In this document: piece by piece, positions 1 through 64,000 of the stretch | Layout: each line of letters opens with the position of its first letter | Numbering within the stretch: position 1 is the stretch's first letter | Source of the DNA: Fibrobacter sp. | Lineage (GTDB): Bacteria > Fibrobacterota > Chitinivibrionia > Chitinivibrionales > Chitinispirillaceae | Direction of reading: 5' to 3' | DNA: 64,000 nucleotides | NCBI GenBank assembly: GCA_012513915.1 | Contig: JAAZBG010000054.1 | Span: 58,467 to 122,466, forward strand | The notes under the pieces: generated by a model | What the model was told of the DNA's origin: nothing | The model's input: only the letters and a program-made list of their open reading frames with translations | Databases searched by the model: none | Made by a program: the position numbers and the translations under genes

Positions 1-1087
1 TACGGTTTCCAAGCTGAAGAATTATATCATTGTTTTGTAACCCGGCCTTTTCACCCGGACTTCCCTGCTGTATGCCGGCAATCACTACGCCATCAGTACT
101 GTTATACCCAAGCGACAGGGCAATTGCTCTGTTTAGATCCTGTACGGAAATGCCGGTCCAGACCTGACGCCGCATTCCATAGGTGATTAACTCATCTGCG
201 ACACGCTGTGCACGTTTAATTGGAATTGCAAACCCGATACCGATTGATCCCTTGTTATCATTTGATCCTGTAAAAATAAAAGTATTGATACCGATTACTT
301 CACCCAATGCATTGGCAAGCGGACCACCGCTGTTTCCCGGATTGATAGCGGCATCAGTCTGAATCATTCCCTGATAGTAAACGCCTGCTGATGGTGCAAA
401 ATTCCGGTTTAAAGCACTCACCACCCCTACCGTTACAGTCGGATGAACATCATTGATAAAATTCAAAAACGGATTTCCGATTGCGATCACCCACTCACCG
501 GTCATCGCTTCATCACTGTTACCAAAAACGACCTGCTGGAACTCACCCTTCTCAACGGCAATAACAGCAAGATCCGAACGGGCATCAACCCCGATCACCT
601 TACCCTCAAGACGCTTCCCGTTTGCAAAGTTGACAAACAATTTTGCAGCATTCTCAACAACATGGTAATTTGTCAGAATAATACCATCTTTACGAATAAC
701 AAAGCCGGAACCGATGCTTTCAATCTGCTGGTAGCGCGGCTGAATCTGCGGATTAAAAAAGAAATCGAGGAATTCGTTGGTATAATACCGGTCACGAACA
801 ACCTGAATCTGAGTGACAACAATACCGACAACACAGGGTGCTATTGCCCTGGTAGCTTTTACGATTGCATTCTTTCTTGACAAAAGAATGTCATCCTGTA
901 CCGGAACCGTCTCCTGAACAGTGACAGACTGATCAGTTGATGGCTGAGGTGCTACGACTGTCGTTCCGGACACATAGATACGTTTTATGATCTCCCCGCC
1001 GGCAATTAGCCCCACTGATATTCCCAGTGCGAGAAACAACAGGTAGATCCCGACTCCACTGGATTTTTTATCATTATTTTGATTCAT
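1..1087 (-). CDS. HtrA/DegP-like trypsin-type serine protease with PDZ domain (3' end runs off the left edge)
   Basis: Manual minus-strand translation, absent from the ORF track because it has no stop in the window: MNQNNDKKSSGVGIYLLFLALG... ...GSGFVIRKDGIILTNYHVV..., ...DLAVIAVEKG..., ...TGEWVIAIGNPF..., ...INPGNSGGPLAN..., then PDZ-like GVVIAGIQQGSPGEKAGLQNNDII. ATG at 1085-1087 (complement). Confidence 0.93.
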   Translation of the reverse strand, partial: MNQNNDKKSSGVGIYLLFLALGISVGLIAGGEIIKRIYVSGTTVVAPQPSTDQSVTVQETVPVQDDILLSRKNAIVKATRAIAPCVVGIVVTQIQVVRDRYYTNEFLDFFFNPQIQPRYQQIESIGSGFVIRKDGIILTNYHVVENAAKLFVNFANGKRLEGKVIGVDARSDLAVIAVEKGEFQQVVFGNSDEAMTGEWVIAIGNPFLNFINDVHPTVTVGVVSALNRNFAPSAGVYYQGMIQTDAAINPGNSGGPLANALGEVIGINTFIFTGSNDNKGSIGIGFAIPIKRAQRVADELITYGMRRQVWTGISVQDLNRAIALSLGYNSTDGVVIAGIQQGSPGEKAGLQNNDIILQLGNR

Positions 1088-1823
1088 CAAGTAACTCCAC
1101 AGGATATCTTACATAGTCCAGAACAAGTCCGCAGGCAGGTGCTGTTGATCCGGCTCTGAAACGATCGCGGCTTTCAATTACCTCCGCCATCGACTGGCTG
1201 ATTTTCCCCCTGCCAATGTCAATAAGTGTTCCGACAACCGAACGCACCATCTTGTAAATAAAACGGTCCGCTTCTATAGTAAATACAATACAATCATTAA
1301 TCCTGTCAAGAGAAGCACCGGTAACAGTGCAGATTGTATTATCACTTGTCGCCCCTGACGCACAAAAAGTTTCGAAATCGTGACGTCCCAGGAGATGCGT
1401 TGCATTCTGCATTACAAGATCCCAGTCAACATGAGTGAATATCTTCCAGACATGCTTATACAAAAGCGGCATTTTCCGCAAACACATTGTGTACTTATAG
1501 CGCCTTGCAACAGCACTGAACCGTGCATGAAACACATTGTCAACCGGACATAAGTTATAAATCGATATTTCATGAGGAAGAATGGCGTTAACCGATAGTT
1601 CAAGACGCGGCAGATTAAACTCCTGATCACAATCGAAATGCGCTCCCTGAGCGCGACCATGCACTCCGGCGTCAGTGCGACCGGCCCCGGTAATATCAAT
1701 CTTTGTACGTAATGCGACACCAAAGGCATGCTCCAGTTTCTCCTGAATGCTCACCGCATTGGGCTGACGCTGCCATCCTCCAAATGATGTACCATCATAT
1801 TCAACCCGGAAGAAATATCTCAC
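1074..1823 (-). CDS. truA: tRNA pseudouridine synthase A (TruA)
   Basis: Motifs FFRVEYDGTSFGGWQRQPNAVSIQEKLE and TGAGRTDAGVHGRAQGAHFD. The ORF track start is 1862; a GTG at 1821-1823 overlapping the holA stop by GTGA is the more likely start. Confidence 0.95.
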   Translation of the reverse strand: MRYFFRVEYDGTSFGGWQRQPNAVSIQEKLEHAFGVALRTKIDITGAGRTDAGVHGRAQGAHFDCDQEFNLPRLELSVNAILPHEISIYNLCPVDNVFHARFSAVARRYKYTMCLRKMPLLYKHVWKIFTHVDWDLVMQNATHLLGRHDFETFCASGATSDNTICTVTGASLDRINDCIVFTIEADRFIYKMVRSVVGTLIDIGRGKISQSMAEVIESRDRFRAGSTAPACGLVLDYVRYPVELLDESK

Positions 1824-2950
1824 TGTGCAAAACCATCCTTTACAAGCTGAGATACCCTGCACACCTTATAACAAAACATCTGTACATTCTGCTGTGTTGC
1901 TGCAATTTTCCCCGATTTTACACCAGTGTCAAACTCAAGAAGCCACCGGCAGATGCACTTGAGTTCATCATCGGTAAAATTCATCGCATGCTTTACAATA
2001 CCGGATGCGATCAACACAGGATACACTCTTCCAGTCTGCCCTTCACCAAGAAGCCCTGCCGCCATTCCGATTGCAACACCGGCATCCGTTTGCGCCTGAT
2101 TCTTGAAACCGGTCGCAGTAAGAAATGTCTTGACGACCTGCGGTTTCTGCGCAGCAAAGTGCCTGATCCTGAACATTGCCCAGAACTGTTTGAACACCGT
2201 GGCCACCATTGATGGTCCCGAGAATGTCGTTGCAAAAAGTGAATCGACAATATCAAGCGCGCGTGTCAGATTTTTACACTCAAGCGCTGACGCAAGCTCA
2301 AAAATAGTCATTGGCCGCGATGCCCCAACGATCTCTTCAATGACACTTTTTGTAATGGCTTCACCCGGTTCAAGATTCAGATCAATTTTCTGAAGCTCGG
2401 AATAGAGCCCCTCAAGCTCATATCCAACAAGATCCACAAGATAATCAGCGTCCTGTTTGTTGATCTTGCGGTTTAACAGTCTGGGAACCTGCGCCACAAG
2501 CCACTCTGCTATTTTATACTCTGATGGCTTTATAAACTCATGATACGCAAAACCACTGTCCGGTGATGCCGAACGTTTTTTTATCTGAAGCGTTTTTATG
2601 ACACCGGCTTCAGAAACCTTCCCCTTTTTTATTTCATCAACTTCAATAATGACATACGAATCGGTGGGTGGATATTTAATAGTACTGTCAAGCAGCTTCA
2701 ACTCTTTTTCTGTCAGCGTCTGAGCATGGTTGATATGAAAAATGCGTGTTTCCTGGAACAGTGATGGCGTGATTATTTTTTCAGTATATGATGCAAACGT
2801 CATCATTGACGAATCGTAACGCTCGATTATGACTCCATCAAACGATTTCTGAATGGTGTCCATAAACTGACGACGTGTCTGCTCCCTCCCGATGGAATCA
2901 TCACCGGCAAGTACAATTACATGTGGTATTTTTGTGTCTGTTGTACTCAT
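1820..2950 (-). CDS. holA: DNA polymerase III subunit delta (HolA)
   Basis: 376 aa: N-terminal VIVLAGDDSIGREQTRRQFMD, ..KIITPSLFQETRIFHINHAQTL.., ..LLNRKINKQDADYLVDLVGYELEGLYSELQKIDL.. match the HolA architecture. Confidence 0.85.
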   Translation of the reverse strand: MSTTDTKIPHVIVLAGDDSIGREQTRRQFMDTIQKSFDGVIIERYDSSMMTFASYTEKIITPSLFQETRIFHINHAQTLTEKELKLLDSTIKYPPTDSYVIIEVDEIKKGKVSEAGVIKTLQIKKRSASPDSGFAYHEFIKPSEYKIAEWLVAQVPRLLNRKINKQDADYLVDLVGYELEGLYSELQKIDLNLEPGEAITKSVIEEIVGASRPMTIFELASALECKNLTRALDIVDSLFATTFSGPSMVATVFKQFWAMFRIRHFAAQKPQVVKTFLTATGFKNQAQTDAGVAIGMAAGLLGEGQTGRVYPVLIASGIVKHAMNFTDDELKCICRWLLEFDTGVKSGKIAATQQNVQMFCYKVCRVSQLVKDGFAQ

Positions 2951-4218
2951 GGGATAAGCGGTTCCAGTACTGATTGCTGTTTGTTAACCGTCTCAATGAA
3001 CGTCGTCTGAGCACTGACAAACTTACGAGGCTCAAGACGTATGACTTTTACAATAGTGTTTGCGAGTTCTTCTCCATTCTCCATCTTGAATGCAACACCC
3101 GCACTTAACAGCTTCTCGCAGCTCTCAATTTGTGTATGATAATCAGGTCCGAAAAACACCGGTATTCCAAAGCGTGCAGGATCCCATACATTATGCGCGC
3201 CAACCGGTACAAATGTTCCTCCGACAAATGCAGCATCTGCCATCTTGTAAACATCATCAAGAATCCCCACTTTCTCAATAATGCAGACATCCCATTTCCG
3301 TGATGTCGTAATCTCTGTAAAGTGTGCTATTGATCCGCCGATCTCGTCCATAATCGCCGATGTCTCTTCAAGATACCGTGGGACGACAATCACTTTACAA
3401 GGCATATTTTTTCGAGAAAGCATATCAATACATGTGCGAAGTTCTTTTCCCTCACCGGCATGCACACAACCGGCTGCAAGCACAAAACAGCCTTCGCTAA
3501 GATTCATAGCGCGACGCAGCGACAACCACTCGCGTCTTGCCGGCCGTTTAATGAAAATATGCCCTTTGATATTTCCTACGACATGTATGATATCTTTGCT
3601 GACACCCACATTAAAAAAACGTTCTGCATATTCGCTCGTTTGAGCAAACACAACATCGAACACACTGAAAAGCGGTGCAAGAAGTTTACGAAACATAAAA
3701 TACCGTTTGAATGACCTGATCTCCATTCTCGCATTGACAATCCCAACCGGAATATTATTCTTTCTACAGGCCCACAACATCGATGGCCACAGTTCTGTTT
3801 CAAGCAGCCAGACCCGTTTAATACCATATTGTTTAAGCGTGGCGTTCATCAGCGTAAGTGAATCAAACGGTAAATAGCCGACACCGCACACCGATGGGGT
3901 CTTATGAAGTTCCAGAAACTGGACACCAGTATGTGATGTCGCAGTAACGAGATAGAGATCCTCAGGATGACGCTGTTCAAGAACCTCTAAAAATTTATAC
4001 AGCAGTTTTGTCTCACCAAGCGATGCTGCATGAAGCCACACGACGGAACGGTGACGAAAATCACGAACCGGAGAAGGTGGATGCTGACGATGATAGATGT
4101 CCCATTTCCTGCGCTCCCCCATTTTACTTAAAAAAATACCTGCTATGCTATGGGCTATATCCATGAGAAGGCTGTAGGTATATATGACAACTGCGAACAA
4201 ATATTTTTCGATTTTCAT
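2947..4218 (-). CDS. waaA: 3-deoxy-D-manno-octulosonic acid transferase (KdtA/WaaA)
   Basis: VWLHAASLGETKLL, ..RVWLLETELWPSMLWACRKNNIPVGIVNARM.., ..FVGGTFVPVGAHNVWDPARFGIPVFFGPDYHTQ.. are typical KdtA motifs. Confidence 0.93.
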   Translation of the reverse strand: MKIEKYLFAVVIYTYSLLMDIAHSIAGIFLSKMGERRKWDIYHRQHPPSPVRDFRHRSVVWLHAASLGETKLLYKFLEVLEQRHPEDLYLVTATSHTGVQFLELHKTPSVCGVGYLPFDSLTLMNATLKQYGIKRVWLLETELWPSMLWACRKNNIPVGIVNARMEIRSFKRYFMFRKLLAPLFSVFDVVFAQTSEYAERFFNVGVSKDIIHVVGNIKGHIFIKRPARREWLSLRRAMNLSEGCFVLAAGCVHAGEGKELRTCIDMLSRKNMPCKVIVVPRYLEETSAIMDEIGGSIAHFTEITTSRKWDVCIIEKVGILDDVYKMADAAFVGGTFVPVGAHNVWDPARFGIPVFFGPDYHTQIESCEKLLSAGVAFKMENGEELANTIVKVIRLEPRKFVSAQTTFIETVNKQQSVLEPLIP

Positions 4219-5720
4219 ACAGTAATAGTACCCACCGTAAACCTGTTTCTTCCACTGCGCTTGGATTCATACAGTGCATCATCTGCAGTTCGGATAAGGA
4301 TATCCTTCTTCACCGGCCGTGAGCCATCATACACCGCGATCCCGATACTTGCTGAATAGGATATCTTATGGTGGAGGTATGTAAGGGGTTTTGCGGTAAA
4401 TGCATTCAGTATTCTTGACGCAAGCACTTCCGCACCGTAAAGATCTGTTTCGGGAAGAATAAGCCCGAACTCCTCACCGCCATAACGCGCAAGAATATCA
4501 CCGGCACGAATGATAAGACCGATTCTTTTTGTCAAGTCTACAATAACAGCATCACCAACCTGATGTCCATACGTGTCATTTATTTTTTTAAAGTTGTCGA
4601 TGTCAATGAGAATAAGAACAAAGGTACAGCCTTTTCGGTTGGATCTGGCAATCTCGCGTTCAAGCGTTTCGTGGAAGAAACGGTGATTCGCCACCCCGGT
4701 AAGACTATCGGTTTTAGCCTGATGCCGGGCCTGAAGCACTGAATACCCGTGCTCGATCACCGATGAAACGATGGAGCTGAACACAAAGAGAAACTGGGTT
4801 TGATCGGTTGTAAAGCATTCCCTGTTTCTAAAGAAAAGCACAAGCGTTCCGATGCCGCGATCGGTAACAGTCAATGGTATGACAACAGGATACCATGTTT
4901 TTTCAAGCGTGCATTCACCCTGCTTTCCTTTGTAAACAAACAGCGGAATCTGGACATCATCAAATTTTGCCTTGTTCAGATTGGGAAAACAGGTTTTAAA
5001 ATGATCACCAATAAATGCATGAAGCGCATCTGATCCCAGTACACCGGTACGGGGCATTGCGAATATTTCGGAAAATCCTAAAAGGTCAACACCCACAAGC
5101 GCACACTCCGCACCCAGACGGTTATTGACATCCTCAAGGGTGATACGCATTATTTCGGGAACTTCTATAGAGAGCATCAGTTTACGTATGAAATTATACA
5201 GCTGGGTGATATCATGAATGTGATCTTTTGCACCAGCAGGCATCATTTCCGACTGATTCATAAGCATAATACTTTTAAGGTGAAACAGGCGCAGTGCTAC
5301 AGCTTTTTCAACCTGTATCAGAAGCTCATCAATAACAACCGGTTTTGTAAAATATGAAAAAACGCCAAGGTTTAGCGCTATTGTTGCGCTATCAAGTGAC
5401 GCATATCCGGTGACCATGATCACCTCAGAGTACTCATCCTTGCATTTCACATAACTGAGAATCTCGATGCCACTTGTGTCCGGAAGTTTGAGATCGGTGA
5501 TAACAATATCAAAATCCGTGGCATCAATTTTACAAAATGCATCCTTACCGGTGGTGCTGGCCGTGACATGATACTTGTCCTTGAGTGCATCCCTGAGCAT
5601 CTCACAGATAATCTCGTCATCATCAACAATCAAAATGTGACAATCTGATGGCCGTTTGCTTAAAAATGTGTCCATATCACCTGTATAAGGATACTGCCGT
5701 GAGAGAATCAACCTGTACAC
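4215..5720 (-). CDS. Response regulator with receiver, GAF-like and GGDEF domains (putative diguanylate cyclase)
   Basis: Receiver: HILIVDDDEIICEMLRDAL...DIVITDLKLPDTSGIEIL; GGDEF: DSLTGVANHRFFHETLEREI...ARYGGEEFGLILPET (active-site GGEEF). Confidence 0.92.
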   Translation of the reverse strand: MYRLILSRQYPYTGDMDTFLSKRPSDCHILIVDDDEIICEMLRDALKDKYHVTASTTGKDAFCKIDATDFDIVITDLKLPDTSGIEILSYVKCKDEYSEVIMVTGYASLDSATIALNLGVFSYFTKPVVIDELLIQVEKAVALRLFHLKSIMLMNQSEMMPAGAKDHIHDITQLYNFIRKLMLSIEVPEIMRITLEDVNNRLGAECALVGVDLLGFSEIFAMPRTGVLGSDALHAFIGDHFKTCFPNLNKAKFDDVQIPLFVYKGKQGECTLEKTWYPVVIPLTVTDRGIGTLVLFFRNRECFTTDQTQFLFVFSSIVSSVIEHGYSVLQARHQAKTDSLTGVANHRFFHETLEREIARSNRKGCTFVLILIDIDNFKKINDTYGHQVGDAVIVDLTKRIGLIIRAGDILARYGGEEFGLILPETDLYGAEVLASRILNAFTAKPLTYLHHKISYSASIGIAVYDGSRPVKKDILIRTADDALYESKRSGRNRFTVGTITV

Positions 5721-5999
5721 TATATATATAATATCTGGAAAATAGTATATGAGCGGTATACACCGTTAGATAAGAATTGTAAATTTACGACTGCTTCACA
5801 ATCAGGGTAGCAACCGTTTGGAAGCACTATTGTAACGCGAATGCACCGGAACAGCCTTACCTGTCACTTTTTAGCAGAAACTTTTGACTTTTTTTAAATT
5901 CTGAACCTATTTTATTTGCCACGAACGTATTATGAAGTAATTTCAGGAGAATAACAGATCTCCACTACAGGACATCTCTAATCCACGGCAGGAGCCACG

Positions 6000-7190
6000 G
6001 TGTTAAAAAAACTAATTTTAAGCGCATGTATTGCAGGGATCGGTCTTTTTATCTCCTGCTCGGATTTTAACGATTCATCAACTCTGGGCGGTCAGATAAT
6101 AACCAATTCCGATCCAAACCGAACAGATTTTACCAGGAGTTTTGAGTTTTTTGATACTTTGAAGGTAATTTCACAGTATAGTGTCGCTGAACCGGTTGAC
6201 ACTACTATCGGTGCCGGATCTCCTTTAGGTACCGGATCTCCCTTAGTTGGTAAAAAAGACAGTATAAAAATTGCCCGTGCCATATATGGTTTCAAACATG
6301 ACACAACAGTTCGTTTCAAAAACTACCATCGTATTCTTAAAAGAGTTGCTATTGAAATTTCTACGGATTCAATTCAAAGAACCATTTACGTCTATTCCTA
6401 CCACAACCAGGCTATTACTGCACCTGTCAACGAATTGGTTTCATCGAAACTCACCAGTAATAACAAATTCTTTAAGGACACCCTGAACAGTGCAACTGTT
6501 GCATCAATTGACTCGACACTCAGAAGTTTCTATGCACTTGATACTGCAATTGATGCATCATCAAAGAAGCGTACCAATAAATCCTATATTCTTAAACTGT
6601 TAGTTGCCAGTGATGACTCCATATTTACTTTACAGAAGGAGCCTAAACTTATACTGACGTATGATTCAGCCAGTGTTACAATTATTGACACTTTAAAAAG
6701 TAACTACAGTTCCAATGTACAATTTGACACACCTGAAAAAAAGAGCGACTTTGATTCGCTTCCTGTCTCATCAACACATACAGGACGATATGCAGTGTTC
6801 AAGCTTGATCTTAAAAGTTTGTGGGCTGATATGGCAAAACGTCCGGGATTTACAACCATTTTATCAGTACCATTAATTATAACCGGACAGTCATACAGCA
6901 CAACCGATACACTTGAAAAAAAATACTATTACTATATTTCAACCAGTCTTTTTTCAAACCCCAAAGAGATGCTGGATTCCATGATAGTCAGGGATTATAC
7001 CGGTAGAATCGGTTCCAATGCCATTCTTGATACAGTTCCTGCGGAAGCATTTTTCAGACCACTCCTGAAAAATACACCTGAGTTTGCCTATCTCTACCTG
7101 CGCGGTTATACTATTGCAAACACAACATCCGATCAGTCAATCCGATGGTCTAATCCAGTAATAACCGGCGTTTTCACCAATAATCAATAA
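6000..7190 (+). CDS. Putative secreted lipoprotein of unknown function
   Basis: GTG start with upstream GGCAGGAG; signal peptide and lipobox MLKKLILSACIAGIGLFISCSDFN; 396 aa. Confidence 0.75.
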   Translation: MLKKLILSACIAGIGLFISCSDFNDSSTLGGQIITNSDPNRTDFTRSFEFFDTLKVISQYSVAEPVDTTIGAGSPLGTGSPLVGKKDSIKIARAIYGFKHDTTVRFKNYHRILKRVAIEISTDSIQRTIYVYSYHNQAITAPVNELVSSKLTSNNKFFKDTLNSATVASIDSTLRSFYALDTAIDASSKKRTNKSYILKLLVASDDSIFTLQKEPKLILTYDSASVTIIDTLKSNYSSNVQFDTPEKKSDFDSLPVSSTHTGRYAVFKLDLKSLWADMAKRPGFTTILSVPLIITGQSYSTTDTLEKKYYYYISTSLFSNPKEMLDSMIVRDYTGRIGSNAILDTVPAEAFFRPLLKNTPEFAYLYLRGYTIANTTSDQSIRWSNPVITGVFTNNQ

Positions 7191-7202
7191 AGACAACACT
7201 AC

Positions 7203-8399
7203 ATGAAACATACAATTTTTACAGCAGCACTTATCACATCACTGTCAATTGCATCATTGTCATCGGCACAGTCGGTGCTGAGTTTTGAGTATCCTGTCGG
7301 CATACCGGTATCGCTCAGCGGTGGACCATCACTGAGTCTTGGACGCACCGGTGTTGGTTTACAAAATGAATTTCTTGCAATGTCAAGAAATGTCGCAAAT
7401 ATCGGAGCCCTTGAAGCATCAGTGTTTTCAACCGCACTGTCGTTTGATTTTATTACTCTCAAAAGTGGTGACAACTCGGAAACACAATCAAGTTTTAATC
7501 CTCAGATGATCTCCTTCGCATTTCCACTGAAACACAATTGGGGTGCGATCGGTATTTCACTTGAACAAAAAAGTAATTTCGCATTGAAATTTAATACAAC
7601 AACACCGGTATCCGTTTACGATATGAACTATACCCAGCAACTTGGTATAAAAAGAAGCGGTGGTTTGAGTCATTGGCAGATCGGCTACGCCTATAAAATC
7701 AATCGTATAGGATCAATTGGATTATCGTATGAACGGGTTTATCTGAGTGACAAGCTCACCCGGTATAAAACAGTTTCCATGGGAGATGTTCAGTCAACAT
7801 TGAAAGATTCTCTTTCAACCCGGGCACAGGCAAATGGTATACGTGGCGGTTTACTTATCCCCTATAAAAAATTTACTGCCGGATTAAGCGGGGAATATTT
7901 TTTCATGGATGATATAAAAATTGATAATCAAACGGCACGCATGGAATCAAGACTCAAACTTGCTCCATCAGTTGCAATCGGTGCAAGTTATAAGTTCAGC
8001 CCGGAATGGTTCGTTGCTGTAGATGTCGGTGTTACACTCTGGGATGAATTCTATGATGGTTTCGGCACAACCCGTAAACTTGACAACGCGCCATCATTTT
8101 CCTTTGGAGGCCAGTATATACCGGCACCCGACCTGCTCGCACCAAAGTTCTATGAAATTATCCAGTACCGCGCCGGGTTCAGATTTGCACAAATGCCGGT
8201 GAAAATTGCAAAGGAATTTGCATTTGACATTGGACTTGGTCTACCGATACAGCAGAAAGCCAACTACATTGATGTCAATTTTGAGATAGGTTCACGATCC
8301 GATTCCTACTATAAAGATTACTCTGAAACATTTTTCAGTATCCAGTTAGGACTTAACGGCAGCCGTAAATGGTATCAGCCTACGGGAACGAGTTACTGA
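7203..8399 (+). CDS. Putative outer-membrane beta-barrel protein (PorV/FadL-like appearance)
   Basis: Signal peptide MKHTIFTAALITSLSIASLSSAQ followed by amphipathic beta-rich sequence; 12 bp after the preceding lipoprotein gene. Confidence 0.65.
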   Translation: MKHTIFTAALITSLSIASLSSAQSVLSFEYPVGIPVSLSGGPSLSLGRTGVGLQNEFLAMSRNVANIGALEASVFSTALSFDFITLKSGDNSETQSSFNPQMISFAFPLKHNWGAIGISLEQKSNFALKFNTTTPVSVYDMNYTQQLGIKRSGGLSHWQIGYAYKINRIGSIGLSYERVYLSDKLTRYKTVSMGDVQSTLKDSLSTRAQANGIRGGLLIPYKKFTAGLSGEYFFMDDIKIDNQTARMESRLKLAPSVAIGASYKFSPEWFVAVDVGVTLWDEFYDGFGTTRKLDNAPSFSFGGQYIPAPDLLAPKFYEIIQYRAGFRFAQMPVKIAKEFAFDIGLGLPIQQKANYIDVNFEIGSRSDSYYKDYSETFFSIQLGLNGSRKWYQPTGTSY

Positions 8400-8402
8400 C
8401 CT

Positions 8403-8465
8403 CTCCCCCCAACCTCCTCTGGCCCTGCGACCACTTCGATGCGGCGTCCCTTAGGCGAGGGGGAG
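8403..8465. repeat. Imperfect C-rich/G-rich inverted repeat in an intergenic region
   Basis: CTCCCCC (8403-8409) opposite GGGGGAG (8459-8465), with further partial pairing between. Confidence 0.45.
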
Positions 8466-8552
8466 TTGAATTAAATTTTTCTGTACCCGGAAAATTCCGG
8501 TGTCAGAAGTTTGCAGTTCACGCGCGTACATAATAATTCTTTAATAAAGAAA

Positions 8553-8642
8553 GTCTGAGCCTTGATTAGAAGGATTATAGATTACATTGATTTTAAGAGC
8601 AATCAAGCAAATCACGGTAATCAGGCGGATCAAGGTTCAGAC
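8553..8642. repeat. 90-bp imperfect palindrome with ends GTCTGAGCCTTGAT ... ATCAAGGTTCAGAC
   Basis: Left arm GTCTGAGCCTTGATTAGAAGGATTATAGATTACATTGATTTT and reverse complement of right arm GTCTGAACCTTGATCCGCCTGATTACCGTGATTTGCTTGATT; the outer 14 bp differ at one position. Confidence 0.85.
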
Positions 8643-8773
8643 ATTTCAACGGCAAAATCGCCGCATTGTACTCCGTTCTAAAAAAACTATATCAAAAAGA
8701 TGACAACCAGTGACACCTTTTCGTATATTAGTTTGATTCAGAGTGCTGATAAACAGGGGATACGGTGGTTTGA

Positions 8774-9658
8774 ATGAGTCAGATAAATGAACACCTTACA
8801 GCAACGGCAAATCCTTCTATGCACCAGGCAGCCGGCACTTCAACAGTATCATCACTAAAGACCCATCAACCTGTACAACCGGTATCCGGAATCGTGTTTG
8901 AAAAAGAGTTTTTTGACGAAGTAAGTACTACCAGTAATCCGGATGCGGAATTATCACTGCATACCCCGGATGAATACCACGCAGAAAAGACAGGATTTGC
9001 GTGCGAATCTCTATCAGAAGCAGATTCACTATCACAAAAGAATCCATCAGCAGGGCCACGATATTCGTTCAGCACAGAAATTCCTGAGACCTACGACGAT
9101 TTCTACCTGTGTGTTCTGCCCCGTGATCCTAAAACACTCTATGTTTACTGGGAACTTCCTGATGGAACCAGATCTCCGGAACATAATTTTCAGGAACAGG
9201 CACCATCAAAAGAACAGCTGGTATTACGTATCAAGGGTCAAACGGTTGAAAACAACGAAGCTCACATCAGTAGTTGTTATGATGTCCCCATTCAGATGAA
9301 TGTTGCCGATTCGTATGTGCATGTTCCAACAGGTGCAAGCCAATGCAGTGTTGAATGCGGTATTGTCAATGAACTGGGCTGTTTCAGGCCATATTCACCG
9401 CAAATAAATAGTTATGACCAATCCGGTGAAGCCGTACATTTCCATACCGGAGAAGAAATTGTTAACCGGCAGCCACCCGATAACTACTGTACAGAGTCTG
9501 CGCCGGTGAGTGTCGGCACTGCGTTTATGAGACCTGTTGCCAATTCGTATAGTACTTCTGACACAAAAAACGGCACTGTTCCTCTTGTCAGAAGCGTTGA
9601 TCTACCGGTTGTCAAACTTGACACAGAGCACTATTTTGGAAGTGCCACACCAATTTAA
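8774..9658 (+). CDS. DUF4912 domain-containing protein
   Basis: IPETYDDFYLCVLPRDPKTLYVYWELPDGT is a DUF4912-like segment; immediately upstream of a GH57 gene. Confidence 0.7.
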   Translation: MSQINEHLTATANPSMHQAAGTSTVSSLKTHQPVQPVSGIVFEKEFFDEVSTTSNPDAELSLHTPDEYHAEKTGFACESLSEADSLSQKNPSAGPRYSFSTEIPETYDDFYLCVLPRDPKTLYVYWELPDGTRSPEHNFQEQAPSKEQLVLRIKGQTVENNEAHISSCYDVPIQMNVADSYVHVPTGASQCSVECGIVNELGCFRPYSPQINSYDQSGEAVHFHTGEEIVNRQPPDNYCTESAPVSVGTAFMRPVANSYSTSDTKNGTVPLVRSVDLPVVKLDTEHYFGSATPI

Positions 9659-9675
9659 GCTATCAAACCTACTGC

Positions 9676-11313
9676 ATGAAAAACAAAACAGAGCATAAAA
9701 AATCACATAACGGAAAAGGTTTCCTGTGCCTTGTTTTGCATGCACACCTCCCCTATGTTCGTCATCCTGAATGCGACTACATGCTTGAGGAAAACTGGCT
9801 GTATGAGGCACTGACTGAAACGTACATACCTCTTTTGTCAATGTTTGAAAATCTTATTGCTGACAAGGTTCCATTTCGTATTACCATGTCGCTTACTCCG
9901 ACACTGTGTACAATGCTTACCGATGTACTGCTTCAGGAACGTTACAGCGCACACCTGAAACGTTCTATCGAACTTGGGGAAAAGGAACTTGAACGTACAA
10001 AAAACGACCCCGATTTTCATGCAACTGCAGCAATGTATCTTGACAAACTAAATATCTGCCGCCGTACCTTTGATGACAGCTACAACGGGAACATCCTTGA
10101 TGGATTCAAGTATTTTCAAAATGCAGGTGCACTTGAAATTATTACCTGTGGTGCGACACACGGGTATCTTCCGAATATGCAATGCAACCCTGAAGCAGTA
10201 CGTGCACAGATTGTTACAGCAGTAAACTCCTACGAACGTTTTCTTGGGTGTAAACCACAGGGAATATGGCTTCCCGAATGCGGATTTTATCCAGGCCTTG
10301 AAGAGTTCCTTTATGAAGCCGGTATCAGGTATTTCTTTACAGAAACGCACGGAATCCTTTTTGCAGATCCAAAACCGCAGCATGGTGTTTTTGCTCCGGT
10401 ACTCTGTCAAAAAGCACCGGTTGCAGCATTCGGACGCGATACCGAGTCGTCACGATCGGTCTGGAGCAGCAAAGAAGGCTATCCGGGACATCCGCTGTAC
10501 AGGGATTTCTATCGTGATATCGGTTTCGATCTTGACATGGATTATATCGCACCCTATATCGATCCGATAGGCCTGCGCATCCACACCGGATTCAAATATT
10601 ACAGAATTACCGGTCAGACTGATCACAAAGAACCATACAGGCGTAATGAAGCACTTGCGATTGCTGCTGAACATGCTGGCAATTTTCTTTACAACAGAAC
10701 AAAACAGGCGGAATATCTTTCATCAATAATGGACAGACCGCCGATTATTGTTGCACCCTATGATGCCGAACTGTTTGGACATTGGTGGTATGAGGGGCCG
10801 GAGTGGCTGAACTTTCTCATTCGAAAAGCAGCATTTGAACAGGAAGCGATAACCCTGATCACACCATCAGAGTATCTTGACACGTTTAAATCAAACCAGG
10901 TTTGCGAACCATCATTTTCAAGCTGGGGGGAGGGCGGTTATTCAGAAGTGTGGCTTGATAAAAGCAACGACTGGATCTATCGCCATATCCACAGAATGGA
11001 AATAAAGATGACCGAATGCGCCACTGCATATTTCAACGCTGAGGGGCTTGTCAAACGTACCTTAAACCAGATGGCGCGCGAACTGCTGCTTGCGGAATCA
11101 AGTGACTGGGCATTTATCATGAAAAACGGTACTATGGTGGATTACGCGGTCAGGCGGACAAAAGAGCATATCGCAAATTTCCTGCGGCTCTATAATGATC
11201 TTAAGAAAGATTGCATTGATGGTAACTTTGTATCACTACTGGAATCACATAATAATATTTTTCCTGAGATCGATTTCAGGGTGTACAAATCGCATAACGA
11301 TGGTACACCCTAA
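9676..11313 (+). CDS. Glycoside hydrolase family 57 protein, likely 1,4-alpha-glucan branching enzyme
   Basis: FLCLVLHAHLPYVRHPECDYMLEENWLYEALTETYIPLL, ..QGIWLPECGFYPGLEEFLYEAGIRYFFTETHG.., ..APYDAELFGHWWYEGPEWL.. Confidence 0.92.
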   Translation: MKNKTEHKKSHNGKGFLCLVLHAHLPYVRHPECDYMLEENWLYEALTETYIPLLSMFENLIADKVPFRITMSLTPTLCTMLTDVLLQERYSAHLKRSIELGEKELERTKNDPDFHATAAMYLDKLNICRRTFDDSYNGNILDGFKYFQNAGALEIITCGATHGYLPNMQCNPEAVRAQIVTAVNSYERFLGCKPQGIWLPECGFYPGLEEFLYEAGIRYFFTETHGILFADPKPQHGVFAPVLCQKAPVAAFGRDTESSRSVWSSKEGYPGHPLYRDFYRDIGFDLDMDYIAPYIDPIGLRIHTGFKYYRITGQTDHKEPYRRNEALAIAAEHAGNFLYNRTKQAEYLSSIMDRPPIIVAPYDAELFGHWWYEGPEWLNFLIRKAAFEQEAITLITPSEYLDTFKSNQVCEPSFSSWGEGGYSEVWLDKSNDWIYRHIHRMEIKMTECATAYFNAEGLVKRTLNQMARELLLAESSDWAFIMKNGTMVDYAVRRTKEHIANFLRLYNDLKKDCIDGNFVSLLESHNNIFPEIDFRVYKSHNDGTP

Positions 11314-11373
11314 ACAAAATAAAAAAGAATTAAAATAGAGAGAATAAACATCTATTTACAAAGGGGTTGAGTT

Positions 11374-12135
11374 ATGAAAAGAATTATTTATGCAGCAGCT
11401 GCGGTTGCCATGATCACAGCAAACATTGTTGCAGAGGGTGATGAAAAGATAAGCCTTCTCGGCTCTATTGGGTTTGGTGCCGGGATTGGTGGCAATGTGT
11501 ACAGCTCCGATGACGCAACAAAACCGTCTGCAGAGACAAAATATTTTAACTACGGTAAAGGGTTGAAATTTGACTTTGGCGCTCGCTTCGGTCTGGCTGA
11601 CAACCTCAAAGCTCAGGCAGATTTTGACATTTCATTCAACGTACCTAAACTTGAGATTGTCAATAAACCAATTGCTACAACAACAGAAACCACAAAATTT
11701 TCGTCAAGCATGTTTGGCATTAAGGCAAAGATCATTCCTGAGTTTGAATTTCTGGAACTAATAAATATGTATACCGGTGTCGGTATCGGTTTATACTGGG
11801 GTACATTCAAGTACGAATCGAAGACATCAACAACAATTGGCAGCATAACAACAAGCAGTGAGCGGGAAGGAAAATTTGTCGCAGCACCATCATTAGGTCT
11901 GAGCGGTTTTCTTGGTGCAGATTTCCCGCTATCATCAAAACTGACACTTTTCGGCGAGCTTGGCTTTGATGCTGTCAGTTTCAGATGGAAAAAGGAGGTT
12001 GTTGAGAAATCACCCGTTGCTTCAGAAGTGGGAACCAGGAACTATGAAAAGGATGATCCCAATAATTTGCCTCCACCAAAAGTACCGGCATCCAACTGGC
12101 AGCTCAGAGTCGGTGTAAGAATGGGTGTACTTTAA
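11374..12135 (+). CDS. Putative outer-membrane beta-barrel protein
   Basis: Signal peptide MKRIIYAAAAVAMITANIVAEG; alternating beta-strand-like sequence, ends NWQLRVGVRMGVL. RBS-like AAAGGGG upstream. Confidence 0.65.
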   Translation: MKRIIYAAAAVAMITANIVAEGDEKISLLGSIGFGAGIGGNVYSSDDATKPSAETKYFNYGKGLKFDFGARFGLADNLKAQADFDISFNVPKLEIVNKPIATTTETTKFSSSMFGIKAKIIPEFEFLELINMYTGVGIGLYWGTFKYESKTSTTIGSITTSSEREGKFVAAPSLGLSGFLGADFPLSSKLTLFGELGFDAVSFRWKKEVVEKSPVASEVGTRNYEKDDPNNLPPPKVPASNWQLRVGVRMGVL

Positions 12136-12170
12136 TCCGTAAATTATAATCTTATAAACACTTGTTTTAT

Positions 12171-12202
12171 AAACTCCATCCGGAAACGGATGGAGTTTTT
12201 TT
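12171..12202 (+). terminator. Rho-independent terminator
   Basis: AAACTCCATCCG-GAAA-CGGATGGAGTTTTTTT: perfect stem, GAAA loop and T-tract after the 11374-12135 gene. Confidence 0.93.
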
Positions 12203-12269
12203 ATGCAAAAACATTACATAGCCGGCATACATACACACGGGCTAATCGCAATATCGTACGGGCGAATCA

Positions 12270-13142
12270 TCATTCGCCCTTTTCCCCACAGAAATCAATA
12301 ACAAGAAAATCAGGTGGTGCAAAAAATCGTAACGGGAGTTCGACGGTACCTATTCCCCGTGAGACAAACAATAAGGCGTCCATATGATTTCTAAAACCAG
12401 ATGGATATCGTCTGCAAAGCTCGCCGTGAGGCACAATAATCGGCCCCCAGGGTGATGCCACCTGCCCGCCATGGGTATGCCCGCAAAGAAAAAGATCGAA
12501 TTGGATCTTATCAAGATATCGTAATCCCTCAGGACTATGGCACATAACCACCCTGACATCTGCACTGTCATCAGCAGGAAGATCTCCTGAACAGGTTCCC
12601 GCATGAGGATCATCAAGACCAAGAATTTCCAGTGTAACGCCATTGAAATCGATCAATGCCGTCTTATTTACAAGAAGCACCACACCTGCATTGTGTAAAG
12701 ATTCCGCAATCATTGGTTCATCAGCCCAGATATCATGATTCCCTATGACTGCGTATGTTCTGGAACAGTTAACGCTGCGGATAAGTTCCCCGAGAAGATT
12801 CATCCGTTTTTCTGTTGCCCGTAAAAAAACATAATCGCCGCCAAGCAGAAGAATGTCGGGCTTGCAGTCTGCAATTTTCCGAAATGCACTAAGCAGCAAA
12901 CATTCAGATGTGGTCGGGCCAATGTGAAGATCGGAAACGAATACTGCACGAAGTGGATTTTTCAAACGATTATCAGTCAACCTGACTGATTGACTGATAA
13001 TATTAATCTGTGGGCGACGATTTACAAAATCATATACTCTGGATGGCCAATCACCATAGTAGGCAATCTCCATAACAGGCTCGGCAATCGCCCGCAGCGT
13101 TGAGTAACGGGTTCGTTGCCGTGCACTGTTTTTTTTCAACAA
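12270..13142 (-). CDS. Metallophosphoesterase (YkuE-like)
   Basis: VFVSDLHIGPTTS, ILLLGGDYVF, YAVIGNHDIWAD, LFLCGHTHGGQV are canonical calcineurin-like phosphoesterase motifs. Confidence 0.92.
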   Translation of the reverse strand: MLKKNSARQRTRYSTLRAIAEPVMEIAYYGDWPSRVYDFVNRRPQINIISQSVRLTDNRLKNPLRAVFVSDLHIGPTTSECLLLSAFRKIADCKPDILLLGGDYVFLRATEKRMNLLGELIRSVNCSRTYAVIGNHDIWADEPMIAESLHNAGVVLLVNKTALIDFNGVTLEILGLDDPHAGTCSGDLPADDSADVRVVMCHSPEGLRYLDKIQFDLFLCGHTHGGQVASPWGPIIVPHGELCRRYPSGFRNHMDALLFVSRGIGTVELPLRFFAPPDFLVIDFCGEKGE

Positions 13143-13150
13143 TGTCTCAC

Positions 13151-16100
13151 CTACCGCTTTACACCAATATTCAGCGTACTTGTTTTCCCCTTTGCACCAT
13201 TATCATACACTGTCATAAATGCCTTATAGGTACCGGCACCAACTTTACGACCGTTTGTGCTGTGACCATCCCATACAAACTCGAATTCTCTGCTATTGAG
13301 CACCATATCACCTCTTTTAACTACATTGCCCATTGGATCAATAATCATTACTGTTGCAGTAAATCCTTTTACATCAATGGCACGTTTTGGCATATATTTA
13401 ACAGTCACCGTTCCGACAGAAAAATCAACCGGATTTGGACCTACCTTTGCAATCCAGTCAGATACCGGCGGAATAACATCAAGGGCAACTCTTCGATTCC
13501 CTGGATTTGTCTGATTATTTCCTGTGGTATCACCGACTGGTGCTTCTGGTTTAATCCATATGGAATCACCCTTTAGGGCAACCATGGCTTCCGGTTCTGT
13601 TGAATCGATCCGGTAGATTACTTTATTTCCGGATTGAGAAAGAAACGTTACATTGATTGTATAGTCTGACGATTCACCGGTTATGTTAAACTCCCCTTTT
13701 GTCATTTTAGGGGTTGGTTCGGAAAATGTCAGAATGAGTGAATCCAATTCATTCTCTGCTCCGCGCTGAATTTTTGCTGTTGTAATAACAGGTGCTGCCT
13801 TATCGTTCACCCGGACAGTTCTGGTTAGTTTTGCATGTGCGTAACCCTGCAGAAGATACATTGTTCCACCAGTTACATAACTTAACGGACCGGCTATCGA
13901 TGACGGAACTGCGGCGGCAACGACTGAATCAGACGCTTTTGAAAGCTTTGACTGATCAATCGTTACTTTTATACCATTGATTTCAACCGTTGCAGAAGTA
14001 AGCTCGTCAATATCTATCGGCCGTTTAAATTTTATAAAAACATTATCAATAATGCCATCAGCGTTGTCATCACTGTACCAGGCATCGACTATACCTGCAG
14101 CTCCATTACGAAGAGTAATTACCACTGATGGATTAAGATCATGAACCGTATTACCTGCCTTATCCTTTATTTTGCCACCTTGTGAACCGGGACTAAGGGC
14201 AAGTGAATCACCGGCAACGATCGTTGTACCATCCGGGACAATTGCTACTGCATAGGTTGAATCATTAATGATCTCATTGATTTTTAATATTGAGATTACA
14301 TACCGTGTTCCATCCTGTACATAGACAAGATTATCACCGCTCAGCACGGTAACATCAACAGGCTCGGTAAACGTAAGGTACAATATATCCAGTTCAGTAA
14401 CATCCTTCTCGAGCACTTCAGCACTTTTAAGTGCCGGTCCGACTCCATCGGTAAATAGTACGCTGGGAGTAGTTTGTGGAATTCCCCGTACATCGATAAC
14501 AAGTGTGGCTCTGCCCGATGGTTTCGGATCTGCACCGGTCTCATTTGTAAATGGGACCTTGAGACTGGTGCCACTTATTATGCATGATGTTCCTGGAACT
14601 TCGTACGTTTTTCCTTTATAGGTAAACTCAACTTTAGTAAGCGTCTGCCCCGTTTTAAATGTATCGGACATGACAATGTCGATAAGATCCGGAACAACAT
14701 TACCCTTGCTGTCAGTCATCTTTGCTGAAGAAATAAGCGGCCAGACCGGTTTGGGATCAACATTAAACAGTATTGAATCGGCCTTTAGTCCTGCCTGACT
14801 TACAATGATCCATACATCACCGCCCCCGTTTTTCACCGCCATTGCCTTTGCTTTATCCGACGTTGATGGATTAATTGACAATATCCTGCTATCACTTGTT
14901 TGCCAGACAAGATTTTTTCCATCTTCGATGTACGTCCCAAACCGATCACGAATAACTGCATACAGCAGAATAGAATCCTGTTCAACCCCGAGTTTCAGGG
15001 GGCCCACAATAGCATCCTTATTTAAATCAATCTTCATAGTATCCGGAACAAGATCGACATGATCAGGTGTCGGCGGAACTGAAAACGTGAGATAGCCGCT
15101 TCGATCCTTATCGGCACTTGATATAAATGTTATTCGGTAGTCACCCGGCATAAGATCGGTAATTTTTGCGCTGTCAATAGTGACCCGTGATTTGCCTGCA
15201 TCGACGATAATACCGCCATTGTGTGTACCTACCGGCAATGAAGTTGCCGTTGTAAATGATGGTCCCTCTATGAAAAAATCGACAACCGATAACTGCTCAC
15301 CATCGGATATTTGGGTAAAGCCACAATCGTTCGCCTGCGTTTTCTTCTGCTCCCATATATCATACTGAATTTTACCATTTCCGACAGGTGTATCCCTGTA
15401 AAACAGATCACTACTGTTACGTAAATCCATTGTCGTTTGTATCAGTAAGTTGGAACCGGTCGGGTTTCGCTCTGCATAGAAAATATCCATATTGTAAATT
15501 TCACCATCAACCAGATCCAGTTCTTTTTTTCTCTTATCAAGAACAAGGGTATCAACAGCATAATAATTCAGGCCGCCTAAATCAATTGCCAACCTGTTGT
15601 TTACAAATATCCAGACATCATCATCGCCTTTAAATGCGAATTTTAAACCCGTTCCTTCCCGATATATAAATTGCATATGCATTTCCATAGTGAAATGAAA
15701 ATTACGCTGCTTTTTATAATCATCTGTATACTTGACATTGTTTGGATTAGCCGGCGGCGCCCTAAAATTATCTAATGGAAAAAAACCTCCATAAGTATCT
15801 GAATTGTAGGTCCATTTTCCATCATACCCTTTTGTCATAATCAGATCAATACAGGTATCGTTATCGAGACCATTAGAAAAAGTAATCGTCTTATACCAGG
15901 AGGCAACATCAGGTGGTGGTTTCAGGGTATCGTGAAGATTTGCTTTCACTTTGGGTTTATAATCCGGAGCCGTTAATACCGGCTCTACCATATTCCTTCC
16001 GCCATGACCGGGTAAGCCTTTGGCACCCATTGGATTGTTGAAAAAATTTGTATCCCGAAGTGTCCAGTCACGAAATAATCCACTTACTTTACGGGTATTA

Positions 16101-16876
16101 CAATCACCCAGCCGTCCCGGGAATATGGCTGTCATTGAAGGAGGACCACCGGGAAACGGACGTGGAAGAATATAGATAGTATCCTCATCCTTTAATATTG
16201 GTTGTAAATCAATACCAGTACCGGTTGACGATAAACCGCTTGATGTATACTTTTGCTTCTCAAAGTAGTCAGTAAAGGTAACATTGTCCAGACTCTCAAC
16301 CGGACCGACAAAATAGTAACGATACCACCCGCAGAGATCATCCCGGGTTCTCATCTGTACAGGAGCATTCTCACCGATAATCAACTTGGATGAATTCTCG
16401 GGCCAGGGATTAAAAATATTGATTACTTTACTATTTTCCGGGGTAACCCGGACAACCGGTTTTTTTGAAGGATTGGAATTAAGCTCGACCCAGATCTCCT
16501 CTACACCGGGCCCTGCTTCTTTAAACAAACTATCGATATAATATTTATTTCCAGTACCGCCTCCGATTACACCACCATAAAGCTGGCGCTGGTTATATGA
16601 TTTGGATGTATCTCCGATCCATGTCACAAGCATAAATTCAAAATTTCTGTTAGAATTTTTCATTGAATCCGGATAAACGTAGTAGAACCACCCGTTACCC
16701 TCACTATGCATCAGTGTACCCGGATAGTAACCGACATGCTCATTCCCCAGCATCCGTAAAGAATCGCGTCTGTGCGCCTGTGCATCATCAGCCCATGGGT
16801 TAAGAATATGAATCGTAAATTCTGCTGAAACGACACTTGACAGTAACAGAATTAGTAATAGCACTGTTTTCTTCAT
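13151..16876 (-). CDS. Large secreted fibro-slime/PA14-type protein with Ig-like repeats and FlgD-like C-terminal domain
   Basis: Signal peptide MKKTVLLLILLLSSVVSAEF; FHFTMEMHMQFIYREGTGLKFAFKGDDDVWIFVNNRLAIDLGG (fibro-slime core); C-terminal EFVWDGHSTNGRKVGAGTYKAFMTVYDNG (FlgD/T9SS-like Ig module). Confidence 0.85.
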   Translation of the reverse strand: MKKTVLLLILLLSSVVSAEFTIHILNPWADDAQAHRRDSLRMLGNEHVGYYPGTLMHSEGNGWFYYVYPDSMKNSNRNFEFMLVTWIGDTSKSYNQRQLYGGVIGGGTGNKYYIDSLFKEAGPGVEEIWVELNSNPSKKPVVRVTPENSKVINIFNPWPENSSKLIIGENAPVQMRTRDDLCGWYRYYFVGPVESLDNVTFTDYFEKQKYTSSGLSSTGTGIDLQPILKDEDTIYILPRPFPGGPPSMTAIFPGRLGDCNTRKVSGLFRDWTLRDTNFFNNPMGAKGLPGHGGRNMVEPVLTAPDYKPKVKANLHDTLKPPPDVASWYKTITFSNGLDNDTCIDLIMTKGYDGKWTYNSDTYGGFFPLDNFRAPPANPNNVKYTDDYKKQRNFHFTMEMHMQFIYREGTGLKFAFKGDDDVWIFVNNRLAIDLGGLNYYAVDTLVLDKRKKELDLVDGEIYNMDIFYAERNPTGSNLLIQTTMDLRNSSDLFYRDTPVGNGKIQYDIWEQKKTQANDCGFTQISDGEQLSVVDFFIEGPSFTTATSLPVGTHNGGIIVDAGKSRVTIDSAKITDLMPGDYRITFISSADKDRSGYLTFSVPPTPDHVDLVPDTMKIDLNKDAIVGPLKLGVEQDSILLYAVIRDRFGTYIEDGKNLVWQTSDSRILSINPSTSDKAKAMAVKNGGGDVWIIVSQAGLKADSILFNVDPKPVWPLISSAKMTDSKGNVVPDLIDIVMSDTFKTGQTLTKVEFTYKGKTYEVPGTSCIISGTSLKVPFTNETGADPKPSGRATLVIDVRGIPQTTPSVLFTDGVGPALKSAEVLEKDVTELDILYLTFTEPVDVTVLSGDNLVYVQDGTRYVISILKINEIINDSTYAVAIVPDGTTIVAGDSLALSPGSQGGKIKDKAGNTVHDLNPSVVITLRNGAAGIVDAWYSDDNADGIIDNVFIKFKRPIDIDELTSATVEINGIKVTIDQSKLSKASDSVVAAAVPSSIAGPLSYVTGGTMYLLQGYAHAKLTRTVRVNDKAAPVITTAKIQRGAENELDSLILTFSEPTPKMTKGEFNITGESSDYTINVTFLSQSGNKVIYRIDSTEPEAMVALKGDSIWIKPEAPVGDTTGNNQTNPGNRRVALDVIPPVSDWIAKVGPNPVDFSVGTVTVKYMPKRAIDVKGFTATVMIIDPMGNVVKRGDMVLNSREFEFVWDGHSTNGRKVGAGTYKAFMTVYDNGAKGKTSTLNIGVKR

Positions 16877-17505
16877 TATTATGCCCCTCTTCGTATGCGC
16901 ATTAATGTTCTTCGCTGTTCATATTCCAGCTGTTTAAGCAATTCACCACTTGCTACTAAGTTACATTCGCATTTTATTTATCTTGCAGTTACAACAAAAT
17001 ACACATTATTCAAGTGTACCGTAATGATGACCTGCCGTAAAAGCACTATGCACCTGTTTGCCCACCCTCACCCGCCCGATTCCCCACATCGTGCAGACAA
17101 TGATGATTAATACTGTAAAAGCATTAATTTTGATGGCAACTATAGTTTTTTGGTATAAAGCACCTCACTACCCTATTCATTAATAAAGTGTTGTCCCCGC
17201 ATGCTTTATTTGTAACATTTTTCCAAAAAACAGTTCACTCTCCGGATATGTGCACAATGATATAGCCTGCTCGAACCACCATAGTAATTGTTTCTATGAT
17301 CAGGGATAAAACATCAGCCACATTGATCCAGTACATCATCCTGTTATTATAATATATGTTCCGGATATTGCCCTGATACAGCATACTATACCTGATAAAC
17401 AAATATTTGACTGAAAATAATTTCTGAACCTGAAGTTTGTGATCGTTCTGCAATTTCAAAATCCATGCAAAGCACTGACCACGGGGCCGTAATTATAGCA
17501 GAGTA

Positions 17506-18168
17506 TTATCGCAGCAGCTTAAAGATGGCTTTTGCAATAGTGATTAAACTCTGCCCATCGGTATCATTTGCGTGCGTCCAGGAATCGGTTTTCTGTTTCA
17601 TTTTCCAGATCTGATACTCCGTATCCTGTTCAAGATGATTCGTTTTTTGTTCACGTTCAAGTACCGGTCCTCCTGCATCAATCCAGTTGACGATATGATG
17701 CAACACACCGCTATCAAGCCAGATTCCGTGTGCAGCACATTTATTGATTACCACACCACTCTTTCTGCCATAATTGACCCGGTTCATAAGTTGCTTACAG
17801 ACAGGACATTTTATATAACAGACCGGATAATCCCTGTGAAAATTTTCGTTTACAAGAGCAGTAATGCGATGATAATCAGCTGATGCAGTTTCGGAAACCT
17901 TTGCAGCATTCAGGAAGCTCTCAAGTTCACCGCTGTCAAAAAAAATCCCGAAACAGTGCCCACATCGTTCGATATGAAGTGTACCTGATCCTGATATGTC
18001 AATTGTCAGCAATGAGCATGAACATCGCGGACAGATTCTTTGTTCCTGATGTTCCGGGGGGGCAATTGTTACCGGCCGACGAAAATCGACATCGTTTACA
18101 GTTTGGCAATAACCGCAGACTGTCGTTTTACGTATCAACGGGGCACCGCAATTTTTGCAATTCGCCAT
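17506..18168 (-). CDS. Zinc-ribbon (zf-TFIIB-type) protein
   Basis: CKNCGAPLIRKTTVCGYC, CPRCSCSLLTIDI..IERCGHCFGIFFDSGELE, CPVCKQLMNRVNYGRKSGVVINKCAAHGIWLDSGVL. Confidence 0.8.
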   Translation of the reverse strand: MANCKNCGAPLIRKTTVCGYCQTVNDVDFRRPVTIAPPEHQEQRICPRCSCSLLTIDISGSGTLHIERCGHCFGIFFDSGELESFLNAAKVSETASADYHRITALVNENFHRDYPVCYIKCPVCKQLMNRVNYGRKSGVVINKCAAHGIWLDSGVLHHIVNWIDAGGPVLEREQKTNHLEQDTEYQIWKMKQKTDSWTHANDTDGQSLITIAKAIFKLLR

Positions 18169-18526
18169 ACTGTCCCTTCATTGGTACATTGGTACCGGTA
18201 TCACCACCGGCCACTCGTTTCAACTACTACTCTACCCTATTCCATTATAGCGTATATACCGGTTTCTGACAAATTCAATTGTTATAAAAATATGTAAATA
18301 AAAATGTAGTACCCTGATTTTTTACATAAAAAAAGCATCAAAAAGAAACAATCACTGTAACATTGCAATAATCATTATTGTCTAATGTAGCTTAAAACGG
18401 TTCAGGATTGGTTAAAGTTTTTCTGGATACAGTACCAACGAATCGCAACTGCAACAATTTAGTCTGAAATGAACTCGTATTTATCTATATTTGAAGGTGC
18501 ACGAAAGTCACTGAAAAGGATACAGA

Positions 18527-19699
18527 ATGAACAGAAAAATAATAATTCCGCTTTTAATAATTGCAGTCATAGCGACGGTTGCACTTGTTCCCCGTTTTAT
18601 CCCAAATAAAGCAGAAACAACTCAGCAAAGCAAACCCGGCGGCGACAAAGCAAAAGGTAAAAGTGAAGGCAGAACCGTTGCAGTGAGTGTTCAGACCGCT
18701 GCAAAATCCCTAATCACAGAAAGTTTTGTCATTACCGGTACGATTCGTGCATCTAATGACATCGAGATACGGAATGAAATTGCAGGACGTGTTGCAGGAC
18801 TTCATTTCACAGAAGGTACATCGGTAAAAAAGAACCAGTTACTGGTTGCTCTCAATGACAGGGAACTTCAGGCACAATACCTGAAGGCATCAGCAGTATT
18901 AAAGCTTGCAAAAGACAAGGAACAACGTCAAAAGGGTTTATTTGACAAACAAATAATAAGTGTCGAGGAATATCTTACAAGTGCAAAGGATCTTGAAAGT
19001 GCGAATGCAGATCTTCAGCTTCTTAAAGCACAGCTCGAGAAAACAAAAATATATGCACCATTTTCAGGAACTATCGGTTTATCAACAGTGAATATCGGTG
19101 AATACCTGACAGCAGGAACGAAAATTGCAAGTCTTGTATCCACAGACAATCCGGCCATAGAATTTGCCATTCCGGAACGATATGCATCATCAATTGCAAA
19201 GGGCATGAAAGTTACGTTTACAATTTCTGAGAATGCAGCTTCATTCAATGCTGAAGTGATGGCGATCGAGCCCAGAGTTGATGAAGCCACGCGGTCAGTA
19301 TCAATCAAGGCCCGATGCATTGAGAAGGATTCACGGTTATTAGCAGGAGCATTTGTCAAAGTCACTGTAACGCTCAACCCCCGAGATGGGTTTCTTGTCC
19401 CCGGTGATGCCGTCATCTCTGATATCGAGGGTTACAAATTATACCTTAACAAAAACGGGAAAGCTGTTCCGGTACTTGTAAAAACCGGCTTCAGGGATGA
19501 AAAGAATGTTGAGATTGTGTCTGGTTTAAGTGAAGGGGATGTATTTATTACGACAGGTGCGTTCCTTCTCAGACCAAATGCCGGAATCGAAGTTACTAAC
19601 AGCCCGGAATCCCGGGCCGGGATTAACAAAGAGGCTGTTACCTCTGACAGTAACAATGGTCTAAACGATGATAAACGCAGAGGGGACAGCAGCAAATGA
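18527..19699 (+). CDS. RND efflux periplasmic adaptor (membrane fusion protein)
   Basis: ITGTIRASNDIEIRNEIAGRVAGLHFTEGTSVKKNQLLVALND...KTKIYAPFSGTIGLSTVNIGEYL; overlaps the downstream RND gene. Confidence 0.92.
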   Translation: MNRKIIIPLLIIAVIATVALVPRFIPNKAETTQQSKPGGDKAKGKSEGRTVAVSVQTAAKSLITESFVITGTIRASNDIEIRNEIAGRVAGLHFTEGTSVKKNQLLVALNDRELQAQYLKASAVLKLAKDKEQRQKGLFDKQIISVEEYLTSAKDLESANADLQLLKAQLEKTKIYAPFSGTIGLSTVNIGEYLTAGTKIASLVSTDNPAIEFAIPERYASSIAKGMKVTFTISENAASFNAEVMAIEPRVDEATRSVSIKARCIEKDSRLLAGAFVKVTVTLNPRDGFLVPGDAVISDIEGYKLYLNKNGKAVPVLVKTGFRDEKNVEIVSGLSEGDVFITTGAFLLRPNAGIEVTNSPESRAGINKEAVTSDSNNGLNDDKRRGDSSK

Positions 19700-22600
19700 G
19701 ATTGACATCCGTTTTTATCAACCGTCCGGTGCTAAGTACAGTTCTTAACATTTCGATAATTCTATTTGGGCTTATCAGTATCGGGATGCTCGGTATACGT
19801 GACTATCCGGCAGTTGACCCTCCATTTATCTCAGTGTCAACAACCTATACCGGTGCTAATGCTGATGTTGTTGAGGATAAGATTACCAAGCCGCTCGAGC
19901 AGTCAATCAGCGGGATTGGCGGTATCCGCGCACTAACCTCCTCCAGTAGCGACGGACGCAGCAGAATCAGCATTGAATTTAATCTCGGTGTCAACCTCGA
20001 AACTGCAGCCAACGATATTCGCGACAAGGTATCGCGTGCTGAACGGTCACTACCGGATGATGCCGATAAACCTGTAGTCAGCAAGGCAGATGCTGAGGCT
20101 CAACCGATTATTTTCGTTACTGTCGAGAGTAATGAGCGCACTCCGATGCAATTGACAGAATTCGCATCAACCGTTATCGTTGAACAGCTTCAGACACTCC
20201 CCGATGTCAGTGAAGTACGAATTTGGGGTGAACGCCGCCGGGCTATGCGCCTCTGGATGGATCCTCAGAAAATGACCGCACATAATATTAGTCCTCAGGA
20301 TATCAAGACGGCAATCGAAAAAGAAAACGTTTCCCTGCCATCAGGTAACCTTGAAAGTAATGCTATTGACTTCACAATAAAAACAATCGGTTCGATAGCA
20401 ACTGCGGAGGAATTCAACGACCTCATACTGCGTGAACAAAACGGGAAGATTATACGATTCAGGGATATCGGTGAAGCAATTGAGAGCGCTGAAAATGAAC
20501 GCACCCTTATGAAACGCAACGGAGTTCCCATGGTTGGAGTTGCCCTGCTTCCACAGGCAGGATCCAATCATGTGGCAATCTCAAATGCTTTCTATAAAAA
20601 ATTCGAAAGTCTTAAAAAAAGTGTACCATCAGATATCAAGCTGGGTATTGGTTTTGATACTACAAAATATATTAAATCTTCAATTACTGAAGTTATCGAA
20701 ACAATCCTTATATCATTCTGTCTGGTCGTATTTGTCATTTTTGTTTTTCTACGAAATTTCCGCGCGACAATGATACCGATTATTGCAATTCCAATATCGC
20801 TGATCGGTGTATTTTTTATCATGTTTCAGGCCGGATTTTCAATCAATATTCTTACTCTGCTTGGTATTGTTCTTGCAACAGGTCTGGTTGTTGATGATGC
20901 TATCGTTGTGCTTGAAAACATATTTCAGAAAATTGAAGCAGGACATCACCCTAAAGATGCCGGACATAAAGGTGCCTCAGAGATCGTTTTTGCCATTATA
21001 TCAACGACACTTTCTCTTATGTCGGTGATGCTGCCGATCATTATTATGTCGGGAATGACCGGACGTTTATTCAGGGAGTTTGGAGTGGTTGTTGCCGGCG
21101 CAGTAGCGATTTCTTCATTCGTTTCCCTGTCGTTAACACCGATGCTCTGTACACGCCTTTTGCGGCACCACAGCTCACAGGAAAAGAGTCTTTACAGCAG
21201 AACTGAACCTTTCTTTAAAGCACTTCACGATCATTATCGTACCATGCTTTCATACGTAATAGGTAAAAAGTGGATTGCATCCCTTGTAATACTGGTATGC
21301 CTCGGGATGATTACCCTTTTCTACATGATTCTTCCGCGGGAACTTGCGCCAATGGAAGATCGCAGCCGTATGAATGTCAGAATTACCGGTCCTGAAGGTG
21401 CGTCGTATGAATATACGCTTGATGCTATTGACAAAGTATCATCAATTATTGACAAAGATGTTGTTGAAAAAGACGCTGTGCTGACAATGGCGGGAGGATG
21501 GAGTTCAACAAATCAGGCAAATTTCCAAATCATGCTTGTACCTGCTGACAAGCGCGAACGCACACAGAATGACATTGCAAACGCTCTTAACCGCTCACTT
21601 GGCAGAGTGACCAGTGTTCGCTCAATGGTATCGCAGGAGCAGACGATTGGAGGCCGCAGAGGAGGCCATCCTGTTCAGTTTGTTGTTACAGCACCAACGG
21701 TTGATCACCTTAAGAATACTATTCCGGCTTTTTTGCAGGAAACCCAGACAAGCAATATTTTATCAAATTCAGATGTTAATCTTAAGTTTACAAAACCGCA
21801 AATTGATATCGCAATTGACAGAGAAAAAACCCGGGATCTGGGGCTCTCGGTCTATGATATTGCACAAACATTACAGCTCTCACTCAGCGGAAGCCGATAT
21901 GGATATTATGTCGATGATGGCAAACAGTATAGCATCATCGGTCAGCTTCAGCGGCAGGATCGTAATAAACCCCTGGATTTGCAATCATTTTCAATCCGCA
22001 ATAAAGATGGCAGGTTTGTATCTCTTGGCAACGTAATAACACTGACAGAAAGCAGCAGTCCGCCACAGATTTTCCATCATAACAAGTCTGTAAGTGCGAC
22101 AATTTCAGCCGGACTTCTTCCCGGTAAAACAATTGATGATGGTATCAGGGAGATGGAACGTATCGCAAAGAAAGTACTTCCGGAAAATTTTCAGACTGAT
22201 CTCAGCGGCCCATCAAGAGACTTCAAGGAAAGTTCATCCAGTGTACTGATCACCTTCCTGTTTGCATTGGTACTTGTCTACCTTGTTCTTGCAGCACAAT
22301 TTGAAAGCTATCGCCACCCGTTTATTATCATGTTTACGGTGCCGCTTGCTCTTGCGGGTGCGTTTTTCTCATTATGGTATTTCAAACAATCGCTCAACAT
22401 TTTCAGTCAGATCGGTATTATCATGCTTGTTGGTCTGGTTACCAAAAACGGAATATTGATCGTTGAATTTGCAAATCAGCGAAGAGCAGCCGGACAGGAG
22501 ATGCTGGAAGCGCTTATCGGAGCGTCCGTTTCGCGTCTCAGACCTATCCTTATGACATCACTAACAGTTGTTCTTGGATCATTACCAATTGCACTTTCAC

Positions 22601-22740
22601 TTGGTGCCAGTGCGCAAAGCCGTGTTTCATTGGGTATTGTTGTTATCGGAGGTGTTTTATTCTCCCTTGTTCTTTCACTCTTTATCATCCCGATCATTTA
22701 TACAATACTTGCGGGAAAAACAGTGAAGAAGCACACGTAA
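19696..22740 (+). CDS. RND efflux inner-membrane transporter (AcrB/MexB-like, HAE1 family)
   Basis: 1014 aa; INRPVLSTVLNISIILFGLISIGMLGIRDYPAVDPPFISVSTTYTGA, LGIVLATGLVVDDAIVVLENI, GLVTKNGILIVEFANQRR. Confidence 0.95.
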   Translation: MRLTSVFINRPVLSTVLNISIILFGLISIGMLGIRDYPAVDPPFISVSTTYTGANADVVEDKITKPLEQSISGIGGIRALTSSSSDGRSRISIEFNLGVNLETAANDIRDKVSRAERSLPDDADKPVVSKADAEAQPIIFVTVESNERTPMQLTEFASTVIVEQLQTLPDVSEVRIWGERRRAMRLWMDPQKMTAHNISPQDIKTAIEKENVSLPSGNLESNAIDFTIKTIGSIATAEEFNDLILREQNGKIIRFRDIGEAIESAENERTLMKRNGVPMVGVALLPQAGSNHVAISNAFYKKFESLKKSVPSDIKLGIGFDTTKYIKSSITEVIETILISFCLVVFVIFVFLRNFRATMIPIIAIPISLIGVFFIMFQAGFSINILTLLGIVLATGLVVDDAIVVLENIFQKIEAGHHPKDAGHKGASEIVFAIISTTLSLMSVMLPIIIMSGMTGRLFREFGVVVAGAVAISSFVSLSLTPMLCTRLLRHHSSQEKSLYSRTEPFFKALHDHYRTMLSYVIGKKWIASLVILVCLGMITLFYMILPRELAPMEDRSRMNVRITGPEGASYEYTLDAIDKVSSIIDKDVVEKDAVLTMAGGWSSTNQANFQIMLVPADKRERTQNDIANALNRSLGRVTSVRSMVSQEQTIGGRRGGHPVQFVVTAPTVDHLKNTIPAFLQETQTSNILSNSDVNLKFTKPQIDIAIDREKTRDLGLSVYDIAQTLQLSLSGSRYGYYVDDGKQYSIIGQLQRQDRNKPLDLQSFSIRNKDGRFVSLGNVITLTESSSPPQIFHHNKSVSATISAGLLPGKTIDDGIREMERIAKKVLPENFQTDLSGPSRDFKESSSSVLITFLFALVLVYLVLAAQFESYRHPFIIMFTVPLALAGAFFSLWYFKQSLNIFSQIGIIMLVGLVTKNGILIVEFANQRRAAGQEMLEALIGASVSRLRPILMTSLTVVLGSLPIALSLGASAQSRVSLGIVVIGGVLFSLVLSLFIIPIIYTILAGKTVKKHT

Positions 22741-22782
22741 TGTTGGCATTTAAACCATGGTTCATTAATTGTAGCATTTTTC

Positions 22783-24324
22783 ATGACTATTAAAACATCA
22801 CCGGCAACCGAAAAGGTCGTCACCTACATCAGGTCATTCCTTGACACAAAAGGAGCAGCTCAGCTGCCGCCGGTACGAAAACTTGCGCAGCTTTGCGGTG
22901 TCTCACTTGTTACAGCAAACAAAGCTGTTGCACAACTTCGGAATGAGGGCGCGATTATATCCCGGTGGGGTCACGGAAATTTCTCACCATCACATGTACC
23001 CTTTACGGTTAACAAAGAACGTACAGAGGATGAATGTCATGAATCCAAATTTATTTCGATTGTCAATTCAATCAAGAAAGATCTGAGCTCCGGCCACTAT
23101 CCGCCCAACGAACCGCTGCCGCAGATTAAACACCTTGTAAATATTTATGGTGTCAGCAGCCCAACCATCCGTAATGCTCTTAACCATCTTATCAACGAGA
23201 ATATGCTTGTTAGAAATGGAAACAAGTTCCTTTTTAAGACAACCCGTTCAAAACTCAGGCTCAAGATTGCAATCATCGCATTTGGAACTAACCATAACAC
23301 TGTCAAGATTGCAACGGAAAGAGAACAGAATTTTTACCGGCAGTTATCGATCGCGGCAGCGAATCATGATGTCGATCTTGAAATTATCTGCTACAATGAT
23401 TACCTTGATACACCTGTATTTTTTGTACCTGAGAACCAGAATCTGAAGTCATATTTACAGAGTGATGTTTTCTGCGGAATTATTCTATCATCATATCACA
23501 TGAAAAACAGCGCTGAATGCCTGAGACATCTTTCACTCTTAAAAAAACCGATCTCCGTCTGGATCCAGGATCATTCTGTTCTTGCGCTGGTTAGCAAATA
23601 TTCAAACAAAGAGAACATTACGTTCTTTGATGCCAGCTATTCAACGCTGCCTGGATTTGAAACCGCAAAATCTCTGTACGAAAAGGGTCACCGGTCTATC
23701 GCCTTCATCTCTCCATTCCATGCAAGTTCATGGTCTAAAAACCGGTTGCAGGGAATTAAAAGCTTCTTTACATCGATAAATGAACCGTTTGCGATACATG
23801 AATTTGTCCTTGACGAATATATCAGTGATTACTCATTTATGGAAAAAGTCATTGAAACCGGTCAACTTGATAAGTTTCTTTCTGCCGAAAAACTGAAGAA
23901 CACACTTAACAAGGCGCTACACAACCGCATTATCAATTTTGAGATTGAAGGCAACACACTGCTGCGCGACAATTTAATTTACAATTACAGTAGTTCTCTT
24001 TTTGAAAAAGCACTCAATCAGCCGGGCATATCCGCATGGATTGCTGTCAATGATCTCACAGCCTGTATGATCAATGATTTCTGGGATTTCAGAAATATTG
24101 CGGTAAAAATACGCCCCGCCCTTATCAGCTTTGATAACACATTTGAAAGCCTTGAAAAAGGAATAAGTTCTTACGATTTCAACACAGGCGGGGATGTCAA
24201 TAACATGATACTTCATCTTCTTTACCCGAACAGCGCACTCTTTTCATCAAAAAAACGTGTTATCCGTATCAAAGGCACTGTAGTGCAACGAAAAAGCTCT
24301 GAACATCGGATACAAAGCACCTGA
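22783..24324 (+). CDS. Transcriptional regulator with two N-terminal GntR-like winged-helix domains and a LacI-type ligand-binding domain
   Basis: wHTH1 GAAQLPPVRKLAQLCGVSLVTANKAVAQLRNEGAIISRWGHGNF; wHTH2 GHYPPNEPLPQIKHLVNIYGVSSPTIRNALNHLINENMLVRNGNKFLF; then AKSLYEKGHRSIAFISPFHASSWSKNRLQGIKSF and ISAWIAVNDLTACMINDF. Confidence 0.82.
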   Translation: MTIKTSPATEKVVTYIRSFLDTKGAAQLPPVRKLAQLCGVSLVTANKAVAQLRNEGAIISRWGHGNFSPSHVPFTVNKERTEDECHESKFISIVNSIKKDLSSGHYPPNEPLPQIKHLVNIYGVSSPTIRNALNHLINENMLVRNGNKFLFKTTRSKLRLKIAIIAFGTNHNTVKIATEREQNFYRQLSIAAANHDVDLEIICYNDYLDTPVFFVPENQNLKSYLQSDVFCGIILSSYHMKNSAECLRHLSLLKKPISVWIQDHSVLALVSKYSNKENITFFDASYSTLPGFETAKSLYEKGHRSIAFISPFHASSWSKNRLQGIKSFFTSINEPFAIHEFVLDEYISDYSFMEKVIETGQLDKFLSAEKLKNTLNKALHNRIINFEIEGNTLLRDNLIYNYSSSLFEKALNQPGISAWIAVNDLTACMINDFWDFRNIAVKIRPALISFDNTFESLEKGISSYDFNTGGDVNNMILHLLYPNSALFSSKKRVIRIKGTVVQRKSSEHRIQST

Positions 24325-24748
24325 AGTCCTCCGATGCAGATATACCTGTATCACTTTTTGCATCAAAAGTAACAAATGATGAAAAATCTGCAGTACTGCA
24401 AAGCGATAACCGGAGTTGATGTCCGGTATCATTCAGGCAATCCGGGATTATACCCATAGTCAATCAGTTTGAATACAATATCACTATAACACCACCTTCA
24501 TTATTACAATTTTATACCTGTCATTTTTTTTCGTATTTGTTATCTTACAACTATAGATGTGGCGGATTTGTGAAAAGCGGTACCTAAATCCTTTTTTACA
24601 CTCTAAATAGTCTGCTGCGTGAATGAAAACTTGATACCGGATACACTGACTTTTACTGTTACTTTTTATGTTGGTTGTATGCATACCACAACAACAGAAC
24701 AACTATCTGGTATTTTCCTCAAAAAATTATTCTGATAGGAGGCTATTC

Positions 24749-25711
24749 ATGGTACGAAAGCTTTTATTAGCAGCAGCGTTGCTGACTGCAATTCCATTAG
24801 CATCTTTTGCACAACAAACAAAACAATATAATGGTGCAGAACTGTATTCGTTAGAGAGTGTAAAGTATGGACGTTTTGATGTCCGTATGAAAACAATTGC
24901 CGGAAGTGGAACTGTTTCTTCATTTTTCACCTATTATAATGAATCGTACGTTGGTTCACCGGAACCCTGGCGAGAAATTGATATTGAAGTACTAGGTAAA
25001 AGCACCAGTATTTGGCAATCAAACATTATTACCGGTAATGCAGCATCAAAGGTAACATCCGAGGGAATACATAATTTTGCAAATTTAAATCAGGAATACC
25101 ATACATATTCTGTTGAGTGGACACCGGATTATATTGCATGGTTTTTTGATGGCCAGGAAATCAGACGTACTACAGGACAACAGGTAACCGATTGTCAGAC
25201 CAAAAATATGTCCTACCGGTTTAATCTCTGGATCTCAGATGTGCCGGAATGGGTTGGAGCATTTAATGAAAGTATTCTTCCTGTATATCAGTATATTAAC
25301 TGGATGACATATTCCGAGTATACTCCGGGCAGAGGACCAAACGGCAGCAACTTTACTCAAAAATGGAGAGATGATTTTGATTCATTCAACAGCAGTCGTT
25401 GGGGCAAAGGTGACTGGACGTTTGATGGCAACCTCGTTGACTTTCATGCGGATAACATTGTAATGCGGGATGGTTATTGCATTTTATGCCTGACCAAAAG
25501 TTCTCAAAAGGGATTTAACGGTACGATTCCAAAAGATAATACTTCGCATACGAAGAAATCTGATAAGACCAGCTACAGACCATACTCAATCTTTAGAGGA
25601 GATGTGAATAACGAAGTAACTCAGTTAAACGGCAAAATGGTTACAAATGCAGCTGCATTAAAATTGCCAAACAGAGTTCAGGTTTCTAATCGCGCAATGC
25701 AATTGAAGTAA
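24749..25711 (+). CDS. GH16 endo-1,3-1,4-beta-glucanase (lichenase), circularly permuted Fibrobacter type
   Basis: Start at the ATG after AGGAGGCT. Catalytic EIDIEVLGKS at the N-terminal side; the segment FTQKWRDDFDSFNSSRWGKGDWTFDGNLVDF, normally N-terminal in Bacillus lichenases, lies C-terminal to it. Confidence 0.9.
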   Translation: MVRKLLLAAALLTAIPLASFAQQTKQYNGAELYSLESVKYGRFDVRMKTIAGSGTVSSFFTYYNESYVGSPEPWREIDIEVLGKSTSIWQSNIITGNAASKVTSEGIHNFANLNQEYHTYSVEWTPDYIAWFFDGQEIRRTTGQQVTDCQTKNMSYRFNLWISDVPEWVGAFNESILPVYQYINWMTYSEYTPGRGPNGSNFTQKWRDDFDSFNSSRWGKGDWTFDGNLVDFHADNIVMRDGYCILCLTKSSQKGFNGTIPKDNTSHTKKSDKTSYRPYSIFRGDVNNEVTQLNGKMVTNAAALKLPNRVQVSNRAMQLK

Positions 25712-26072
25712 TCCACTGTTTGCCTATTGCGTATGTAATTGACTAAACAATACATTACAGTATTGTGGCCAAATAATTCGGTTGATCACACCCTGGCATA
25801 CAGCACAATTGTTTATGTCAGATGTGTGATTCAGCCATAGAATTAGTACCTGTAATAATGTTTTTTTGTTTATTAAACAGAGTTTACATACACGCTATGA
25901 CTGATATCCTCGTCGTCATACCTTTTGCAACTTTTGTCAGTTGCCTTTTTATTTTTGCACTTTCAGTATGCCGGATTATAATTTATAGGTATGCCGGGTT
26001 ATGATTACCGTGCGATAGAAACTGTTGAAATCCTGGTTGTATTATCAATGAACAAGTAGAGGACGCCTGTTT

Positions 26073-26501
26073 ATGAAAACGAGTACAAAACAGATTGCAT
26101 CAACAGTTAAACCACGACATGGTTTCATTGATGCGCTTGTTGTGCATCACCAGGATTTTTCATCATATGTAAATTTGAGAAATCTTCTGATTTTTTTGAT
26201 TGACAGATTATCAAAATTATCTGACAAAGAACAAATCACAACCTATTCCACCCAGATCAGCCAGACCACTGTCCACCTGAAAAGTTTTAGCGGAACATCA
26301 GAACAAGACCGTGATCTTGAGCGTATTATCGGGGATATTATTGACGAAAGTGATACCCTTGTAGCCATGCTTGATTCGTCACCCGCTGATGAATCAGATT
26401 TTGAAATTCAGACACTGATCACAGCCCGGTCAACTCAGATTCACTGGCTTTGCGTATGTGGTCTTGAAGAGTTGAAGCGCAACCTTCCATCAGTGCATTA
26501 A
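26073..26501 (+). CDS. Hypothetical protein
   Basis: 142-aa ORF with GAGGA upstream, just before rlmH; no family recognised. Confidence 0.5.
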   Translation: MKTSTKQIASTVKPRHGFIDALVVHHQDFSSYVNLRNLLIFLIDRLSKLSDKEQITTYSTQISQTTVHLKSFSGTSEQDRDLERIIGDIIDESDTLVAMLDSSPADESDFEIQTLITARSTQIHWLCVCGLEELKRNLPSVH

Positions 26502-26519
26502 CTAATACAACAACCAGCA

Positions 26520-26969
26520 ATGCCAGTTCCATTATTTACAATCAATCTTATTGCCGTAGGAAAAATAAAGGACAAAGCGCTTGCTGAAAAAATCAATGAT
26601 TTTACCGCACGAATTCAATTTGATGCCAAATTTACAATTCAGGAAATTAAAGACACTGACAAAGAATCCGAAGGGATACGGCTGTCTGAACTGGCAAACA
26701 CCGGCAACGCATTCCCGATAGCACTAAGTGAAGAGGGACGCGAATTTTCGTCTGAGGAATTTGCAAAATTTCTTCAAACCATACCTTCCCGGACTATCAA
26801 TTTCTGCATCGGAGGACATCATGGTCTCAGCGATCATGCAAAACGTTCATCAAAAGCATTGGTATCACTGTCAAAAATGACATTTACACATGATATGGCC
26901 AGTCTGTTACTTGTCGAACAGATTTACAGGGCGGTTTCAATAATAAAAAACCGTAATTACCACAGGTAG
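26520..26969 (+). CDS. rlmH: 23S rRNA (pseudouridine(1915)-N3)-methyltransferase RlmH
   Basis: NFCIGGHHGLSDHAKRSSKALVSLSKMTFTHDMASLLLVEQIYRAVSIIKNRNYHR is the RlmH C-terminal signature. Confidence 0.93.
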   Translation: MPVPLFTINLIAVGKIKDKALAEKINDFTARIQFDAKFTIQEIKDTDKESEGIRLSELANTGNAFPIALSEEGREFSSEEFAKFLQTIPSRTINFCIGGHHGLSDHAKRSSKALVSLSKMTFTHDMASLLLVEQIYRAVSIIKNRNYHR

Positions 26970-26984
26970 ATCGGAACGTATAGC

Positions 26985-29000
26985 TTGACACGCCGGACTG
27001 TTAATGCCATGATAGACTTTCTTTCACCGCTCGATGTAATTCCGGGGATGGGTGAAAAAAGAATTTCTGCAATGAATGAATCAGAAATCACCACACTCGG
27101 TGACCTTCTCTACTGGTTTCCTTACCGATACATCGATCGTTCAATAATAGTCGCATTGGATCAGGTATGCAATTATGTGAACGAAACGATCACCGTATCA
27201 GGAACGATTGAAATTGTACGGATTGAACGGGGCAGCCGGGGGCGACTTCGCGCTAAATTAACTGACAATACCGGTTCAATTGAATTAATCTGGTTTAGCG
27301 GAGTACAATTTTTTTCAAAATCAATTCACAAAGGTGATACCCTTCTTGTAACCGGTAAAGTAGGGAAATACGGTCAATACCAGATGACACATCCGATGAT
27401 TGAACACGTCAAAAACGGATCACTTTCAATCCGGCAGATCCTACCCCACTATTCAATTACTGCATCTATGAAAGAGGCAGGAATACAGCAGAAGATTCTT
27501 TTAAATTCAATACAATGGATTCTTGACAATTTAAAACACTATCCACAGCTTCTTCCTTCACAGATTGAAATCCGCAAAAAGTTTCCACCCCTTCAAAAAT
27601 GTCTCATGTCGCTGCATATCCCGGAGTCATTGACTGATCTGGATAACTATAAAGAACGTTTGAAATACGAAGAACTTTACAAATTGGCATTAACGCTTAA
27701 ACTCAGTAAGAAAAAGTTTGCATTTCCCGGAAGAGCAATGGCACCGGGAACTCTTCCGGAGAAAATTATAAAGCAGCTTCCGTTTACATTAACACCCGAT
27801 CAGAAAAGTGCGATAGCAACACTTTACAAAGATGCACTATCAAAAAAACGAATGCACCGGCTTCTTCAGGGTGATGTTGGATCGGGTAAAACACTGGTGG
27901 CATTTTTTGCATCACTGGCTGCACTTGACAGTGGTTTGCAGGTATCATGGCTGGCACCAACCGACATTCTTGCGCGTCAAATATACCATGCGGTGTCAAC
28001 ACTTCTTGAGCCATGTGGTATTACAACAGTTCTCCTGAAAAGTGGATTATCTGCTAAAAATAAAAAGGTAGTTCTGAACAGTATCGCAGATGGAACCGCA
28101 CAATGTATTGTAGGTACGCACGCACTGCTGCAGCCATCGGTTACATTCAAGGCACTGGGAATGATCATCATCGATGAGCAGCATAAATTTGGAGCACAAC
28201 AGCGCCTTACAATGCAGGAAAAAGACAATGCGTCTGATTTTCTCATTATGTCAGCAACTCCGATTCCACAAACCCTTGCAAGGACACTGTACGGAGATCT
28301 TGACATTGTAACAATCAACAGGCCGCCATCAGGCAGAATTCCTGTTGCAACCCATATTGTGCCGGAATCAAAACGTCTTGATATGGAGGAATTCATTGTG
28401 AGAGAACTTCAAAGTGGTTCTCAGGCATTTTATGTGGTACCGAGAATTGAACAGGACATTGACAATACAGAAGTAACTACGATTAAAGATCTTCAGACTG
28501 TTTTTACTTCTCTTACAAAAGGATCATTTGCCGGTACTGCAACTGCATACGTTCATGGGAAAATGGATTCTGATTCTCGCGATTCCATAATGGAGCAGTT
28601 CATTTCCGGAAAAGTAAAAATGCTTGTCGCAACATCAGTTGTAGAGGTTGGTGTGGATGTCCCCAATGCCTCTATAATCGTCATTGAGAATGCCGAGCGT
28701 TTTGGACTCGCACAGCTTCATCAATTACGTGGACGAGTTGGAAGAGGATCAAAAAAATCCTACTGTTTTCTCCTCCTGTCAGAAACAGTTGATCATGAAA
28801 CCAGAACTAAATTTATAGTTTTTTGTAAAAACCATGATGGTTTTAAAATTTCTGAACTTGACTTACAAAATCGGGGTCCAGGTGAAATCAATGGATTACG
28901 GCAATCAGGCTGGTACAATCTTCAGTTCGCGGATATTTTACATGATGCGCCACTCTTTCGGGAAATTCAGCAGGAACTGGACACAATTAGTACTTCCTGA
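26985..29000 (+). CDS. recG: ATP-dependent DNA helicase RecG
   Basis: Helicase motifs HRLLQGDVGSGKTLVAF, IIDEQHKFGAQQR, MSATPIPQTLARTLYGDLD, LHQLRGRVGRGSKKSYCFLL; N-terminal wedge domain. The start may be the internal ATG at 27009. Confidence 0.95.
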   Translation: MTRRTVNAMIDFLSPLDVIPGMGEKRISAMNESEITTLGDLLYWFPYRYIDRSIIVALDQVCNYVNETITVSGTIEIVRIERGSRGRLRAKLTDNTGSIELIWFSGVQFFSKSIHKGDTLLVTGKVGKYGQYQMTHPMIEHVKNGSLSIRQILPHYSITASMKEAGIQQKILLNSIQWILDNLKHYPQLLPSQIEIRKKFPPLQKCLMSLHIPESLTDLDNYKERLKYEELYKLALTLKLSKKKFAFPGRAMAPGTLPEKIIKQLPFTLTPDQKSAIATLYKDALSKKRMHRLLQGDVGSGKTLVAFFASLAALDSGLQVSWLAPTDILARQIYHAVSTLLEPCGITTVLLKSGLSAKNKKVVLNSIADGTAQCIVGTHALLQPSVTFKALGMIIIDEQHKFGAQQRLTMQEKDNASDFLIMSATPIPQTLARTLYGDLDIVTINRPPSGRIPVATHIVPESKRLDMEEFIVRELQSGSQAFYVVPRIEQDIDNTEVTTIKDLQTVFTSLTKGSFAGTATAYVHGKMDSDSRDSIMEQFISGKVKMLVATSVVEVGVDVPNASIIVIENAERFGLAQLHQLRGRVGRGSKKSYCFLLLSETVDHETRTKFIVFCKNHDGFKISELDLQNRGPGEINGLRQSGWYNLQFADILHDAPLFREIQQELDTISTS

Positions 29001-29135
29001 TTAAAAACTAACAAAAAGTTTTTTTCTTTGAAAAATTAAACATGCAAATATGTATATTTAGTGCGGCATTTTGAATTTTCTAAATGCCGTCGGTTCTTTT
29101 AACCGATATGTTTAACCTGTGCAGGCAGTGGGAGT

Positions 29136-30638
29136 ATGATCGCTCTTATTATTGTTGTTTCTCTTTATGTTATTTGTTCTGCAGTTCTTCTCGCGTATGG
29201 TATCCAATGTTATGTTCTCACCTTTCTTTTCCTTCGCAAACGCAAATCTGTTGTTAATGTTCAAGTTGAAAAAATGAAATATTACTACGGTATAACTGAT
29301 GAAACACAGTATCCGAAAGTAGTAACACAGCTTCCTATGTACAATGAAAAGGAAGTGGCGATACGAGTGATTGATGCTGTTGCGGCAATGGATTATCCAA
29401 AATCACGCCACGAGATTCAAGTTCTTGATGACAGTAACGATGAGACTGTTGGTTTTGTGAATGCTACAGTTGAGCGGCATAAAAAGAATGGTATAAACAT
29501 TTCAGTAATTCGCCGTACAGACCGTACCGGTTTCAAGGCTGGGGCGCTTCAAAATGGTTTAGAGTTTACAGATGCTGAATTTGTGGCTATTTTCGATGCA
29601 GACTTCGTTCCAAATCCTGATTTTCTCACAAAAGCCATGTCGTTTTTTAAAAATCGTCCAAAGCTTGGCCTTGTTCAGGGACGCTGGACGCATTTAAACA
29701 AGAATGCATCACTGCTCACCCGGGGTCAGGCGATGGGTATTGATGGTCATTTTATGATTGAACAGGCCGCCAGAAGCTGGAATGGTCTTTTCATGAATTT
29801 CAATGGTACAGCGGGTATATTCCGTCGTGAAGCAATTGAAACAAGCGGTGGATGGCAGCACGATACTCTCACTGAAGATATGGACCTTTCGTACAGAATG
29901 CAGCTTACAGGTTGGGAGACAGAATACGTTCCAAACCTTGAGGTTCCTGCAGAAATTCCTGAGGACATTAATGCATTCAAAAATCAGCAGTTCCGTTGGG
30001 CAAAAGGTTCGATCCAGACCGCCATTAAAATTATCCCGATGCTTATGAAAAAGAAGGTCTCTGCATTCAAGTCGATGCAGGCGGTTTTTCATCTTACTCA
30101 CTATTCGGTACATCCCCTTATGCTTTTACTTGCACTGCTTACAATGCCAGTGCTTTATTATGTTAAGGTATACCTGCCGCCGTTCTGGTTTGCATGTCTT
30201 ATTTTCTGTATGATTCTCGCAGCCAGTGGCCCATCAACGATGTACATGGTTTCGCAGCATTTTATCGGCAACCGGATCCGAAAACAGATTCTATTGATTC
30301 CGGCCATGATGCTCATTGGTACCGGACTTGCCGTTAATAATGGTAAAGCAGTTCTGGAAGCGCTTTTCAAAAAAGAATCTCCATTTATCAGAACTCCCAA
30401 AAAAGGTCAATCAAAAGGCCGCGGTGCTTATCGTCCTATTAAAGATATTACCTGCGTTATAGAAATTCTTCTTGGCATATACTGCCTTGCCAGTTTTCAA
30501 ATGTTTTTCGGCTACACAAATTTCATTGTTAGTCCATTCTTAGTCCTTTATGCATCCGGTTTTCTTTTTGTTGGAATTATATCAATCATTCACTTCCGGA
30601 GACCGGAGTTGATTGATATCAAACTTGGGAAAAAATAA
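29136..30638 (+). CDS. Processive family 2 glycosyltransferase (cellulose synthase/CslA-like membrane protein)
   Basis: VVTQLPMYNEKEVAIRVIDAV, EFVAIFDADFVPNPDFL, TLTEDMDLSYRMQLTGW, QQFRWAKGSIQT (QxxRW), with TM segments. Confidence 0.88.
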   Translation: MIALIIVVSLYVICSAVLLAYGIQCYVLTFLFLRKRKSVVNVQVEKMKYYYGITDETQYPKVVTQLPMYNEKEVAIRVIDAVAAMDYPKSRHEIQVLDDSNDETVGFVNATVERHKKNGINISVIRRTDRTGFKAGALQNGLEFTDAEFVAIFDADFVPNPDFLTKAMSFFKNRPKLGLVQGRWTHLNKNASLLTRGQAMGIDGHFMIEQAARSWNGLFMNFNGTAGIFRREAIETSGGWQHDTLTEDMDLSYRMQLTGWETEYVPNLEVPAEIPEDINAFKNQQFRWAKGSIQTAIKIIPMLMKKKVSAFKSMQAVFHLTHYSVHPLMLLLALLTMPVLYYVKVYLPPFWFACLIFCMILAASGPSTMYMVSQHFIGNRIRKQILLIPAMMLIGTGLAVNNGKAVLEALFKKESPFIRTPKKGQSKGRGAYRPIKDITCVIEILLGIYCLASFQMFFGYTNFIVSPFLVLYASGFLFVGIISIIHFRRPELIDIKLGKK

Positions 30639-30661
30639 TTATCTGTTATAGCAAGACAACG

Positions 30662-30687
30662 AAGGCATATCACTTGATATGCCTTTT
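30662..30687 (+). terminator. Rho-independent terminator
   Basis: AAGGCATATCACTTGATATGCCTTTTTTATTT: stem AAGGCATATC/GATATGCCTT plus T-tract. Confidence 0.88.
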
Positions 30688-30815
30688 TTATTTCATCCAA
30701 TTGACCCGCACTCTCTTTTTCGGATTATGTGCTGACGCACCCCACCACTATACAACCATTTGACCTGACCACCTTCCGATAACGCCTGTGATGTCTTTAA
30801 TGCGACATTTGTAAT

Positions 30816-31565
30816 TCACTCCCGTTCAGCTACTTTTGCTTTTTTGTTACGCTCTCCCCATCCACCGATCACAAGCTGAACATAGGGACCACTTTGATCG
30901 GGTGTCGGCAGATTAGTGATCTTTGTTCCGCGTGAACGCCAATCTCTCTTTTTTGTAAACGGGTCGAATACATAACCACCGCGGATACCAACCACAAAAC
31001 CATGAGATGCTTTCGCTACAATGAAATCAGAACCAACACCAGCATTTAAGAGAAATGCTCCCTGCCACATTGTTATATCAGGTCCATTAGATACAATTGC
31101 ATCAGAAAAAGCTCTTGAATCACTTCTTACATGCAGAAATGTACCACCAATACCCATACCAGCAAACGGAAACAATGTTAACGGTAGTGTCGGTGGCAAT
31201 GTATTAAATCCTGTATTCCAGAGGTATGTTCCATTAAATAGAGATGTTTTCAGATTTGCTCTTGTATGATCGTCATGATACCTGAATGTAAAGCCTGATT
31301 CAAAATAGAGCCGATTAAACTCTTTTCTATGACCAATAGTCAGCGAAGGACTTCTGTCATTGAATTCTGATAGTCCCTGAAGTACAAGATAATCATTTAG
31401 ATTATCCAATGAAAACCAGGCTGCTCCAGGTTGAATAAACTTAAATTCTCGTGTTACATTCGTTGAACACGCTGAAGAATCACTCTTTCCAAAATTCATT
31501 GCTACAAGAGAAAAGGAACTCAGCAGTATCACGAGAAACACCGAAAAATATTTTATCGATTTCAT
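30816..31565 (-). CDS. Putative outer-membrane/secreted protein of unknown function
   Basis: Signal peptide MKSIKYFSVFLVILLSSFSLVAMNF; beta-rich 249-aa sequence. Confidence 0.6.
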   Translation of the reverse strand: MKSIKYFSVFLVILLSSFSLVAMNFGKSDSSACSTNVTREFKFIQPGAAWFSLDNLNDYLVLQGLSEFNDRSPSLTIGHRKEFNRLYFESGFTFRYHDDHTRANLKTSLFNGTYLWNTGFNTLPPTLPLTLFPFAGMGIGGTFLHVRSDSRAFSDAIVSNGPDITMWQGAFLLNAGVGSDFIVAKASHGFVVGIRGGYVFDPFTKKRDWRSRGTKITNLPTPDQSGPYVQLVIGGWGERNKKAKVAERE

Positions 31566-31964
31566 ATGTCCATCCCTTTTTAATGTTCGATTTATTTATT
31601 AAGTATAACATTCGGTTATCTATTCCGGTTTATTTTATTCCCACCATTGTACAACTCACAAAACTGAATTAAAATTATTATTTTCGATATTTCAAACTAT
31701 TACTCTATTCAGTCAACCATGTCATCAGTACAAATCTCTTAAGCCATTCATTATTGAACAGTTATCAGATAGACGGTCGTCCTTGTTCTATAATGAAACA
31801 TCCTATTTCAGTTCTGTACAGTAGAATATGTTGCCATACATGGTACCTTAACTAATTATTTGCAATGATACAGTTACGTATTTCTTTCTATTTCAATATT
31901 TTATATACTATTTGCAGTATTTGCCGGTTTGTGTCCGGTTACAATAGTTCAGTTATTTATATAA

Positions 31965-33959
<1,995 letters not shown>

Positions 33960-33982
33960 AAGATATTCATTAATGCTACTGT

Positions 33983-34009
33983 AAAGGCACCTGCAAGGGT
34001 GCCTTTTTT
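33983..34009 (+). terminator. Rho-independent terminator after dnaK
   Basis: AAAGGCACCTGCAAGGGTGCCTTTTTTA: GC-rich stem and T-tract. Confidence 0.9.
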
Positions 34010-34134
34010 ATAGACTAACGAACTAAAAGAGCGTCCGGCACAATGACAAAAAACAACGTACTGAGATTTATTATTTTGATTCGTTACCAGTGTTCCAGCA
34101 ATTTTTTTTCAGCAGATCGGAATTAGTAAAAATT

Positions 34135-34620
34135 ATGCATAATGACCTCGTTTTTGACCGTGACAATAATCGTTTTAATTTCCGTGCAGTCGGCATTCTT
34201 ATTCATGATAATAAAGTGTTACTTCACAAGATTAATGACAACCCTTACTGGTCGCTCCCGGGTGGTCGTGTTGCATTCGGTGAGTCTTCGGAAAGCTCTG
34301 TCATCCGGGAGATGCAGGAAGAACTTGGTGTTGACTGCAGGGTTCTTCGGCCACTATGGGTGATGGAAAACTTCTTTCACTCATTCAACAGGGACACGCA
34401 TGAACTTGCTTTTTATTTTTTACTATCAGTTCCCGACATGCTTCTTGCAAAAGGTGCCCGGTTTTCACAGAAAGAATATGATTCCATTCTGCGTTTTGAG
34501 TGGCACTCTCTTGACACAATAGAATCCGTAACGCTCAATCCGTCATTTTTGCGAAAAGCACTCAAACAACTTCCGGATAACCTGACCTACATAGTGCACA
34601 AGGATGAATCGTCAAAATGA
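34135..34620 (+). CDS. NUDIX hydrolase
   Basis: Nudix box WSLPGGRVAFGESSESSVIREMQEELGVD. The ORF track start is 34090; ATG at 34135 is a plausible start. Confidence 0.9.
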   Translation: MHNDLVFDRDNNRFNFRAVGILIHDNKVLLHKINDNPYWSLPGGRVAFGESSESSVIREMQEELGVDCRVLRPLWVMENFFHSFNRDTHELAFYFLLSVPDMLLAKGARFSQKEYDSILRFEWHSLDTIESVTLNPSFLRKALKQLPDNLTYIVHKDESSK

Positions 34621-34765
34621 TACACGTAACATCTGTATGGTCAATTTAAAACAGGCAACCGTAATTCTATTTTTTTTTAGTTTCAGAATATAAATTGAAA
34701 TACATTACTTATTGAAGCAGTGAGCTGTAGGGCAACTATGACAGTCGCCCTTTATATAGAGCAGA

Positions 34766-34861
34766 TTATTTCTGTGTCGCGTTAGATTTTTTCTGACGTT
34801 TCTTACCGTAAGAACCTTTAAAAATCTTGCCTTTTTTTGTACGAGAGTCTCCTCTTCCCAT
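34766..34861 (-). CDS. 30S ribosomal protein THX family small basic protein
   Basis: Manual translation: MGRGDSRTKKGKIFKGSYGKKRQKKSNATQK (31 aa), preceded by GGAGGAAAAA; resembles the THX family pattern MGKGDxxTKRGKIxxGSYGKxRxK. Below the ORF-track length cutoff. Confidence 0.9.
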   Translation of the reverse strand: MGRGDSRTKKGKIFKGSYGKKRQKKSNATQK

Positions 34862-35056
34862 TTTTTCCTCCATTGAACATTGTAATATATAATTCAGTTA
34901 ATCTCTTACGTATACAAGTTAATCCAGTTAATTACACTATCTGGAATAAAAGAGGTAGTAAAAATAGTTTTTGATACACTGAAAAGGAAGAACTTTTATT
35001 TTTTAAAACAAATCAACAATAATGTTTCATTCAGCGTTTTGAGAAAAAATACATTC

Positions 35057-35329
35057 CTACACCTTTTCCCGTTTCATTGCGACATACAGGTGTTCCACTG
35101 GCAGTGTCCCGGTACGAATTATTGTATGCTCGTTCATAGTAACCAATTCCCACCCCTGCTCACCAAGACGATTCAAATAATTGTAGAGTGGAATGTCATC
35201 CCAGTTCTGCATTGTTTCACCATTGACATAGTGAACTTTCCATGACACCTCTTTTGGCATAACATGACCGAATATCCCCTTACCATACTTCTCCGCAATA
35301 ATAAACTGATACTCCCACTTTGTCATCAC
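35057..35329 (-). CDS. Small hypothetical protein (DUF4177-like)
   Basis: WEYQFIIAEKYG...LNRLGEQGWELVTMNEHTIIRTG resembles the DUF4177 pattern 'LNxLGxxGWELV'. Confidence 0.55.
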   Translation of the reverse strand: MMTKWEYQFIIAEKYGKGIFGHVMPKEVSWKVHYVNGETMQNWDDIPLYNYLNRLGEQGWELVTMNEHTIIRTGTLPVEHLYVAMKREKV

Positions 35330-35414
35330 AGCTCTCCTTTTTGAAAAAAGTAACTAGTGACACGCAAGAGTTGCTGGAATAGTCTTCTGCTTGCCACGCG
35401 TAACATGCCACAAG

Positions 35415-36074
35415 TCACTTCTTCACATAGTGTTCAATTTTTTCTTTCAAATGACGTTTTACTTCGGGGTTATCTGATGTTTCATACATAAACAATAAGA
35501 AATTTAAACCATCCTTTTCCAATCCTGATTTTTTATAAAAAGCAGCCGCGAGTGTTGCGTATTTTGCTTTGTGCGGCGAGTTGAATCGAGATGCCATTTC
35601 AAAGTATTTCGCTGCGGTATATGTATCAGAATACTTCTGATAATAGAGCATTCCTGTATAAAAAGCGATATTCCACTGACGATTGTTTAGCTTTGTCAAT
35701 CCACGTTCAAGTAATATTCTGGGAATATCAGGATTGGTTGTGATATCCGGCAGAAGTACCCCAGCAAATTCATAGGCAGGATAAAAAAGCGGGTTTAATT
35801 TTGTAATAATATCGAGCATGTTGACAATCCATAAATAGCGTTTATCACCCTTGTAATGCTCACCAAAATAAATCACTGATCTGATCCACAAATAATGTGA
35901 AACCGTTGTCTCATACCCAAGGAGAACATCCTTAATACGCTCATTATCGGGCAGATAGGAAAAACTTTCCGTTTTCCATCCAGGATCGGTATTTTTTGAC
36001 AAATAAGTCTGTGAACAATAGATACCTCCCGCAATGAGTATCACTGCAATTCCCCAGTAAATTTTATGTATCAT
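35415..36074 (-). CDS. TPR-like membrane-anchored protein of unknown function in an ABC transporter operon
   Basis: N-terminal TM segment MIHKIYWGIAVILIAGGIYCSQTYL; helical repeats; adjoins an ABC permease gene. Confidence 0.65.
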   Translation of the reverse strand: MIHKIYWGIAVILIAGGIYCSQTYLSKNTDPGWKTESFSYLPDNERIKDVLLGYETTVSHYLWIRSVIYFGEHYKGDKRYLWIVNMLDIITKLNPLFYPAYEFAGVLLPDITTNPDIPRILLERGLTKLNNRQWNIAFYTGMLYYQKYSDTYTAAKYFEMASRFNSPHKAKYATLAAAFYKKSGLEKDGLNFLLFMYETSDNPEVKRHLKEKIEHYVKK

Positions 36075-36838
36075 AAATCCTTCCGGGAAAACAGTGCTAT
36101 TGACAGCAGCAGCAGCATTGACGCATACAGAAAACCATAGAGTACCGCCATTGCGATAAACCCTGATGGTACCGGGAGACTATACACCACTGCTGTACGG
36201 ATATTAAAATTTTCAAGATTCGGCAGTATATAAAAAAGTCCTTTCAAAATCGAACGCCACACAGGATTGTTCTGCTGTTCAGCACCGATGTTAACAAGAT
36301 CGTTAAGATGCCCCGCAATATAAAAACCAAGCGTGAAAATGGCAGACAGTGTTGGTGTTGTAAATGACGAAAAGAATATTGCAGCCGCAACAATCACAAT
36401 CATTTCTATCAGCAGAAGCAGTACCGCATTAAACATTGTAAAGCTCTGCCCTGCCCCCATTACCCTGATGGTTATGAAAAACACCGCTGCAATCAGAATA
36501 AAATTAAGCATCAGTGTTGCAATCAGACCAAAAAACTTTCCAAGAATAAATGATGTTCTGGTGACAGGTTTTGTTATCACGCCGTAAATTGTCTTTGTGG
36601 TAATCTCCACACCAAGCATCCCGACACCAATAAACACCGCAAGCAGCAGTCCGGTAAGCGACATTGTCGCAAGTCCGAAATCCGCCATCACCTGCCCTCT
36701 TGAAAAAACCGACAGATCCCCAAATGATATTGATAGCACCAGTGCAATACCGGCGACAAGCAGGATATTATACAAAATCTTATTACGGATAGTCTCCTTA
36801 AATGTATTCTGTGCAATATAGCTGGTTGATTTGATCAT
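36071..36838 (-). CDS. ABC transporter permease (ABC-2 type)
   Basis: 255 aa with multiple TM segments; NTFKETIRNKILYNILLVAGIALVLSI; overlaps the ATPase gene by 4 bp. Confidence 0.85.
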   Translation of the reverse strand: MIKSTSYIAQNTFKETIRNKILYNILLVAGIALVLSISFGDLSVFSRGQVMADFGLATMSLTGLLLAVFIGVGMLGVEITTKTIYGVITKPVTRTSFILGKFFGLIATLMLNFILIAAVFFITIRVMGAGQSFTMFNAVLLLLIEMIVIVAAAIFFSSFTTPTLSAIFTLGFYIAGHLNDLVNIGAEQQNNPVWRSILKGLFYILPNLENFNIRTAVVYSLPVPSGFIAMAVLYGFLYASMLLLLSIALFSRKDL

Positions 36839-37761
36839 TGTGCACCTCCACCACTATACAGGAGCTCTTCCATACTCGATTTCCGACGTTCTATTCTTGC
36901 TGGATACAGTTTATTATTATTTAACATTTCGAGAATAATAGCATTTTCAATACCAGGCGGTACTGTAATTATCCATGATCGTTCAGAGTGTTGATCGACA
37001 GTGCAACCGGCATTTAAAATCAGCTCCGTAAGTACCTGCGGATCCTGTTCCAGTTCAATTTCTGTTCCTTTGAATCCCTTTTCAAGTAACTCATTCACTG
37101 CGCCATCATAGGTTTTCTTACCTTTTGACAAAACAACAACCCTGTCACAGACCGACTCGATATCCTCAAGCACGTGAGTACTGAAAAAAATGGTTATTCC
37201 ACTTTTAGCAAGATCTTTAAACAGCGTCCTGAACAGACGACGACCTGGCGGATCCATACCGCTCATCGGTTCATCAAGGATCATAAGTTTTGGTTTTCCA
37301 AGAAGTGCCTGCGCCATGTTCAGGCGCTGCTGCATCCCTTTGGACATCTCTTTTACCTTTGATTTTGACTTATGCGACAGCTCAACAAGATCGAGGACTC
37401 TATCAACCTCGTCATTAATTCTTTTTTTATCCAGATTCAGCAGGTGTGATGCAAAAGCAAGTGATTCGCGCGTTGTTAAGTGCCCGTAAAAATACGGCTG
37501 CTCCGATAAATAGGCAACACCGTTACGGGCCCGGTAATCAGCAATACTGCACTCATGTACCCGTACTTCGCCCCTCTGAGGATAAACGAGCCCCATGATT
37601 GTCTTTATTGTTGTCGTTTTTCCTGCACCGTTGGGACCAACGAATCCGGTCACATACCCACTGTGAACATTAAAGGAGACATCAACTACAGCAGGTACTT
37701 TTATACCCCAAAATCCCTTACGGTAAATTTTTGTAAGATTTTTTATTTCAATACTGTACAT
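36835..37761 (-). CDS. ABC transporter ATP-binding protein
   Basis: Walker A GPNGAGKTTTIK, signature MSKGMQQRLNMAQALL, Walker B LMILDEPMSGMDP. Confidence 0.95.
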   Translation of the reverse strand: MYSIEIKNLTKIYRKGFWGIKVPAVVDVSFNVHSGYVTGFVGPNGAGKTTTIKTIMGLVYPQRGEVRVHECSIADYRARNGVAYLSEQPYFYGHLTTRESLAFASHLLNLDKKRINDEVDRVLDLVELSHKSKSKVKEMSKGMQQRLNMAQALLGKPKLMILDEPMSGMDPPGRRLFRTLFKDLAKSGITIFFSTHVLEDIESVCDRVVVLSKGKKTYDGAVNELLEKGFKGTEIELEQDPQVLTELILNAGCTVDQHSERSWIITVPPGIENAIILEMLNNNKLYPARIERRKSSMEELLYSGGGAQ

Positions 37762-38122
37762 AACCTATCACCTGTTTGTTAAGGTACAACTAATTATAAA
37801 TTTCTGCACTGATTGTTGCCAGTAGTTTTTTTTAATAAAACCGCAGAGATGATACGTGCGATTTTGATAGCGAAAATTGGAACGAATGAAACTAATACTG
37901 TGCCGGGTAACATAACGGATATAGTCAGAATATACAAATAATACATTATGGTGTATTGTATGCCTATCCAGCATATCAGGACAATAAAACAACTTGAAAA
38001 CCACCAGTAATTGATTGATAATAAAGTAAATAACACTATGGATCAAGTAACAGTCTTCATATGCACCATGAAAAATTGATTTTTAAGATCGTTGCAACCT
38101 TTACCGGATTTATCTTTAAATA

Positions 38123-39418
38123 ATGAGCAAATCAAAAAACAACGGACGTCATGCACACAAGCCATCCGGCATAGCATCAGGACTATCATGTGGTCACAGT
38201 GCGGGTTCAATCGGCAAATGTAATGCATGTGGAAAAAGTCTGTGTGGTCAGTGTGCACTCATGTACAAAGGAAACCTCTATTGTGTATCCTCCTGTATTC
38301 CTAAAGTGTTTATTGATACATATCTGAAGAATCAGATTCCCCGGAAATCAAAAGCACCTGTTATTTGGGCAGTAATCACCCTTGTACTTGTTGTCGTGTC
38401 ACTATCAAGCCTGGGAATCCGGGAAATTTACAATTTAAAAAACGAAAATGATACACTGGCACAAAGCAGAAGCAATCTTATCCGCACATTGCAGGAAAAC
38501 AACCGTGCAACCAGCGATACATCATCGTCCCTGACCGATTCGGTTAATTTTGAATACATCGAACCGGAACCACAAAAGCCTCAACATAATCGACCGGCAC
38601 AAATCAGGGAACGTCAACCGGTATATTATCACCCTGTAAAAAACAATACCTTCTCCTTTGATAACGGTTCGACAGCACTTAAAGCGGTCTGCCTTACCTT
38701 TGATGGAGCATCGGAGTCAAATGTTGCCTTACCGATCCTTGATACACTAAGCTCACGAAATATAAAAGCAACAATGTTCTTAACAGGACATTTTCTAAAA
38801 CGTTACCCGGACATTGTGAGGCAGATTCTTGCAGGTGGTCATGAAATCGGCAACCACACACTGAGTCATCCGCACCTTACAACATATGCACAGAATCACA
38901 TTCAGTCGACACTGCCGGATATTACAGCAGAAACGATCCACAGAGAACTTCAGAAAAATAATGAGATTTACTATTCAATCACCGGACAAAAAATGCAACC
39001 GCTGTGGCGCGCACCGTACGGAGAATTCAACAGGACAATCTGCGAGTGGGCCTTGCAGGTTGGATTTCGTCATGTTGGATGGCGTGTTGCAAAAAGTTTC
39101 AGGGAAAATCTTGACAGTAACGACTGGATTCCTGACGAAAACACCCCCGGATTTAAAACACCACAGGAAGTACTCGCGAAAATAATTAATATTGCTGAAT
39201 CGAATACTGCACTCAATGGTGGAATTATTTTAATGCATCTTGGTACAGCAAGAAAAGAGCAGGCGATGCAGATGTACACGATTCTGGGAAAACTTATCGA
39301 TGAGCTCCGATTACGCGGATTCAGGATTATTACCGTATCTGAAATGATAAAGGAATCGGATGATTATCTTGCTTCTTTGAAGACAAAAACTGATATTCAA
39401 GGTGCTGATATTTATTAA
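38123..39418 (+). CDS. Polysaccharide deacetylase with N-terminal B-box-like Cys-rich module and TM segment
   Basis: N-term CGHSAGSIGKCNACGKSLCGQCALMYKGNLYCVSSC; TM; NodB motifs AVCLTFDGASESN, GHEIGNHTLSHPHL, LWRAPYGEFN. Confidence 0.88.
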   Translation: MSKSKNNGRHAHKPSGIASGLSCGHSAGSIGKCNACGKSLCGQCALMYKGNLYCVSSCIPKVFIDTYLKNQIPRKSKAPVIWAVITLVLVVVSLSSLGIREIYNLKNENDTLAQSRSNLIRTLQENNRATSDTSSSLTDSVNFEYIEPEPQKPQHNRPAQIRERQPVYYHPVKNNTFSFDNGSTALKAVCLTFDGASESNVALPILDTLSSRNIKATMFLTGHFLKRYPDIVRQILAGGHEIGNHTLSHPHLTTYAQNHIQSTLPDITAETIHRELQKNNEIYYSITGQKMQPLWRAPYGEFNRTICEWALQVGFRHVGWRVAKSFRENLDSNDWIPDENTPGFKTPQEVLAKIINIAESNTALNGGIILMHLGTARKEQAMQMYTILGKLIDELRLRGFRIITVSEMIKESDDYLASLKTKTDIQGADIY

Positions 39419-39435
39419 ATAAAGGTTGTAATCAG

Positions 39436-40089
39436 ATGTTTGATAATCCGATTGATATCATTTTAAGATTTCCCGTCATTCTCATAGCACTTACATTTCA
39501 TGAATATGCACATGGTTGGGTCGCATGGAAACTGGGAGACAACACAGCCCGAAATGAAGGGCGCCTGACACTAAATCCGATCTCACACCTTGACCTTTTC
39601 GGGACACTAATGCTTCTGGCAGGTCCATTTGGTTGGGCAAAACCAGTTCCAGTAAATAGTTATTACTTCAGGAATCCTAAAAGAGATATTCTGCTTGTCA
39701 GCCTTGCAGGACCGGTATCCAACATAATTCTGGCTTTTATTTTTGGATATACATTCCGCTATATTGCAATGAACAATCCAGGTCTTATCGCTCAGGGGGA
39801 TTATCTCAACCAGTTTTTGCAGCTTGCCATTCTCATAAATATTGGTATAGCCTTTTTTAACATGATACCGGTACCCCCTCTTGATGGGTCAAAAATCCTT
39901 ATTGGATTGCTCCCAAACAAATGGATACCCGGATATATTGAAAAAAGCCGTCATCTTCCAATTGTATTTATGGTGTTACTGATTGCTGAATGGGGTTTAA
40001 AAATTCCACTGTTCAGTACAATTATCAATCCTTTTTATATTCCATTTAACAAACTAATTCTGTTTTTAATCTTCGGAAAGGGATTCTGA
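39436..40089 (+). CDS. Site-2 protease family (M50) membrane metalloprotease
   Basis: LTFHEYAHGWVAWKLGD (HExxH) and FNMIPVPPLDGSKIL. Confidence 0.92.
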   Translation: MFDNPIDIILRFPVILIALTFHEYAHGWVAWKLGDNTARNEGRLTLNPISHLDLFGTLMLLAGPFGWAKPVPVNSYYFRNPKRDILLVSLAGPVSNIILAFIFGYTFRYIAMNNPGLIAQGDYLNQFLQLAILINIGIAFFNMIPVPPLDGSKILIGLLPNKWIPGYIEKSRHLPIVFMVLLIAEWGLKIPLFSTIINPFYIPFNKLILFLIFGKGF

Positions 40090-41108
40090 TGCCAGACTAC
40101 TCAATACCATGTGATCGTCTGAATGCGATAGTCTCAAAATTTAAAACTGTCTCACTTATTGTTATTGGTGATGTCATGATTGATGAGTACATGTGGGGTG
40201 ATGTTCGAAGAATCTCTCCGGAAGCTCCAGTACCGATAGTAGAAGTTGATACAGTTACCCGACGACTTGGTGGTGCAGCCAATGTGGTTCAGAATCTTCA
40301 AAGTATTGGTATCACGCCAAAACTGGTCTCAATCTGTGGCAAAGATGATAATGCAAAACATTTAAAAAAGGCACTCGCTGATATCAACTGTTCCTCTGAT
40401 GGCCTCGTTGAATCATCCCACCGGCCGACAATTATAAAAACAAGAGTTATGGCTCGTACCCAACAGGTTGTTCGTGCCGATAGAGAGCTCATCAGCGACC
40501 TCACTACCGAAGAGACAAATCAAATCTGGGCACTGTTTGAGAGGAACTTCCCTACCGCCGATGGTGTTATCATATCTGATTATGGAAAAGGAACTATTTC
40601 TCAGCCTCTTATTGGTAAAATTATAGAAAAATGTGTATCAAACAAAAAATTCGTCGCGATTGATCCAAAAGATCGTCATTTTGATCTTTATAAGGGTGTT
40701 ACAGTGATCACACCAAACCTTAAGGAAGCGTTTGCGATGCTTGGCATTCCTTACCGTCAATGTACCGACGAAGATATCAGGCAGATCGGGTGGAAGATTC
40801 TTGATAACCTAAATCTTCACTATCTTCTGATAACCCTTAGTGAACGCGGGATGGCACTTTTTGACAGTCAGAAACGGACAATGAACCACCTTCCGACAGA
40901 AGCGCAAAAGGTATTTGATGTTACCGGGGCGGGAGATACTGTTATCAGCGTTTTTTCAGCGGCGTTCACCTGCGGTGCATCACCACTTGAAGCAGCATTT
41001 ATTTCCAACCATGCAGCAGGTTTGACTGTTGCACAAGTTGGAACTGCATCGGTTACTCCTGATGAACTGATTGCAGTTTGTGGATGTACCGGAGTTACTA
41101 ATAGTTAG
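40089..41108 (+). CDS. D-glycero-beta-D-manno-heptose-7-phosphate kinase (RfaE1/HldE N-terminal domain type, PfkB family)
   Basis: VIGDVMIDEYMWGDVRRISPEAPVPIVEVDTVTRRLGGAANVVQNL and FDVTGAGDTVISVFSAAF; the nucleotidyltransferase domain is absent. Confidence 0.9.
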   Translation: MPDYSIPCDRLNAIVSKFKTVSLIVIGDVMIDEYMWGDVRRISPEAPVPIVEVDTVTRRLGGAANVVQNLQSIGITPKLVSICGKDDNAKHLKKALADINCSSDGLVESSHRPTIIKTRVMARTQQVVRADRELISDLTTEETNQIWALFERNFPTADGVIISDYGKGTISQPLIGKIIEKCVSNKKFVAIDPKDRHFDLYKGVTVITPNLKEAFAMLGIPYRQCTDEDIRQIGWKILDNLNLHYLLITLSERGMALFDSQKRTMNHLPTEAQKVFDVTGAGDTVISVFSAAFTCGASPLEAAFISNHAAGLTVAQVGTASVTPDELIAVCGCTGVTNS

Positions 41109-41235
41109 TGCTGATACCAATTGCTTTCCTGTGTCAGGATATGCTGGTACACCAGATTGAGGATATCATAAATAAACATGTTTTACCACTTTCATAACGT
41201 AGGACACGTATCAACAACACAACATTGTCATTGTC

Positions 41236-41275
41236 AAAGGCGAAATACCATACGGTACTCCGCCTTTAAATTTTT
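41236..41275 (+). terminator. Candidate Rho-independent terminator
   Basis: AAAGGCG...CGCCTTT followed by AAATTTTTT, downstream of the kinase gene. Confidence 0.55.
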
Positions 41276-41457
41276 TATGGAACCTTCTTATTGTAATTCT
41301 TTACTTTTGAATTGTACACTTCAGTATAAGGAATGAGAATATGGCATGTATAAAGTTAACCATGCCTTAAACAATTAAACGGGATCAGCTGCGAAGCAAA
41401 TCGATCCTTTTTTAGATGTTAGTTTAAATAAATGTACCAACAAATAGAGGACAACGC

Positions 41458-41673
41458 ATGGGATTCAGAGATTTTTTCGGGCCTGTTGAATCAAATGATC
41501 AGGACCAGATTATTGACAACAAATTAAAGTCAAAAAAAAGGCAAAATAAATATAACATCAAATATAACGGCCTCTTACGAACGCTTATGATACCACTCAC
41601 CATTATCATTGTCCGGGATATTGCCAACGAAAAGGGAATTATCAGGAAAACACTCAGACTGTTTAAGCGATAA
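41458..41673 (+). CDS. Small basic hypothetical protein (71 aa)
   Basis: GAGGACAAC upstream of ATG; GLLRTLMIPLTIIIVRDIANEKGIIRKTLRLFKR; no family recognised. Confidence 0.5.
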   Translation: MGFRDFFGPVESNDQDQIIDNKLKSKKRQNKYNIKYNGLLRTLMIPLTIIIVRDIANEKGIIRKTLRLFKR

Positions 41674-41704
41674 GTGACACGTTTTGTGTGATAAGTGACA
41701 CGTT
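41669..41704. repeat. 15-bp direct repeat GATAAGTGACACGTT, two copies
   Basis: Copies at 41669-41683 and 41690-41704, at the 3' end of the 71-aa ORF. Confidence 0.8.
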
Positions 41705-41823
41705 ACAGACATCTTGCACCCTTTTTTTATAAATAATAAAAAAAAAACGATACAAATCGACTGTTTCATGCGTCTAATAGTAAGAAACGCATACTGACAA
41801 GCAATTTTTGCAGGAGTTTTTGT

Positions 41824-42366
41824 ATGATAGATCCGTGTTACCACCTTGATTTGTACAAAAATGTCACAAACGGGCGACTGCCACGTTTACAGAAGCGACT
41901 TTCCGTTATTGAACCCGGATATAGTCCTGATTGCCAAACCACTAAACCTGACGACCTGTTTGCAGTCATCTGTACAAGTAAAGTATGCTTCCTTTCATCG
42001 TACCAGCACGGTGTTCAAAAGCTGCTTGATCTGGCGTATGGTAAAGAGTTTGTTTCAGCATCGTTTGATGAATCAATCAGTGTAACATTCTATCACAAAA
42101 CAAAAGGAACAATAACTTACTGTATTGCATCCAACTTTTTTGAGAAGATCCGTAGCAAAGAATTTTTTCGTCAGAAGACAGCGGGTGTTCCAATCAATGA
42201 AATTCCAATTGAATGCGCGAATGATATATTAAAAACTGTTTTTGACCATGATGATAATGCAATCTTTGCATTGCATACAGTTCCCGATTTTGATACTGAC
42301 AAAATAGTAAAACAGCTGATTGCAGCAGAACTTGAAAAAGAATCAAGGTTAAATACAACAGAATAG
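41824..42366 (+). CDS. Hypothetical protein
   Basis: 180-aa ORF with CAGGAG upstream; no family recognised. Confidence 0.6.
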   Translation: MIDPCYHLDLYKNVTNGRLPRLQKRLSVIEPGYSPDCQTTKPDDLFAVICTSKVCFLSSYQHGVQKLLDLAYGKEFVSASFDESISVTFYHKTKGTITYCIASNFFEKIRSKEFFRQKTAGVPINEIPIECANDILKTVFDHDDNAIFALHTVPDFDTDKIVKQLIAAELEKESRLNTTE

Positions 42367-42395
42367 TTTTTTCTCAAAGGTATCATTGCACCACA

Positions 42396-43193
42396 TTACT
42401 GCTGTTCCCAGAGTGTTTCGAACAGACTGAGTGATTCATGTAGATCATTCTGACTGAATATTTCAAGTGTCACAACACCATTATAGTGCATCGATGCCAG
42501 TAGCCTTACAAAACGCAAAAGGACATCCTTATTCCCCTTATGTAAAGAGACATGATCTTTTCCGTCACATACACCATGAAGATGTACCACTCTGGTATCC
42601 GGGAGCATTTTTGCACAGATTTCTTCCCAGTTGTTATCGCCCCTTATCCACAAATGGCCGACATCAAGACAGTACTTACAATTACTCTTTTTGACGATGT
42701 CAAAATTCCATTCGGCTGGATAGGACAAATTTTCAATGACTAACCTTGATGAATCCCCCACTTTTTCTGCCAACAGTCTTATAGTGTCAAGACATCGTTC
42801 CTGCCAGTGCACTATCTGTTCCGGAGATGCATCGCTATTAATTCCCTCACAGTGAAGTACCCATGCACGGGGCTCCAGTATACTTGTACGCTCTACGATG
42901 TTTATTGCAGTCTCACAAAAGCGTTTTCGTTCTGCAGGATTATCTGATCCGGCTTTTCTATCGATAGGAAGATGAACTGTATACCCGCATTCGTTTTGCA
43001 CCGCATAATCTCTGAACTGTTCAACCAGTGAAACTGACGGGATATTTGAAAAATCCGGAGATTCAAAAAGTACAAGTTCGATGTCATCAACAAGCGGGGT
43101 CAGATACACCACATTTGGTAAAATATCATCAGGCAGGATATACGATGTCGTTCCTAATCTGAAAGGATATTTTTTTCGTTTATAGCTATTCAT
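42396..43193 (-). CDS. CbiR-like cobamide-remodelling phosphodiesterase (AP-endonuclease-2-like TIM barrel)
   Basis: RLGTTSYILPDDILPNVVYLTPLVDDIELVLFES, YTVHLPIDRKAG, LVIENLSYP, CLDVGHLW, VVHLHGV; last gene of a riboswitch-led btu operon. Confidence 0.72.
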   Translation of the reverse strand: MNSYKRKKYPFRLGTTSYILPDDILPNVVYLTPLVDDIELVLFESPDFSNIPSVSLVEQFRDYAVQNECGYTVHLPIDRKAGSDNPAERKRFCETAINIVERTSILEPRAWVLHCEGINSDASPEQIVHWQERCLDTIRLLAEKVGDSSRLVIENLSYPAEWNFDIVKKSNCKYCLDVGHLWIRGDNNWEEICAKMLPDTRVVHLHGVCDGKDHVSLHKGNKDVLLRFVRLLASMHYNGVVTLEIFSQNDLHESLSLFETLWEQQ

Positions 43194-43240
43194 AATGTAA
43201 ACTTTTAATCTACCTTTATTTAACTGGAATTGAGAGCGTA

Positions 43241-44227
43241 TTATACCATTAGTTTTTTTCTTCTTTTAAATAACAAAATCAAAAAAAACGGTCCGCCGAT
43301 AATTGATGTTATGATCCCGACAGGAATCTCCGTTGGTGGTGTGACAGAGCGTGCGATGGTATCGGTAATTACAAGAAACGTACCACCGGTGAGAAATGAT
43401 GTATACGCAAGCATCTTATGTTTTACACCGGGGAGAATCATTCTGCATGCATGAGGCCCAAGTATACCGACAAACCCAATCGGTCCGCAAATGGCGACAA
43501 TTATACCTATTATCAGGGCCGTTACAGTAATAAACAGTATCCGGCTTTTCTGTATGTTGATACCGCGGGAATGAGCAATGCTGTCTCCAGTTAAAAAGTG
43601 ATCAAGTTGTGTCATAACAGGAATTGCAACAACCATAAATATAAAAACCGGTATTCCGATTATACCAAGCATCTGGTAGTTCATACTGTCAACACTTCCC
43701 ATAATCCAGCGGACTATCTGAAAAGACTGATGCACCCCGGAAATAAAATGGATAAACATAATAAGCCCGGAACAGAGTGTTGCCACGATAACTCCGGCAA
43801 GCAGAAGCGTACTGGAATTGGAATCACGGGACCATGCGAACACATATATCAGTAATACCGACATTAGTGCACCTGTGAATGCACCGGCAATAACTATCGG
43901 CAGTCCAAGAACCACACCCCCTACCCCGGTATAAATGCAGATTGCAGCCCCCAGTGATGCACCGCTTGACACACCGAGGGTATAGGGATCAGCGAGCGGA
44001 TTCCTGAAAAGTGCCTGATACACCATACCGCATACAGCCAGTGCACCGCCGGCACACATGGCTACCAATGTTCTTGGAATTCGTATCTGTGTAAATATAT
44101 ACCTGATATTTTCATCGTTGATAATACTTCCTAAACTGAATGTATGAATTCCGAAAAAGGGACACAGTATAATTGACATAACAGCAACAACGGTAATACC
44201 TGCCACAATGAGAATTCTATGCTTCAT
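43241..44227 (-). CDS. Cobalamin-type ABC transporter permease (FecCD family, BtuC-like)
   Basis: RIPRTLVAMCAGGALAVCGMVYQALFRNPLADPYTLGVSSGASLGA; GPIGFVGILGPHACRMILPGVKHK. Confidence 0.92.
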   Translation of the reverse strand: MKHRILIVAGITVVAVMSIILCPFFGIHTFSLGSIINDENIRYIFTQIRIPRTLVAMCAGGALAVCGMVYQALFRNPLADPYTLGVSSGASLGAAICIYTGVGGVVLGLPIVIAGAFTGALMSVLLIYVFAWSRDSNSSTLLLAGVIVATLCSGLIMFIHFISGVHQSFQIVRWIMGSVDSMNYQMLGIIGIPVFIFMVVAIPVMTQLDHFLTGDSIAHSRGINIQKSRILFITVTALIIGIIVAICGPIGFVGILGPHACRMILPGVKHKMLAYTSFLTGGTFLVITDTIARSVTPPTEIPVGIITSIIGGPFFLILLFKRRKKLMV

Positions 44228-44233
44228 GAAAAC

Positions 44234-45055
44234 TTACTCCTCCCATGATCCGAAAACATCGAACCCATCATTGACACACCGATACCTCCTGAATTGAATC
44301 GAAAATATTTCAGTTAATATCCCGGGGCATTGGGTACGAAACTCACTGCTTTTTCCGGTGTAATAAAGTACCCCGTCACGAATTACTGCAACATGTGAAC
44401 AGCGATAAATTGCACTATTGATATCATGAGTTACCATTACAACGGTCAACGCAGCACGAGTGTTCAATCTGTCAAGGGCATTGAAAAACAGTTTGTCATG
44501 CGCCGGATCAAGGTATGTCGTTGGTTCGTCAAGAAGCAGAATCGGTGATTCCTGCGCAACCGCTCCCGCAAGTAAAACCCTTTGAAGTTCACCACCGCTC
44601 AGAGAATAGACATACCGTTCTTTCAACTTGTAAACATCACAAATACCAAGGGCGTCATCAACAACAGACTGATCATGTTTATCAGGAATTCCAAGCACGC
44701 TCATTCTGCAAAAACGTCCGAGCATAACATAGTCATTTACCGTATAGGGAATTGCATTTTCAGGTTTTTGGGGAACATAGGCAATAAGTGATGCCCGTTT
44801 TCGTGATGAATAGTGTTTTACCGGTTTATTGTTAACGCGAACAACCCCATCAGTTTGGGGAATCATGCCGGCGATTATTTTGATAAGTGATGATTTCCCG
44901 GCACCATTTGGACCGATAATAGCCCAGTGTTCATTCGCCCTGATATCAAATGACAGCTGTTTTAGAATTTCCCGGCCAGACAATTTCAGGGTAATGTTAT
45001 CAATTGCAATTGCGGTATCGTTTAGGTGCATAAAATTTCCATTTTCAGATCTCAA
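44234..45055 (-). CDS. Cobalamin-type ABC transporter ATP-binding protein (BtuD-like)
   Basis: Walker A GPNGAGKSSLIK, signature LSGGELQRVLLAGAVAQ, Walker B ILLLDEPTTYLDP. Confidence 0.92.
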   Translation of the reverse strand: MRSENGNFMHLNDTAIAIDNITLKLSGREILKQLSFDIRANEHWAIIGPNGAGKSSLIKIIAGMIPQTDGVVRVNNKPVKHYSSRKRASLIAYVPQKPENAIPYTVNDYVMLGRFCRMSVLGIPDKHDQSVVDDALGICDVYKLKERYVYSLSGGELQRVLLAGAVAQESPILLLDEPTTYLDPAHDKLFFNALDRLNTRAALTVVMVTHDINSAIYRCSHVAVIRDGVLYYTGKSSEFRTQCPGILTEIFSIQFRRYRCVNDGFDVFGSWEE

Positions 45056-45069
45056 TTGACAACAACTAA

Positions 45070-45975
45070 TCAGGATTTGCTGCTACTACTTCTAATTATT
45101 TCCTTAAGGTCCTCAATAAGAAGCAATATGCGAGGTCCTGGTACCGTTGCATATCCTTTGTCTATACAAAATATATTGTTTTGCTCAACAGCTTTAACAT
45201 TTTTCATAGCCAGCCAATCTCTAATGAGATCAGAACAATTGTAGTTACTCATAGCAGATGCGATATCGATAATAATGTCAGGATTGCAATACATAATACC
45301 CTCAGGGGATAACTTCGGGTATTGCGGCAGTGAATCATTAAATGCATTTATCCCTCCCGCAGCTTCAATAATTTCATTATAAATCGTACTCTTTCCCGCT
45401 AAGTAAACACTCCGTATCGCTCCTTCACCGGGATTTGCTCTTCCAACACAAAGCATTACTGATGGTCGCGGACCATTTAAACCAGAATCAAATTGATTGA
45501 TACTTTCTTTAAATTTCGCAACCAGCGAAATAGCAGAACTGTCAACACTACATGCTTTACCAATTCGTAAAAAAGACTCCTGCGTTGAATCGAGGGATGA
45601 GTAATTGACTGTTAACACATTGATACCCGCACGCTGAAGATACTCTTTTTGTACAATGTGTTCAGCTGTGCCAATTACAAGGTCAGCTCTCAGTGATACA
45701 ATTTTTTCAAGGTTTGCATCAGCGTAACCGCCAATTTTTTCAATTGTCAATGCAGAATCAGGATATTTGCAATAGGTAGTAACGCCGACCACTTTGCTGC
45801 CAAGTCCGAAAGCAAAAAGTGTTTCTGTAATACTTGGTGCGAGCGAGATGATTCTCTGTGGTGTTACAGAGGTTGTCATGGATGCGGGTTTAGTATTGCA
45901 GGTATTCACTACAATCGCAGCAATAACCACAACAAGTTGAATCAATCCTTTTACCTGCACATCAACCTCCCGCAC
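45070..45975 (-). CDS. Cobalamin-type ABC substrate-binding protein (BtuF-like)
   Basis: RIISLAPSITETLFAFGLGSKVVGVTTYCKYPDSA..KIGGYADANLEKIVSLRADLVI; N-terminal hydrophobic segment. Confidence 0.9.
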   Translation of the reverse strand: MREVDVQVKGLIQLVVVIAAIVVNTCNTKPASMTTSVTPQRIISLAPSITETLFAFGLGSKVVGVTTYCKYPDSALTIEKIGGYADANLEKIVSLRADLVIGTAEHIVQKEYLQRAGINVLTVNYSSLDSTQESFLRIGKACSVDSSAISLVAKFKESINQFDSGLNGPRPSVMLCVGRANPGEGAIRSVYLAGKSTIYNEIIEAAGGINAFNDSLPQYPKLSPEGIMYCNPDIIIDIASAMSNYNCSDLIRDWLAMKNVKAVEQNNIFCIDKGYATVPGPRILLLIEDLKEIIRSSSSKS

Positions 45976-46001
45976 TATTAAATGTATACAATTATCTGTG
46001 C

Positions 46002-47102
46002 TTATTCATTAATAATTGCAATACTTGATGGTATAAGTGTTCTTGATGTTTTAATAACCGGGCCCTGAAGAATATTATTCTTAAACACTTTGATTCCCAT
46101 ATTAAGCGAATCACATTCTCCGACATAGAGCGTGTTATTCTTTTTGTCATAACAAATACCACCGAATGCATCATTTACATCAGGTACAACAGCTACAATG
46201 TTCCCTGTCGAAAAATCTATTTCTTTTACATGCACATTATGATACGTCACGTAAACAGTCACATAAAAGATATCACCATTCTTGTGTTGAACATTATATG
46301 GACATCCACCAAGGCCTTCAGCGGTGATAACAGTCGTTACGCTTTTATCTGATAACTTTACAGCTTCAATTCCTGCATCACCGGCAGCCGCGGAATAACT
46401 TCCAGTATTCATTACATATAGATAGCCATTATTGCAGATTATTTTATTTCCATTTTTATATACAGTCGAAACAGTGTCCTCAATTTCGTTTGTCAACATA
46501 TTGATCTTTAAGATTAGTGATGGAATTTTATATGTATAACCATCCCGTCTCTGAAGCAACACATACAAATAATTCCCATCGATTTCAAGTGAACTTGCGT
46601 GGGGTGATGTGTTTCGATCCTTCATGTACGTATATTTAGAAATATCAATAGTTCCAGTTTTTGTAAGCGTCAACGGGTTAAATAGTGTAATAGCAGGTTT
46701 ATTCTGATTTGCAATAAATGCTTTTGTATCCGATAAAAAGGCGATGTCCTGCGGATTTGAACCCTCAGCAGAATCGGTTTTCATCTGATTAACCAATCCA
46801 TTTTTACCATTTTTTGATGGGTCATACTTTATAATATTATCTGCCCCAAATCTTTCAATAATATAAACATCTTTTTTATATGTTTTTACCATTGCATCAT
46901 GAAAAACTGGAAATCCTGTATTTTCTATTGCCTGTTTTTTAATACTTATCCACTCAAAATACCCTGACTGATTTAATCTTTGTGTGAAAAAAACCTTTGG
47001 TTCATCACTTGCTTCATTTTCAACAGGGCTTACTACACATTGCAATACAAGAACAATTAACATCAAAACCAGGCCGATACAGGCAATATTCTTTTTAATC
47101 AT
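46002..47102 (-). CDS. Beta-propeller lipoprotein in a cobamide operon (BtuG-like candidate)
   Basis: From internal Met: MIKKNIACIGLVLMLIVLVLQCVVSP (signal peptide with lipobox VLQC) and YncE/quinoprotein-like repeats (NPQDIAFLSDTKAFIANQNKPAITLFNPLTLTKTGTIDIS). The ORF track start is 47162. Confidence 0.65.
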   Translation of the reverse strand: MIKKNIACIGLVLMLIVLVLQCVVSPVENEASDEPKVFFTQRLNQSGYFEWISIKKQAIENTGFPVFHDAMVKTYKKDVYIIERFGADNIIKYDPSKNGKNGLVNQMKTDSAEGSNPQDIAFLSDTKAFIANQNKPAITLFNPLTLTKTGTIDISKYTYMKDRNTSPHASSLEIDGNYLYVLLQRRDGYTYKIPSLILKINMLTNEIEDTVSTVYKNGNKIICNNGYLYVMNTGSYSAAAGDAGIEAVKLSDKSVTTVITAEGLGGCPYNVQHKNGDIFYVTVYVTYHNVHVKEIDFSTGNIVAVVPDVNDAFGGICYDKKNNTLYVGECDSLNMGIKVFKNNILQGPVIKTSRTLIPSSIAIINE

Positions 47103-47161
47103 TTCAATACCCTTTTTTTGTGCAGGTTGTACAATACCCTGAATAGCATTATTTTTATCCA

Positions 47162-49420
47162 TTATATTTTAATGCGCAAATAAAAATTCCATTCATTCTG
47201 TGGAAATACAGTCCATGAATAATTACTCTCCTGTGTTCCTGAAATCAACGTTTCATATCTGATTACATCAGTTGTTAAATTGCTTATTGAAAAACCGGTT
47301 GTAATGTTTTTTGCTACTTTAATTGACATGTTTACATTGTGAAACAACGATCCCACTTCTTTTTCATTTGCCGGTACACGTAAAACATTTCCATCGTCAC
47401 GATAATATACCGTTTTAAATTCAAGCGAATAATTAAGTGTAAATCTTTTATGAATACTTAATTCGGTTCCTCCCGAAATTGTAAAATCAGGTTCATTCGG
47501 GAGCAATCTGCCATATTGATTATAATCAGTTGATACATTTCTTGCCTGTTGCCATGTTCCTGATATATCAAGTTTCAGAAACTGCCAGGGATAATATATC
47601 GATGACAGCTCAACTCCCTTTGTCAATGTCCTGCCAATATTGACCGGCTTACTCATTTTACCGTCATTATGAAAAACGATTCCATTTTTTATCGATTGCA
47701 TGAAAAAAATTGATTCAAGTTTTAAACGCAGTTTTTTAAATCTCAACCCGGCTTCAAAAACATTACCGTCTTCATTTTGTAAATCAGGATTTGGTATCAC
47801 GGCTCCATTAAAACCATATCGTTCACGTAATGAAGGTACCGCCATATACTTCGCACCATTAATAAAAATTCTGCCATACTCTGCAATCCCGCAATAGATA
47901 CCGCCAGCCATTGACCATGGATAATCAATTTCATCAGACCTCTTAACGACCTCTGAAAGCACAGTATTGTTTCCACCATCAGTTTCGCTTCTGGATAATT
48001 TACCAGCCAAAGAGATATGAGCTCCGGGATGAAAAACTCCACTCTGAAAATTCCAATCTGCATCACCAGCCAATGAAACTTCCTGTGAACTTCCGGGCCA
48101 GTCATTTCCTGTTATAATACTGTTAGTTTCAGTGTTTGTAAGTATTTTTGAATAATTTGCAGAGGCTGTTATGTCTGATGTCAACCCCGGGAGTATTCTG
48201 ATTTTAGATTGAATTGACATATTAATATTGTGAAGATCCGAACCTAATCTGCAGTATGAATCATGGAACATAACCATATTTCCATGTGCAGCGCCCATGC
48301 TTGAATCAAGACTTGTATAGAAGACTGAATTGCCGGTATATCCATAACCTATTTTTTTTGTAAAGGATACTTTTTTTAACGAGTCTATGCGATGATCAAG
48401 AGATGATAGTGTAAAAAGAGCAATAGACTCCTTTGCTTTAGCAGTCTTGTTGACAGAGCCTTCTGTTCCAGGTATTCCTGTTGCTGATGATGTTATACTG
48501 GCAGATAGCTGAAGTACTTTATCATTTGGTAATTCAATAGACGGAATAATCGAGATGGCGATTTTCTGATGTTCATGATTTCTTACTGTTGCAATAGTAT
48601 CATCTGATGTAATCACAGATGTTTTATTTCTATCAAAATATTTCCAGTCATTGTGACTTGACGTATAACTTACAGCACTAAACAATCTTATTCCATCTTT
48701 CACAGAGCTGTTAAGTTGAAGTGTAGCTTTACGATAGCCATAAGCACCAAAAGAGACACCGATACCTGATGCATTACCTTTCAGATGCTTCTTACTCGTT
48801 ATAGCTATCACACCGCCTAAAGAATTTCCACCATACGATGATGGTACTATTCCTTTGTATACTTTTATTTCATCCACATTTTCCAATTCAATTAATCCGA
48901 GGTCAACTGCGCCACCCATTGCAGAATTCAAATGAACTCCGTCAAGAAACACCTGAACTTCTTTCCCGTCAACACCTCGTATTGATACCGTCTGCAAGCT
49001 GCCTTCACCGCCATATTTTCTTGTTTGTACACCTGGTATATCAGCAATTACATCCGCAAGATTCTTACGCGTATCAATCCATTTTTCCGGCTTGATAATC
49101 GTCAACGACTGATTTGAATTAAATTCACGTTCCGCAACGGCATCAACATACACTTTGTCAAGTTTTACAAATTGAACATCAGCAGTACCCGGTTTTGATG
49201 ATTTTACCGTATCAACACATAATGGCTGTTCATAATGCATTAATGAATCTGTGATACTTGTGGCATCGTAAATGGTATCATTTACAAAAGTTAACGTATG
49301 CTTTTGTACAAGCGGCACGGAGAGAGTATCACCAGAGGATATACTATCACCTAAAGTTTTACAAATAAATCCACAGGTAACCCATGCAATGAGCACAATA
49401 GAGAAACTAAAACTATTCAT
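47162..49420 (-). CDS. TonB-dependent outer-membrane receptor (BtuB-like)
   Basis: Plug: TRKNLADVIADIPGVQTRKYGGEGSLQTVSIRGVDGKEVQVFLDGVHLN...IKVYKGIVPSSYGGNSLGGVIAITSKK; downstream of a cobalamin riboswitch. Confidence 0.9.
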   Translation of the reverse strand: MNSFSFSIVLIAWVTCGFICKTLGDSISSGDTLSVPLVQKHTLTFVNDTIYDATSITDSLMHYEQPLCVDTVKSSKPGTADVQFVKLDKVYVDAVAEREFNSNQSLTIIKPEKWIDTRKNLADVIADIPGVQTRKYGGEGSLQTVSIRGVDGKEVQVFLDGVHLNSAMGGAVDLGLIELENVDEIKVYKGIVPSSYGGNSLGGVIAITSKKHLKGNASGIGVSFGAYGYRKATLQLNSSVKDGIRLFSAVSYTSSHNDWKYFDRNKTSVITSDDTIATVRNHEHQKIAISIIPSIELPNDKVLQLSASITSSATGIPGTEGSVNKTAKAKESIALFTLSSLDHRIDSLKKVSFTKKIGYGYTGNSVFYTSLDSSMGAAHGNMVMFHDSYCRLGSDLHNINMSIQSKIRILPGLTSDITASANYSKILTNTETNSIITGNDWPGSSQEVSLAGDADWNFQSGVFHPGAHISLAGKLSRSETDGGNNTVLSEVVKRSDEIDYPWSMAGGIYCGIAEYGRIFINGAKYMAVPSLRERYGFNGAVIPNPDLQNEDGNVFEAGLRFKKLRLKLESIFFMQSIKNGIVFHNDGKMSKPVNIGRTLTKGVELSSIYYPWQFLKLDISGTWQQARNVSTDYNQYGRLLPNEPDFTISGGTELSIHKRFTLNYSLEFKTVYYRDDGNVLRVPANEKEVGSLFHNVNMSIKVAKNITTGFSISNLTTDVIRYETLISGTQESNYSWTVFPQNEWNFYLRIKI

Positions 49421-49464
49421 GTTCGAAGAATTCCCTGAACCCTGTTTCCTGAGGATTCAAAAGT

Positions 49465-49645
49465 GTGTACGATTCAGGCAGGTTTCCTGGCTTTCCCGAT
49501 CTTGCCGCCTTCCCATCCGCACCGTTAGTGGACAGTGGCCTGGATTGGCAATACCCTGATTATTTACAATCAGTTAAGGGATTCACAGTGGCAGGTCCGC
49601 TTGGGCATCACACCCATATTCCCTGGCTCCTGAATTAAATTTTGA
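49465..49645 (-). ncRNA. Cobalamin (B12) riboswitch
   Basis: Minus strand: B12 box AGCCAGGAAACCTGCCT (complement of about 49476-49493), GGAAGGCGGCAAG, GCGGACCTGCCACTG, and a 5' arm GGAGCCAGGGAATATGGGTGTGATGCCC. Confidence 0.93.
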
Positions 49646-49684
49646 TGGTATAAGATAGATTGTTGTTAGGAAAAAGGCAAGAAG

Positions 49685-49790
49685 AAGTGACGAGTGACGA
49701 GTGACGAGTGACAAGTGACGTGTATTTCCACTTTCCACTTTCCACTTTCCACTTTCCACTTGCTACTTGCTACTTGCTACACCGAACATA
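49685..49790. repeat. Compound heptanucleotide tandem repeats: (AGTGACG)n, (TTTCCAC)n, (TTGCTAC)n
   Basis: AAGTGACGAGTGACGAGTGACGAGTGACAAGTGACG, then about five TTTCCAC units, then about three TTGCTAC units. Confidence 0.93.
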
Positions 49791-49815
49791 AAAATTGACA
49801 AAGCTCGTCACATTT

Positions 49816-50211
49816 TCAAACCAGATCTACCGCCCGATGCAATTTATCCTGAATTTCCTTTGCAACACTCTCCAGTGCAGGATTATTGACATTTTGCATT
49901 GACACAGTGGGGTTTACGCATGCAACTTCGATCTCACCTGATGTATTTTCCTGCACAATCACATTGCATGGGAGCAGGACACCAATCTTGTCCTCAGCCT
50001 GTAAAGCCTTATACGCATATGGTGGATTACACGCTCCAAGTATCCGGTACTTTTTGAAATCAACATTCAGCTTTTCTTTCATCGTCTTTGTTATGTCAAT
50101 TTGTGTAATTATCCCAAAGCCCTCATTTTTAAGATTACCGGTGACTTTCTCAATTATTTCTTCGAATGATCCCAGTACTTTTTTACTGTAATAATATGAC
50201 ATATTGCCCAC
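49816..50211 (-). CDS. DUF302 domain-containing protein
   Basis: GFGIITQIDITKTMKEKLNVDFKKYRILGACNPPYAYKALQAEDKIGVLLPCNVIVQE is typical DUF302. Confidence 0.88.
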   Translation of the reverse strand: MGNMSYYYSKKVLGSFEEIIEKVTGNLKNEGFGIITQIDITKTMKEKLNVDFKKYRILGACNPPYAYKALQAEDKIGVLLPCNVIVQENTSGEIEVACVNPTVSMQNVNNPALESVAKEIQDKLHRAVDLV

Positions 50212-50325
50212 CTTTCGTAGTATATCCGGTTATGCTAATACTTTACAATGTTACATTTCAAATGTGCCAACTGACTTGTAACGACTTGATACACGAAGTA
50301 ATCAAGACGCCATTCAATGGCGTCT

Positions 50326-50757
50326 TTACAGGTTTTTAGTTATTTTGCTTTCGTACGCAGCAGCGCTGTTTGCTCCGGTGAGTGCGTCAACAACAACACC
50401 ATTTTTTACATAGACAACATAGGGTATTGCACCTACCTTAAAAAAGTTCGCAACAGCACTGTTCTGATCAACATTCACACGATAAAAATCAGCATTGCCG
50501 CTGTATTTTTCCGCAAGATTATCAAGTATCGGTGCGATGACTTTACACGGAGCACACCAGTCGGCGTACAAATCAATAACAAGGAGACGGTCATTTGAAT
50601 TCTCAAGTATTGATTTAAATTGCCCGGCATCAGCGATTAATGTCAGATTGCTTGACACATATGCAGAACCGGATGAACTTTTCTGGTAGTATAGCCCCGC
50701 AAATAATGCAAGTGCTATAACCGCTGTTATGATCCATTTTTTATTATCTGTTTTCAT
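50326..50757 (-). CDS. Membrane-anchored thioredoxin
   Basis: N-terminal TM segment; VIDLYADWCAPCKVIAPILDNLAEKY. Confidence 0.9.
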   Translation of the reverse strand: MKTDNKKWIITAVIALALFAGLYYQKSSSGSAYVSSNLTLIADAGQFKSILENSNDRLLVIDLYADWCAPCKVIAPILDNLAEKYSGNADFYRVNVDQNSAVANFFKVGAIPYVVYVKNGVVVDALTGANSAAAYESKITKNL

Positions 50758-50796
50758 TGTATCGCTCCGTATCCGGTAATTACATACCGTTATTAT

Positions 50797-51168
50797 TTAC
50801 ACTTTTTCCTCAACGCCAAGCACATCCCTGAAAAGACGCTTAAACTCATTTTTAGGCAACGCACCCTGAAGCATCTGAGGTTCTCCCTCTTTTGGTACAA
50901 ACAATATACTTGGTATACTTGTGATTCCAAAAGCCCCCGCAAGTTCCCGTTCAGTTTCTGTATTTACTTTATAAATGTCCAGCCGCCCTTCATATTCCTT
51001 TGACAACTGATCCAGTATCGGAGCGACCATTTTACACGGTCCACACCAGTCTGCATAAAAATCTATTACTGCAGGAAGCTCACCCTTGAATTTCCACTTT
51101 GCTTCACCGCCACCAAAACCGCATTCACATACTTTTTCTTTAAAACTGTTTAATGTTAGATGTTCCAT
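50797..51168 (-). CDS. Thioredoxin
   Basis: WKFKGELPAVIDFYADWCGPCKMVAPILDQLSKEYEGRLDIYKVNTETERELAGAFGITSIPSILF. Confidence 0.93.
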   Translation of the reverse strand: MEHLTLNSFKEKVCECGFGGGEAKWKFKGELPAVIDFYADWCGPCKMVAPILDQLSKEYEGRLDIYKVNTETERELAGAFGITSIPSILFVPKEGEPQMLQGALPKNEFKRLFRDVLGVEEKV

Positions 51169-51212
51169 AAATTCCTCCGGTTACTATTGTTATTGTTTAG
51201 TAATAAGACTGC

Positions 51213-51227
51213 GCAAACGCTATGCCA
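51213..51227 (-). promoter_or_regulatory. Candidate sigma-54 promoter for the thioredoxin gene(s)
   Basis: Minus strand TGGCATAGCGTTTGC: GG-N10-GC spacing, about 45 nt upstream of the 51168 start and divergent from a sigma-54 activator gene. Confidence 0.62.
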
Positions 51228-51279
51228 CGATATTTACCATTGAAATGCTTCAATTTCAAGATTCTTATTGCATTACGAG

Positions 51280-51336
51280 GTTAACAATAGTTAACTTAGT
51301 TAATGGTTAACAATTAACAGTTATCGAATGGTTAAC
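51280..51336. promoter_or_regulatory. Cluster of GTTAAC palindromes (candidate enhancer-binding site)
   Basis: GTTAAC at 51280, 51290, 51306 and 51331, plus AATTAAC at 51312, in a divergent intergenic region. Confidence 0.5.
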
Positions 51337-51339
51337 GGT

Positions 51340-52662
51340 ATGATACTTACAAGAGATAGTTTTCCTGAACCGGATCAGTTTCCCTGCGGAATTATCATTT
51401 GTTCGGCTGATTATAAAATTATGTCTGTCAATTCCCGGGTAGCAGATCTATGCGGCCGGTCGAAAGAATTCCTTATAGAGTTGCCATTATCAGAACTATT
51501 ACAGGAGATACCTGACGATCGTACAGAATCGGTTCTCTGCACAACACTTCATTCCATTACATCATCAAAAAAGCAGGTACTTGTAGCAGCTGGCAGATAT
51601 CAGTCTACAATAGTTTATTATATTTTACCTTTACCGGCAGATTATCATGATCATAGTGTGATAACATCAGATATTGATCGCGACCATTTTCTTGGTATCA
51701 GCGGTAAATCACCGGTGATGCAGGAAGTTTACAATTTCATTGAAATGGCTGCATCCACCGATTCAAACGTTGTTGTTCTTGGAGAAAGCGGCAGCGGGAA
51801 AGAACTTGCAGCGGCTGCAATCCATCAGTTGTCACGCAGGCAAAACAATCTTTTTGTACGTGTCAATTGTGCGGCACTTACCGAAACACTTCTTGAAAGT
51901 GAACTGTTCGGTCATGTCAAGGGTGCCTTTACCGGTGCATTTAAAGATCATTTCGGGAAATTTGAATATGCCGATAAAGGTACCTTATTTCTTGATGAAA
52001 TCGGCGAGATAACACCATCAATGCAGGCGAAACTGTTGCGGGTACTTCAGGAGAAGGTTATAACACGGGTTGGTGACAACAGGGAAATTGCTGTTGACGT
52101 ACGCATTATTACTGCTACCAATAAAAATCTCAGACAGCTTGTTTCAAAGGGAGTATTCCGGGAGGACCTGTTTTATCGGCTTAATGTTTTTCCAATTCAT
52201 CTCCCGCCCCTTCGTGAACGAAAATCAGATATACCTCTGCTTGTTGATCATTTTATTTCAAAATTCAACGCTAAAACTGGAAAAAAAATAAGCAGCTGTA
52301 GCCATGATACAATGAGAATCATTATGGCATACTGCTGGCCGGGAAATGTCCGGGAGCTTGAAAATGCGATCGAACATGCATTTGTACTCTGCAAAGGATC
52401 TGAGATTCAAACCGTTGACCTTCCGCATGAGCTCAGGGTCGCAGTTGTCCGTGATGGCATCTGTGCTGAACGTAAAGCAGGCCTTGAACCCACGATTCAT
52501 ACATCACTGATTCAACCAATGGTACAAAACAGATTCGAAATGACAAAAGAAACAATCCATGACGCCATAACGCGACACAACGGGAATAAATCTGCCGCGG
52601 CAAGAGAATTAGGAATCAGTAAAGTTGGATTGTGGAAAAAAATGAAAAAATTAGGACTGTAA
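51340..52662 (+). CDS. Sigma-54-dependent transcriptional activator (PAS-like, AAA+, Fis-type HTH)
   Basis: GESGSGKELAAAAIHQLS, ESELFGHVKGAFTGAFKDHFGKFEYADKGTLFLDEIGEI (GAFTGA), NKSAAARELGISKVGLWKKMKKLGL. The ORF track start is 51328; Met at 51340 is a plausible alternative. Confidence 0.93.
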   Translation: MILTRDSFPEPDQFPCGIIICSADYKIMSVNSRVADLCGRSKEFLIELPLSELLQEIPDDRTESVLCTTLHSITSSKKQVLVAAGRYQSTIVYYILPLPADYHDHSVITSDIDRDHFLGISGKSPVMQEVYNFIEMAASTDSNVVVLGESGSGKELAAAAIHQLSRRQNNLFVRVNCAALTETLLESELFGHVKGAFTGAFKDHFGKFEYADKGTLFLDEIGEITPSMQAKLLRVLQEKVITRVGDNREIAVDVRIITATNKNLRQLVSKGVFREDLFYRLNVFPIHLPPLRERKSDIPLLVDHFISKFNAKTGKKISSCSHDTMRIIMAYCWPGNVRELENAIEHAFVLCKGSEIQTVDLPHELRVAVVRDGICAERKAGLEPTIHTSLIQPMVQNRFEMTKETIHDAITRHNGNKSAAARELGISKVGLWKKMKKLGL

Positions 52663-52720
52663 TTATGGACACTATCCTGATAATTTATAAATTTGGTGAT
52701 TCAGGAAATACAGGTTCTCA

Positions 52721-53638
52721 ATGTTTCTAACATTAGCAGGTATAGATCACGCTGTTTTCTGGCCCGGAATTATTGTCCTTGGCTTTCTTATTGGATTTCT
52801 ATCCGGAACCTTCGGAATCGGCGGCGGATTTCTTCTAATACCGCTTCTACGATATGTATTTGGCGTACCGTTTGAAACGGCTATCGGGTCGGGTCTCTGT
52901 GTTGTTGCGATTTCATCAATAAGCGGTGCTATAGTGCATTACCGTAAAGGTAATGTATCACTTAAGCTTGGCGTAATACTAATATGTAGTTCTGTTCCGG
53001 GAGTTGAAGTGGGGATAAGAATTCTGATATTCCTGAAAACGCTTTCGCTGAAGGGTTTCGATAATCTTACGCCACAATCCTTTGATATATACCTTGGAAT
53101 AGCATTTATACTATTACTTTTATTTTCATCGACACTTATGATTTTTGACATTATCAAAACATCCCGCAAAAACGCACCTTTGGCTATGCGAGACTTAAAA
53201 AACTATAGTATTACATTCTTTACTCACTGGTATAGGGTAAAAAATAAAACCGGCTCGATAAATCACGATTCGTTAAATCTTCTGTTTATCATAGTTTTCG
53301 GATTTGTTGTTGGCATCTTATCAGGACTCCTTGGTATCGGTGGTGGAATTATCGTTACACCGGTAATTGTTTCATTAATCGGGTTGCCATCAGTACTTGT
53401 TATCGGAACGAGTCTCTTTCAGTTGTCAATAACCGGCAGTGTTGGCGCACTACTTCATACACTACGTGGTCACACCGATTTCATTCTTGTACTCCTCATT
53501 GCCTCGACGTCAATAGCAGGGTCGGTTACCGGAGCCCGTTTTGCGTCTAAAATTAGAGGGATAAAGATCCGGGTGCTGTATGCTGCCTTTCTGCTATTAT
53601 CAACAGCATTTATAGTTGTCGAAATGATATTCCAATAA
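52721..53638 (+). CDS. TauE/SafE family sulfite exporter-like membrane protein
   Basis: Duplicated motif IGFLSGTFGIGGGFLLIPLLRY...VGILSGLLGIGGGIIVTPVIV. Confidence 0.9.
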   Translation: MFLTLAGIDHAVFWPGIIVLGFLIGFLSGTFGIGGGFLLIPLLRYVFGVPFETAIGSGLCVVAISSISGAIVHYRKGNVSLKLGVILICSSVPGVEVGIRILIFLKTLSLKGFDNLTPQSFDIYLGIAFILLLLFSSTLMIFDIIKTSRKNAPLAMRDLKNYSITFFTHWYRVKNKTGSINHDSLNLLFIIVFGFVVGILSGLLGIGGGIIVTPVIVSLIGLPSVLVIGTSLFQLSITGSVGALLHTLRGHTDFILVLLIASTSIAGSVTGARFASKIRGIKIRVLYAAFLLLSTAFIVVEMIFQ

Positions 53639-53803
53639 TAAAACCTGCTTCGAACTGAAACGGATATATTTTCTTATAGTCATAATATACGCTATTAATA
53701 CATTTGACATCCGGTTTCTTATAGAAAACATTTTTCCGACATTCAGACTTTAATAGATTCAATTATTTTATTTTAAAAATAAAGAAAAGCAAAGAGAATA
53801 CGT

Positions 53804-54217
53804 TTACTTTACAAGCTTATTCCCCATTCCAACCCACGCACTCACACCGCCTGTCATATTATATATTTTTGTAAAGCCTGATTTTTTCAGCATCTGACTT
53901 GCCGCCATACTCCGTCCGCCACTATGGCAATAGACAAGAACCTTTTTATCCTTCCAGTCAAGTAATGATGCGATCTTGAGTGAAAGTGATTGCACCGGAA
54001 TATTTTTTGATTTTTTTAAATGACCAACCGCATACTCCTCCATCGACCGTACGTCCAGAATGAGCAGTTCTGATTCATCCAATAAGTCCCTCACACTCTG
54101 TACAGAAACCAAAGTAATCCCTTTTACTGCTCTTCTACTAAAAAACAGTGTGATGCCAACGATACTAACAGCGACTACAAGATATACGATAAGATCCATC
54201 GTACATTCTCCATTCAT
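53804..54217 (-). CDS. Membrane-anchored rhodanese-like protein
   Basis: LLILDVRSMEEYAVGHLKKSKNIPV...VLVYCHSGGRSMAASQMLKKSGFTKIYNMTGGVSAW. Confidence 0.92.
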   Translation of the reverse strand: MNGECTMDLIVYLVVAVSIVGITLFFSRRAVKGITLVSVQSVRDLLDESELLILDVRSMEEYAVGHLKKSKNIPVQSLSLKIASLLDWKDKKVLVYCHSGGRSMAASQMLKKSGFTKIYNMTGGVSAWVGMGNKLVK

Positions 54218-54224
54218 TCAATTG

Positions 54225-55382
54225 TTATGCTGCTGCTTTAACCGGAGCAACCGAAGATGTACCCATAAAACACTTCTCAGTGTGACGTTTTAATATTATA
54301 AGGTGTATTCCAATTGCAATCATCAGCGTACCAAGAATAACAACCAACAATATCGGATTAGGTACAAACACGTTATACATAAATGAACCCAGTACACCGT
54401 ACGCTACGAATGGACAGACCAGACCCCACTGTGAAAAATAAAATTCATTTTTAACAAAATCTTTTCGCAAATAATCTTTCACTATAGACAGACCAAAAAG
54501 AAAATACCAGGTCTGTACAGCAAATGAGCCGACAACAACAAAGAATATAAAACTCTGCATATGCATCCCGAAAGCATGTTCAAGATAATGTCCGATTCTA
54601 AAACCGCTTATTGCTAATAGCGTAAGCACAGGTATGACACTTAATATAGCAGGCATATTCTGTTTCTCCGGTAAACCATTAGATTTGTAATGGTTGAAAA
54701 AGATTAAACCGGTTTTTAACACGAGTAAAAATAACGATAGTGTGCCTGAAACAATACTAAAAAATGCCGCAGTATGTGCAATTGTTAGATTATTACTTAA
54801 TGCAGCAATCCCAGCTCCGGTAACCGTAGCCATCGCAAGTGCAAACGGTTGCATTAAAAAACCGAAGTGTATTTTTGATATATCAAAGCTCGTAACAAAT
54901 GATTTTCTCATTAAGCGTACCTGATATAGAAGCAAAACGATAAGAAGTACCATCCAGGCACCTAGTGCCGGTCCCATAAATAACTGAAGATTATCAGCTA
55001 ATGATGGTACAAAATAACGGATTACACCTATAAACACATTCATTGTCATAAATAATGACACAAAGGGCAGGAGCAATGCACTGTTTTGAATTGGATCCTG
55101 CACAAGGATATCATGGTGCCCCCGTTTAACCCACCTTACAAAACGACTGAATAAAAGTATTGACAATAGTATATGAAGTGATGCGAAACCAAGCATAATC
55201 GATTCAAGAATTCCATAGAAAATTTTAGTTTGAATTGCAAGATCACCGCTGTGTAATGATGCATACTTGACAAGACCCTTGCCATTGTAAACTACATACT
55301 GAAAAAACGCAAATGGAGCGACCGCAATACCTCCAGCTCCGATTGCACCAAGAAATGCCATTGGCGAGAACTCTTTTTTCAT
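54225..55382 (-). CDS. Polytopic membrane protein (about 10 TM, function uncertain)
   Basis: 385 aa, highly hydrophobic; FLGAIGAGGIAVAPFAFFQYV; sits between rhodanese and CcdA genes. Confidence 0.7.
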   Translation of the reverse strand: MKKEFSPMAFLGAIGAGGIAVAPFAFFQYVVYNGKGLVKYASLHSGDLAIQTKIFYGILESIMLGFASLHILLSILLFSRFVRWVKRGHHDILVQDPIQNSALLLPFVSLFMTMNVFIGVIRYFVPSLADNLQLFMGPALGAWMVLLIVLLLYQVRLMRKSFVTSFDISKIHFGFLMQPFALAMATVTGAGIAALSNNLTIAHTAAFFSIVSGTLSLFLLVLKTGLIFFNHYKSNGLPEKQNMPAILSVIPVLTLLAISGFRIGHYLEHAFGMHMQSFIFFVVVGSFAVQTWYFLFGLSIVKDYLRKDFVKNEFYFSQWGLVCPFVAYGVLGSFMYNVFVPNPILLVVILGTLMIAIGIHLIILKRHTEKCFMGTSSVAPVKAAA

Positions 55383-55488
55383 GCTTTTGTCCTTTTTTCA
55401 TAATTTGAATTTTGTAAATAAATTTTAATATAATTCATATTCATGGAATGAAAACTTCATTTTTTATTTAATGTATAGTAACTACTAG

Positions 55489-56133
55489 TCAGAAATTAAA
55501 TGCAACAATACCTTTAAAGAATATTGCTATGCCCAGTGCAAGAAGAATTATTCCACTCACAAGGTTAATCACGAATGGATACTTACCCAGGCGTTTAAAC
55601 CTGTTTCGAAAGATTTGCGATGCATACCCTGCTATTAGCATAGGAATCGCAAAACCGATAGAATACACTAATAGCAGCAGTACTCCTGTAACAATTTTTC
55701 CCTGCGTTGCCACGATTGCAAGAACACTTGACAACATCGGACCAACACAGGGAATCCAGATTATACCCAATGTTAAACCAAGAAAGAACCCGCCAAACCG
55801 GCCTTTTGACTTCTGTGCAAATGATGACAAAAAGGAAAGATGTTTAAACATATTAACATTTACGATCAACATCACACCAAACAGCGCAATGATAACTGCT
55901 GCGACTTTTTCAATATGCCGCATTGATGAGCCTACAGCTGCACCAAACATTGATGACAGTACGCCCATGATAATGAAGGTTACCGCCAGACCGCTGACAA
56001 TTAGAACCGGGCGCCACTTATGATCGTTACTGTTACCGGTTACAATAATTGGTAAGACAGGCAATACACACGGAGACAGTACACTGGCAAACCCTGCTGC
56101 AAAAACAAGAACTATATTTAAATTCTCAAACAT
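55489..56133 (-). CDS. CcdA/DsbD-like cytochrome c biogenesis transmembrane protein
   Basis: GFASVLSPCVLPVLPIIVTG and LGLTLGIIWIPCVGPMLSSVLAI. Confidence 0.93.
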   Translation of the reverse strand: MFENLNIVLVFAAGFASVLSPCVLPVLPIIVTGNSNDHKWRPVLIVSGLAVTFIIMGVLSSMFGAAVGSSMRHIEKVAAVIIALFGVMLIVNVNMFKHLSFLSSFAQKSKGRFGGFFLGLTLGIIWIPCVGPMLSSVLAIVATQGKIVTGVLLLLVYSIGFAIPMLIAGYASQIFRNRFKRLGKYPFVINLVSGIILLALGIAIFFKGIVAFNF

Positions 56134-56220
56134 GGTTTATTCCTTAATTATTAACATTCTTCATAATAGACCGACACGCTTAACTACCGCCCAATTCCAG
56201 TACGATACAGCCAGACACCC

Positions 56221-56607
56221 TTATAGTTTTTTCAACGCAGCAATCAACTTATCCTGCTCATGTATACCCGGAGTGAACCTTTTAATCTCTTTTCCTTTTT
56301 TGTCAACCACAATAAGTAACGGAATTGAACGGATCCCATACTTATAGAACTCCGCCTGATCCTGCGAAATTGTTGTCTTAATGTACTGCACATTTACAAG
56401 CGAATCAATAGTGCCCTTTACCGATTGCAGTATTTCATCCTGAATCTGGCATGGACGGCCATTTGGATTCATAAAAAACAACAGCGTACTCTCTTTAACA
56501 ATATGTTTTTGAGTCTGTACCACATTAGCACTATCTGCTTTAGCTAAAACATTACCGCCCATAATCAACACGACTGACATCACCCCTACTACTTTTACAA
56601 AACGCAT
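56221..56607 (-). CDS. Periplasmic thioredoxin-fold protein with noncanonical NGRPC active site
   Basis: MRFVKVVGVMSVVLIMGGNVLAKA signal peptide; LLFFMNPNGRPCQIQDEIL; GIRSIPLLIVVDKKGKEIKRFTPG. The ORF track start is 56682. Confidence 0.82.
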   Translation of the reverse strand: MRFVKVVGVMSVVLIMGGNVLAKADSANVVQTQKHIVKESTLLFFMNPNGRPCQIQDEILQSVKGTIDSLVNVQYIKTTISQDQAEFYKYGIRSIPLLIVVDKKGKEIKRFTPGIHEQDKLIAALKKL

Positions 56608-56621
56608 GTTAATCTCCTTTT

Positions 56622-56804
56622 TTATTCTTCTGTTATAGCGCCCATACCACAAAAACGCACACATTTTCCACATTTGATACACTTCTCTTTGTCAATTACC
56701 GGTGCAGCATACCCCTTTTGTGTCATTGCCCCGACCGGACACACTCTGATCGCAGGGCAGGGATGATTCTGTGGACAATACTCACTTCTTACGACGACAT
56801 TCAT
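56622..56804 (-). CDS. Small 4Fe-4S ferredoxin-like protein
   Basis: 60 aa: CPQNHPCPAIRVCPVGAM ... CIKCGKCVRFCGMGAI. Confidence 0.85.
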   Translation of the reverse strand: MNVVVRSEYCPQNHPCPAIRVCPVGAMTQKGYAAPVIDKEKCIKCGKCVRFCGMGAITEE

Positions 56805-56819
56805 GTGTAACTCCTTGTA

Positions 56820-56990
56820 CTATGAATTATGAAAAACACCTGAGAGCAACGCTCCCATAACAGCACCATAGATTGTACTTATAACCGGATTACTTGTCAA
56901 AGGACACGCTCCGGATGAACATCCAATAAACTTATAATAGGCAAAACCGGCAACAGCCCCGAGTACTATGCCAATAATTAATTTTACCAT
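56820..56990 (-). CDS. Small membrane protein (DUF6132-like)
   Basis: MVKLIIGIVLGAVAGFAYYKFIGCSSGACPLTSNPVISTIYGAVMGALLSG, start after AGGAGGTGGCT. The ORF track start is 57020. Confidence 0.78.
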   Translation of the reverse strand: MVKLIIGIVLGAVAGFAYYKFIGCSSGACPLTSNPVISTIYGAVMGALLSGVFHNS

Positions 56991-57015
56991 AGCCACCTCC
57001 TTTATTATATTAATA

Positions 57016-57040
57016 TACATATATTCGTATTTACATATAT
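57016..57040. promoter_or_regulatory. AT-rich direct repeat, candidate ArsR-family operator
   Basis: TACATATAT at 57016-57024 and 57032-57040, between the arsR-like gene and the DUF6132-like gene. Confidence 0.3.
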
Positions 57041-57054
57041 ATTATTTAAAAAAA

Positions 57055-57318
57055 TTATTTTAATGCTTTTACAATCTGCTGTGCATCCTTATTCACAACC
57101 GAATAATGAATCTGTGTTCCATCACGAACGCCCTCAATAATACCGGCCGCTTTGAGAATATTTAAATGCTGCGAGACTGTCGGTTGAGGAACACCGGTAC
57201 AATTGACCATCGTTGCAACATTCTGCTCCCCTGCAATCAGCCCCTCAACAATGCAAAAACGGATCGGATGCCCGAGCGCTTTGAGAATTTCAGCTTTTTT
57301 CCTATGTGATGTATTCAT
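57055..57318 (-). CDS. ArsR/SmtB family transcriptional regulator
   Basis: KKAEILKALGHPIRFCIVEGLIAGEQNVATMVNCTGVPQPTVSQHLNILKAAGIIEGVRDGTQIHYSV. Start MNTS after GGAGG; the ORF track start is 57330. Confidence 0.92.
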   Translation of the reverse strand: MNTSHRKKAEILKALGHPIRFCIVEGLIAGEQNVATMVNCTGVPQPTVSQHLNILKAAGIIEGVRDGTQIHYSVVNKDAQQIVKALK

Positions 57319-57410
57319 TAAAACCTCCACAACAATATTCTAATATTAATATATACTGATTTTATAAAATGATCAAGCTATTTTTTCTATTTCTGAACTT
57401 GAAAAATTAA

Positions 57411-59069
57411 TCAGTATGATGATGACACAATTGATCTGGAGTAAACATCTCCATTGCTGAAACGGATTCGCGCAATCATGACTCTGTTATAGGGTGGAAT
57501 TTGAAGCTTTATCTGCTGTACACCAGGATTAACTTTTTCACAATAGATACGTTTACCATCAAGACTCCATATTGAAACCTCTAATGGTGGATGTTGCAGA
57601 CTTGTAAACGAGCAGATAAACAACCTTCCATCTACTGCAAATATTGGATGATTCTGATTACTACTTTTTACACGAGTACCAGATCCAGCTTTTAAAAGTG
57701 TATCCGGTCCGATTATAAGTGTATACCCCGAATGACTACTCCACGGAGTACCAATTCGAATGTTATTCTTTTCAATCCAGGTTGGAAAATTCAATAGAGT
57801 GTTATATACACCAACAAGGTAGTTTGATTCATAAAAAACAGAATCGGGTCTCATTACGATCTTTACTGTATCAGAGTTGATTTTTGCAACCCCGGTTTCA
57901 CACAGAATATCTGCACCGCGCCCCGTAAAACTGTATCCGACTTGTTTATACACAGACTGGCCATCAACCATAAACTGAGGCAGCTGATTATTATGTTCAG
58001 GATCATTCATCACCACAATGATAGAGTCTGTAGAAGTAAATGTATACGTTACTTCCCGCTTATTATTTACTTTTGCTATTACCGGTGATGTACCTGCGAT
58101 TGTAGTCGGAGAATCCTTGATCGTAGTATATGAGGAAACCCAATCCCCCGTCTGAGAAGACTGCAACACAAGACCACTTGACAACTCAGAAATACGTGCA
58201 ATCGATACCGCTGGTAATGAACAGGTGTTTCGCACCCATCCGGTATCAGTTAGAAATGCAACTGCAGTTGTACCGCAAATGGTCTGTGCATCAGCATAGG
58301 TAACCCGTGTATTCAACTGTATATCTGATGCAAAGTTCCCGTTCACACCCCTGCTATAAATACGACCATCGCGTGAAACTGCATAGACACTATTTGTAAA
58401 AACAATTGTATCGGCGATAGTGATATCATGTGATGTAACCTCCGGGATCGCAGTGGAGAGATTAACAAATCGCAGCAACCCGCTGCTGCCGGTAACAAAA
58501 AACCCTGCAGTACCGCTATCATTCGCAAACAGTCCGGTAATCGTTTTTGAACCATTTATTGCAACAGAATCTGTGGATACCACAGTGCCATCACGAAGCA
58601 ATCGTTGCAGGCTGATTACTGAATCACTCGTCCTGACTGCAAAGACTACTGTGTCAAGCGAAGCATTAAGTGCCACTAATACAGCAGGCATATCCCTATT
58701 GATAGTAATTGCAGTTGCAGCAGGAGGATCAACACTGAATTCGGACGGGAAAGGATATACGTCCTGAATCCGGGCAACAGTAATCGACACACTCCCCAAC
58801 TTGTCAATTACCGCGGCAGCAGACGAATCAACTGTGCCACTTGTCAAATAACGATACGGTTTGTTATTACATAAAGCATCAGGGATACTGAAACCCATTG
58901 TCTGCGATGCAACTTTCCATGATCCGGTTTTAAACGTCTGATGTTTGAATACATAGGCGTTATCATCAATTGTGCATGCTGTAAATGCATAGCTTGCGCT
59001 GATCAGTATAAGCACAATAAGTGCCCTGATCTTCACAAATGCATTTTTATTCATCATACACATTTTCAC
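57411..59069 (-). CDS. Large secreted protein of unknown function
   Basis: N-terminal hydrophobic segment ending SASYAFTAC; beta-rich 552 aa; C-terminal LEVSIWSLDGKRIYCEKVNPGVQQIKLQIPPYNRVMIARIRFSNG resembles T9SS/FlgD-type tails. Confidence 0.6.
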   Translation of the reverse strand: MKMCMMNKNAFVKIRALIVLILISASYAFTACTIDDNAYVFKHQTFKTGSWKVASQTMGFSIPDALCNNKPYRYLTSGTVDSSAAAVIDKLGSVSITVARIQDVYPFPSEFSVDPPAATAITINRDMPAVLVALNASLDTVVFAVRTSDSVISLQRLLRDGTVVSTDSVAINGSKTITGLFANDSGTAGFFVTGSSGLLRFVNLSTAIPEVTSHDITIADTIVFTNSVYAVSRDGRIYSRGVNGNFASDIQLNTRVTYADAQTICGTTAVAFLTDTGWVRNTCSLPAVSIARISELSSGLVLQSSQTGDWVSSYTTIKDSPTTIAGTSPVIAKVNNKREVTYTFTSTDSIIVVMNDPEHNNQLPQFMVDGQSVYKQVGYSFTGRGADILCETGVAKINSDTVKIVMRPDSVFYESNYLVGVYNTLLNFPTWIEKNNIRIGTPWSSHSGYTLIIGPDTLLKAGSGTRVKSSNQNHPIFAVDGRLFICSFTSLQHPPLEVSIWSLDGKRIYCEKVNPGVQQIKLQIPPYNRVMIARIRFSNGDVYSRSIVSSSY

Positions 59070-59083
59070 AAAACTCCTACTGA

Positions 59084-61303
59084 TTATGGATAGTATACCA
59101 TCACGCGTTTATAAGCAATTTCAGAAACACCTGATGCAGTGCTGCTGCCGCCGACAGAATAAATTATTCTGTTGTGACTAACCGTTGCATCACCACTTAT
59201 AGTATAACCGACCGGAGCAACAGTATTCCATCCGTCAGTATTTTGTTTGCAATTAAACACTTTTACATTATCGTAACCAAAAACATTGCCGCTCATTGAA
59301 TTTTTTCCACCAATAATAAAGATACTGTCGCCAACAGCACAGGCACTAAAAGTATTACGGGTCTCAGGCATGACAGGACCATTTGTTGATATCATGCTGA
59401 CAGGATCGAAAATCTCTATACCGGTATGCGACGTCTGCAATTCATCAACACCACCAAGTATCCATATTTTCTGTCCTACAGTCACCGCCTGATGATTTGT
59501 GCGATATTTCAGCATTTGAGCAACTTTAGAAATTTTTAACGTTTTCGGGTCAAACACATAAATATCATTCAGAGCGATCTTGGTTTCATCTGCAGAGGTA
59601 GGATCAGAACCGCCGAAAAGATATATTTTTGAATCATAAACAGTACATGCCATACCGATTAACCCAAATGGCAAAGAATCAGCACATTTGGTCCACTTGG
59701 AATCATCTGGTCTAAGGTAATAAATTGATGAATAAGCAGATAGTATGTTAGACCCGCCAAACACAAATATTGTTTTATCAACAACTGCCGCACAATGATA
59801 GCTGCTCACAGCAGGCAGATCTACTCCGTTACTCATCTTTATCCCGGTTTTTATGTTAAACCGCTCTACAGTTTTCAGAGCAACAGATCTGTTCACTTTA
59901 CTTACACTATTATAAACAAGTTTCTGTCCACCGATAACATACAGCACAGTATCAACAACCACAGCAGAAGAAAACATTTTGCCTTCAGAGAGTGAATCCA
60001 CCATTGGTTTCCATACATCATGAGGATTCAGCAGTTCATCATCAAGAACATCTATTAAGACTGTATCCGCATACCAGTTCCCTGGAGTTTCGCCATCATT
60101 AACCTCGACAAATAGCAGCTTTTTACCCGGTGAACTCCACCTATACAATAAAGTATCAGTGCCGGACCAGGACGAATCCGTACTCATTGATGGATGTACA
60201 TCTTTAAGTGATATGACATTATCCATACTACCCTCACTCCATCGAACGGCTTGCGGTGTAAGCTTTCCATTACAATAACTCACCACGGCAACAACGGTAT
60301 CAGCATTGGTAATAATATCATTACCGCGCCTGTTTTTTATACTTAAACTCACTCGCGTTTTATAGAATAATGGCGGGTAGAGTTTTATTGACAATATAGA
60401 AGAATATGTACTTTTATTATTCAGCATATCAACGGTCTTAACCTGGTAGCAATAATGACGGGGAAGCGTATCTGATGATCCCCCCGGATACACAGTATCG
60501 TCGAAAAAATTATCATTGGTACTGCCGACTAATTCAGGTACAGTACTCACTGAATCGTATCGGTATACCTCATACCCTTTACGATCTGCGACATCAACGT
60601 GACTCCATTGTATCTGTACGATTCCTGAAACAGGATCAAGCAGAAGAATCGTATCAACGACCGGTGATGGCGGTATATCAATTGTATCATTTTCAAGAAC
60701 AAAGCAATCACTAATCGTCATTGTTTTACCCGACTCAACCAGTATATTATTGCTTGTCAGAGAGAGTTTTGCACCTGAAAAACGCAACGTGTAAACGCCC
60801 TTCGGCACGGAGGTCATGGTAAATGTTGATGTCGACTGGTTTACGATCGCATTAAACGAGGTTCCCGGAATATAAATGGCAACATCAGACTTGAGATCAT
60901 AAACAAGCGGATAGGTAACGCACCCCTGAATTGCTCCCGGCGGATACACCGTATCCTTTTTCAGGTCAGTCAAACTATCAAAATACTCGCGAAAAAATGG
61001 TCCTCTGAAGACTTTCTTTGAACCATCTGCAGTAACACCAACAAACGAATAGTTGACCTTTGCAGGTAATGAATCGAATTCAAAACAGCCATTATCATCA
61101 GTTGTTGCCGTCCCGATAACCGTGTTTTCATCTGCCTTGAATAATGAAACAGTTGCTCCGGCGACTGCGTTATCAAATTCATCAACAAGTGTACCAACTG
61201 TAAGTGTACCACCACCGGCAACCTGAGTCGGTCCACAGGAAATCATCATCACCGCAACTAATGCAGTAAGCAGAAAAAGTGATATCAGTTTAAATCTGCC
61301 CAC
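59084..61303 (-). CDS. Lipoprotein with carboxypeptidase-regulatory-like, FN3-like and kelch-repeat domains
   Basis: Lipobox LVAVMMISCGP; TLVDEFDNAVAGATVSLFKADENTVIGTATTDDNGCFEFDSLP; repeated kelch GG motifs (VLYVIGGQKL, TIFVFGGSN, KIYLFGGSD, KIWILGGVD, SIFIIGGKN). Confidence 0.85.
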   Translation of the reverse strand: MGRFKLISLFLLTALVAVMMISCGPTQVAGGGTLTVGTLVDEFDNAVAGATVSLFKADENTVIGTATTDDNGCFEFDSLPAKVNYSFVGVTADGSKKVFRGPFFREYFDSLTDLKKDTVYPPGAIQGCVTYPLVYDLKSDVAIYIPGTSFNAIVNQSTSTFTMTSVPKGVYTLRFSGAKLSLTSNNILVESGKTMTISDCFVLENDTIDIPPSPVVDTILLLDPVSGIVQIQWSHVDVADRKGYEVYRYDSVSTVPELVGSTNDNFFDDTVYPGGSSDTLPRHYCYQVKTVDMLNNKSTYSSILSIKLYPPLFYKTRVSLSIKNRRGNDIITNADTVVAVVSYCNGKLTPQAVRWSEGSMDNVISLKDVHPSMSTDSSWSGTDTLLYRWSSPGKKLLFVEVNDGETPGNWYADTVLIDVLDDELLNPHDVWKPMVDSLSEGKMFSSAVVVDTVLYVIGGQKLVYNSVSKVNRSVALKTVERFNIKTGIKMSNGVDLPAVSSYHCAAVVDKTIFVFGGSNILSAYSSIYYLRPDDSKWTKCADSLPFGLIGMACTVYDSKIYLFGGSDPTSADETKIALNDIYVFDPKTLKISKVAQMLKYRTNHQAVTVGQKIWILGGVDELQTSHTGIEIFDPVSMISTNGPVMPETRNTFSACAVGDSIFIIGGKNSMSGNVFGYDNVKVFNCKQNTDGWNTVAPVGYTISGDATVSHNRIIYSVGGSSTASGVSEIAYKRVMVYYP

Positions 61304-61306
61304 AGT

Positions 61307-62137
61307 TTACTTCTCACCCTTGTAGCATTTAGTCAGTGGAAAAATCTGAAAATTAAATTGATATACACGTTCACTTGGCTCTGGATCACTTTTCGCCATT
61401 TCAAGCGCAGTAAGCTGAAACTCTGTCAGTTTTTCTGATATCGCTTGAAATTGTGCAGTGGAGATATTAAGTGTCAGTGTGGAGATATTTCTGTCGGCAC
61501 GATCAAAACGCTCTATCGCTGTTTGTGCAAGTGTCATGGCCGCACGCTGGTAATGATGAATAGCACTCAATGATGTCTGGTTACTGGTACGGACAGTCTT
61601 ATCAGTAACGACATACATTGCACCATCTTTACGAATAAGATTAAGCTTGAGCAGAAGCTCTATTGCACTCTGCGCCTGAGCTGCCGTAATTGATGGTGCA
61701 AGCATTTTCGCGAGTACCTCGTAGTCCCCATTAAACGGATAGAAATTAATCAGTTCACGTATCGCTACGTTATACCAGTTTGAAAAATACTCATTCTGCT
61801 CAGCAGTCAATTCGTAAATTGACGTCTTTCGCAATACAACCATTTTATCGTGATAGTACTTTCTTCTGTCCGGTTCCTTACTTTGATCATAATGAACCAT
61901 ACAATCAAAGTACTCAGTCTCAACCCTGCTAAAACCAAACAGCTCAGCAAACTTAAAGATCAATTCATCAGAGATATTGCGTTTGCCATTAAGAATGTTC
62001 GTAAAAAAACCGGCTGACGCAATCCCGACCTTGTTACATATATACCTGTATGAAAAAGCAGCCCATTCACTCTTGCGCTGCTGATACAGATCTGAAAGCA
62101 GAATTCTGTAATCGGTATAATCAAATACATTCAGCAT
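61307..62137 (-). CDS. TIGR02147/DUF4423-type putative regulatory protein
   Basis: MLNVFDYTDYRILLSDLYQQRKSEWAAFSYRYICNKVGIASAGFFTNILNGKRNISDELIFKFAELFGFSRVETEYFDCMVHYDQSK. Confidence 0.88.
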   Translation of the reverse strand: MLNVFDYTDYRILLSDLYQQRKSEWAAFSYRYICNKVGIASAGFFTNILNGKRNISDELIFKFAELFGFSRVETEYFDCMVHYDQSKEPDRRKYYHDKMVVLRKTSIYELTAEQNEYFSNWYNVAIRELINFYPFNGDYEVLAKMLAPSITAAQAQSAIELLLKLNLIRKDGAMYVVTDKTVRTSNQTSLSAIHHYQRAAMTLAQTAIERFDRADRNISTLTLNISTAQFQAISEKLTEFQLTALEMAKSDPEPSERVYQFNFQIFPLTKCYKGEK

Positions 62138-62331
62138 TTTTTCTCTTACGACTTAAAGTTAATGCGGACATGTATCATTAGTCTAATATAATCTATATTT
62201 TCAATGATATGACAAAAATATCCGCACTCCTGAACCATTACATATATAGTATACAACATACAAACTACTGACGGGTATGAGGTTTTGCATCAGGTGATAG
62301 AAACTGTTTTCTGGTAGGAAACGGGGGGGGA

Positions 62332-62442
62332 AGTGACGAGTAGCCAGTAGCCAGTAGCCAGTAGCCAGTAGCCAGTAGCCAGTAGCCAGTGTAGCCAGTA
62401 GCCAGTGTAGCCAGTAGCCAGTGTAGCCAATAGCCAACAGCC
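62332..62442. repeat. Heptanucleotide tandem array (AGTAGCC)n with interspersed AGTGTAGCC units
   Basis: AGTGACGAGTAGCCAGTAGCC... with interspersed CAGTGTAGCC, degrading to AATAGCCAACAGCC. Confidence 0.95.
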
Positions 62443-62478
62443 AAATTCTGAATTCAGAAAAGCCATAAAGATTGACTT

Positions 62479-62506
62479 CTGGATGCTGGATTCTGGCTAC
62501 TGAATT
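62479..62506. repeat. Degenerate heptamer array CTGGATG CTGGATT CTGGCTA CTGAATT
   Basis: Four consecutive CTGRMTN heptamers, 37 bp after the AGTAGCC array. Confidence 0.7.
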
Positions 62507-62553
62507 CTTTAAAAAAAACGCTCCCCCTCTTGACATTAAACTTTCTTTTAATA

Positions 62554-62601
62554 ACACTACTATTGGTATTGACTCTATTTTTAGCACACTATATTTTGTG
62601 T
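62554..62601 (+). promoter_or_regulatory. Candidate tandem NrdR boxes upstream of nrdD
   Basis: Strong box ACACTATATTTTGTGT (62586-62601); degenerate ACACTACTATTGGTAT (62554-62569), 32 bp upstream. Confidence 0.6.
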
Positions 62602-62718
62602 AAGTACAAATTGAACAACATTTTGATTTTCAAAGGGGAAAGCACTCAAAAGAACCTGCATTGTTCGGGTTTTTCTGAATGCGTATCAGACACATTTAAA
62701 CACACGAGGGTTTATTCT

Positions 62719-64000
62719 ATGATTTCGACGATTCGCAAACGTAATGGTGCACTTGCAAGTTATGACAACTATAAAATCGCTAATGCTATCTTTAAGGCAG
62801 CACAGTCATGCGGGATGCACGACTTTGGCAATGCACTGGAACTTGCGAAAAGAGTTGAAAGTGTCATTAATGAACGGTTCCACCCGAAATCGATTCCGGC
62901 TGTTGAGGAGATTCAGGATCTTGTTGAAAAGGTTCTGATGGATGCCGGCTTGACAAAGATCGCGAAGACCTACATTCTTTATCGTGAGCAGCATCGCCGT
63001 AATCGTGAAACCGGCAGTCTTCTTGTTAATATCAATCGCACCATGGATGGTTATCTTCGCAAAGAGGACTGGCGTGTCAAAGAAAATGCCAATGTCGGCT
63101 ATTCCCTCGGTGGCCTGATACTTCATAATAGTGGTGCTATTACTGCAAATTACTGGCTCGAAAATATCTACAGTCCCTCTGTTGCCGAAGCACATCGTAA
63201 TGGTGATTTTCATCTCCATGATCTCTCCATGTTTTCAGGGTACTGCGCAGGCTGGTCACTTCGTCAGCTTATTACTGAAGGCCTCGGTGGTGTCCCCAAC
63301 AAGATCTCTTCCGGACCGGCAAAACACCTCTCAACACTTATTCAGCAGATGGTGAACTTCCTTGGGGTACTTCAGAACGAATGGGCCGGAGCACAGGCGT
63401 TTTCATCATTTGACACCTACCTTGCACCATTTGTAAAGGTCGAGAATCTGTCATTTAAAGAGGTAAAGCAGTGCATCCAGTCATTCGTCTTTGGTGTTAA
63501 TACGCCATCACGCTGGGGATCACAGGCACCTTTTACAAATGTCACCTTTGACTGGGTTGTTCCTGAAGACCTTGCTGAACAGCCTGCAATTGTTGGCGGT
63601 GAAATACAGGAATTTACTTATGCAGACTGTCAAAAAGAGATGGACCTTATAAATAAAGCCTTCCTTGAGATCTTTATCGAAGGTGATCATGAAGGACGTG
63701 GTTTTGCATACCCTATTCCAACATATAATATCACATCTAATTTTGACTGGACCAGCAAGAATGCAGACCTGCTGTTCCAGATCACCGGAAAATATGGTAC
63801 ACCCTACTTCCAGAATTTTGTTAATTCATCGCTGAAACCCGGCGATGTCCGTTCGATGTGCTGCAGATTACAACTTGACAAGCGCGAGCTTCGCAATCGT
63901 GGCGGCGGCTTGTTTGGCTCAGATGAATTCACCGGATCGCTTGGTGTTGTCACAATCAACCTGCCAAGAATCGGGTACCTATCATCAAGTAAAGAGGAGT
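62719..64000 (+). CDS. nrdD: Anaerobic ribonucleoside-triphosphate reductase (truncated at right edge)
   Basis: ATP-cone MISTIRKRNGALASYDNYKIANAIFKAA; catalytic part GYSLGGLILHNSGAITANYWLENIYSPSVAEAHRNGDFHLHDLSMFSGYCAGWSL; SRWGSQAPFTNVTFDW. Manual translation, no stop in window. Confidence 0.95.
   Translation, partial: MISTIRKRNGALASYDNYKIANAIFKAAQSCGMHDFGNALELAKRVESVINERFHPKSIPAVEEIQDLVEKVLMDAGLTKIAKTYILYREQHRRNRETGSLLVNINRTMDGYLRKEDWRVKENANVGYSLGGLILHNSGAITANYWLENIYSPSVAEAHRNGDFHLHDLSMFSGYCAGWSLRQLITEGLGGVPNKISSGPAKHLSTLIQQMVNFLGVLQNEWAGAQAFSSFDTYLAPFVKVENLSFKEVKQCIQSFVFGVNTPSRWGSQAPFTNVTFDWVVPEDLAEQPAIVGGEIQEFTYADCQKEMDLINKAFLEIFIEGDHEGRGFAYPIPTYNITSNFDWTSKNADLLFQITGKYGTPYFQNFVNSSLKPGDVRSMCCRLQLDKRELRNRGGGLFGSDEFTGSLGVVTINLPRIGYLSSSKEE

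Follow-up and report, generated by a model that had tools for sequence, protein, structure and literature searches.

Predicted Corrinoid Capture and a Proposed Protection of Cellular Cobamide

CbiR converts AdoCbl to AdoCbi-P under anaerobic conditions, and the paper describing this biochemistry left unanswered how a cell keeps the enzyme off its own cobamide (PMC7733943). A locus in a member of the Fibrobacterota of the Chitinispirillaceae type raises the same question. Within the 64,000 nucleotides analysed here (the window), a cobalamin riboswitch heads six closely packed minus-strand genes, encoding a TonB-dependent receptor (btuB-like), a lipoprotein, btuF, btuD, btuC and cbiR. We consider this, with a probability of about 0.8, to be a cobalamin-repressed operon for high-affinity corrinoid capture, import and remodelling. 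The gene content, the riboswitch, the lipoprotein fold, the CbiR assignment, the presence of cobUTS and de novo genes, and the conserved arrangement were all computed. The component parts are of known kinds; what is new is a divergent BtuG clade and its union with CbiR under one riboswitch, and the main discovery is the lipoprotein, whose structural model has the BtuG fold.

Operon Layout and Riboswitch

The six genes follow each other on a single strand with intergenic gaps of -1, 26, 14, 6 and 47 nt, in that order, and are presumably co-transcribed. A pattern scan returned 4 terminator-like sites, against 4.5 in shuffles, with none of them intergenic. The 47-nt gap lies upstream of cbiR, and a promoter-like match (43269-43240) stands directly before this gene; such matches are no more frequent than in shuffles. 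The ORFs and the Rfam search bore out the positions of the six genes and the riboswitch as originally predicted.

The aptamer (RF00174; 49460..49648, minus strand) was matched over its full length by cmscan, at 61.5 bits over model positions 1-189 (E 8.6e-13; gathering score 31.5 bits). It is the sole Rfam match within the window, and the genome contains five cobalamin riboswitches, this one included. Between the aptamer and the btuB start, the MFE fold places a hairpin (49436..49459, minus strand) with an 8-bp stem, UGAAUCCU/AGGGUUCA. A Shine-Dalgarno-like AGGGA starts at the 3' edge of the hairpin, 12-16 nt upstream of the ATG. The hairpin has no U-run, and we suspect control of translation. 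The fold of riboswitch and leader together is not stronger than that of shuffles (z 0.8), so the hairpin is only a candidate expression platform.

Receptor and Importer

The receptor (47162..49420, minus strand; 752 aa) carries the Pfam domains Plug (6.8e-20) and TonB_dep_Rec (1.3e-19). It matches BtuB structures in the PDB at 3e-13, its best PDB match being a generic TonB receptor, and scores 85 against 599.7 bits and 76 against 836 bits for the BtuB equivalog cutoffs (TIGR01779/NF007926). The name "BtuB-like" is therefore given by context only.

All three importer subunits have the expected family domains. These are Peripla_BP_2 (5.9e-25) in the btuF-type periplasmic binding protein (45070..45975), which has a lipobox-like sequence at its own N-terminus, ABC_tran (3.8e-30) in the btuD-type ATPase (44234..45055), placed between btuF and btuC, and FecCD (2.2e-79) in the btuC-type permease (43241..44227), all on the minus strand. 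Their NCBIfam scores stand at 92 bits for BtuF (cutoff 234), 130 bits for BtuD (cutoff 281) and 194-208 bits for the BtuC models (cutoffs 334-461). Since BtuB, BtuC, BtuD and BtuF all fall under the equivalog cutoffs, the substrate is assigned from the riboswitch and the context. The original reading of riboswitch-controlled uptake is supported.

A Lipoprotein with a Predicted BtuG Fold

The lipoprotein ORF as listed starts at 47162, and the start is probably 47102 instead, giving a predicted seven-bladed propeller lipoprotein at 46002..47102 (minus strand). The lipobox Cys, at ORF residue 42, is invariant across the alignment of homologues, and the protein would be exposed at the cell surface. 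Searches of Pfam and NCBIfam returned no family match. The AlphaFold (AF2) model has a pLDDT of 92, and a PDB fold search with it returned BtuG chains as all of the top 14 matches (E 2.5e-16 to 1e-13), the next fold following at E 9e-11; a profile matches PDB BtuG at E 1.6e-9. The earlier label of surface-lipoprotein candidate thus stood, while the likeness to BtuG had been missed.

Corrinoid binding by this protein is a prediction. Identity to Bacteroides BtuG is only about 16%. In BtuG2, Trp194 narrows the upper-ligand cavity; the column aligned with it is aromatic in 28/28 sequences, and the column aligned with Trp272 is not aromatic in the BtuG-like family. Given the low identity and the Trp272 column, the protein may bind corrinoids differently or not at all. 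A QR motif, invariant in the BtuG-like family, lies opposite a gap in Bacteroides BtuG.

Distribution of the BtuG-like Family

Bacteroides BtuG binds B12 with femtomolar affinity and was published as exclusive to Bacteroidetes (PMC6143338); our literature search found no paper naming both BtuG and Fibrobacter. BtuG-like homologues are present in 98 of 101 related Fibrobacterota genomes, and the present genome holds a second riboswitch-btuB-btuG pair on another contig. When 36 loci were picked solely by their BtuG-like gene, riboswitch, receptor and BtuG-like gene stood together at 33, the other three being cut by contig ends.

The receptor and the propeller lipoprotein could be read as a XusAB-like pair for siderophore or heme, with a riboswitch association that does not reflect the ligand. 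XusB, a siderophore-binding propeller lipoprotein of Bacteroides, does come up behind BtuG in the fold search with the window protein (E 3e-10, TM up to 0.72) and takes ranks 3-7 for a Fibrobacter member of the family, and the generic best match of the receptor fits such a pair as well. However, BtuG leads by some five orders of magnitude in the search with the window protein and likewise ranks first among PDB folds for the Fibrobacter member. Moreover, a cobalamin riboswitch is present at 33/33 loci with intact upstream sequence, and btuFCD, cbiR and cobUTS share the locus of the receptor-BtuG-like pair in many genomes. We regard a XusAB-like pair as very improbable and retain corrinoid capture as the probable function of the two proteins.

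The family extends to Fermentibacteria, the one BtuG-positive genome among 33 whole genomes of other phyla being a Fermentibacteria genome. An HMM search of 80 loci found no BtuG-like genes near CbiR outside Fibrobacterota; its six matches were all Fibrobacterota. In the Chlorobium phylum (taken as Bacteroidota), 35 of 148 genomes matched the profile, all of them weakly, so sequence alone cannot firmly join the two BtuG clades. A 972-aa ORF in another genome, considered as a receptor-BtuG fusion, proved on reading to be GC-rich DNA translated in the wrong frame; the true BtuG-like protein starts inside it.

On balance we favor the broader view that BtuG-type capture did not originate as an invention of Bacteroidota and is an old and widespread trait of Fibrobacterota, rumen Fibrobacter included, and of Fermentibacteria. 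The proteins would form a deeply diverged clade that has a corrinoid-binding motif of its own. Certain lineages would have tied the trait to CbiR through one riboswitch, with capture, import and remodelling switching off together and sparing the cell's own cobamide.

CbiR and Cobamide Remodelling

The last gene (42396..43193, minus strand) is predicted to encode the cobamide-remodelling phosphodiesterase CbiR. It matches NCBIfam NF041277 at 240.1 bits (equivalog cutoff 105), which raises the initial "CbiR-like" call to equivalog level and rules out a sugar isomerase. Nine residues are invariant in 14 CbiR sequences: H74, H114, E154, D177, H180, H204, D213, H214 and E244. We take these His, Asp and Glu residues to be candidate metal ligands of the AP endonuclease 2 superfamily, with roles assigned by way of endonuclease IV and PMC7733943. 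Catalysis by the operon's CbiR is predicted.

In 11 of 14 genomes, cbiR and uptake genes stand in one run on the same strand. All 13 other carriers in the phylum have cbiR beside cobU, cobT or cobS, whereas in the present genome it is linked to uptake genes and not to cobUTS. The cobU-cobT-cobS genes exist here on another contig, behind their own cobalamin riboswitch, and remodelling, raised as a possibility at the outset, is therefore feasible and is our prediction.

This separation, in a cell whose genes would let it make corrinoids itself, also suits a CbiR that does not serve preferred-cobamide remodelling, and that either degrades imports to cobinamide-phosphate as a simple entry point or has some other cobamide-like molecule as its substrate. 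AdoCbi-P is a direct substrate of CobU, so that salvage of cobinamide-phosphate and remodelling come down to one chemistry, and the presence and riboswitch control of cobUTS also speak against a separate role. Such a role is unlikely, if less so than the XusAB-like pair, and remodelling remains the preferred function.

De Novo Synthesis and Salvage

A salvage lifestyle had seemed plausible from the window. The proposed whole-genome search for cobU, cobT, cobS and de novo cbi genes found both groups, and the latter contradict it. The corrin genes lie on one contig (cbiC, cbiX-like, cbiD, cbiE, cbiL, cbiF, cbiG, cbiH and cbiJ) and make up a near-complete anaerobic corrin pathway; the genome also has cbiA, cbiB, cobD, btuR and cbiMQO. 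The contigs with the synthesis genes and cobUTS resemble the window in composition. No DMB synthase BluB was found above cutoff in the genome.

The assembly consists of 341 contigs with a listed contamination of 7.99%, and few genomes of the phylum point to de novo synthesis (5 of 168 have CbiD). The cbi genes might thus be a contaminant in the assembly of a true salvager. In tetranucleotide use, however, the correlation between the cbi contig and the window is 0.894, as strong as that among pieces of the window itself (0.897); of eight sampled relatives, seven lie at 0.47-0.77 and one at 0.88. CbiD is also present in two genera of the same family, and contamination is a very improbable source. 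The present organism seems to be a producer with import and remodelling in addition, and for the other Fibrobacterota salvage seems to be the norm.

Proposed Regulation

The regulatory logic that we infer begins with low intracellular adenosylcobamide, at which the riboswitch would permit expression of the operon. The BtuG-like lipoprotein would bind corrinoids at the cell surface and pass them to its partner TonB receptor, and BtuF with BtuCD would carry them into the cytoplasm. In foreign cobamides, CbiR would then cleave the phosphoribosyl bond and yield cobinamide-phosphate, from which CobU, CobT and CobS, made from the other riboswitch-controlled unit, could rebuild a cobamide with the organism's preferred lower ligand. 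Placing cbiR and the importer behind one riboswitch would leave less of the cell's own cobamide to be hydrolysed, CbiR being made only under starvation. In a de novo producer, leaky control of CbiR could set up a futile cycle.

The operon thus offers one directly testable answer to how a cell spares its own cobamide. A BtuG-like family spanning the Fibrobacterota, a phylum in which de novo B12 genes are rare, would extend the rule of B12 competition among anaerobes and would provide a diverged binding protein for study.

Comparison with Known Systems

The locus shares with the Bacteroides BtuB-BtuG loci (PMC6143338, PMC10404256) a cobalamin riboswitch, a BtuB-type receptor beside a seven-bladed propeller lipoprotein, here with a predicted fold nearest BtuG, and BtuFCD in the same unit. 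In addition to the phylum and to the divergence of the lipoprotein (identity, Trp272, QR motif), it differs in carrying cbiR in the operon, and no BtuH gene was seen.

With the CbiR locus of Akkermansia it has in common the same NCBIfam equivalog and, in relatives of the present organism, the linkage to cobUTS; 25% of cbiR homologues were reported to be linked to transporters (PMC7733943). Unlike in Akkermansia, cbiR is here the last gene of an uptake operon with a BtuG-like lipoprotein, under one riboswitch, in a genome that also holds de novo synthesis genes, although some A. muciniphila strains likewise have de novo synthesis. The E. coli btuB/btuCD/btuF system also combines an outer-membrane receptor, a periplasmic binding protein, an ABC importer and a cobalamin riboswitch, but it has neither a surface lipoprotein nor CbiR, whereas the present genes form one unit.

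Operon Organization and Assignment of the Genes

The components of this operon are of known kinds; the novelty lies in a diverged clade of BtuG-like proteins spread across Fibrobacterota and in its combination with CbiR behind a single riboswitch. Six open reading frames run on the minus strand from 49420 down to 42396, behind a full-length cobalamin riboswitch (49460-49648, minus strand) that is the sole Rfam match in the window. This confirms the six co-directional genes and single cobalamin riboswitch of the original prediction. The riboswitch lies 39 nt from the first, btuB-like gene, and the gaps between successive genes are -1, 26, 14, 6, and 47 nt; because of this close spacing, the six genes are presumably co-transcribed. 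In a pattern scan, consensus promoters and terminators were no commoner in the window than in shuffles, and no terminator-like sites were found between the six genes. An 8-bp hairpin is placed between the aptamer and the btuB-like start codon, with a Shine-Dalgarno-like AGGGA starting at its 3' edge, which makes control at the level of translation plausible. The overall fold of riboswitch and leader is not above chance in strength. The stretch immediately 5' of the riboswitch, the expected site of its promoter, holds three adjoining 7-base tandem-repeat arrays (49686-49780; units AGTGACG, TTTCCAC, and ACTTGCT). At 62339-62436, AGTAGCC is repeated in tandem about 13 times.

By Pfam, the first gene encodes a TonB-dependent receptor with Plug and barrel domains, and several BtuB chains are among its matches in the PDB. 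Genes 3-5 belong to families fitting BtuF, BtuD, and BtuC. The families predicted for btuB and the BtuFCD importer are thus the right ones, but all four proteins fall under the NCBIfam equivalog cutoffs, the receptor far under those for BtuB. The last gene scores 240.1 against the CbiR equivalog cutoff of 105 (NF041277), more than twofold above, which bears out the predicted CbiR-like enzyme; the competing assignment to a sugar-isomerase family was checked and did not hold. All 14 aligned CbiR proteins of the phylum share the His, Asp, and Glu residues that are expected to bind metal in members of the AP endonuclease 2 superfamily.

A BtuG-like Lipoprotein

Pfam and NCBIfam gave no family name to the operon lipoprotein. 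A single-sequence PDB search returned three weak matches, every one a Bacteroides BtuG (surface B12-binding lipoprotein), and a profile of 28 relatives reached E 1.6e-9, its nine best matches all being BtuG. The AlphaFold2 model is a propeller (pLDDT 92), for which Foldseek placed 14 BtuG chains first (TM 0.72-0.79, E 2.5e-16 to 1e-13) and the next fold at E 9e-11. A Fibrobacter member with 26% identity to the window protein also matched BtuG first, followed closely by XusB, a siderophore-binding propeller lipoprotein. Trp194, Trp272, and Tyr316 constrict the upper-ligand cavity of BtuG2 (PMC10404256); the two tryptophans were located on the profile alignment by residue counting. The Trp194 column (residue 209 of the window ORF) holds Tyr, Trp, or Phe in 28/28 sequences. 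The Trp272 column is not aromatic, and a QR motif invariant in this family stands opposite a gap in Bacteroides BtuG; the corrinoid-binding site has therefore probably diverged. The modeled fold and genomic context point to BtuG, but given this probable divergence the name BtuG-like is used. In two relatives the BtuG-like protein has an N-terminal extension of about 180 residues ahead of the propeller (L013 880-2472, L016 874-2478).

A homologue is encoded by 98 of the 101 related genomes. Among 36 loci read, selected for presence of a BtuG-like gene, a cobalamin riboswitch lies upstream in 33, and the remaining three stop at a contig edge. In 32 of those 33 it precedes the BtuG-like gene by about 2 to 2.5 kb, space for one receptor gene; in the other (G041) it heads a cbiR-cobUTS-receptor run. 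The window genome has a second riboswitch-receptor-BtuG pair (contig C156, L008 4704-8362), whose BtuG-like protein is 48% identical to that of the window; it is divergent from a riboswitch-headed cbiM-cbiQ and adjoins MetH-like genes. BtuG homologues were stated to be exclusive to Bacteroidetes, based on BlastP at 1e-10 in 313 gut genomes (PMC6143338), and our literature search found no paper naming both BtuG and Fibrobacter. In two Fermentibacteria genomes a homologue adjoins a cobalamin riboswitch, and a receptor-like gene adjoins it in the one locus read at length. There (L209 7577-8953), the BtuG-like gene stands before the receptor gene, not after, with a strong riboswitch ahead. The 148 genomes of the Chlorobium phylum gave weak profile matches at most, several adjoining receptor-like genes.

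Linkage of Uptake with CbiR

Among the 168 genomes of the phylum, 14 encode a CbiR that scores above the cutoff. It shares a same-strand run with uptake genes in 11 of the 14 carriers, window genome counted, and adjoins cobU, cobT, or cobS in all 13 others. The importer-CbiR linkage as such is not new, since cbiR is likewise found with BtuCD and cobUTS in other phyla, and transporter neighbours were reported at 25% of CbiR homologues (PMC7733943). The BtuG-like gene in one unit with importer and cbiR was seen in Fibrobacterota only. Two CbiR fragments, one with a stop (G032:C58:21596-21814, G027:C215:57800-57973), look like decaying copies, with BtuG-like genes on the same contigs. Two relatives carry a Dph6-like ATP pyrophosphatase (PF01902) within B12 uptake operons (L081 12534-13205, L092 12968-13663).

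For the window organism, catalysis, binding, and regulation are inferred at each step, as follows. At low adenosylcobamide the riboswitch would open, the BtuG-like lipoprotein would capture corrinoids, and the receptor, BtuF, and BtuCD would import them. CbiR would then yield AdoCbi-P, a reaction shown with the Akkermansia enzyme (PMC7733943), from which CobU, CobT, and CobS would rebuild a cobamide. A full pool should switch off import and CbiR jointly, which may lessen destruction of the cell's own cobamide; how this is limited was left open by the authors of that work (PMC7733943).

Salvage or Synthesis

The predicted uptake and CbiR functions stand as an interpretation of the confirmed gene arrangement, but the suggested salvage lifestyle is not supported. 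Contig C3 carries cbiC, a small CbiX-like chelatase, cbiD, cbiE, cbiL, cbiF, cbiG, cbiH, and cbiJ in one run, and C205 carries cobD, cbiB, and btuR. On C156, cbiM, cbiQ, and a cbiO/cbiA reading frame follow a riboswitch, and the proposed genome-wide search located cobU-cobT-cobS on C46 with its own riboswitch ahead. CbiT was not identified in this genome. The assembly has a listed contamination of 8%, but C3 agrees with the window in tetranucleotide use (0.894, against 0.897 within the window and 0.47 to 0.88 for relatives). CbiD is rare, with 5 carriers among the phylum's 168 genomes and 3 among the 14 with CbiR. Therefore, the phylum mostly lacks the corrin pathway, and the window organism is, from its gene content, a predicted producer that would also import and remodel. 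Contig C200 of the same genome holds one run (L009 2638-16382) of a TonB receptor, an ABC importer, a 1325-aa CobN-type chelatase, and ChlI-like AAA, VWA, and TonB-like genes, which may represent an uptake cluster with a chelatase of the cobalt/heme type; a cobalamin riboswitch lies at the contig end.
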